Origin: Candidatus Poseidoniaceae archaeon
Lineage (GTDB): Archaea; Thermoplasmatota; Poseidoniia; Poseidoniales; Poseidoniaceae
Assembly (NCBI GenBank): GCA_028822845.1
Contig: JAPKCS010000023.1
Location: 1-34,398 of the forward strand
Length of the DNA stretch: 34,398 nt
Reading direction: 5' to 3'
Notes under the pieces: model-generated
The model's input: only the letters and a program-made list of their open reading frames with translations
Told to the model about the DNA's origin: nothing
Databases searched by the model: none
Shown: positions 1 through 34,398 of the stretch, in pieces
Position numbering within the stretch: position 1 is the stretch's first letter
Layout: each line of letters begins with the position of its first letter
Made by a program: the position numbers and the translations under genes

Positions 1-968
1 CGAACGAACATAGGTTCGTTGTCAGTATAACCAGCAACGTCACCACGGCGGATGTCTGTTGCAGCGAGGCCACGGACGTTGAAACCAACGTTGTCGCCAG
101 GTTCTGCCTTAGGGACCATGGTGTGGTGCATCTCAATCGACTTGACCTCAGCGGACTGCATCGATGGGTTGAACACAACGGTCTTGCCGACGTTCAGGGT
201 ACCGGTTTCAATCTTGCCAACAGGCACTGTACCGATTCCGGAGATCTTGTAGACATCTTGAATAGGCAAGCGAAGAGGCTTGTTGATTGGCTTGGCTGGC
301 ATGGTGATCTTGTCGATCGCTTCGAAGAGTGTAGGACCCTTGTACCATGGGCACTTGTCAGACTTGTTGTACACGTTGTCGCCGAGCAAAGAAGATGCTG
401 GGATCATTGGAACATCAGCTGGGTTGAATCCTGCCATCTTGAGGAGGGTTCCAACTTCGCTGCATGCTGTGTTGTACTTATCTTCGGACCAGTCAACACC
501 AGAGATATCCATCTTGTTGACGTGAACGATGAGTTGCTTGACACCAAGGACCTTAGCGAGGAAAGCGTGTTCCTTGGTTTGAGCGTTCACACCGTCGTTT
601 GCAGCGCAGAGAAGCACAGCAGCGTCAGCTTGTGAACAGCCAGTGATCATGTTCTTGACGAAATCACGGTGACCTGGAGCGTCAATAACAGTCCAGTAGT
701 AGGTAGGAGTAAAGAATTCCTTGTGAGCAACGTCGATGGTGATACCACGTTCGCGCTCTTCCTTGAGTCCGTCCATGACGTAGGCAAGTCCGAAACCGGC
801 TTTACCAGCTTCAGCAGCGAGTTTTTCGTTCTTTTCAATAACGTGACCTTCGATGTGACCGGAGTCCAGTAATAGACGTCCGACAGTCGTAGACTTTCCG
901 TGATCGACGTGTCCGATGAACACGATGTTTAGGTGAGGTTTGCTCTTATCTTCCCATTGACTTCCCAT
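1..968 (-). CDS. tuf: Translation elongation factor 1-alpha (EF-1A), 3' end beyond window
   Basis: GTPase that delivers aminoacyl-tRNA to the ribosome. About 322 N-terminal residues are visible; the family is usually about 420-430 residues, so the rest of domain 3 lies left of the window. Reading the minus strand from the ATG at 968 gives [19 protein letters not shown], then the P-loop GHVDHGKS, the switch region with RERGITID, the [13 protein letters not shown]3 motif and NKMD as G4. The order and the KPHLN start are those of archaeal/eukaryotic EF-1A rather than bacterial EF-Tu. The start is supported by an AAGGAGC sequence 7 nt upstream and by the first residues matching the family start. 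The gene is separated from pyruvate kinase by 145 nt that holds its own TATA-like element, so it is probably transcribed independently. Confidence 0.95.
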
Positions 969-975
969 GGTAATT

Positions 976-982
976 GCTCCTT
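976..982 (-). promoter_or_regulatory. Shine-Dalgarno sequence of the EF-1A gene
   Basis: The minus strand reads AAGGAGC followed by a 7-nt spacer and ATG. This is a clear ribosome binding site that fixes the EF-1A start at 968. It shows that this organism uses Shine-Dalgarno initiation for at least some highly expressed genes. Confidence 0.7.
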
Positions 983-1007
983 AGCGAGTCCTCCGAACAA
1001 CCACCCC

Positions 1008-1018
1008 TATTTAGAAAG
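1008..1018 (-). promoter_or_regulatory. Probable TATA box of the EF-1A gene
   Basis: The minus strand reads CTTTCTAAATAG about 40-50 nt before the EF-1A ATG, preceded by GCG, which could serve as a BRE-like element. The distance allows a leader of about 15-20 nt, enough to contain the AAGGAGC site. Identified by eye only. Confidence 0.5.
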
Positions 1019-1079
1019 CGCGACGCGTGCCTTCACTGTCACAAGAACGGGAAAAGGGTCATTGCGGCTATTTCTATCC

Positions 1080-1101
1080 GGAAAAAACAATCAAAATAGG
1101 T
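1080..1101 (-). terminator. Possible T-rich terminator of pyruvate kinase
   Basis: On the minus strand, just downstream of the pyruvate kinase stop, the sequence reads CTATTTTGATTGTTTTTTCC, with tracts of four and six T. Archaeal RNA polymerase often terminates at such T tracts without a hairpin. I see no strong stem here, so the call is tentative. Confidence 0.35.
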
Positions 1102-1113
1102 TCTGACGCGGGT

Positions 1114-2565
1114 TCATTCGCCACCGCGGATGGACCCATCGTCCTCAACCTTGTACAGCCGAACGGTGCTCGTAGCACCGCTAATGGCCTGAGGGCTGCC
1201 TGAGATAGCAACGACTCGATCACCTGGTGATATTGTGCCCTGGCGCACCAAGGTTTCAACCGCTGCCTGCATGGTTTGCGAACCACGCTCGTATTCTTCG
1301 ACGACGAGGCTTTCAACGCCGGGGAGCAATTGTATTCGTCGCGCAGCACGTATTCGGTCGCTGACAGCAGTGACGGGTGTTGTCGGACGGTATCCAGCCA
1401 CCAAGCGAGCCGCGTTGCCGTGTTGAGTGGCGACGACGATGCGTGCAGCACCGGAGAGCCGTGCAAGTTCAACGCCTGCATGGGCCACCGAGCGGGTCGC
1501 TACAAATCGTGCCAAGGCGCTCGGGCGGCGGTCGTTGGATTGGAAACCAGCGTCTGCGGCTGTGGCGATTTTAGCCATCGTCTCAACGGCTGCGAGCGGA
1601 TAGTTGCCCGAGGCGGTCTCGCCCGAGAGCATCACTGCCGTTGCACCATGCCGAATCGCGCTCGAAATATCGCTTACTTCTGCGCGTGTTGGGCGGGGAT
1701 TCAGGGTCATTGTTTCCAGCATTTGAGTAGCCACGATGACGATCATGCCGCGCTCTAACGCTCCGTCGATGATTCGTTGTTGGGCCACTGGGACGTCTTC
1801 AAGCGGAATTTCAACACCGAGGTCACCACGAGCAACCATGACTGCGTCAGCCAAATTAAGAATTTCATCAAGGTGCTCCAACGCCATCGGATGTTCAATC
1901 TTAGCGATCACGGGCACGTGCTTGCCTGCAGCTTTGACAGCATCAATCGCTGGTTGCAGGTCTTCTGGAGTGCGCACATAACTCACCGCAATGTAATCTG
2001 CACCAGCTTCGAGGGCATGGGCAATGGCGGCCTTATCATTTGGTCCAATGGCTGGAAGATCGACCATTGTCCCGGGGACATTGACACCTTTTCGGGCGCT
2101 GATTGGGCCACCGTCCTCAACGGTGCACACGACCTTCCCACCAGGAACGCCATCTGCTTGTTCGACCACTAAGCGCACCAAACCATCGGCAATCAACACA
2201 GGATCACCTGGTTGGAGTTCAGCAGAAAGGCCAGCGTATTCCACCGGCAGTCGTGAAGATGAAGCATCTTGCATCTCACCTACACCACAGTGGAGGACTA
2301 ATTTCGCACCGCGTTCAAGCGCCACAACACCAGGAAACCGACCAAGGCGTAATTTTGGGCCAGGTAGGTCAGCAAGAATGCACGTGGGCCTCCCGAGGGA
2401 CTTCTCCATTGACCGAATGCGCTGATAAAGGCCAGTTTTGCTCTCTGGAGTGCCGTGAGAATAGTTGAGGCGGCACACATCAACACCAGCTTCAAGCAAG
2501 GAGCGGAGGATCTTTTCTTCTGAACTGGAGGGGCCGATGGTGGCCACGATTCGAGTACGACGCAT
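1114..2565 (-). CDS. pyk: Pyruvate kinase
   Basis: Converts phosphoenolpyruvate and ADP to pyruvate and ATP, the last step of glycolysis. The 483 residues match the full family length. Visible signatures are the N-terminal TRIVATIGPSS, RLNYSHG (usual form RLNFSHG), the active-site segment VIAKIEHPMALEHLDEIL with its catalytic lysine, the metal/substrate segment ADAVMVARGDLGVEIP, and NPRPTRAEVSD followed by AVMLSGETASGNYP. The C-terminal regulatory domain is present (from about residue 355). The ATG at 2565 is chosen because the TRIVATIGP signature starts three residues later. The upstream neighbour, the PKD lipoprotein, is on the same strand 68 nt away; a T6 run in that gap suggests separate transcripts. 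Enolase, the preceding pathway enzyme, lies 12 kb away in the same window. Confidence 0.96.
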   Translation of the reverse strand: MRRTRIVATIGPSSSEEKILRSLLEAGVDVCRLNYSHGTPESKTGLYQRIRSMEKSLGRPTCILADLPGPKLRLGRFPGVVALERGAKLVLHCGVGEMQDASSSRLPVEYAGLSAELQPGDPVLIADGLVRLVVEQADGVPGGKVVCTVEDGGPISARKGVNVPGTMVDLPAIGPNDKAAIAHALEAGADYIAVSYVRTPEDLQPAIDAVKAAGKHVPVIAKIEHPMALEHLDEILNLADAVMVARGDLGVEIPLEDVPVAQQRIIDGALERGMIVIVATQMLETMTLNPRPTRAEVSDISSAIRHGATAVMLSGETASGNYPLAAVETMAKIATAADAGFQSNDRRPSALARFVATRSVAHAGVELARLSGAARIVVATQHGNAARLVAGYRPTTPVTAVSDRIRAARRIQLLPGVESLVVEEYERGSQTMQAAVETLVRQGTISPGDRVVAISGSPQAISGATSTVRLYKVEDDGSIRGGE

Positions 2566-2633
2566 GGTGAACGCTCACGACCGTTGCTAAAAAACACCTT
2601 TCTCAACAGAAGCAGGTGCTGGCCCAGTTCGCC

Positions 2634-3830
2634 TCACTTGTAGTGAAGCCGGATGATGAAGGATTCAACTTGCAAATCGTTCACCTTCTCATTTCGTACC
2701 TGCAAGACCCAATCGCCGTCGTCGTAGGTCGATTCGGTATCGGTGAACATGTAGGATGAAAGGGTGAGGAAGACACAATCATTGTCGTCTTCGTTGCAGC
2801 CATCGCCGTCAGAACGCTGGTCAAGTCCGGTATCAGAGGTGTTGCTGGCTTCATCATCGTCTTCATTGAAGGCATAGACGTCGAGTTTCGCACGGCAGTT
2901 TGTAGCGCCAGGGAAGGCGGTTGTGCAATCACCGTCGACCTTTGGGTAGGTCAGTTCACCGACCAACTTGCGCACAGTGTTGCCGTTGTCTTTGTCATAA
3001 ACGACGTTGACATCAAAGTCCAATGTGACGGCGTTTCCAGAGGTGTTGCCGCCCATTTCAAAGTCAGACCATTGGCCCGCATATGAGACATAGACCTTGA
3101 TGGAATCTGAATCGGTCATGCCGGCGCTGTTCTCGATGGTGAGGTGGAGTTGGTATTCACCTGGTTCAACGTTGTTCCAATCGACGGACTCGCCTGTGAG
3201 ATCGGCATCATTTTCCGTGTCGCCGTCATTGTCCGAATCGACTTCTGCGTTGAGATCCCAATTCCATGAGGTGATGTATTGTGAGGTGTCGCCAGATTCT
3301 GAATCGCTGGCATCGAGGTTGACGGTGGTGGTGGCTGAGATGTCTCGATCGGTCATCGATTTGTCCATTTCACAGATCCATAGCACAATGTGAGTGGATT
3401 CGTCGAGGTCGTCGTTGTCGCAGTCTTCATCGCTGGCGTATTGGGTGATTTCGGCCTTTGGTGGCTGTGCTGTGGCGTCTACAATCGTGACATCTTTGGT
3501 TTGTGACGACGATTTCGTACCATCTGACACCGTCAATTCAACGGTGAAGGTTCCAGATTCATCGAAGGTCCATTCAGTGGACCGCCCGGTCGCATCAATC
3601 GAAGCGTCGCCGTCAAAGTCCCAGCGGTAGGTGATGCCGCCACTCGGTGTTGAAGCAGATGCGTCGAAACTGACAACATCGCCCGCCTTGAGGTTTGAAG
3701 TTGGAGCGTAGTTAAACACCGCAAGAACCTCATCACTGCCAGAGGATCCCCCCTCTTCGAAAATACACCCTGACAGGCTTGAAAGAACCATTAGAGCGGC
3801 GAACATGAAGGGTACAGGTGTGGTCTTCAT
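2634..3830 (-). CDS. Secreted lipoprotein with PKD domains and a proprotein-convertase P-like domain
   Basis: A 398-residue exported protein of unknown function. It opens with a signal peptide ending in LSSLSGC, a lipobox whose Cys22 would be lipidated for membrane anchoring. Residues of about 35-118 form a PKD-type Ig fold (VVSFDASAS, YRWDFDGD, GTFTVELTVSDG). A second, more diverged and acidic PKD-like unit follows to about residue 250 (VNLDASDSESGD, SWNWDLN, GEYQLHLTIENSAG). The last 145 residues resemble the P domain of proprotein convertases, ending GDWVLQVRN...LQVESFIIRLHY. Asp-rich stretches suggest calcium binding. No protease catalytic domain is present, so a binding or adhesion role is more likely than proteolysis. 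A weak TATA-like CATAAAG lies about 44 nt before the ATG. The domain assignments are by eye from sequence pattern. Confidence 0.75.
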   Translation of the reverse strand: MKTTPVPFMFAALMVLSSLSGCIFEEGGSSGSDEVLAVFNYAPTSNLKAGDVVSFDASASTPSGGITYRWDFDGDASIDATGRSTEWTFDESGTFTVELTVSDGTKSSSQTKDVTIVDATAQPPKAEITQYASDEDCDNDDLDESTHIVLWICEMDKSMTDRDISATTTVNLDASDSESGDTSQYITSWNWDLNAEVDSDNDGDTENDADLTGESVDWNNVEPGEYQLHLTIENSAGMTDSDSIKVYVSYAGQWSDFEMGGNTSGNAVTLDFDVNVVYDKDNGNTVRKLVGELTYPKVDGDCTTAFPGATNCRAKLDVYAFNEDDDEASNTSDTGLDQRSDGDGCNEDDNDCVFLTLSSYMFTDTESTYDDGDWVLQVRNEKVNDLQVESFIIRLHYK

Positions 3831-3882
3831 GGCTCGTGTGTGAAACGCCTTGATGAAAAGGGCTTCCTTGCTTTATGTCGTT

Positions 3883-6561
3883 TCAGAACGAAAACAGCGA
3901 AGTTTGTCTGTTGCCGGAGAGCAACTCCTTGGCCGTCCAATCGAAAGCCTCTGTGATCCTGCCGAGGGCTGCTGCAAGACGTTCGGCGTAAAATTGGCCG
4001 TCGTAAGCATCAACGCCGCCGTTTTCTTCATTTTCCAACCAAGGTTGAACCCGCATTGGGCGATGGCTGGCGTCGGTCACAATGTAGGACACTTTCATCC
4101 CAGAAGTGAAACCGAGGCCAAGGGCAAGGCGAGCTTTGGCAACCCTGACTTGAGCCATGCTGTCGGGATTGGCGTAATCCTTGCTAAAGTCGACTTCGCC
4201 ATTGCTGCCCATTCGTCCTTTGCACGATTTGGCAAGGATCAGGGACGATGCAGGAACTTCGCTGTTACGAAGGGTGCGAACTTGAGTCAGCGCATAACGG
4301 ACAAGCGCATCCCCCTCATCCGCAAGAGCGTGGCTGAACATGCGTTTCATCGTCGTGGTCAGGTAGGAGAAGGAATCGGTTCGCTGTGTCTCATAGCCGC
4401 GAATCAGCATCTCATCGGCCGGATAGACCACTTGGCCGACATAACGTTTTTTTGCACCGTGGCTGAAAAAGACCGAGAGTCCTTTCTCAAATTCCAACAC
4501 CGCTGAATCACGGCTGTACCTTTCAGCGACTTCAAGGCCGAAACGAATCATCTCTTTCTTTGCGCCTTTCCACGCCTCCATATGGGCCACTGCCTCAGGC
4601 ACTCCATCCTTTGCAGCTTGTATCTCGTCTTCCCTGAGCGAGGATGGTGATGACGCGGCAACCGGTGACCGAACGAAGATTGAATCTGTGTCTGAATACA
4701 CCACTTCGTGACCTTCAGCATCGAGTTGGGCGATGATGGCCTTGATGTTGTGCCTGGCCCAGGCGGTGATCGAGGAGCCAAGGTCACGATGTGTGAACCG
4801 GTAGAAGCCGCTCGCAAAAACGCCGTAAAAGGAATTCATAAGGATCTTTACCGCGTATTGCATCGCATCATGGAAAGCCATTTTTGAGTCTTCATGTTCT
4901 TCTTTTGCTGTTTTTAGGGCTGCTTTGTGCTCATCGCGTTGAGCCATCAGGTCCTCAAGCAAGGCAGGGACCAATCCTTTGCGCACCGATTGATGGCGAA
5001 ACCTCGCCCCTGTCGGCGCTGTGTGCACTGCTTCGCCTTCACTTGGTTGATCGTTTTGCACCGGATCGATTCGGGTTGTGTAACAGATGTTATGGCCAAT
5101 CATAATCGAGGGGTACATGCTCTTAAAATCCAAAACTGCAATCCACGGGTGCAGGCCTGCAGCGACTTCGTGGACGTATCCGCCGGTGATTTGGCCTTCT
5201 TTAGCCTCTGCAGAACCCGTGAGTGGAACGGCCACACCTTCGCTGTCAGCAAGGCGGATCACGAGCGAATCGATCAACTGGCTCGTGCTGCCGTTTGCCG
5301 CAGTGTCGAACGTGACCTTAGCAACAGCCGCTACAGCCTCTTTTCGGCGAATGACTTGGAGTTCGCCCAGAATATCGAGAGGGAGCGCTGCATCGCGGAT
5401 GCAATATTCGAGCACAACATCAGGGCGTGCTGCCCATTCGTCATCCATCTTTGAAGCATCGACATCCATCTTGTGTTTGTCTTTCTGATCTGGAAACAAC
5501 AGGTTGCTGATGAATGAAAGGGTTTCGCGCTGTGGACGAAGTGCCATCCGTGCTTGCCACCACGCATCGACAACCGTGCGCCCAGCGACGTTCCAAGCAC
5601 GGGATGATTGGCGGCGTGGAAACAAACCAGAGCGGGTTCGTTTCGCTTCGGATTCAGTTTGTTGGACGCGACCCCAACCAAACAACAAGGCTCGCTTGCG
5701 CCAGTCTTTGGAACGGGCATGAACCGCCATACGATCATTCAGCCGTGGCAGATCAAAGTTGTCGATGTTGTACCCAGTGATGATATCTGGATCTTGGCTT
5801 CGAACCACGAGGGTCAGATCTTCCATTATTTTGGATTCCTCACCTACGAACGAGAACGTTTGGCGGTGCCCATTGGACATGTCTTCAACAATCGCAGCTG
5901 CGCACAGAACGGTGTCATGAGCGATGCTGGTTTCTAAGTCGAACGAGAACACCTTGTAGGGCACGGGAAAGGGCTCGCTTGCCGTGAGGTCCGCAAGGGT
6001 GCAAACGATGGTGCAGTCCACTGCATAGCGACCTGCGCCGCCTGCTGCGCGAACCGCTTTGAGGCATGCTTCCTCGTCTTCATTTTGACGCCGATCAATG
6101 ATGTCGCCTTCCAGGGCCAGGTGCATCCCGAGGCCCTCGTCGAGGAACAGGCGATTGAGAAACGGAATATCTCCTGAGAAAATTTGCCAACTTTGTTTCG
6201 ACAGGGTTTTGCGCAAACTCGGCACAACAAATGGTTGTCGCGCCGTTACCGTCCAAACGGGTCGTTGACCTAGATCAGTGAGTTTCATTGTTGGCCCTGA
6301 GACATCGAGGACATCTTCCATTGCCCTGACCATCGTCAAGCGTCCGAGGACATGTTCTGGCACTTCCATGCCTTCAGTCCACGCAACAAGCGGGGAAATC
6401 TCGAAGGTCGGCCGAAGACCGTGAACCAAGGCGCACATCGATTCACCTTCCTCGGTTCGCCCAAACAATTCGATCACGGTTGAAGGCTCCTTGGAACCAT
6501 TCAGGCCATCCACGGAATGATACCGTCCACTGACGACCCCCATTCTCCCTTTGAATCGCAT
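3883..6561 (-). CDS. polB: Family B DNA polymerase with 3'-5' exonuclease and C-terminal PIP box
   Basis: Replicative or repair DNA polymerase, about 892 residues from the chosen start. All exonuclease motifs are present: Exo I FSFDLETS (about residues 205-212), Exo II TGYNIDNFDLP (about 262-272) and Exo III YCIRD (about 386-390). The polymerase motifs are intact: A DFKSMYPSIM (about 478-487), B KILMNSFYG (about 572-580) and C VVYSDTDSIF (about 620-629). The protein should therefore be active and proofreading. It ends in QTSLFSF, fitting a PCNA-interacting peptide (Q-x-x-L-x-x-F). The frame stays open to an ATG at 6645, but the ATG at 6561 is preferred because AGGAGGGG lies just before it and the family-like sequence begins there. 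It is divergent from the aminotransferase gene, with 159 nt between the starts. Confidence 0.95.
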   Translation of the reverse strand: MRFKGRMGVVSGRYHSVDGLNGSKEPSTVIELFGRTEEGESMCALVHGLRPTFEISPLVAWTEGMEVPEHVLGRLTMVRAMEDVLDVSGPTMKLTDLGQRPVWTVTARQPFVVPSLRKTLSKQSWQIFSGDIPFLNRLFLDEGLGMHLALEGDIIDRRQNEDEEACLKAVRAAGGAGRYAVDCTIVCTLADLTASEPFPVPYKVFSFDLETSIAHDTVLCAAAIVEDMSNGHRQTFSFVGEESKIMEDLTLVVRSQDPDIITGYNIDNFDLPRLNDRMAVHARSKDWRKRALLFGWGRVQQTESEAKRTRSGLFPRRQSSRAWNVAGRTVVDAWWQARMALRPQRETLSFISNLLFPDQKDKHKMDVDASKMDDEWAARPDVVLEYCIRDAALPLDILGELQVIRRKEAVAAVAKVTFDTAANGSTSQLIDSLVIRLADSEGVAVPLTGSAEAKEGQITGGYVHEVAAGLHPWIAVLDFKSMYPSIMIGHNICYTTRIDPVQNDQPSEGEAVHTAPTGARFRHQSVRKGLVPALLEDLMAQRDEHKAALKTAKEEHEDSKMAFHDAMQYAVKILMNSFYGVFASGFYRFTHRDLGSSITAWARHNIKAIIAQLDAEGHEVVYSDTDSIFVRSPVAASSPSSLREDEIQAAKDGVPEAVAHMEAWKGAKKEMIRFGLEVAERYSRDSAVLEFEKGLSVFFSHGAKKRYVGQVVYPADEMLIRGYETQRTDSFSYLTTTMKRMFSHALADEGDALVRYALTQVRTLRNSEVPASSLILAKSCKGRMGSNGEVDFSKDYANPDSMAQVRVAKARLALGLGFTSGMKVSYIVTDASHRPMRVQPWLENEENGGVDAYDGQFYAERLAAALGRITEAFDWTAKELLSGNRQTSLFSF

Positions 6562-6720
6562 CTCGGCCCCTCCTAAAGGGCAACCGAGCCATCCTAAGTG
6601 GCTTCGCTTTGCAATCATGGCCAAAGGGTGCCGAAACACGCTCATTGTGCATCAAACGCGGCAGGAATGCTTGAAAGGCGAATCTACATGGCTCGGAATG
6701 CCGTAGGCAAGGGGAATCAA

Positions 6721-7740
6721 ATGACTGAAGAAATCGACTGGGACAACTTGACTTTTTCTTTGACCGCCACCGACAGCATGTACCTCACGGAAACCACGAT
6801 TGACGAACCATGGATGCCCGGGGGCTTGCGCCCCTATGGACCAATTGAGATGTCGCCTGCAGCTGGTGTCCTCAATTACGGCCAAGGCCTGTTTGAAGGC
6901 ATGAAAGCCTACCGCACCTCCAAGGGACGCGTTGTGTTTTTCCGACCTGAGGAAAATGCTCGCCGTATGCAACGCGGTGCTGACCGACTCAAGATGCCGC
7001 CCGTTCCAGAATCTGTGTTCATCGACGCTGTTGAGCAGTGCGTACAAGCCAACCTTAGGTGGCTCCCTCCAACGGGCAAAGGCGCAATGTATGTCCGCCC
7101 TTTGTTGATGGGGTCAGGACCAATCTTGGGCGTTGCTCCCGCTCCGTCCTACACGTTTCTTGTCTATGTCACGCCTGTTGGTCCTTACTTCAAGGGCGGC
7201 GTGACCGCGATTGACTTGCTGATCTCAGAAGAATACCACCGCGCCGCCCCTGGTGGATCGGGTGGCGTCAAGGCCATCGGCAACTACGCACCTGGCATGA
7301 TGCCAAGCAGGAAAGCAAAAGCAGCCGGCTTTGCAGAAGTGATTTACCTCGATGCAGAGACTCATTCCTACGTCGAAGAAGTCGGTGCTGCCAACTTCTT
7401 TTGTGTCAAAGATGGCGTGCTTTACACGCCTGAATTGACCGGTACGATCCTTCCAGGTATCACCCGGAACTCAATCATTGAACTTGCACGACACAACGGC
7501 ATTGAAGTCATTGAAACAAAAGTTGAAGCAACCTTTGCTATGAGTGCAGATGAAGCATTTTGTTGTGGAACTGCAGCTGTCATTTCTCCAATCGGATCAA
7601 TCACCAAGGGCGATACCAAAGCCACCTATGGTGATGGAAAGCCCGGGCAAATCACCCAGCAACTGTACAATCAACTCGTTGGCATTCAAAACGAAGATGA
7701 AGAAGACATCTTTGGTTGGCTGCATGAAATTCCACGTTGA
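6721..7740 (+). CDS. ilvE: Branched-chain amino acid aminotransferase
   Basis: PLP-dependent fold-type IV transaminase interconverting Leu, Ile and Val with their 2-oxo acids, using glutamate/2-oxoglutarate. The 339 residues fit the family. Signatures include LNYGQGLFEGMKAYR, RPEENARRM, YVRPLLMGSGP, GGVKAIGNYAPGM with the likely PLP lysine K184, EVGAANFF and TGTILPGITRNSI. The pattern is closest to the longer BCAT type found in eukaryotes and many bacteria (type II). The frame is open from 6598, but the ATG at 6721 is preferred: GGGGAATCAA precedes it and residues upstream (many Arg, Cys, His) do not look family-like. An ATG at 6688 is the alternative. It is convergent with the SRP19 gene, 3 nt apart. 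Confidence 0.93.
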   Translation: MTEEIDWDNLTFSLTATDSMYLTETTIDEPWMPGGLRPYGPIEMSPAAGVLNYGQGLFEGMKAYRTSKGRVVFFRPEENARRMQRGADRLKMPPVPESVFIDAVEQCVQANLRWLPPTGKGAMYVRPLLMGSGPILGVAPAPSYTFLVYVTPVGPYFKGGVTAIDLLISEEYHRAAPGGSGGVKAIGNYAPGMMPSRKAKAAGFAEVIYLDAETHSYVEEVGAANFFCVKDGVLYTPELTGTILPGITRNSIIELARHNGIEVIETKVEATFAMSADEAFCCGTAAVISPIGSITKGDTKATYGDGKPGQITQQLYNQLVGIQNEDEEDIFGWLHEIPR

Positions 7741-7743
7741 GCA

Positions 7744-8199
7744 TCAACGCTTCTTGAAGCCCGAACGCTTCTTGGTGTTCGTGCTCGCCTGTTTCACATC
7801 ACCGCGTGATTTCCGTTGGGAGCGAGCCCTGCGATCACCGGTTTGAGGCCCTTTAGCAACGCGTTCTGCGTTTGCATCTTTTTGTTCCCGTTGCATTTGG
7901 CGCCATTGAGCACCGATGAGTTGGAGCAGTTCTTCTTTCGAATTGGCACCCACGGATTGTTTGGAACCGGTACGGGACACCCACATGCGGCCTTCGCCTT
8001 GATGGGGACGTGCTGGGTGAGCAATCCGCTCTTCGCGCTTGATTTTCTTTAATCCGAGTTTGCGAGCGGCCAAAAATAAGCCTTCGAGGTCTGGCTTGAT
8101 AACAGAAGAATCCTTTGGAACACGACGGCCGCTCCTCCGGGATGAACGGGCGTCAAAGTAACCTGGCCACACGCAGATACGGTCAGGGTTGTGGTCCAT
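7744..8199 (-). CDS. srp19: Signal recognition particle 19 kDa subunit SRP19
   Basis: Binds archaeal 7S RNA and prepares it for SRP54, so it belongs to membrane and secretory protein targeting. The 151-residue protein opens with the family pattern ICVWPGYFDARSSRRSGRRV, followed by PDLEGLFLAARKLGLK. It then has a long basic tail (from about residue 105) rich in Lys, Arg and Gln that is longer than in many archaeal SRP19 proteins and is probably disordered and RNA-binding. The gene lies 64 nt downstream of S8e on the same strand, with AAGGTGA shortly before its ATG, so the two are likely co-transcribed. SRP19 and SRP54 are archaeal/eukaryotic; standard bacterial SRP lacks SRP19, which supports an archaeal source for this DNA. 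Confidence 0.9.
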   Translation of the reverse strand: MDHNPDRICVWPGYFDARSSRRSGRRVPKDSSVIKPDLEGLFLAARKLGLKKIKREERIAHPARPHQGEGRMWVSRTGSKQSVGANSKEELLQLIGAQWRQMQREQKDANAERVAKGPQTGDRRARSQRKSRGDVKQASTNTKKRSGFKKR

Positions 8200-8263
8200 C
8201 TTGGTTCACCTTGTGCGGGGAGTTGTCCCCGATTGGTATGAACCCAACGGAGATTGGTTCGCT

Positions 8264-8644
8264 TCACTCAATGAGTACGCCGTTGATGACGCCATCCTTT
8301 CCAGGACGGGAAGTGATCTTCACTCGACCTTGGTCGGTTTCGATGACGGCCCCTTTGACGAGGATGTTTCGTCGGACGTAGTTTGGATCAGATTCGTTCT
8401 CAACGACATTGTGGATGGTGCCGAGCGTGGTTTTGCCGGACTTTGGGTTGTTGATGGAGACGCGGTTTTCGGACATCACACGAACGAGGGTGTTTCCACC
8501 GGTGCGTCGGTAAATCTTGCGCTTTGGAGCACCAACAAGGGCCATTTGCTTCTCAGAGGAGATTTCGGTGGAACGCTTGCTGCGTGCCTGAACCTTGCGT
8601 CCGCCACTGGGTTTTCGTCGAGAGATACCGTGCCATTGTGCCAT
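8264..8644 (-). CDS. rps8e: 30S ribosomal protein S8e
   Basis: Small-subunit ribosomal protein found in archaea and eukaryotes only. The 126 residues match the archaeal form, with the start signature MAQWHGISRRKPSGGR, then ALVGAPKRKIYRRTGGNT, and the C-terminal VKGAVIETDQGRVKITSRPG. The start at 8644 is supported by the conserved N-terminus and by AAGGTGG about 8 nt before the ATG. A TATA-like element sits about 40-46 nt upstream, just after the stop of the FAH-family gene. This makes S8e the likely first gene of an S8e-SRP19 transcript. Confidence 0.95.
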   Translation of the reverse strand: MAQWHGISRRKPSGGRKVQARSKRSTEISSEKQMALVGAPKRKIYRRTGGNTLVRVMSENRVSINNPKSGKTTLGTIHNVVENESDPNYVRRNILVKGAVIETDQGRVKITSRPGKDGVINGVLIE

Positions 8645-8682
8645 AAATATACCACCTTGCAGGCCAAAGCGACAAACAGGGC

Positions 8683-8690
8683 GTATATGA
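8683..8690 (-). promoter_or_regulatory. Probable TATA box for the S8e-SRP19 operon
   Basis: The minus strand reads TTCATATACG about 40-46 nt before the S8e ATG, within the 55-nt gap after the FAH-family gene. The spacing leaves a short leader that includes the AAGGTGG ribosome binding site. Confidence 0.5.
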
Positions 8691-8699
8691 ATTCAACCC

Positions 8700-9308
8700 T
8701 CAAACACACTTCGTCGAAAGTTCAGAAACAGTGGTGTTCTCTTGCTTTTTTAGCACTGCTTTGACGATGTCACCTGGATGCAATTCACCAACTCCAGAAG
8801 GGGTTCCGGTGAACAGTAAATCGCCGGCCTGAACGGGTGCCCAGGACTTCAAGTCCTCAATCTGCATGAGGGGCGTGATCGTCATATCACGAACTGGAGC
8901 GTTCTGAACGAGCGTCCCATTGACCCACAGTTCAAGATGCAACGCTTCGTACACGTCCATGAGGCCACCCCAACCACCGTACCATGGTGAGAAGTGACCA
9001 ACATAAGCGCTGCCGCGGAAACATTTCCCTTTGGTCCATGGCAGTTTTTCATCCCGCAAGTCCCCCTGAGTCAAGCGATCAGTGAGATCAAGACCCACGG
9101 CTATCGCTTCCGGTTTACCGTCATGACTCAGACGAACCACGAGTTCGACCTCGTGGTGCACTTCACCAGGATGGCCTGTGACATCGATCGGACCTGAACG
9201 TTGCAGGCAATTCTCTGGCTTTACAAAAAATATCGGGGTGGGAGGCTGTTCATTGCCCAATTCAGTGGCGTGTTTGGCAAAGGTTCGGATGGTGCACCAT
9301 AGGGCCAT
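8700..9308 (-). CDS. Fumarylacetoacetate hydrolase (FAH) family protein
   Basis: A 202-residue enzyme of the FAH superfamily, closest in pattern to the small single-domain members (FAHD1/YcgM type), which act as acylpyruvate hydrolases or oxaloacetate decarboxylases. Visible features are the N-terminal TFAKHATELGNE (family form NYxxHAxE), FFVKPENC, the metal-binding segment EVHHEVEL with Glu53 and Glu55 as candidate ligands, the later GLDLTDRLTQ with a candidate Asp ligand, and the C-terminal LLFTGTPSGVGELHPGD. The frame is open upstream to 9446, but the ATG at 9308 follows GCAGGAGT directly and begins where homology should begin. The exact substrate cannot be read from the sequence. It is divergent from the PUA-protein gene. 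Confidence 0.85.
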   Translation of the reverse strand: MALWCTIRTFAKHATELGNEQPPTPIFFVKPENCLQRSGPIDVTGHPGEVHHEVELVVRLSHDGKPEAIAVGLDLTDRLTQGDLRDEKLPWTKGKCFRGSAYVGHFSPWYGGWGGLMDVYEALHLELWVNGTLVQNAPVRDMTITPLMQIEDLKSWAPVQAGDLLFTGTPSGVGELHPGDIVKAVLKKQENTTVSELSTKCV

Positions 9309-9385
9309 ACTCCTGCCATGCGATTCCCCTTCATCAAGGCGGAGGTTGAGACAAGGGTCAAAGGGGGGCATCCGAACGACAGGCC

Positions 9386-9895
9386 ATGACACGTGATTGG
9401 AGCATCCGAAAGCGCCGCCCCGTTCGCCGAAAGAACATCGCACCACTCCTCAAGACGCTCGAAGATGCACTCGACATCGATTTGTCTGTGGATGGCGCCT
9501 TTTTAGAAATGGCCGAATATGGCCCATGGCAAATGGTGCTGATCGACAAAATTGCTATTGGTGTGGAAGTCAAGAACGACGATGGTGAGCGCTTTGCTTT
9601 TCTGACGTTGCGCGGCTTTCTACAACAGGAAAGTGCCAAGAAATGGGTGGAAGTCGACCATGGAGCCATTCCATTTTTGATGAAGGGCGCCGATTGCATG
9701 GTTGCAGGCGTCCACGATGCTGATTCAAGCATCCGAGAAGGTGATTTGGTTTGGATCCGCGACATGACGCACAAACGCCCGCTCGCCATTGGATGGGCCA
9801 CCCTTGATGGTGCAGAACTCAAAGCCAGCTCCAAAGGGAAAGGAATCAAGACCCTGCATTGGGTTGGCGACGAACTTTGGGACATGGAAATGTAA
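9386..9895 (+). CDS. PUA-domain RNA-binding protein, archaeal MCTS1-like
   Basis: A 169-residue protein with a basic N-terminus (MTRDWSIRKRRPVRRK), a pre-PUA region to about residue 85, and a C-terminal PUA domain (about 88-166). The PUA signature is clear: GAIPFLMKGADCMVAGV, IREGDLVWIRD, KRPLAIGWA and KGKGIKTLHWVGDELW. This architecture is that of the archaeal relatives of eukaryotic MCTS1, DENR-partner and eIF2D-type translation factors. Ribosome or tRNA binding during initiation or recycling is a family-based inference. AAGGGGGG lies about 18 nt before the ATG. The next gene on the strand starts 59 nt later with its own TATA-like element. Confidence 0.85.
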   Translation: MTRDWSIRKRRPVRRKNIAPLLKTLEDALDIDLSVDGAFLEMAEYGPWQMVLIDKIAIGVEVKNDDGERFAFLTLRGFLQQESAKKWVEVDHGAIPFLMKGADCMVAGVHDADSSIREGDLVWIRDMTHKRPLAIGWATLDGAELKASSKGKGIKTLHWVGDELWDMEM

Positions 9896-9924
9896 CTGGT
9901 GTGGTCTGGGATGGCCATGCGAAC

Positions 9925-9934
9925 AGTAAAAAAT
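9925..9934 (+). promoter_or_regulatory. TATA box placed for a leaderless transcript of the PGF-CTERM protein
   Basis: AGTAAAAAAT lies about 21-30 nt before the ATG at 9955. Since archaeal transcription starts roughly 25-27 nt downstream of the TATA centre, the mRNA would begin at or next to the start codon. No Shine-Dalgarno sequence is visible. Confidence 0.45.
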
Positions 9935-9954
9935 GACCAGACTGTCCTCTGTCC

Positions 9955-10524
9955 ATGCAGTTCTCCAAAACCGTTAGTGCATTCTGTGTTCTGTTGCTCC
10001 TCGTCCCGTTTGCTTCCGCCAGTGAATTAACAGGTGGAGAAGACAAAAATCCAACTTCTGATGAAGCACCCTTCAGCATCATTGCTCGTGACACACCGTC
10101 TGTTGACGGTCAAGTGTGGTCACTGTCCATTGAAATGGATGAAGACGAGCACGCCAATGACACGGTCTTCGAAATTGTAACTCAGATTTGCACCAACAAC
10201 GGCGTCTGCGACCCACCCGTCGCCATGGATGCTTCCATCGATGAGCGACTGCACGTGATCAGCCTCACGCCAAATGCCGACCACACCTACGTTAACTGGC
10301 GAGTAAAAGCGATTTATGATGACGGTAACACCACCAATTTCCCTCAAGGCGACTGGTACAAAACATGGTCTTCATGTTGGCAGAACAATGGAGAATACGG
10401 AGGCGTCGATGCAAACGGAGCCAAGGATGGCTGCTCAACCGAGGATGAATCGGTCCCTGGATTTGGCCTGCTTACCGCTGTGAGCGGTGTTGCAATGGCA
10501 GCAGCTTTCACTCGCCGTGAGTGA
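9955..10524 (+). CDS. Small secreted protein with PGF-CTERM sorting signal
   Basis: A 189-residue exported protein. Residues 1-22 form a signal peptide (TVSAFCVLLLLVPFASAS). The mature part is acidic and shows one Ig-like/beta-rich region without a family I recognise (WSLSIEMDEDEH, HVISLTPNADHTYVNWRVKA), with paired cysteines (ICTNNGVC and CWQ...CST). The C-terminus PGFGLLTAVSGVAMAAAF followed by TRRE is a textbook PGF-CTERM tail: the PGF motif, a hydrophobic helix and a basic end. In archaea such tails are recognised by archaeosortase A, and the protein is then lipid-anchored at the surface. No archaeosortase gene is in this window. The last 17 nt overlap the convergent gene on the other strand. 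Confidence 0.8.
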   Translation: MQFSKTVSAFCVLLLLVPFASASELTGGEDKNPTSDEAPFSIIARDTPSVDGQVWSLSIEMDEDEHANDTVFEIVTQICTNNGVCDPPVAMDASIDERLHVISLTPNADHTYVNWRVKAIYDDGNTTNFPQGDWYKTWSSCWQNNGEYGGVDANGAKDGCSTEDESVPGFGLLTAVSGVAMAAAFTRRE

Positions 10525-10918
10525 AGTGCTCGCTCACCCGTTCAATGAATCGACGCTGTTCGAAGCCCCAATCAATCAGAACAACTTCGCATCGATTTCG
10601 TTTTTTATTCAAAGCCCCATGGGCGAAACCTGCTTGCTGTACATCGCTTGGTACGAGAGGCAGTCCACGACCTTCCACGACCACTTGACAACCGTTTTCA
10701 ACAACGGATGCTGTTCCGAAGGAGAAGGTGATTTCAGTTTCACTAACCGTGTTGACTTCGATGTTTCCTGCTTTCAAAAAGCGCACAAGCGCCGAAAGCA
10801 AGGGGGCTCCATCGCCCTCGAGTGATGTGCCGCCATAGGCAGAAAGAAAATCTAATTCCGTGGCGTTTTGTTCCATGAGGTGCTCAAGGTCTCGCTGCTT
10901 TGGTGCTTCGTCGCCCAT
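10508..10918 (-). CDS. Hypothetical protein, 136 residues
   Basis: I do not recognise a family. The protein begins MGDEAPKQRDLEHLMEQ, has no signal peptide or membrane segment, and looks like a small soluble alpha/beta protein (LLSALVRFLKAGNIEVNTVS, ITFSFGTASVV, CEVVLIDWGFEQRRFIERVS). The frame is open to 11110, but upstream residues run into the preceding gene; the ATG at 10918 has GAGGGTGG before it and is preferred. It lies 88 nt after the HmuY-like gene on the same strand and could be the last gene of that transcript. It overlaps the convergent PGF-CTERM gene by 17 nt. Codon use looks normal for the window, so it is probably real. Confidence 0.6.
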   Translation of the reverse strand: MGDEAPKQRDLEHLMEQNATELDFLSAYGGTSLEGDGAPLLSALVRFLKAGNIEVNTVSETEITFSFGTASVVENGCQVVVEGRGLPLVPSDVQQAGFAHGALNKKRNRCEVVLIDWGFEQRRFIERVSEHFTHGE

Positions 10919-11006
10919 GTCCACCCTCAATCTTGCAAAGGGTGCTCTGTTTTTGGTCGTATCGACCGTTGCCGCATAAAGAGGCAAGAACATAACTGAA
11001 ATGTGC

Positions 11007-11933
11007 TCACTCGATGGAACGGGTTCCTTTGACCTTGATCGAGGCAGTTTCGTATGATGCTTGCACTTCGAGTGAACACGGACCATTGCAGATTTGAACA
11101 CCATTTTCAATCAATGTGATTGTGGTGTTCGATGACCAGACGCTGGTGTTTCCATCGCTCACCACAATCAGGCAGGGCGATGGCTCAACGAGGCTCGCAT
11201 CGTCCAAAGCCGGGAAGGCGGTACCGTTGAGTGCAGCCACCACAATGGTCGGGTAACGGCTCTCATCGGCTTGATTGTAGTAGGTGATGAACTGCATCTT
11301 GAACATCAAGCCGTCGTGTTCGATGACATAGACACCTTCGTTTGGTTGCACTCGGTGTTCTGTGAAATCATAGCTGTACCATTCCAGTCGCTCCTCGGTC
11401 TGATTGGACAGATCGGAGACGTTGTATTGAGTCACGTCCTGAAAGGTGACACCATCGAGGTAAGCCCATTGCACACCATCAGCAAGAAACACATCCGTTT
11501 TGGAAAAGCGAAGTGTAGAATTCTCTTCATCGGTGGCTTTTTGGGCCGGGAGATCCAAGAACGTAGGGATGCTTTCATCGCTCGCATCGATGACTGTGGT
11601 GAACGTCACTCCGTCTGCTCCAAGGGCTGCCTCCACCTTTGAAGCGGATGCTCCATCAGTCGATTGGCTGCCAAATGAGCATGTGTGGGTTTGTCCTTCC
11701 ACCACGATCGATAGTTGGATTGAAGACCATGCAAGTGGTTCTGCACCATCTTCAAACGCCAACACAACAAGGCTGTCGTCGCTAGATTCAGAGGCATTGG
11801 GACCTGCATCGCTGACCACGATGATGTTCTGCGTTCCGAGTTCGGATTCGTAGTTCATCACCAGGTACGTCCACCCTGCTGCGATCGCTACCAAAAGGCA
11901 TGTCGCAAAGATCAGTGAACGCTTCAACATCAT
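11007..11933 (-). CDS. Membrane-anchored or secreted protein, weakly HmuY-like
   Basis: A 308-residue protein with an N-terminal hydrophobic segment (LIFATCLLVAIAAGWTYLV, about 6-24) that acts as a signal peptide or anchor. Residues of about 45-100 (LVVLAFEDGAEPLAWSSIQL) resemble the beta-strand region of archaeal pilin/archaellin-like proteins. Residues of about 155-235 (EWYSYDFTEHRV, EGVYVIEHDGLMFKMQFITY, YNQ) have the look of HmuY proteins, surface haem-binding proteins known from Bacteroidetes. This last resemblance is by eye and not certain. Its ATG lies 6 nt after the stop of the large fasciclin protein, so the two genes almost certainly share a transcript. Two successive ATGs (11933, 11930) could start it. 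Confidence 0.6.
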   Translation of the reverse strand: MMLKRSLIFATCLLVAIAAGWTYLVMNYESELGTQNIIVVSDAGPNASESSDDSLVVLAFEDGAEPLAWSSIQLSIVVEGQTHTCSFGSQSTDGASASKVEAALGADGVTFTTVIDASDESIPTFLDLPAQKATDEENSTLRFSKTDVFLADGVQWAYLDGVTFQDVTQYNVSDLSNQTEERLEWYSYDFTEHRVQPNEGVYVIEHDGLMFKMQFITYYNQADESRYPTIVVAALNGTAFPALDDASLVEPSPCLIVVSDGNTSVWSSNTTITLIENGVQICNGPCSLEVQASYETASIKVKGTRSIE

Positions 11934-11939
11934 ACCGGC

Positions 11940-14096
11940 TCATTGCTCGGGACGGCGCTGCATGATAAGAACTGCACCAATGAAAGCAAGGACCAGCGTG
12001 CTGGCCATGAATCCTGGTGTGTCTTCCGATTCATCCATGTCCATTGGGGCTGGTTCGACGATAACTGCTGATTCGCCACCGGTACCGACGATGACCTTGC
12101 CATACATTCCCGTGGCCATGTGAGGCTCACAAGCGTAGGTGAAGGTTGTGTCTTCAGTGAAGGTGTATCGGAAATCAACCGTTGCATCTGCGGCTCCGGA
12201 AGTGATGCCATCTTGGGTGTAGGTGGTGGATTTGTCACCATCCACCTCACGCACGTTGTGTGCCATGCTCGAATCGGTCCATTGCCAGCAGACGGTGTCG
12301 CCAATAGCGATGGTCACGGTTGCTGGTGAGAACTTCATTCCGCTTGGAGCAATTCCAACGGTGGCGTCACAATCGGGCAACTGTGGTTCGTCTGCCGGAG
12401 GCAACAACACTTGATCGATGACGTGGACAACACCGTTGGATGCAAGAACATCAGCCAGGGTTACGTTTGCCATTGATTCGCCAACCATCACCGATGTGCC
12501 TGTGACTTGGATGGACAACTCATCCCCATTTGCTGTGGTTACGGTTGTTACACCTTCGACGAGGTCCGTGGAAAGGGTGGTTCCTGGCACAACGTGGTAG
12601 AGGAGAATGTCAGCCAGTGCTGCGATTTCTTCTGTTGTATCGAAAGCAGCCAAATCAATGCCTGCCGCTGTGAAGGCTGCGTCTGTTGGTGCGAAGACGG
12701 TAAACGGTCCATCGCCTTGCAGTGTGGCCACAAGTTCGGCTTGAGCGAGAGCAGCGACGAGGGCTGTGTGGATTCCTGTACCGGTGGCAACCGTTGGGAT
12801 GTCTCCAGGGCTAACAGGCTCGACTGAGTCTGTTGGCGGCATGAGCACTGCGTCGATCACGTGGATAACACCGTTGCTTGCTACGACGTCTGCCGTTGTG
12901 ACGTTTGCGCCTTCAATCATGACGCCGTCTGCGGTGACGGTGAAGGATGCGTTGTCACCGTTCAACATGGCGACAGTCATTCCGTCGGTAACATCGGTTG
13001 AAGCTACTGCTCCAGCGTAGACGTGGTAGGTGAGGATGTCTGCAAGAGCTGAGATTTCTTCTGCTGAATCATACGCAGCCAAGTCAATACCCGCTGCGGT
13101 GAATGCTGCATCAGTTGGAGCAAATACGGTGAACGGTCCTTCTGCTTGTAGAGCGGACACGAGATCTGCCTTGGCGAGTGCGGCCACTAGAGAAGCGTGC
13201 TCACCAGTCGACTGAGCGACTGCTGGGATGTCGGTAACGGTGACTGGGAATCCGGTTAAGACAAATTCCGAGACCATCGAAGAGTGAACTGTGCAGAAGA
13301 AGTTGACAGTAGCATCCGAAGGAATCGAAGAAGCGAAACTCAATGTGAAAGATTCACTACCGGTGATCCCTGATGTTTCGCTTCCGTCGCCAGAGAGCAT
13401 CAGTGCAGTGGTTGCTGCTTGTCCGTTTCCAGCATCGCTGATGTAGAAGGGGTGGGTCGTGGCAGAGTTAAGTCGGTGGAAGTTGTAGGTTTGAGTAATG
13501 TCAAGCGTGTTGTCAACGAGCGGTGTCGTACCAGCGCTGTCGGTGTAGAAATTGAAGTACGGAGCGCTCATTGAGCCGCCGTCAACGAAAACATCAACGG
13601 ATTGAACAACTGGAGGCATGAGCACGGTATCGATGATGTGAATGATGCCGTTGCTGGACTGAACGTCAGCGGTTGTGACGACAGCTTCACCAATCTTCAC
13701 GGTGCCGTCTGGTAGGACTGCAAATGTGGCGTCTGCTCCGTTGACCATGGTCACGGTCAATCCATCGGTGACATCGCTTGATGCGACGGCGCCTGAGTAG
13801 ACGTGGTAGAGGAGGATGTCTGCCAGTGTGGCGTTTTCTTCATCCGTATCATACGTTGACAAATCGATGCCAGCTGCTTCAAACGCTGCATCTGTTGGGG
13901 CGAAAACGGTGAATGGTCCATCGCCCTGCAATGTCGTTACCAAATCGGCTTGGGTCAATGCGGCAACGAGGGAGTCGTGTTCCCCTGTAGCTGCGACATT
14001 TGTTGGTATGTCATCAGTCTCTGCGGCAGACACATTGAGCGGCAAAGAAGTCATCAACAGGCTGGCGAGTATGAGTGTAGCAAGTGCTCTCTTCAT
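11940..14096 (-). CDS. Surface protein with three fasciclin (FAS1) and two cupredoxin-like domains and a PGF-CTERM-like tail
   Basis: A 718-residue exported protein. It has a signal peptide (1-24), FAS1-1 (about 30-160), cupredoxin-like 1 (about 163-282), FAS1-2 (about 288-421), FAS1-3 (about 432-567), cupredoxin-like 2 (about 575-672), an acidic linker and a C-terminal PGF-type tail (TPGFMASTLVLAFIGAVL then RRPEQ). Each FAS1 domain shows the repeated GPFTVFAPTDAAF and ASNGVIHVID-type H2 motif. Cupredoxin 2 has the blue-copper ligand set H613, C656, H659 and M664; cupredoxin 1 has H215, C268, H271 and M274. FAS1 domains mediate adhesion; cupredoxins carry electrons or copper. The gene has a strong TATA box about 28 nt before the ATG and is followed closely by the HmuY-like gene. 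Confidence 0.88.
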   Translation of the reverse strand: MKRALATLILASLLMTSLPLNVSAAETDDIPTNVAATGEHDSLVAALTQADLVTTLQGDGPFTVFAPTDAAFEAAGIDLSTYDTDEENATLADILLYHVYSGAVASSDVTDGLTVTMVNGADATFAVLPDGTVKIGEAVVTTADVQSSNGIIHIIDTVLMPPVVQSVDVFVDGGSMSAPYFNFYTDSAGTTPLVDNTLDITQTYNFHRLNSATTHPFYISDAGNGQAATTALMLSGDGSETSGITGSESFTLSFASSIPSDATVNFFCTVHSSMVSEFVLTGFPVTVTDIPAVAQSTGEHASLVAALAKADLVSALQAEGPFTVFAPTDAAFTAAGIDLAAYDSAEEISALADILTYHVYAGAVASTDVTDGMTVAMLNGDNASFTVTADGVMIEGANVTTADVVASNGVIHVIDAVLMPPTDSVEPVSPGDIPTVATGTGIHTALVAALAQAELVATLQGDGPFTVFAPTDAAFTAAGIDLAAFDTTEEIAALADILLYHVVPGTTLSTDLVEGVTTVTTANGDELSIQVTGTSVMVGESMANVTLADVLASNGVVHVIDQVLLPPADEPQLPDCDATVGIAPSGMKFSPATVTIAIGDTVCWQWTDSSMAHNVREVDGDKSTTYTQDGITSGAADATVDFRYTFTEDTTFTYACEPHMATGMYGKVIVGTGGESAVIVEPAPMDMDESEDTPGFMASTLVLAFIGAVLIMQRRPEQ

Positions 14097-14116
14097 GACA
14101 GGCTTTCATCAGGTGG

Positions 14117-14128
14117 CCCCTATAAAGG
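14117..14128 (-). promoter_or_regulatory. Strong TATA box of the fasciclin-cupredoxin gene (leaderless spacing)
   Basis: The minus strand reads CCTTTATAGGGG, a near-consensus archaeal TATA element centred about 28 nt before the ATG at 14096. This spacing places the transcription start at or within a few bases of the start codon. No Shine-Dalgarno sequence is present between them. Confidence 0.65.
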
Positions 14129-14145
14129 ACTGTAAAATACCACAG

Positions 14146-15396
14146 TTAGAACGGCGAACGGTATTCATCAACATCAGCAGCGATGCGCAACAGTTGGTTG
14201 TACTTTGCCACCCTGTCAGAACGAGCTGGTGCTCCTGTTTTGATTTGTCCAGCACGTGTGCCGACAGCTAAATCTGCGATGGTGACATCTTCGGTTTCTC
14301 CGCTTCGATGAGAGATGACATTGTTGAGTCCGTGGGAGGATGCAAGGTCCATGGCTTCAAGGGTTTCAGTCACGGTACCGACTTGGTTCAGTTTGACGAG
14401 CATGGCGTTTGCAGCGCCGATCTCGATGCCTTGAGCGAGACGTTCTGTTTGGGTTACAAACAAATCATCGCCGACGGTTTGCACACGGTGGCCCTCGCGC
14501 TTGGTGAAACGCGACCAACCTTGCCAATCATCTTCGCCGAATCCATCTTCAATTGAAAGAATCGGATATGCATCAAGCCAGCCGGAGTAGACGTCAGCGA
14601 GATCTTCGCTTGAGAGAACTTTACCATCCATGTGGTAACCATCTTCATGGTGGAATTCAGTTGCTGCGACATCAAGGGCGATGCCCATTTGTTCGACCGA
14701 GTACCCAGCACCTTCAATGGCTCGAACCATGTATTTGAGGCCCTCTTCATTGGCTGGCAAGTTCGGAGCAAAGCCACCTTCATCGCCGACGCCGCCAAGC
14801 AATCCGTCTGCCTTCAGTTCTTTCTTGAGGGCGTGATACGTCTCCACACCTGCTCGCAAGCCTTCTTCGAAGGTGTCGAAACCGTGAGGCATGACCATGA
14901 ATTCTTGCACATCGACGTTCGACGCAGCATGAGCCCCACCGTTGAGAATATTTAGCATTGGCACGGGCATCAAACCGCCTGCAACGCCCCCGATGTACTT
15001 CCAGAGTGGAAGTTCGTGGACGGCTGCACCAGCATGCAGGCAAGCCATCGATGCTCCAAGCATGGCGTTGGCGCCGAGGTTGGCTTTATTCGGCGTACCG
15101 TCCAGTTCAATCATGACTTCATCAATCACACGTTGTTCATCGACAGGAAGACCAACTAAAGCCTCCTCGATGCGATCTGTGATGTTGTCAATCGCAGTTT
15201 GAACTCCTTTTCCGAGGTAGCGAGAGGCGTCTCCGTCTCGCATTTCAAGTGCCTCATAGGCCCCTGTCGAAGCGCCAGAAGGCACCGCGGCTCGGCCCAA
15301 AAGAGACCCGTCGACAAAACAATCCACTTCGACGGTTGGGTTGCCACGGCTGTCAAGAATCATTCGAGCATCGAGACCGGTGATGTGTCCAGACAT
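14146..15396 (-). CDS. eno: Enolase (phosphopyruvate hydratase)
   Basis: Interconverts 2-phosphoglycerate and phosphoenolpyruvate in glycolysis and gluconeogenesis. The 416 residues from the chosen ATG cover the full family length. Signatures include ARMILDSRGNPTVEVD, the flexible loop SGASTGAYEALEMRDGD, VPMLNILNGGAHA, the metal-binding SIEDGFGEDDW and GDDLFVT, the catalytic LVKLNQVGT and the C-terminal signature SHRSGETED. The frame is open to 15465 from a TTG, and an ATG at 15408 is also possible. The start at 15396 (MSGHITGLDAR) is preferred because family homology begins there. It is followed by the fasciclin gene on the same strand, but that gene has its own TATA box, so they are probably separate transcripts. 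Confidence 0.95.
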   Translation of the reverse strand: MSGHITGLDARMILDSRGNPTVEVDCFVDGSLLGRAAVPSGASTGAYEALEMRDGDASRYLGKGVQTAIDNITDRIEEALVGLPVDEQRVIDEVMIELDGTPNKANLGANAMLGASMACLHAGAAVHELPLWKYIGGVAGGLMPVPMLNILNGGAHAASNVDVQEFMVMPHGFDTFEEGLRAGVETYHALKKELKADGLLGGVGDEGGFAPNLPANEEGLKYMVRAIEGAGYSVEQMGIALDVAATEFHHEDGYHMDGKVLSSEDLADVYSGWLDAYPILSIEDGFGEDDWQGWSRFTKREGHRVQTVGDDLFVTQTERLAQGIEIGAANAMLVKLNQVGTVTETLEAMDLASSHGLNNVISHRSGETEDVTIADLAVGTRAGQIKTGAPARSDRVAKYNQLLRIAADVDEYRSPF

Positions 15397-15608
15397 TGGC
15401 TTCCCCATCCAATGCCAAGCGAAGACGCCCTTTGAACCAGACGGAACACCTTCGTCTCGTTTCAATGAGAAACCGAGTGGTGCATCTCAAGGTTTCAAGG
15501 AGGTTTTTGTGCCCTCATAGGTGACGCTATTGTGAAGGTTCTGCCTCAATGTGACTCCTATACCGACATTTCGTTGCGCTTTTTTACCACATGACAGCCA
15601 TTGAGCAG

Positions 15609-15619
15609 ATTTGATATAC
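15609..15619 (+). promoter_or_regulatory. Probable TATA box of the Lrp/AsnC-type regulator
   Basis: ATTTGATATAC lies about 21-31 nt before the ATG at 15640. The spacing suggests a leaderless or near-leaderless transcript, although GGAAGGA also lies 7 nt before the ATG. The element lies in the 243-nt gap between enolase and this gene, where the divergent enolase promoter must also reside. Confidence 0.5.
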
Positions 15620-15639
15620 CCAAAGCGGAAGGATGCAAC

Positions 15640-16062
15640 ATGCCTCGTGTTGCTGAAATCGATCGTGCCATCCTCGCCCAACTTCGGAAGAACGGTCGTA
15701 TGTCCTATGTGGACTTGGCTCGGGAAGTCAGCGCTTCGGAACGAACGGTTCGAACACACGTTCGAAAAATGGAAGAAGAAGGCACCATTCGTGGCTACAC
15801 TGTTCGTGAAGGCGGCGTCGGATTGACTGCTTTGGTTCGTATCAAGGTCTCCCCTGGAGCAGAAATTGGTTCGTTTGCTTCCGAAGTCACAGGCTGGGAT
15901 GGCATCGAAATCATCTACGAAGTATCAGGCGATGCCGACCTAGTTGCCCTTGTTCACGTTGATGACACCATGTCCCTTCGGACCTTGTTGGATAAAATGT
16001 GGCTCGCTGCACCCAATGAAATCGCATCAACGACCACTGAATTGGTCCTTGAGCAGTACTGA
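15640..16062 (+). CDS. Lrp/AsnC family transcriptional regulator
   Basis: A 140-residue DNA-binding protein. The N-terminal helix-turn-helix is clear (EIDRAILAQLRKNGRMSYVD, LAREVSASERTVRTHVRKME, EEGTIRGYTV; residues 5-55). The C-terminal part (about 63-138) is the RAM/AsnC effector domain (LTALVRIKVSPGAEIGSF, YEVSGDADLVALVHVDD, TTTELVLEQY), which usually binds amino acids and drives oligomerisation. Target genes cannot be read from the sequence; autoregulation and control of the divergent enolase gene are possibilities. The ATG at 15640 is chosen over an upstream TTG because family homology and the GGAAGGA site fit it. Its stop codon directly abuts that of the small zinc-ribbon gene on the other strand. 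Confidence 0.92.
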   Translation: MPRVAEIDRAILAQLRKNGRMSYVDLAREVSASERTVRTHVRKMEEEGTIRGYTVREGGVGLTALVRIKVSPGAEIGSFASEVTGWDGIEIIYEVSGDADLVALVHVDDTMSLRTLLDKMWLAAPNEIASTTTELVLEQY

Positions 16063-16221
16063 TTACTCTTCTTCATCTGCGGGAGGCGTCTCAACAGATT
16101 CCTTCTTCGAAGGCTCTGGAACGCCATAATCGATGCCGCAGCTCCGGCATACCATTTTCTCATCCCAATCGCATTGTCGCCGACAGCCGCTCATTCCAAT
16201 AACCTCGTTCAGACTTTCCAT
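16063..16221 (-). CDS. Small zinc-ribbon protein, 52 residues
   Basis: A short reading frame, easily missed by length cut-offs. Its product starts MESLNEVIGMSGCRRQC, continues DWDEKMVCRSCGIDYG, and ends in an acidic tail (TPPADEEE). The cysteines are spaced C-x3-C...C-x2-C, which is a plausible zinc-binding ribbon. The ATG at 16221 overlaps the end of the redoxin gene by 13 nt, suggesting translational coupling; a second in-frame ATG at 16194 is possible. Its stop directly abuts the stop of the convergent Lrp gene, so the frame fills the gap exactly. The function is unknown. Association with the thiol-redox neighbour is only suggested by position. Confidence 0.6.
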   Translation of the reverse strand: MESLNEVIGMSGCRRQCDWDEKMVCRSCGIDYGVPEPSKKESVETPPADEEE

Positions 16222-16748
16222 TTGACCGAGCATCCAATGGATTCGGTGACCTTCACCGCCGGTTCTTGCCCGGACATGAGGGCTTCAATCGCCTCGCTCA
16301 GTTCGCTTTGAGTGACGTTGTTTGGATCGCGTGGTGAATCATCCATTCGACCTTGATAGGCCAGTTGATGCTGTGCATCAAACAAGAAAAACTCGGGTGT
16401 GCGCTTCGCTCCGTAGGCATGTGCAACATCTTGTGAGAGATCGTGGAGGTAAGGATACCCCATCGAAGTGGCTCGCTTTTCCATGTGTTCAAAGGAATCG
16501 TTTGGATAAACTTCCGGGTCGTTTGAATTGATGCCCACAAAACCAAATCCAAGTTCAGCGCAGCGCTTTGCCATCGATTCCATTCGACCGATGTTGGCGA
16601 TCACGTAGGGGCAGTGGTTGCATTCGAAAACGACAACGGTTCCCAATGCACCAGATGCGTCGTCGAACGTCATGGCTGGCCCACCCATGGAAGGGTGAGC
16701 ATTGGTCAATTCAAACGGTGGTGCTGCGTCTCCGATTGCGAGGGCCAT
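16209..16748 (-). CDS. Thioredoxin-fold redoxin (AhpC/TSA-type), CNHCP active site
   Basis: A 179-residue soluble protein of the peroxiredoxin/thioredoxin-like group that includes ResA-like and AhpC/TSA-annotated proteins. Visible features are AIGDAAPPFELTN at the start, VVVFECNHCPYV with the C43-x-x-C46 redox pair, FVGINSNDPEVYPNDSF, and YGAKRTPEFFLFDAQHQLAY with the cis-proline region TPEFF. The likely role is thiol-disulfide exchange or peroxide reduction in the cytoplasm; no signal peptide is seen. The ATG at 16748 is preceded by GGAGGTGTC, a good ribosome binding site. It forms a two-gene unit with the overlapping zinc-ribbon gene downstream and is divergent from the DUF805 gene. Confidence 0.88.
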   Translation of the reverse strand: MALAIGDAAPPFELTNAHPSMGGPAMTFDDASGALGTVVVFECNHCPYVIANIGRMESMAKRCAELGFGFVGINSNDPEVYPNDSFEHMEKRATSMGYPYLHDLSQDVAHAYGAKRTPEFFLFDAQHQLAYQGRMDDSPRDPNNVTQSELSEAIEALMSGQEPAVKVTESIGCSVKWKV

Positions 16749-16840
16749 GACACCTCCAAACGCTCAAGCCTCTAAACAACTTGCTTTTCACATCCGTCGC
16801 CGGAAGAAGAGTTATGTAGTCACAAGGTGGATTTTTTAAT

Positions 16841-17242
16841 ATGCAACCAGAAATGCAAGTTTTGTCCGCAGCCCGACCCGCCAACATGATGTCATTCATG
16901 GACGCCACCAAAACATGCCTCCAACAGTACGTTGGCTTCAGTGGCCGAGCCAGCCGCTCCGAGTATTGGTGGTTCGTATTGGTTACGGGTATCGCAGGTT
17001 TCGTCGCAAGTATGTTGGATGGGATTATTTTTGGTTTTGGATTAGCAGACCCAACATGGATCAATACAGCTGTGAGCCTTGGTTTATTCCTTCCAACGAT
17101 TGCCGTTGCCATCAGGAGAATTCATGATCAAGGTAAATCAGGATGGTTCATCCTTGTTCCATTTTACAACCTTTACCTGCTCATTGTTGATGGTGAGGCA
17201 CACGACAACGCCCACGGTGCTGTCCCAACAAACACACTCTGA
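16841..17242 (+). CDS. DUF805 family membrane protein
   Basis: A 133-residue integral membrane protein. DUF805 hallmarks are FSGRASRSEYWWFVL at about residues 34-48, three to four hydrophobic segments (about 43-70, 78-95, 106-118), and RRIHDQGKSGWFILVPFYN, where the family has RLHDxGKSGWW. The function of DUF805 is not established. The ATG at 16841 has AAGGTGG at a suitable distance; ATGs at residues 16 and 17 are possible alternatives and would remove a short polar extension. It precedes pantoate kinase by 50 nt but a TATA-like element lies between them. Confidence 0.82.
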   Translation: MQPEMQVLSAARPANMMSFMDATKTCLQQYVGFSGRASRSEYWWFVLVTGIAGFVASMLDGIIFGFGLADPTWINTAVSLGLFLPTIAVAIRRIHDQGKSGWFILVPFYNLYLLIVDGEAHDNAHGAVPTNTL

Positions 17243-17246
17243 TTCG

Positions 17247-17256
17247 GATTTAAAAG
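17247..17256 (+). promoter_or_regulatory. Possible TATA box of the pantoate kinase gene
   Basis: GATTTAAAAG lies about 37-46 nt before the ATG at 17293, directly after the stop of the DUF805 gene. The spacing would leave a leader of about 12-18 nt. Identified by eye. Confidence 0.4.
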
Positions 17257-17292
17257 TCCAAGCGTTCAAGTTGTGAAGCGGAATCCAAAACC

Positions 17293-18318
17293 ATGGCCGC
17301 CCACACTGTGCACTGTGGTGGACACATCACGTTGCTGTTTTCCATTTGGAAGGACTCAAGGTTAGCGCGTTCACAAGGCAGCAGAGGAGCGGGGTTCAAC
17401 GTCAGCGATGGCGTTGAAGCAAGCGTGAAGCACATTGGCACGAATCAGCCAAGCGTACCGCCTCAACTCTCTCAAGGCGCTGCACTTGACGAGCGACCTG
17501 CAACAGTGGAAGATGGTGAAATCCGACTTACAATCGAAGCAATGGATGGCACTTTGATCGAACATTCAACCCACCTTTACACCGATCTAATCGAAGCACT
17601 AAGGGACGCTCGCTTACTCAACAGAGCTGAGGCTTTCGAAGTATCTGTCACCCTCTCTTTGCCAACAAGTCAAGGTTTTGGCATGTCCGCAGCTGGTTTG
17701 GTCGCGGTGTCTCGGGCCTTTCATTTACATTCAGGCTTGGGGCGTGATGAACAATATTTACGAATTGCACATCGTATTGAACGGCTCCACAGCGGTGGAC
17801 TTGGTGACGTGCTTGGCATCGCCGCTGGGGGAGTTGAACTGCGCCTCGAGCCAGGTGCACCCGGATCAGGTGGAAAAACAGTTCAATTCACAACTCAACA
17901 ACCGATCTTACTGGTGTGGAAACCTGAGGAATCGAGGCATACTTCGAATTACATCGATGATCAGAAATGGCAAAAATCCATCTCTGAAGCCGGTGAGGAC
18001 GCTGTTCGAGCCCTACGAGTGAACGAATGGGGCCCCGAAGCATGGCCTGAACTCATGTTGCAATCCAGAACCTTTGCCCAAACCTCAGGGCTGCTCGAAG
18101 AGCCTGAACGGATGGGATTGAATGCAGCAGTTATGGGGCAACTCCGAAAGATGGACCTTCACCCACGCGTGTATGTCCGACTGTGCATGCTTGGAGTGTC
18201 GTTAGTGATCCTCCCGCGACGGTTGGATCAACCGCTAACGCATGAAGAAATTGAGCAGGTCGCTGAAGCGTTGAGAGCCCTCAAGTTAGGGGTTCGTTCT
18301 ACGTCGATTGAGGGATGA
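17293..18318 (+). CDS. Pantoate kinase (GHMP kinase family)
   Basis: Archaeal enzyme that phosphorylates pantoate to 4-phosphopantoate, the first of two steps replacing the bacterial pantothenate synthetase/pantothenate kinase route to coenzyme A. The 341 residues show the family pattern: HCGGHITLLFSIW at the start, GSRGAGFNVSDGVEASV (about 35-52), and the GHMP ATP-binding motif LPTSQGFGMSAAGLVAVSRA (about 124-143), followed by HRIERLHSGGLGDVLGIAAG. The C-terminal part is more variable. The partner enzyme, phosphopantothenate synthetase, is not in the window. Its stop abuts the convergent CDIN1-like gene with no gap. The specific name rests on motif pattern within COG1829-type proteins. Confidence 0.82.
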   Translation: MAAHTVHCGGHITLLFSIWKDSRLARSQGSRGAGFNVSDGVEASVKHIGTNQPSVPPQLSQGAALDERPATVEDGEIRLTIEAMDGTLIEHSTHLYTDLIEALRDARLLNRAEAFEVSVTLSLPTSQGFGMSAAGLVAVSRAFHLHSGLGRDEQYLRIAHRIERLHSGGLGDVLGIAAGGVELRLEPGAPGSGGKTVQFTTQQPILLVWKPEESRHTSNYIDDQKWQKSISEAGEDAVRALRVNEWGPEAWPELMLQSRTFAQTSGLLEEPERMGLNAAVMGQLRKMDLHPRVYVRLCMLGVSLVILPRRLDQPLTHEEIEQVAEALRALKLGVRSTSIEG

Positions 18319-19443
18319 TCAATCGTTGGCGTCAAAAGCCCTCAAATCGAGAACATTGGCATCCAATAACGTGCAACCAGGCATGAATAAATTCTCACTG
18401 AAGCCGTGGCGATAAACAACACCGCCGCTGCCCCATTCTTCGATGTACCTGTCCATTTGCTTCGCCATCTTTTTGCGTTGGAACTCGACATCAGCGCCGT
18501 AAAAGTGCTTGGCATCAATCCATGCAACAGGGCGTTCGTTGATGTAGACATGGTCGAGGAAGAGGATGTCGGGTGTTCGGACTGGGCGCCCGAGTTCCTG
18601 CTTTTGCTCTTTCACCATCTCCGGCTGGCGGCGGAGACGAACGCCTTGTTCTTCGAACCAATCGGCGAGGATGTCTTCAAACAGATCCGCTTTTTCTTGC
18701 GCTTCGCCTTGGTCGACGTTTGACACTCGATCTGCAGCCTCTGCTGTTTCGAATTCCTTTCGTTCGCGCTCCTTCAATCGGCTTGGTTCTCGAAGGCTTT
18801 CCTTGATTTTGGTTTTGGACCAACGCATTTCCGCTAAGATCAAACGGAACACATTCATTGGAGGTCCGTCAAAGCGTTGAGAGATGTCAACAACACTGAC
18901 GCCTTCTTTGTACAACCTGAGCATGTCTTTTGCTCTCGATCTCAATCGTCCGTGCCCGTAGACGGTTTTCTGCTGCATGAGAGCAGAACGAAGTGAGAGG
19001 GCCTGATCGAGGGTCATGTTATGGTTTGCAACGATTAATGCAAGTTCATCGACGCGCTCGTCGTCTAACCATCCGAATTCTCCTTTGCGGAGCACCTGCT
19101 TGGAAAGCGCTTCTTCATCTTTGAGAGGGACAGCAGCGGTGTTCCATGTGAAGTTGAAAGTGCGTGGTTCTTCGATGCCGTCTGGGAAACCCATGGGCGT
19201 ATCTTTGCGAACAAAGCGCTCATCGGCTTTTTTATCCATTGAAGCGATGGTTTCAGCATGACGTTCTTGAAGCAGGGCTTTTGCCGTTCCTCCATATCGT
19301 TTAGGGCGGCGGTTGGAACCGTTTCGATTGGAACGGTTGTTACCCGAACGATTTCGTTGACCACCTCCGTTCTTCGAGGATTTGGGGCTTTTGTCGTCGC
19401 CACTTGGAGTGCTCATTGGTGTCTGTCCGCGCCGAGGCTCCAT
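18319..19443 (-). CDS. CDIN1-like (TPD-motif) predicted PD-(D/E)XK nuclease
   Basis: A 374-residue protein. Residues of about 12-55 are a low-complexity basic tail rich in Asn, Arg, Gly and Ser (QRNRSGNNRSNRNGSNRRPK), probably nucleic-acid binding and disordered. The middle contains a helix-turn-helix-like part (RSRAKDMLRLYKEGVSVVDI, SQRFDGPPMNVFRLIL, about 168-203). The C-terminal domain (about 250-372) has the TPD motif VRTPDILFLD (D292), then VAWIDAKHFYGAD with D310-x-K312, and GSGGVVYRHGF. This set matches human CDIN1 (C15orf41), the codanin-1-interacting predicted nuclease, where TPD, WIESK and FG recur in the same order. Asp292, Asp310 and Lys312 would be the catalytic residues. The ATG at 19443 is chosen; 19416 is an alternative. 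It lies 12 nt after the SRPBCC-like gene, so the two form an operon. Confidence 0.78.
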   Translation of the reverse strand: MEPRRGQTPMSTPSGDDKSPKSSKNGGGQRNRSGNNRSNRNGSNRRPKRYGGTAKALLQERHAETIASMDKKADERFVRKDTPMGFPDGIEEPRTFNFTWNTAAVPLKDEEALSKQVLRKGEFGWLDDERVDELALIVANHNMTLDQALSLRSALMQQKTVYGHGRLRSRAKDMLRLYKEGVSVVDISQRFDGPPMNVFRLILAEMRWSKTKIKESLREPSRLKERERKEFETAEAADRVSNVDQGEAQEKADLFEDILADWFEEQGVRLRRQPEMVKEQKQELGRPVRTPDILFLDHVYINERPVAWIDAKHFYGADVEFQRKKMAKQMDRYIEEWGSGGVVYRHGFSENLFMPGCTLLDANVLDLRAFDAND

Positions 19444-19455
19444 GAACACTCGCTT

Positions 19456-19980
19456 TCATTCTGATTCATCGATAGCGGCTTCAAATGAGGCAGGAATGGG
19501 GATGCTTCCGGCTGTGCAGGCATCGTTTAGCCATTGTTTGGCCATGGCCCGAGGGAGGCGATTGACACGCCCACGCATGAAGCGAGCCCACCATCGAATC
19601 TTCCACCATGCTGCGATTTCAACGCCACCTTCATCCTCGCCCCAAACCGTGACGGCAAGACGGAGGTGGGCGAAGGCAGTCCCAAGCGGTCGACCTTCCC
19701 GTTGTTGACCATCCCACATGAACTCAACTTCGAGAAAACGAGGATCTTCACTTTTCCGGATGCTCTTCACTGTCCACATCTCCTCAATCAAGCGTTGCCG
19801 TTCCACTCGATGGAGATCGAAACGTTGTCCTTCGTGCAGTTCCCCCGTCGCTTCAGATAAGATGCGCCCTGCAGAGGTGTGCCACGATGGCCACCGATCC
19901 AGATTCAAAAGATTGGCCATCACCTGCTCACACTCCTCTGAAGCAAGCGGTTGCCGCCACACACCGTTCGGAGACTCCAT
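19456..19980 (-). CDS. SRPBCC/polyketide-cyclase-like protein
   Basis: A 174-residue soluble protein with the pattern of START/SRPBCC lipid-binding folds: an early helix (EECEQVMANLLNLDRWPSWH), FLEVEFMWDG, then FAHLRLAVTVWGEDEGGVEI, AAWWKIRWW and a long C-terminal helix (RLPRAMAKQWLNDAC). The ligand is unknown. The assignment is from overall pattern, not from a diagnostic motif. The frame is open to a TTG at 20049 but the ATG at 19980 is preferred, which also avoids overlap with the divergent secreted-protein gene. The gene lies 12 nt upstream of the CDIN1-like gene on the same strand, so they are probably co-transcribed. Confidence 0.6.
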   Translation of the reverse strand: MESPNGVWRQPLASEECEQVMANLLNLDRWPSWHTSAGRILSEATGELHEGQRFDLHRVERQRLIEEMWTVKSIRKSEDPRFLEVEFMWDGQQREGRPLGTAFAHLRLAVTVWGEDEGGVEIAAWWKIRWWARFMRGRVNRLPRAMAKQWLNDACTAGSIPIPASFEAAIDESE

Positions 19981-20040
19981 GAAGCGCCGTGGAATGTATT
20001 CTCCTTGAATTTGTGGGATACGAAAGAGGCGGGGTTTCAA

Positions 20041-22797
20041 ATGCAACAAGTCAATCCGAAGAGCATGCGATGCGCGTCGACGGCACTTTTTTCCCTGATT
20101 CTAGTGCTTTCCTCTGTTGCAGGCGGTATCAACAGCGAGGTACAAACCCTCCAAGAACGGGACCTGCCGCAGAGCGTTGGCGATGACAATTCATCTTCTG
20201 AATTGGCCTTTGGTTGGGCCACAAGTGCGGGTGGAGCCCTCGATGATTTCATTTCACAATCTGCCACGTACGCCAACGGGACCATCATCGTCGCCGGGAG
20301 CTATGGAGGCGACATTCAATTCCGTGACCAAATCGATGGACATGGTGCCACTGCTGGGGCAAACGACAGGGATGCAATGCTGGGTTGGATCAATCCAAAC
20401 GGCACATGGAATGCGAGTGTTTCCTTTGGGACATCTGGTCTCGATTCCGTTGAAGCAATCGCTCTTTTACCAAGTGGCGATGTCATCGTAGCCGGCAATT
20501 TTTGTTTGAACACCGTTCGTTCCCCTTGCGAACTCTCTCTTGGAGACCTCGACCCACTTGAAAAGGAAGAGGCGGATGATGACGGAAATGTGTTCCTTGC
20601 TCGGTTGACCAGCAATGGAGTCTGGTCTTGGGCAAAACAATTTGGCAACAGCAATGATAACTTTGTTTTTGACATGATGGTGACCCCTAACAACGAAATT
20701 CATCTTGGTATCCTTTACAGAGGAGAATTGGACTTTAAGGGCGACGTTTTGGAAGGTGGGTCTGAAATGAACTTGATGATCGCCACCTTCAACGAAGCAG
20801 GTGAAGCTCTTTCACACGTGATCATTCGAGGCGAAGAAGGGGTTGAGTCCATTGGCGGCCTGTGTCAAGACGGGGCTGGACAAACCTACGCTGTTGCCAC
20901 GTTTAGCGGCCCATTGATGGTCGGAGAGACCCTTCTGGCTTCGGCAGGCGAGACTGACCTCATGGTTGCATCGTATCAAGCCAACGAATGGATGTGGGCC
21001 GTCTCCGGCGGAGGTGCCTTTGAAGATCGAGCTTGGGATTGCTCAGGTTCTCCGAATCAAGGCCTGAGTGTTGTCGGGGAATTTATTGGCAACGCGAGTT
21101 TTGGTGCATCAACAACCGATGCTTCAAATGGAACAGATATGCTCCTCGCCTTGGTTTCTTCATCCGGAGCATGGACCAGCATCGCGCAAGCGGGAGGCGT
21201 TGGCGTTGACCGCGCAACAAGGGTTGTCACCAGCCCACAAGGCGACATCACAATCACGGGGACCACCACAGCAGGCTTTGTCCTCGGTGAAGACACCCTC
21301 GAAGACTTAGACGATTATAACGACGACACGCACAACGACATATTCCTCGCCACATACTTGGAAAACGGGACATGGGCGTGGGCTGTGTCTGCTGGCGGTG
21401 AAGGGAACGACGAACCAACGGACCTTACCTACGCTCTTGACGGTTCACCACTGCTGACGTTCATGCTCAGTGAAACCGCCAGCATTGGCGTCCACACTGC
21501 AACCAGTTACGGTGGCTATGATGTCGGTGTTTGGCTTTACCAAACAGATCGCGACAACGATGGAATCCTCGACGGTGAAGATAATTGTCCCAGAATCACA
21601 AACACTGCTCAAGGCAACCATGATGGTGACCTTTTCGGCGATGATTGTGACGGTGATGATGACAACGATGGCGTCACAGATGAACTGGATGATTGCCCAA
21701 GCGGCGCTGTATCGTGGACGTCTGATGCTTCATCAGATCACGACAGCGATGGCTGTGAAGATGCTGGTGAGGACTTCGATGATGATGAAGACACCGTGTT
21801 TGATTTCAACGATTTATGCCCTCTTGGACCCGTAGGCTGGATTTCAACCCCTGAAGAAGACAATGAAGGCGACGGATGTGCCGACTTTGATACCGATGAA
21901 GACGGGTACATCGATCAGATGGACAACTGCCCTGAAACAGCTAACTCGGCCCAGGGCGATTTGGACGGGGACGGTTTCGGAGATGCGTGTGATGTTGACG
22001 AAGATGGTGATGGAATCGCTGCACCTGAAGACAACTGTCCGCGCGACATAACCCCTTGGACCTCCACTCCGTTCAACGATTACGATCAGGATGGCTGCTA
22101 TGATGACACCATGGATGTCGATGATGACAACGACGGTTATCAAGACGTCAATGATGCCTGCCCAAGAGGTGAAATCAGTTGGAATAATGATGCCGATGAA
22201 ACCATGGATTTGGAGTTGAATGGGTTGGACCATGACCAAGACGGTTGCCAAGACGCAATTGAAGACGATGACGATGACAACGATGGCGTTCTTGATGCGA
22301 TTGACGCATGCCCCACTGGCCTGATTGGTGTTGCCATGGTTGGACAAGATGCTGATGGTGATGGCTGCATTGATGCCGCCGAAGATGATGACGATGACAA
22401 CGACGGTGTGATCGACGCAATCGATGTATGCCCCCAGACTCCAATCGGAGATCAGGTTGGCATTCAAGGGTGCAGCATAACGCAATTGGACGATGACCTC
22501 GATGGCGTCTCAAACGCTGACGACATGTGCCTCAACAGTTTACCAGGGCGACTCGTCGATGGAAGTGGGTGTGCAATCCTCAACCAAGCCGATGAATCAG
22601 TTTCAAATGAAGCGGATCAAAATGGCCTTACCACCTGGCTGTTCGTCTTCGCAGGTGTGCTTCTCCTTGCTGCAGGCATTGTTGCTTCAAACGGACGAGC
22701 GCTTCCAAAAACTGAAGCAAATGTTACTCCACCAAAGCGGCCTGTTGATCTTGAAGAGGCAACAGACCTTGATGCACCGAGCAACGAGCAAGAATGA
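20041..22797 (+). CDS. Secreted protein with beta-propeller-like and thrombospondin type 3 repeats, membrane-anchored
   Basis: A 918-residue surface protein. It has a signal peptide (about residues 10-35; ALFSLILVLSSVAGG). Residues of about 50-500 carry repeats of the type AGG...D, GDVIVAGNF and GTWSWAKQFG, resembling SBBP/delta-60 beta-propeller repeats. Residues of about 500-845 form a TSP3 array with cysteines (DNDGILDGEDNCP, DGDGFGDACD and similar), a calcium-binding arrangement. A transmembrane helix follows (TTWLFVFAGVLLLAAGIVAS, about 861-880), then a short cytoplasmic tail. Start at 20041 is preferred over upstream codons because GAGGCGGGG precedes it and the signal peptide follows; an ATG at 20068 is an alternative. 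A role in adhesion or particle attachment is inference. Confidence 0.8.
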   Translation: MQQVNPKSMRCASTALFSLILVLSSVAGGINSEVQTLQERDLPQSVGDDNSSSELAFGWATSAGGALDDFISQSATYANGTIIVAGSYGGDIQFRDQIDGHGATAGANDRDAMLGWINPNGTWNASVSFGTSGLDSVEAIALLPSGDVIVAGNFCLNTVRSPCELSLGDLDPLEKEEADDDGNVFLARLTSNGVWSWAKQFGNSNDNFVFDMMVTPNNEIHLGILYRGELDFKGDVLEGGSEMNLMIATFNEAGEALSHVIIRGEEGVESIGGLCQDGAGQTYAVATFSGPLMVGETLLASAGETDLMVASYQANEWMWAVSGGGAFEDRAWDCSGSPNQGLSVVGEFIGNASFGASTTDASNGTDMLLALVSSSGAWTSIAQAGGVGVDRATRVVTSPQGDITITGTTTAGFVLGEDTLEDLDDYNDDTHNDIFLATYLENGTWAWAVSAGGEGNDEPTDLTYALDGSPLLTFMLSETASIGVHTATSYGGYDVGVWLYQTDRDNDGILDGEDNCPRITNTAQGNHDGDLFGDDCDGDDDNDGVTDELDDCPSGAVSWTSDASSDHDSDGCEDAGEDFDDDEDTVFDFNDLCPLGPVGWISTPEEDNEGDGCADFDTDEDGYIDQMDNCPETANSAQGDLDGDGFGDACDVDEDGDGIAAPEDNCPRDITPWTSTPFNDYDQDGCYDDTMDVDDDNDGYQDVNDACPRGEISWNNDADETMDLELNGLDHDQDGCQDAIEDDDDDNDGVLDAIDACPTGLIGVAMVGQDADGDGCIDAAEDDDDDNDGVIDAIDVCPQTPIGDQVGIQGCSITQLDDDLDGVSNADDMCLNSLPGRLVDGSGCAILNQADESVSNEADQNGLTTWLFVFAGVLLLAAGIVASNGRALPKTEANVTPPKRPVDLEEATDLDAPSNEQE

Positions 22798-22843
22798 ACT
22801 CAAGTGGATAGTTCTTCTACATTCAACCCAAGTTGTGCCATCT

Positions 22844-22854
22844 GTTAAATAAAA
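22844..22854 (+). promoter_or_regulatory. TATA box placed for a leaderless transcript
   Basis: GTTAAATAAAA lies about 21-31 nt before the ATG at 22875, within the 77-nt gap after the preceding gene. The AT-rich element stands out in a roughly 50% GC background. Transcription would start near the ATG; no Shine-Dalgarno sequence is seen. Confidence 0.55.
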
Positions 22855-22874
22855 AAAGACACGCATCGAAGATT

Positions 22875-25046
22875 ATGAAGTCTGGTTTAAGGGTCATCTG
22901 TGTTCTTTTGATGATGATGATGATTGCATCCGTTCCTACAATTGATGCAAATTCCACAGGTAAAACTGGTTCCAGCGCCAATGGGTGCACGTGCCATACC
23001 ACCGACGCAATGATCGTGCCAACGATGACTGGATTGCCTTCATCCTATACCCCTGGGACAACATACTCCCTCACGTGGACCGGAAGTGCATTGTCGGCAA
23101 CTGGTGAAGGAGGATTTAACCTCGACGCAACCAGTGGAACGTGGTCAAACTTGGGTCAACGGGTCAAATCTGTTGGCGGTGAATTAACCCACAGTTCGGA
23201 TTTACAGCGCTCGTGGTCCGCTGATTGGGTCGCGCCTGCTGTTGGAACTGGCACTGTTACAGTCAATCTTGCAGTCTTGTATGCAAACGGAAATTCCGCC
23301 AACTCGAATGACAACTGGGGGACAAACTCATGGACGGTCGCAGAAGGTGCAGTCGCTTCCAACACAGCTCCTGTTGCATCCGATGTCAAGATTGGCATTG
23401 CTGCTACTCAGGGTGGACCTGTCACGGAGGCATTTGTCAACGAAGACCTCCTTCTCTCATACACCTTTGATGATGATGATGGAGATTCCGATTCCAACTC
23501 CCAAATCCGCTGGTCAAAAGACGGCGTTGCCGTTCCACAACACAATGATGTGACCACACTGCCAGCTTCAGCCACCTCTGTAGGCGACGTTTGGACTGCT
23601 GCGGTCACGCCAAACGATGGTCAAGACCTCGGTTCATCGGTTGCGGCGATCAACTCCGTGGATATTCTCGATGTTGATACCGATGGCGATGGCTTTGGAG
23701 ATGCAAGCGACGCCTTCCCTGACGACCCAAATGAACATGCTGATTCTGATTCAGATGGTGTTGGAGATAACGGCGATCAATTCCCAAACGACGCCTCTGA
23801 AACCATGGACACTGACGGCGATGGTGTTGGTGACAACGCTGATGCGTTCCCCGACGATGCAAGTGAATCTGCGGACAGTGACAGCGATGGCGTTGGCGAC
23901 AATACTGACGCCTTCCCTAACGATCCTGACGAAACCGTCGACACCGACGGTGATGGCGTTGGTGACAACAGCGATGCGTTCCCACTCGACGCTTCTGAAT
24001 CAAGTGACTTTGACGGCGATGGTGTTGGCGATATTGCTGATGTGTTCCCGAACGACGCTTCTGAAACCATTGACACGGACATGGATGGAACCGGTGACAA
24101 TGCAGACGTGTTCCCAGAAGACGCTTCCGAATCGATGGATTCTGATCTCGATGGTGTTGGAAACAACGCTGATGCGTTCCCTAACGATGCAAATGAAACG
24201 ACTGACACCGATGGTGATGACGTTGGCGACAACACTGATGCGTTCCCCAACGATGCAAATGAGACCCTCGATTCCGACATGGATGGAATGGGTGACAACG
24301 CTGATGCTTTCCCCAACGATGCCAATGAAACCACCGATTCAGATATGGACGGCGTAGGAAACAACGCTGATGCGTTCCCTAATGACGCAAGTGAGACCCT
24401 CGATTCCGACATGGATGGAACGGGTGACAACGCTGACGCATTCCCTGAAGACGCTTCTGAAACCATGGACACTGACGGCGATGGTGTTGGTGACAACGCT
24501 GATGCTTTCCCCACCGACGCTTCGGAAACGATGGACACCGACGGTGATTTGGTTGGCGACAACGCTGACTGGGCACCAAACAACGCCATGGAATCTGCAG
24601 ACAGCGATGGAGACGGCATGGGTGACAACGCTGATGCTTTCCCAACCGATGCTGAGGAAACACTCGATACTGATGGTGATGGTGTCGGTGACACCACGCA
24701 AGCGGCGCTTGAAGCGGCGGCGGCTAAAGACGCCAAAGCCAAAAGAAACATGATGATCATCGCTGTGCTTGTCGTTGGCTTGATCGGTGGTGGAGCAGTT
24801 CTCTTCCTTCGAAGTAAAAAGGACTCAGAGGAACCTGTGAAGACCTTTGATCAGCAACCGATGGCAGCACAACAGCGGTCGATTGCAATGGTTCAGCCTG
24901 CGGCGGTTGCTTCAGCGGTTGTGCAGCCCGTGGTCGAAGAACCGACGGTTCTGCGACAATGGACCGATGAATCCGGATACACCTGGAGAGCCATGAGCGA
25001 TGGCGTGAACTACTGGTGGACTGGAACCGAGTGGCAACGGTCCTGA
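22875..25046 (+). CDS. Secreted protein with choice-of-anchor-V-like domain, long 22-residue TSP3-type array, membrane anchor and WW-like C-terminus
   Basis: A 723-residue surface protein. The signal peptide (about 1-25; VICVLLMMMMIASVP) is followed by a domain starting NGCTCHTTDAMIVPTMTGLP and continuing YTPGTTYSLTW (about 36-160), resembling the choice-of-anchor V/Reelin-like domains. An Ig-like segment follows (about 165-260). Residues 268-597 are fifteen consecutive 22-residue units of the type DTDGDGVGDNADAFPNDASE, then a sixteenth partial one. A transmembrane helix (about 626-645; MMIIAVLVVGLIGGGAVLF) leads to a cytoplasmic tail that ends in an aromatic motif, DESGYTWRAMSDGVNYWW then TGTEWQ. 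The start at 22875 is set by the signal peptide and TATA spacing. The stop abuts the LeuRS stop on the other strand. Confidence 0.82.
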   Translation: MKSGLRVICVLLMMMMIASVPTIDANSTGKTGSSANGCTCHTTDAMIVPTMTGLPSSYTPGTTYSLTWTGSALSATGEGGFNLDATSGTWSNLGQRVKSVGGELTHSSDLQRSWSADWVAPAVGTGTVTVNLAVLYANGNSANSNDNWGTNSWTVAEGAVASNTAPVASDVKIGIAATQGGPVTEAFVNEDLLLSYTFDDDDGDSDSNSQIRWSKDGVAVPQHNDVTTLPASATSVGDVWTAAVTPNDGQDLGSSVAAINSVDILDVDTDGDGFGDASDAFPDDPNEHADSDSDGVGDNGDQFPNDASETMDTDGDGVGDNADAFPDDASESADSDSDGVGDNTDAFPNDPDETVDTDGDGVGDNSDAFPLDASESSDFDGDGVGDIADVFPNDASETIDTDMDGTGDNADVFPEDASESMDSDLDGVGNNADAFPNDANETTDTDGDDVGDNTDAFPNDANETLDSDMDGMGDNADAFPNDANETTDSDMDGVGNNADAFPNDASETLDSDMDGTGDNADAFPEDASETMDTDGDGVGDNADAFPTDASETMDTDGDLVGDNADWAPNNAMESADSDGDGMGDNADAFPTDAEETLDTDGDGVGDTTQAALEAAAAKDAKAKRNMMIIAVLVVGLIGGGAVLFLRSKKDSEEPVKTFDQQPMAAQQRSIAMVQPAAVASAVVQPVVEEPTVLRQWTDESGYTWRAMSDGVNYWWTGTEWQRS
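23676..24665 (+). repeat. Array of fifteen 66-bp tandem repeats coding calcium-binding-type units
   Basis: Fifteen units of exactly 66 bp, each coding 22 residues with the core D-x-D-x-D-G-x-G-[DN]-N-x-D-x-F-P-x-D, run without any length change; a partial sixteenth follows from 24666. Units 3 and 13 are nearly identical in nucleotide sequence for a long stretch, which suggests recent duplication or gene conversion. The DxDxDG core is the calcium-binding loop of TSP3/EF-hand-like repeats. Unlike the neighbouring gene's repeats, these lack cysteine. Confidence 0.9.
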
Positions 25047-27869
25047 TCAGGCATAGACAACGGATGGTGAAAGGGGCATAGCGCCTCCAGCCCGGCCAGT
25101 ATCGTCGTGCTCCGATTCGCCCAGCACAACACGGACTTCAGAAAGGCCGAGTTCTTCTGCGAGGAAGGACGCACGTTGTGAGAGCGATTGAACCTCATCT
25201 AATTCACTGCGAATCAGAATCCTTGATGCGTCGTCCCATTTGAACACTTGAGGCAGCATTTTCTTGCCCCAGAAGCCCATGATTTCGCCTTTCCGATCTC
25301 CTTGGGTGATCTCCATTTGACTGAGAACAGCAACAAATTGCTTCGGATTTCCGCCCTGTTCGAGGAATTCAAGAGCGCGGACAGCAAGTTGACGCTTCCA
25401 TGTTGGAGCCACAATGATGGTTGCTGTTTTTGCTGGTTCATCCAGATGTCGCTCTGCGACATCCTTGATTTTACGAGCGGACTCGAGGAAACTACGAGCC
25501 GTTGTTTCACCATCGAGCGCAGTTTGCTCTTCTGCAGTGATGGAGTCGATACTGGGCATTTCTGCACCGCTGATGAGTCCATCCATACCGAGCACGGCCC
25601 ACCACTCTTCAGCGAGGTGCGGTGTCGAAATTGAGAGCAGATAGGCCCAATGCTTGAGGACTTTTGGAGCAAGGTCTGCGTTGTTCCCGCCTCGGCGGAT
25701 GTACCAATTGACGTCCTTGACCAGCTCATAGTGCGATACCTCGACCGCACGGCGCAAATCATACCCATCCATTGCCGATTGGAATTCTTCAATCCTTTGC
25801 TTCAAGCGACCTTCGAGCCAGACATCCATTGAATTGGAACCTCCAGTCCAGCCAAGCAAGCGCTCAGGCATGCCGTACAATTGCATCATCACTTTGTAAT
25901 TGGCTTCCAATGCTGTGTCAGACCAGTCCATTCCTGCTGTTGGATTGGCGGCGAAGAGAATGAACAATCGAACCGTGTCTGCGCCAAAACGCTCGATCAT
26001 GTCTTCTGGTGAAACGGTGTTGCCCAAGGATTTGCTCATTTTTGCTGAGCGTTCAGTAAGGACACCTTGGCAGTGTGGGCATGGCGCACCGCCATGATCG
26101 ACGGAAAAGGTGAGGCTGCACACTTCGCACCAAGGGGCTGCTTTGTTGACCATGCCTTGGCACAAGAGTTCGTTGAAAGGTTCGTCGATGTTATGCAAAC
26201 CTAAGTCGCGAAGTGCCTTGGTCCAAAACCGAGCGTAAATGAGATGCATCTGTGCGTGTTCAATACCGCCGCAATAGAAATCGACGTTCATCCAGTGGTC
26301 GGCCTTCACTTCATCGAAACATATGTCGTCGTTCAGTGCATCTGTGTAACGCAAGAAGTACCATGAGGAATCAACGAATGTGTCCATCGTGTCGGTTTCT
26401 CTTCGTGCGGCTTGGCCGCATGTAGGGCAATCAGCAGCGAGGAACGAGGCAGATGTTTCCAACGGATTGCCTTGGCCAAACACCACATCTCGTGGCAGTT
26501 CAACGGGTAAATCTGCAGCAGGCACAGGCACAGCACCGCACCCATCGCAGTGTATTACTGGAATTGGAGTGCCCCAGTACCGTTGTCGTGAAACCAGCCA
26601 AGGGCGGATTTTCCAATTGATGGTTTGGAGGCCAACACCCTTTGCTTCGAGCGCTTTGACGACAGCTGATTTTGCTTCATCGCCATACAGACCATCAAAT
26701 CCTTCGAGTGGGCTGTTGACCATCCAGCCCAGATCGCTTTCAGCCTTCTTGAGATCTTCATCTGCATCGCCATCCTGCTTCATCATCAGGACCCGGCGAA
26801 TTGGGATGTCGTAGGATTTTGCAAAGTCGAAATCACGTTCATCGTGGCCAGGGACAGCCATCACAGCACCTGTTCCATAACTGGCGATGACGAAGTTCCC
26901 TGCCCACATCGGGATCTTCTCCCCGGTGAGGGGATGAATCGCATTGACACCAAGAGGCACGCCGCGCTTTTTGTTCATGTTCTTGATTCGGTCAAATTCA
27001 CTCATCACTGAAACTTCATCATGCAGGTCGCGCCAATCGGATTCGAAAGGCGTCCCCTCAACAAGAACAGCGGCGAGTGGGTGTTCGGGTGCGAGTGTGA
27101 CGAACGTTGTGCCGAACAATGTGTCAGGGCGCGTGGTGAACACGGTGAGTTCTTCATCGCGCCCATCGATGGCAAAGGTGATCTCTGCACCCTCTGAGCG
27201 ACCAAGCCAATCCCGTTGAAGTGATTTCACATTTTCAGGGAAGGCAATGGTGTCCAAGCCGTCAACAAGTTCCTGGGCATACTTTGGGATGTCGAGGAAC
27301 CACTGGCTCATTTCTTTCTGTTGCACTGGCCCGTTGCATCGCCAGCATCGTCCTGCTTTGACCTGTTCATTGGCTAAAACGGTCTCACATTGAGAGCACC
27401 AGTTAACGGGAGCAAATTTCTGATACGCCAAACCTTGTTCCATGAACTTGGTGAAAAACCACTGATTCCAACGGTAATAGCGAGGGTCATGGCTCTTTAC
27501 TTGCCTTCGCCAATCATAGGAGAACCCCATGCGTTTGATTTGCTCAGTGATGGAAGCCATGTTGCGTTCAGTGATGTCATGCGGATGAGCGTTTTCTTTG
27601 ATTGCTGCATTTTCTGCAGGCATACCGAAAGAGTCGAAACCCATTGGGTAAAGAACATCAAAGCCCATCATTCGCTTGTAACGGGCGACAGCGTCACCAA
27701 TCGAGTAGTTCCGGACGTGCCCCATGTGCATTTTACCACTTGGATAAGGGTACATCTCAAGGCAGTAGAATTTCGGCCGATCATCACGCGAATCGCGTTC
27801 GAACAACTGCGCTTCGTTCCACCTTTTTTGCCAAAGGAGTTCGGAATCTGGAGTAAAAAGAATGCTCAT
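25047..27869 (-). CDS. leuS: Leucyl-tRNA synthetase, bacterial type
   Basis: Charges tRNA-Leu. The 940-residue class I synthetase has the HIGH motif as YPSGKMHMGHVRNYSIGD (HMGH at 48-51) and KMSKS at 610-614. An editing (CP1) domain is present (TTRPDTLFGTTFVTLAPEHP, GTGAVMAVPGHDERDFDFA). Candidate zinc clusters are NWCSQC...CWRCNG and CDGCGAVPVP...CPTCGQ. The wording of these segments, for example RRETDTMDTFVDSSWYFLRY and MPAENAAIKENAHP, is that of bacterial LeuRS and not of the archaeal/eukaryotic form. The frame is open to 27947, but the ATG at 27869 is preferred because AGGTGAG precedes it and bacterial LeuRS homology begins there. It is divergent from the GHMP kinase, with 91 nt between. 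Confidence 0.95.
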   Translation of the reverse strand: MSILFTPDSELLWQKRWNEAQLFERDSRDDRPKFYCLEMYPYPSGKMHMGHVRNYSIGDAVARYKRMMGFDVLYPMGFDSFGMPAENAAIKENAHPHDITERNMASITEQIKRMGFSYDWRRQVKSHDPRYYRWNQWFFTKFMEQGLAYQKFAPVNWCSQCETVLANEQVKAGRCWRCNGPVQQKEMSQWFLDIPKYAQELVDGLDTIAFPENVKSLQRDWLGRSEGAEITFAIDGRDEELTVFTTRPDTLFGTTFVTLAPEHPLAAVLVEGTPFESDWRDLHDEVSVMSEFDRIKNMNKKRGVPLGVNAIHPLTGEKIPMWAGNFVIASYGTGAVMAVPGHDERDFDFAKSYDIPIRRVLMMKQDGDADEDLKKAESDLGWMVNSPLEGFDGLYGDEAKSAVVKALEAKGVGLQTINWKIRPWLVSRQRYWGTPIPVIHCDGCGAVPVPAADLPVELPRDVVFGQGNPLETSASFLAADCPTCGQAARRETDTMDTFVDSSWYFLRYTDALNDDICFDEVKADHWMNVDFYCGGIEHAQMHLIYARFWTKALRDLGLHNIDEPFNELLCQGMVNKAAPWCEVCSLTFSVDHGGAPCPHCQGVLTERSAKMSKSLGNTVSPEDMIERFGADTVRLFILFAANPTAGMDWSDTALEANYKVMMQLYGMPERLLGWTGGSNSMDVWLEGRLKQRIEEFQSAMDGYDLRRAVEVSHYELVKDVNWYIRRGGNNADLAPKVLKHWAYLLSISTPHLAEEWWAVLGMDGLISGAEMPSIDSITAEEQTALDGETTARSFLESARKIKDVAERHLDEPAKTATIIVAPTWKRQLAVRALEFLEQGGNPKQFVAVLSQMEITQGDRKGEIMGFWGKKMLPQVFKWDDASRILIRSELDEVQSLSQRASFLAEELGLSEVRVVLGESEHDDTGRAGGAMPLSPSVVYA

Positions 27870-27960
27870 CGACTCACCTGTGCCCTGCGGGATACCCTTG
27901 CCACAGACCCACTCGTCTTGAATGCCACTCTTCATGAGGTTGCCCAAACTGCGCTATGGT

Positions 27961-28854
27961 ATGGCGAAGCGAATCACCGTCAAGGTGCCAGTTCGAATCG
28001 ACCTGGCTGGTGGTTGGACCGATGTCCCTCGGTATTGCAACACACACCAAGGCGAAGTCGTCAATGTGGCCATCAACCACTACGTCACCGCAGAACACTC
28101 AACCGATGATGAACGCAAAGTCAACGTCAGCTACCAAACTGAGCTGCCCACGGGTTGCGGTTTAGGCACATCAGGAGCGATGAACGTCGCTTTGGTTTCT
28201 GCGATTTGTGACGAAAACGAACCACCTGAATCTGTAGCAGAGAAAGCGTACCAAATCGAAGCCATCCTTGGCAACACCGGTGGCCGCCAAGATCAGTGGG
28301 CAAGTGCCTTTGGTGGATTTCAACATCTGGCCTTTGATGGAGAAAGCGTTCGACGGACTTCGCTTGTTCCTTCCCTCGCCTTCCGTACATGGCTTGAGAA
28401 GCATCTGCTGTTGTTTGACACAGGTTTACCTCATGTTTCTGGTGAACTGCATCAAGCCGTATGGGCGCGATACGACCAAGGTGATGAAAAGACAACTGAG
28501 GGTTTACTGGAACTTCACGGAGCGGCCCAAAAAATGCATGTGAGCGTTCAAAATGAAAACCAAGAAGGCTTTGCAGCCGCTTTGCGTCAGGTGATGAAAG
28601 GTGTCGACTTGCTCGACCTTGACCTTCACGGTCCTTTTCGCACCATCCTCGGACCGCTGGAACATCGAGGCCATGTTGTCGCATGGAAAGCGATGGGAGC
28701 AGGTGGAGGCGGCGTTGTCGGCATTTTGCAAAGCGGTAAAGACGAGGCGCTACAATCGATTGATGCTGCATTGACGAGCGCTGGTTGGACGCCTGTGCCG
28801 TGGGCCATTGAAGACAATGGAATCCAGCGCAGGGAATCACTCAATCACGAATGA
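27961..28854 (+). CDS. GHMP kinase, sugar-kinase type (fucokinase/heptose kinase-like)
   Basis: A 297-residue small-molecule kinase. Motif 1 is KVPVRIDLAGGWTDVPRYCN, typical of the fucokinase (FKP C-terminal) and D-glycero-D-manno-heptose 7-phosphate kinase (HddA) branch. Motif 2, the ATP-binding loop, is LPTGCGLGTSGAMNVALVSA. Motif 3 is KAMGAGGGGVVGIL. A GNTGGRQDQWASAFGG segment is also characteristic of this branch. The likely role is phosphorylating a sugar or sugar phosphate for activated-sugar or glycan synthesis; the substrate cannot be read. The ATG at 27961 is preferred over 27922 because homology begins there. The 3' end overlaps the convergent regulator gene by 14 nt. No glycan biosynthesis genes are adjacent. 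Confidence 0.85.
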   Translation: MAKRITVKVPVRIDLAGGWTDVPRYCNTHQGEVVNVAINHYVTAEHSTDDERKVNVSYQTELPTGCGLGTSGAMNVALVSAICDENEPPESVAEKAYQIEAILGNTGGRQDQWASAFGGFQHLAFDGESVRRTSLVPSLAFRTWLEKHLLLFDTGLPHVSGELHQAVWARYDQGDEKTTEGLLELHGAAQKMHVSVQNENQEGFAAALRQVMKGVDLLDLDLHGPFRTILGPLEHRGHVVAWKAMGAGGGGVVGILQSGKDEALQSIDAALTSAGWTPVPWAIEDNGIQRRESLNHE

Positions 28855-31453
28855 AGTCGTCGCTTGTTTCAAGCAAGAAAATTGCTTCACGGGTCAATTT
28901 GTATCGATTCTTAATTCCCATCTTTCGCTTCTCAACCAAGCCGAACTTTTGCAATGTTCGCAAGTGGTGAGATACAAGCTGTTGGCTCTTTTCGAGGCGC
29001 TTGGCCAGTTCGGCTTGAGTCGGGAATTCACCCATTGGCCCATCTGCATCGAGCAGGCTGAGGATTTTTCCTTGGAGGCTGTTTGGGTCAGGCGAAAGCG
29101 GAGGAACTGGGAGTTCCTGTTCACTCATGGCAGGGTTCATGGTGTTCGTGAGGGGGTAATATCGGACCAAGCGTCCATCCTTGCGCCGCCAAATTACTTC
29201 TTCATTTTCTAAGATACGAAGGTGGTGGGTGATTTGGCCATTGCTCATCTCGAGCGCTGCCATGAGCGCACGGAAATGGCAACCAGGGTTGGCAGTCAAG
29301 TATCCCATTAACCGACCACGTTGGTAACGGCCGTCGGTTGTTTCATGTGTTCGCCCAACCATGCCCAAGAACCAGAGTCCTGCCGCAGTTGACGGGATGC
29401 GAACGGATTCGTTGCCAAGCACGAGGGTGACTAAGAGGGACAGCAGAGAAGTGGTTGTCAAGATCACAAGCACGCTTGGGCCATACGATTGGGCGGCTTC
29501 CTTAGCGACCACAATCGGAGCATCGACGGTTTGTTCTGTCGTTTCATCAGCAACAAAGGGTGAGGCCTCGATTTCGACGGAGAGCACTTCGATGGAGGTT
29601 GCTTGGAATATGGCGCATGCAGGGGCGGGGTCCGAAGAGACTGCATCATAGGTTCCCGACCAGCCTTGTTGAGGAACCCAAGAACCAAGGGCGGCTCGAG
29701 AAAGAAGCAGTTGGCCTTCTTGTGGGGTATCGAGGATCCAACAGGTCCCATCCTCGGTCAAGACACCCGACCAGGTCCCGCTGATGAGGCGTGAGGTTTC
29801 AGAATCGGGTTCTTCATCGATAGCAACGGGTTGTGCAGTCACTGTTTCGACGATTGGCCAGTCGAATACGAAACCTGCTGATGTGGGGGAGTTTGCTTCG
29901 AGCGTGACAATCATTTGGTAGGTGCCATCAGGAAGGGGTTCGTTGTTGAAATCAATCATGAGGATTTCGTCCACCTGAAGCAGGAGGTTCTCCTCCATTG
30001 CCCCGTAAGGCAACACAAGATGGCGTCCGTCGTAATCCTTGCAAAGAGCGGGTTGTCCGAGAACTTCTTCATTCGATGGAATTGCTATGATCGAAACAGA
30101 GACAGAACAAGGGCCGATCCAACGGAGGTCGACTTCGCTGCTGCGCGGTTCAAGCATCACGTTCAACTCAAAGCCGTCAGGAATCCCTGTCAGGGTGGTG
30201 GTGATGTCAAGGTCTAAATTTTCTGCACAGTCCTCTGCACTCCCCCGGCTGTAGTCAATGGCTTGAGCATCTGCTAGATGGAATTGAGAAACTTCCACAA
30301 TCACTGTGTAGTGACCAGAAGCAACTTGGCAACCAACCATATCATTGAACGTCCAATCAGGAAGGGAAAACGTCACTTCTTCTTCTGGATCTAGACTGTA
30401 GTCCATATTGATGGCGTTGCACGATTTGAGCGGGCGGCTGTCGAACACAACATCACCCTGATCATTCACAATCCAAAGTTCAGCACGGCAAGTATCTGTG
30501 AACCGCATCGATTGCACATCAAGACCTACATTGCGCATCTGCATGGCTGCCTGCATGATGTCCCTCCCACCGTATGGAACGTCGCCAAGGCCAGTCAGTT
30601 TCACATCAAGAGCATCTTGTAAGATGGGATTGAAACCGGCTTCTGGTTCAGCGATGTCAAGGGTAAGCGAAGCGGTGAGTGATTGACCTGGAAGCGTCAT
30701 AGCAACCATGTTGATGCCTGTGAGCAAGGTGCCAGCAGAAAGAAGTGTTTGTTCGATTAAAACTTCTTCATAAGCACCGATGTAAAGGTCTGCCGGCATG
30801 CAGCGAGATGTGAGGCTGGTCGCCCCATTCACGGTGAATTGAGTCAAGCAACCACCAAGATCTGGCAAGATCACCGGTTGAGGTGTTGGATTGTAAAGCA
30901 CCGCTGAAAGAACCATTTCATCGCTTGCTACGAGAGGGCCAAGCCGACTGGTGATCGTGAGTGAAAGGGTGAGTGCTTCGGGTACGCTCACATCGGTCTG
31001 GACGTGAACTTCTTGGGCGACTGTTTGAGCTGTAGCGCTGTGAAAGGCCCCAACTGAGTACCAGCCCGGAAGCACCTCTTCGCCACTGGCATCGGTCAAA
31101 TCCCACGTCAGGGGTGCAAATTCATACGTCTCGTCTGGCGAGAGGTCGACCATTTGAGATTGTCCACGGCATTTTGATCGATCATCGAGGATGATTTGGC
31201 CCAAGGCGTCGGTCACTTGGAGCACTGTTCCGCACGATGGATCATTTTCAAATGTTGTCGCAGCACCATCATTCACGAAGGAGGATTGAAGCTCGACAGA
31301 ATCGCCAGAGATGTACCAGGCAGCATTTGGTTGAGAAGTCAATTCGGATTCCATCCGCACATCTGCATCGTCTGCGGTAGCGAAAACTGGGAGTGTGGAC
31401 AGCATAAGCAGGGTCACCAAAACCACTGCACCGCCACGCATTCGCCCCGCCAT
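28841..31453 (-). CDS. Transmembrane protein with large extracellular region and two cytoplasmic winged-helix DNA-binding domains
   Basis: A predicted 870-residue one-component membrane regulator. The signal segment (GGAVVLVTLLMLSTLPVFA) is followed by about 620 extracellular residues with repeated beta-sandwich units resembling BsuPI/intracellular proteinase inhibitor domains (TDALGQIILDD, EVLPGWYSVGAF; NDQGDVVFDSRPL, VASGHYTVIVEV). A single transmembrane helix lies at about 660-680 (PSVLVILTTTSLLSLLVTLV). The cytoplasmic part has wHTH 1 (about 710-770; LMGYLTANPGCHFRALMAAL, EMSNGQITHHLRILENE) and wHTH 2 (about 793-858; ILSLLDADGP, TQAELAKRLEKSQQLVSHHL, RTLQKFGLVEKRKMG). Upstream residues of the open frame (to 31657) look non-coding, so the ATG at 31453 is chosen. 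Target genes are unknown. Confidence 0.82.
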   Translation of the reverse strand: MAGRMRGGAVVLVTLLMLSTLPVFATADDADVRMESELTSQPNAAWYISGDSVELQSSFVNDGAATTFENDPSCGTVLQVTDALGQIILDDRSKCRGQSQMVDLSPDETYEFAPLTWDLTDASGEEVLPGWYSVGAFHSATAQTVAQEVHVQTDVSVPEALTLSLTITSRLGPLVASDEMVLSAVLYNPTPQPVILPDLGGCLTQFTVNGATSLTSRCMPADLYIGAYEEVLIEQTLLSAGTLLTGINMVAMTLPGQSLTASLTLDIAEPEAGFNPILQDALDVKLTGLGDVPYGGRDIMQAAMQMRNVGLDVQSMRFTDTCRAELWIVNDQGDVVFDSRPLKSCNAINMDYSLDPEEEVTFSLPDWTFNDMVGCQVASGHYTVIVEVSQFHLADAQAIDYSRGSAEDCAENLDLDITTTLTGIPDGFELNVMLEPRSSEVDLRWIGPCSVSVSIIAIPSNEEVLGQPALCKDYDGRHLVLPYGAMEENLLLQVDEILMIDFNNEPLPDGTYQMIVTLEANSPTSAGFVFDWPIVETVTAQPVAIDEEPDSETSRLISGTWSGVLTEDGTCWILDTPQEGQLLLSRAALGSWVPQQGWSGTYDAVSSDPAPACAIFQATSIEVLSVEIEASPFVADETTEQTVDAPIVVAKEAAQSYGPSVLVILTTTSLLSLLVTLVLGNESVRIPSTAAGLWFLGMVGRTHETTDGRYQRGRLMGYLTANPGCHFRALMAALEMSNGQITHHLRILENEEVIWRRKDGRLVRYYPLTNTMNPAMSEQELPVPPLSPDPNSLQGKILSLLDADGPMGEFPTQAELAKRLEKSQQLVSHHLRTLQKFGLVEKRKMGIKNRYKLTREAIFLLETSDDFIRD

Positions 31454-31520
31454 GTACAGAGAGAGGTTCTCATTACTTGAAAGCCCAGCGGTCCGTACAG
31501 TGTGTAGGGGCGAGGCCGTT

Positions 31521-32276
31521 TTGCAACCAAAAGAACTGATTGTGACGGACCGATTCGTGGTGCTACAAGCCCAATTAGGTGAATGGGACAACCTCAACCA
31601 TTTGCTGGTTTGTGTCCAAACCAAACAAGCAGTCATCATCGATCCGTTCGATGGCAAATTTTGGCATGATGTGTGTCAACAGCGCGGGTGGACCCTCAAC
31701 GAAGTATGGCTTACACACAGCCATTGGGACCATGTCAAAGGCGTCAAAGAGGCAAAGGAAATTGGCAATGATTCCATCTGTGTTCGAAGTCATGCGTTTG
31801 AGCGGCAACGGGATTGGGATGGTGAAGTGGATGAAGAGTGGACGCATGAGCCCAACTCGCACACTGAATTAAACCTCGGAAAACTGACGTTTGAAGCGCA
31901 TTGCACCCCCGGACACACGCCTGGCCATACCACGTTCATCGGCGAGGGCATCGTGGTGTCAGGAGACTGCCTGTTTCTTGGCCGTTGTGGGCGAACTGAT
32001 TTGTTCGGCGGCGACCCTGCTGCTCAGCGAATGACCTTGCAGTACCTGCGCACCATCATGGCGGACCTTCCCCCGTCATGGTTGGTTCTTCCGGGCCATC
32101 AGTATCAACTCGCTGACGGGCAAACACCGACCTCGATGAGTGTTGGTGATGTCCTCGAAACCAATGAAGCGCTCTTGGCAGTCGATAGCGATCAAGCATG
32201 GGCTGAACTGCCATTTTTGGCGTTCAAGGACAGCATGTCAGAGCAGGCTCGGCGGAAGCGGGCTCGAAGGGCGTAA
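31521..32276 (+). CDS. Metallo-beta-lactamase fold hydrolase (glyoxalase II/ETHE1-like)
   Basis: A roughly 251-residue hydrolase with all metal-binding motifs: VWLTHSHWDHVKG (THxHxDH), CTPGHTPGHTTF, VSGDCLFLGRCGRTDLFGGD, and LPGHQY near the end. The GRCGRTDLFGGDPAAQ segment and order resemble glyoxalase II and ETHE1-type persulfide dioxygenases; substrate unknown. The start is uncertain. TTG at 31521 is preferred because GGGGCGAGG lies 6 nt upstream and leaves room for divergent promoters; GTG at 31542 and ATG at 31452 are alternatives, the last one overlapping the start codon of the divergent regulator gene. It is divergent from the regulator and convergent with the TSP3 gene, 6 nt apart. 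Confidence 0.85.
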   Translation: MQPKELIVTDRFVVLQAQLGEWDNLNHLLVCVQTKQAVIIDPFDGKFWHDVCQQRGWTLNEVWLTHSHWDHVKGVKEAKEIGNDSICVRSHAFERQRDWDGEVDEEWTHEPNSHTELNLGKLTFEAHCTPGHTPGHTTFIGEGIVVSGDCLFLGRCGRTDLFGGDPAAQRMTLQYLRTIMADLPPSWLVLPGHQYQLADGQTPTSMSVGDVLETNEALLAVDSDQAWAELPFLAFKDSMSEQARRKRARRA

Positions 32277-32282
32277 ACACCC

Positions 32283-34398
32283 TCAGAGTTGGTCCAAATC
32301 GAACATCGTTGGGATCGCTGCTTGGGTTGCTGCTTGCTCTTGCATTTCATGCTGCTTCCACTGTGGAACTGCAGCTGGCTCGGACCAACCAAGGGCTCGT
32401 GCTTCGTCAAGTTCGCCTGCGGCCACATAGTGCTCAATCCAAGCTTGGCGTCGTTCTTCTTCTTCAGAGAAGGCCATGTTGACTTTGAGTTCATCAGCAC
32501 GTTCGCCAGAAGCTTTTCGCTTGCTGGCAGCCTTTGCAATTTGAGCTACAAAAATCAGTGCAAGAAGCAGAACAATTGCACCACCCATGAACAACAATGT
32601 TGTTGAATCTGTGATCAAGGAAGCTGCACTATCAGTGTTTTCGCCAACGTTACCAGGGTCGCTTGTGATCGAGCACGTCACGGCATCGGGGCCCGTCAGG
32701 ACACCGTTGGTGATGGCAGGATCCCATGGGCACGGGTCGTAAAGGTCGGCTCGGCCGTCTTCATCGCTGTCAGGGCATCCAAACTCTTCAAGCGAAGATG
32801 TACCGAATTCTTTGCGGCAGGAATCGGGTTGGAAAGCGGCTTGAGGGATCATCATGCCTTCATCACCATCGGGGTCATAGACGCTGTTGTCACCAAAACC
32901 ATCGCCATCGAAATCATTCCATTGGCTCGGCTCGAGTGGGAATGCATCAGGTTGGTAGAAACTGGTTTGATTGTCGCCCCAGCCATCGCCATCGAGATCA
33001 GACCACTGGTCAGAGACCGTTGGGAAGGCATCACCAGATTGGTTCCTCACCTGAACGGTCTGTCCGGGATTGTCAAGATCGACAAGTGTATCGTTGAACC
33101 ATTCGTAGTTGTCACCCCAGCCATCGCCATCGGTGTCAACCCACTGCAAGGTGTCGTTCGGGAAGGCGTCATCAACATCAGCCCATCCGTCGAAATCTGC
33201 ATCAGGGCAACCCTGCCTGTTGTTCTCGAATGATTTACCATAGACATCTGCACAATCATCACCGCTTGGCACACCGGTGTTATCGCCGTAGCCATCGCCA
33301 TCGGCATCGGCCCATTGGAATGGATCTTCCCAGAAGGCATCGATTGGATCGACGAATCCGTCGCCATCGTAGTCTGAACAGCCACGGGTACCAACATCGG
33401 TCGATTTGCCATAGACGAGCGGGCAAACATCGGAGTAACCTTCAGAAACACCGTCGCCATCAACGTCGATGAAATTGTCACCGTAGCCGTCACCATCGGT
33501 GTCTTCCCATTGGTCTGGGTCTTGCCAGAACGCATCGCCGTTGAACCCGTTAGGATTGTCGCCGCGGCCATCGCCATCGGTGTCTTTCCATTGAGAAGTG
33601 TCGTCAGGGAAGGCGTCGGGGTTGTTTCCGTTAGGATTGTCACCTCGGTTGTCACCGTCACGGTCAGCCCATTGAGTGGAATCGTCGGGGAAAGGGTCGC
33701 CGGCGTTGGAGTAGCCATCGTTGTCGCGATCTGCACAGCCGATTCGATCAACTGTGGAAGTGCCAGCTTCGTTCGGGCATTCATCAGCGTCGTTTCCACT
33801 GATGTTGCTGCCAAAGCCGTCACCGTCTTCGTCACACCATTGTGTTGGGTCATCGGGGAAAGCATCCGCTTGGTAGCAATCTCCTGTTGAAGCCCAGTTT
33901 GCATCTGGATCGGACCAGCCGTCACCATCAGTGTCGAGGCATCCAAGCCGATCGAATTCTGAATCGCCCCAAATCGTTGGGCAACCATCAGGTCGGTCGC
34001 TCATTGAGTTATCGCCAACCCAGTCGCCATCGGTGTCTTCCCATTGAGTGCGGTCGAGTGGGAATGCATCGGAGTTGTTGGCTACTGATTGCAGCAAGCC
34101 TGGCCATTCTGGGGGCCGGAAGTTGTTCCATGTGGCGTTATCATAATTGTCGCCCCAACCGTCGCCATCGGTGTCGTTCCATTGGGTCGCATCGTTCGGG
34201 AACGCGTCCCCTGATTGGTTCATGTGAAGTTGTGCACCATTGAGGGCGAAATAGTAATTGTCGCCAAAACCATCTCCATCGCTGTCAACCCATTGGAGTG
34301 AATCTGCTGGATAGGTGTCGCCTTCATCCGACCATCCATCGCTGTCGGCATCTGGGCAACCAAAGCGGTCTTCGGTTGAAGTCCCTGCTACGGTCAAG
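32283..34398 (-). CDS. Surface protein with tryptophan-rich TSP3-type repeats and cytoplasmic tail; 5' end beyond window
   Basis: At least 704 C-terminal residues are visible; the frame stays open to the window edge, so the true start lies to the right. The extracellular part is an array of acidic calcium-binding-type units, with eleven units of the form DAFPxDxxQWxDxDGDGxGDN. These alternate with at least five cysteine units of the form DxCPxxxGxSxxDRxGCxDxD. A transmembrane helix follows (LLFMGGAIVLLLALIFVAQI), then a charged tail with AWIEHYVAAGELDEARALGW and a Gln/Ala-rich end. The conserved FPxDxxQW core and the 20-30 residue loops differ from the two other repeat proteins in the window. 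Function is probably adhesion or surface structure, inferred only from architecture. Confidence 0.8.
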   Translation of the reverse strand, partial: LTVAGTSTEDRFGCPDADSDGWSDEGDTYPADSLQWVDSDGDGFGDNYYFALNGAQLHMNQSGDAFPNDATQWNDTDGDGWGDNYDNATWNNFRPPEWPGLLQSVANNSDAFPLDRTQWEDTDGDWVGDNSMSDRPDGCPTIWGDSEFDRLGCLDTDGDGWSDPDANWASTGDCYQADAFPDDPTQWCDEDGDGFGSNISGNDADECPNEAGTSTVDRIGCADRDNDGYSNAGDPFPDDSTQWADRDGDNRGDNPNGNNPDAFPDDTSQWKDTDGDGRGDNPNGFNGDAFWQDPDQWEDTDGDGYGDNFIDVDGDGVSEGYSDVCPLVYGKSTDVGTRGCSDYDGDGFVDPIDAFWEDPFQWADADGDGYGDNTGVPSGDDCADVYGKSFENNRQGCPDADFDGWADVDDAFPNDTLQWVDTDGDGWGDNYEWFNDTLVDLDNPGQTVQVRNQSGDAFPTVSDQWSDLDGDGWGDNQTSFYQPDAFPLEPSQWNDFDGDGFGDNSVYDPDGDEGMMIPQAAFQPDSCRKEFGTSSLEEFGCPDSDEDGRADLYDPCPWDPAITNGVLTGPDAVTCSITSDPGNVGENTDSAASLITDSTTLLFMGGAIVLLLALIFVAQIAKAASKRKASGERADELKVNMAFSEEEERRQAWIEHYVAAGELDEARALGWSEPAAVPQWKQHEMQEQAATQAAIPTMFDLDQL

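Follow-up and report, generated by a model that had tools for sequence, protein, structure and literature searches.

The question raised by this locus is what a relative of human CDIN1 (C15orf41) does in Poseidoniales (Marine Group II), and whether the SRPBCC-like gene beside it points to that role. Mutations of human CDIN1 occur in congenital dyserythropoietic anaemia type I (PMC7261414). The same paper describes a predicted HTH and PD-(D/E)XK layout, a D196A variant and nuclease tests that failed, no cleavage being seen in those that included a fragment of codanin-1. According to PMC13370696 no activity has been published for it, and PMC11911400 states that none of the substrates has been conclusively linked to it. 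C15Orf41 orthologues have been reported in Euryarchaeota and, in that account, not in other archaeal phyla (PMC7092493), and archaea and viruses are mentioned for the CDIN1 family in PMC6519365. Our literature search returned nothing on CDIN1 in Marine Group II, on C15orf41 in Thermoplasmata or on SRPBCC proteins in Poseidoniales. Archaeal homologues of CDIN1 are known; what our analysis adds is a marked clade-level variant in Poseidoniales and an optional SRPBCC neighbour.

A near-universal TPD gene in Poseidoniales

The preliminary description of the window (the whole 34,398-nt stretch of DNA analysed here) assigned the protein to the TPD family and proposed a Pfam search. This search returned TPD (PF14811) over residues 226-354 with an E-value of 1.7e-18 and a score of 67.2 bits (cut-off 27), and membership of the window protein in the family is firm. 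Profile–profile comparison with canonical TPD proteins gave a probability of 99.85 and an E-value of 1e-30 over 237 columns from residue 129 on, an alignment that takes in the HTH region. The closest relative with a name, uncultured Candidatus Poseidoniales FRAM18_bin109, was 97 % identical over the segment that matched best, and the MG-II chromosome CM001443.1 was 82 % identical.

The ORF is intact, with 376 codons from GTG 19449 and 374 from ATG 19443. The latter start is used here and agrees with the earlier numbering of D292, D310 and K312, all three of which are present; GTG 19449 and ATG 19416 are the alternatives. The methionine at residue 10 (ATG 19416) was kept in at least 90 % of 57 aligned rows, and on this comparison ATG 19416 may be the true start. 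The 12 nt described between the SRPBCC-like gene and the TPD gene is correct for ATG 19443 and becomes 39 nt for ATG 19416. An Asn/Arg/Gly-rich basic tail had also been described: a basic stretch exists, but at the N-terminus and not at the C-terminus. Residues 1-70 have a pI of 11.5 and a charge of +8.6, and residues 1-42, with pLDDT below 50 in the AlphaFold2 model, are predicted to be disordered. The pI of this head was at least 9.5 in 102 of the 105 Poseidoniales rows measured; of the 12 non-Poseidoniales rows listed, 11 have a head of 0-3 residues.

Among 194 genomes drawn from the phylum, PF14811 was matched in 103, comprising 46 of 48 Poseidoniales and 57 others, with scores of 64.6-82.0 bits in the former vs 130.5-168.3 bits in the latter. 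An order-wide draw found it in 225 of 243 Poseidoniales genomes (222 above the cut-off), as one match in 218 and two in 7 of the 225. The remaining 18 genomes, many of them incomplete, gave no Pfam TPD match; a more sensitive Poseidoniales profile (A2) found TPD in three of these, each time as part of the protein (G368, 286 bits; G130, 184 bits; G343, 49 bits). The gene is thereby shown to be near-universal in the order, and it is mostly single-copy and of housekeeping type. One Poseidoniales genome carries, beside its usual copy, a second match with a canonical score (G322:C28:296-694, 134.6 bits), which is possibly contamination.

Table 1. Positions of the features in the window, with the evidence for each
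Feature	Position	Strand	Evidence
GHMP kinase, pantoate-kinase-like, convergent neighbour	17293..18318	+	Pfam GHMP_kinases_N 7.1e-8; NCBIfam pantoate kinase 80.6 bits
TGATCA palindrome, in which the GHMP kinase and TPD stop codons abut tail to tail	18316..18321	.	Sequence
TPD-family protein gene (archaeal CDIN1 relative)	18319..19443	-	Pfam PF14811 and own-genome match; 374 aa from ATG 19443
Nuclease-like core, residues 245-361	18361..18711	-	Model secondary structure; Pfam TPD span 226-354
W308-I-D310-A-K312 motif	18508..18522	-	D310 in 107/107 Poseidoniales vs E in 34/34 others; K312 in 141/141
T290-P291-D292 motif	18568..18576	-	T and P in 107/107; D in 106/107 (one X); all three in 34/34 others
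E256, putative catalytic Glu, first core helix	18676..18678	-	E in 107/107 Poseidoniales and 34/34 others
HTH-like helix pair, residues 184-205	18829..18894	-	AlphaFold helices 184-191 and 195-205; within the stretch aligned to canonical TPD
Basic low-complexity N-terminal head, TPD residues 1-54	19282..19443	-	pI, pLDDT, row comparison
SRPBCC-fold protein, 174 aa	19456..19980	-	AlphaFold pLDDT 91.2; Foldseek PDB (PR-10 and PYL); family alignments

Active site and predicted fold

The active site was compared in 107 Poseidoniales rows, namely the window and the 106 loci left from 125 after removal of identical 200-residue ends, and in 34 further rows consisting of the best 30 of 57 non-Poseidoniales matches and four from Marine Group III; these rows are related by descent and are not independent events. 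E256, T290, P291, W308, D310, A311, K312, F314, G316, Q329 and Y333 occur in all 107 Poseidoniales rows and D292 in 106, the remaining one being an unreadable X. The conservation in close relatives expected of the putative catalytic residues D292, D310 and K312 was therefore borne out, bar that one X. Position 313 holds H (106 rows) or N (one row), and position 315 holds Y (91 rows) or F (16 rows). In the 34 further rows, by contrast, the residues at 310, 313 and 315 are E, A and F without exception, and that at 311 is S (33 rows) or C (one row).

The resulting signature is DAK(H/N)F(Y/F)G in Poseidoniales vs E(S/C)KAxFG in the 34 relatives compared, and the WIDAK...FYG of the window protein is a departure from the usual family sequence. 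Canonical archaeal TPD proteins have the TPD motif, W-x-x-x-K, the invariant E, Q and Y and the HTH region in common with it, but differ in this signature and in the long basic head of the Poseidoniales proteins. Their second motif, E-(S/C)-K, was replaced by D-A-K in every one of the 107 Poseidoniales rows. The wider PD-(D/E)XK motif permits D or E. Because of this, and because the score for the TPD family was reached, D-A-K is a variant of the family and not a reason for exclusion; the alignments show a clade-specific variant of the predicted active site. With the clade-wide E-to-D and A-to-H differences, nature supplies variants by which the residues that determine activity could be identified.

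In a tree built from 46 selected rows, with a midpoint root that serves display alone, the Poseidoniales formed one clade (support 100/100; stem length 2.97 changes per column). Family f1, to which the window belongs, did not form one clade, and the second family was nested inside it, a placement that would count against regarding strictly vertical descent as established.

The AlphaFold2 model, built from 57 rows, has a mean pLDDT of 85. It places helices between residues 128 and 238, which, together with the canonical TPD alignment, agree with the HTH-like region described ahead of the nuclease-like domain. The core follows as a helix (245-265), strands (293-295, 298-301 and 308-312), a helix (320-337) and strands (340-344 and 357-361). 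This helix-strands-helix-strands order is one that we take to fit PD-(D/E)XK topology, and E, D and (D/E)xK follow one another in it as in that fold, by residue order, invariance and secondary structure.

The proposed PD-(D/E)XK fold agrees with residue order and secondary structure; comparison with solved structures stayed below significance, Foldseek against the PDB giving no match at E 0.001 and the restriction enzyme BbvCI as first row (E 0.7, probability 0.20). A sequence search of the PDB gave no match at E 1; the profile search had its lowest E-values at 0.4 or above, and none of its matches was called a nuclease. On the model, a PD-(D/E)XK nuclease fold is likely for the core.

Predicted viral structures (BFVD) gave three Foldseek matches below 0.001, the best being the unnamed A0A8F8SNR0 (E 3.1e-24, 27 % identity over 291 columns), followed by a TPD domain-containing protein of Powai lake megavirus (E 1.3e-10) and a mimivirus 'CDAN1-interacting nuclease 1' (E 3.0e-8). 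The viral TPD proteins A0A167RJG3 and A0A2L2DJP4 and the unnamed A0A8F8SNR0 resemble the window protein in fold over 205-291 columns (E 3.0e-8 to 3.1e-24), but differ from it in having only 16-27 % identity and an rmsd of 3.7-8.9. Searches of viral contigs with the single protein gave eight stretches with the peptide pattern, and those with mixed, Poseidoniales-only and canonical alignments gave 12, 61 and 18, none of which was confirmed as a relative. For phage records, tblastn returned nothing at E 1, whether the query was the window protein or a canonical TPD protein.

Proposed role and competing explanations

The explanation that we find probable, though well short of certain, is that this near-universal TPD protein, with its basic head, HTH region and PD-(D/E)XK-like domain, is a putative nuclease in genome or RNA maintenance. 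The basic head and HTH region would attach to DNA or RNA, which the core would cleave by means of a divalent metal coordinated by E256, D292 and D310 and with the help of K312. The maintenance step served would need no histones and would not replace Hjc. Nuclease activity itself, which we infer from the conserved residues, is the weakest step of this reading. The TPD family could be non-catalytic, because the tests of human CDIN1 described in PMC7261414 detected no activity and PMC13370696 says that none is published, and a catalytically dead regulator that binds nucleic acid would also suit the HTH-like region and basic head of the window protein. We hold such a regulator to be unlikely, as regulation alone would not demand that every one of the 107 rows keep E256, D310 and K312, and all but the row with an X keep D292.

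A Holliday-junction resolvase like Hjc has been brought to mind by the resemblance of human CDIN1 to archaeal Hjc stated in PMC7261414, and outside Poseidoniales Hjc was absent from 17 of 57 genomes with TPD vs 12 of 89 without it (Fisher p 0.02); this anti-correlation was set aside, as the test ignores kinship. In Poseidoniales a separate Hjc (PF01870) was found in 47 of 48 genomes, including a copy in the window's own genome (G000:C1:68406-68765), so that TPD as the sole resolvase does not fit; 45 of the 48 have both. The TPD protein had no Hjc match in Pfam at E 1, and hhalign of TPD against Hjc reached a probability of 0.7 % at best. With an Hjc set of 29 of 30 fetched loci, whose ORFs were chosen by a short motif, the pooled TPD set gave E 0.079 for Hjc, 0.12-0.65 for ten unrelated controls and 0.91 for Cas4-like proteins. 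Hjc compared with the Poseidoniales-only (E 0.42) and canonical-only (E 0.17) TPD sets fell within the range of the controls. The WIDAK of the window protein falls on the Hjc IEVKSS motif in an alignment that is itself non-significant. Kinship of TPD with Hjc and with Cas4-like proteins was rejected, as the profiles show no significant link, and a resolvase role is distinctly unlikely.

A part in nucleosome or histone metabolism has been proposed around human CDIN1, which binds codanin-1, itself a binder of the histone chaperone ASF1 according to PMC7261414 and PMC11911400. The histone fold (PF00808) was matched in 15 of 194 genomes of the phylum and in 9 of the 103 with TPD, leaving 94 of the 103 without a match, among them the window's own, which sets it apart from the setting of human CDIN1. 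In Poseidoniales it went undetected in 46 of 48 genomes, the other two giving weak matches, one of them below the curated cut-off, although absence from incomplete genomes is not proof of absence from the cell. Histone supply therefore does not fit as the role of TPD in this order, and we consider it barely credible. A defence system was also rejected, the TPD protein having no PADLOC match at E 0.1.

The putative nuclease thus draws its main interest from the invariant D-for-E site across the Poseidoniales rows compared, from its near-universality and from histones being undetected in most of the TPD genomes sampled. A near-universal archaeal relative with putative catalytic residues, in genomes where histones are mostly undetected, suggests that the family's original job may be separable from histone supply. 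CDIN1, as described in PMC7261414, shares with it the predicted HTH and PD-(D/E)XK layout and has archaeal orthologues in print (PMC7092493). The Poseidoniales TPD protein would be a simple one for assays on the activity of the family.

Neighbours of the TPD gene

The SRPBCC-like ORF spans 19456-20049 on the minus strand from a TTG, and the start common to its relatives is ATG 19980, in agreement with the end coordinate of the preliminary description. Foldseek of its model against the PDB returned PR-10, PYL and similar proteins with E-values from 4e-5 and 49 matches at E ≤0.001; the helix-grip-like fold held in common with the SRPBCC superfamily (PR-10, PYL, TTHA0849) had a probability of 1.00 and a TM-score of 0.40-0.62 on the query, and the preliminary identification of this gene as SRPBCC-like is supported accordingly. 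Pfam gave no family at E 0.01 in 40 members of the neighbour's family, and for the window gene the best was Polyketide_cyc2 (E 0.067), below the cut-off.

The gene was present in 61 of 243 genomes of the order and in 5 of 22 genera (profile A4), and the matches listed all fell in family f1. In 59 of the 61 genomes it lies on the TPD strand and ends at most 718 nt ahead of the TPD match; the exceptions were G121, where the two lie 4,420 nt apart, and G064, where no TPD was found beside it. SRPBCC adjoined TPD in 56 of 106 distinct loci; all 56 are among the 84 loci of the window's family, and the 22 of the second family had none, the 84 coming largely from the best 80 matches to the window protein and so leaning to near kin. 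Nineteen of the 56 adjacent pairs have a 4-nt overlap, and the spacing in a further 35 is -1 to 70 nt, as measured with the TPD start taken from the longest ORF. The pair that had been described is therefore real and co-directional, but its adjacency was not kept across Marine Group II when surveyed (61/243 genomes; 0/22 loci of the other family). As only 61 of 243 genomes have the gene, all in one family, SRPBCC is an optional neighbour and, for part of that family, an operon partner that can be dispensed with.

The suggestion that the partner may hint at the biology of TPD is accordingly a weak pointer, being patchy and confined to one family; the SRPBCC protein is possibly a ligand-sensing or stabilising accessory. 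A closer tie would make the two proteins one functional module, with SRPBCC taking up a hydrophobic ligand and acting as gate or stabiliser of the nuclease. This would agree with the location of the gene directly ahead of TPD in 59 of its 61 genomes, with overlaps and short gaps that fit translational coupling, and with a predicted fold of ligand-binding type. We find it doubtful, as TPD is in 225 of 243 genomes and SRPBCC in far fewer, the other family has a DCC1-like gene at that place in 9 of 22 loci, and the genes of G121 and G064 are not paired. Decidedly improbable is the joint reading that, in Poseidoniaceae, SRPBCC is a ligand-binding gate of the TPD nuclease and that the Poseidoniales active site (DAKHF-G) is re-tuned for another substrate or metal than that of canonical TPD; if true, this would mean a ligand-controlled CDIN1-type nuclease in cells without detected histones.

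The stable neighbour of TPD is the convergent GHMP kinase gene, not SRPBCC: in 101 of 106 loci it abuts, overlaps or lies within 20 nt (gaps of -50 to +20), and two of the five exceptional loci (L049 and L112) have no more than 142 nt of DNA beyond TPD. Both own-genome matches of the NCBIfam pantoate kinase model fall within this gene (17293-18318), whose score of 80.6 bits is far short of the equivalog cut-off of 380 bits. The layout was followed gene by gene in 30 Poseidoniales loci (22 of the second family and eight of the first), with names taken from one representative each. Leucyl-tRNA synthetase is encoded no more than five genes upstream of TPD in 25 of the 30, and the gene for RNA polymerase subunit D just past the GHMP gene in 26, often followed by S11, S4 and S13. 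The gene that precedes TPD in 9 of the 22 second-family loci encodes a DCC1-like thiol-disulfide oxidoreductase (e.g. L055:7336-7674). This lasting synteny indicates that the arrangement is old, and it does not imply interaction of the products.

In the window the TPD–GHMP pair is kept, and the genes beyond it differ (DUF805, peroxiredoxin-like, Lrp-like, enolase). Two large Asp-rich repeat protein genes adjoin SRPBCC at 19951-25046, the first with TSP_3 repeats (Pfam), and past them lies a gene at 25047-27947 (minus strand) that reads in translation as leucyl-tRNA synthetase. Outside Poseidoniales no conserved TPD neighbour was found in the loci laid out, from which four of 20 fetched (L164, L177, L178 and L179) were dropped because gene calling gave no TPD there; a pyridine nucleotide-disulphide oxidoreductase, a Cas4-like gene and others reappear inside individual groups only. 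The Cas4-like PD-(D/E)XK gene, identified from a scan of the L163 copy (L163:6794-7780), follows TPD on the same strand in four of these outgroup loci (L163, L165, L166 and L167).
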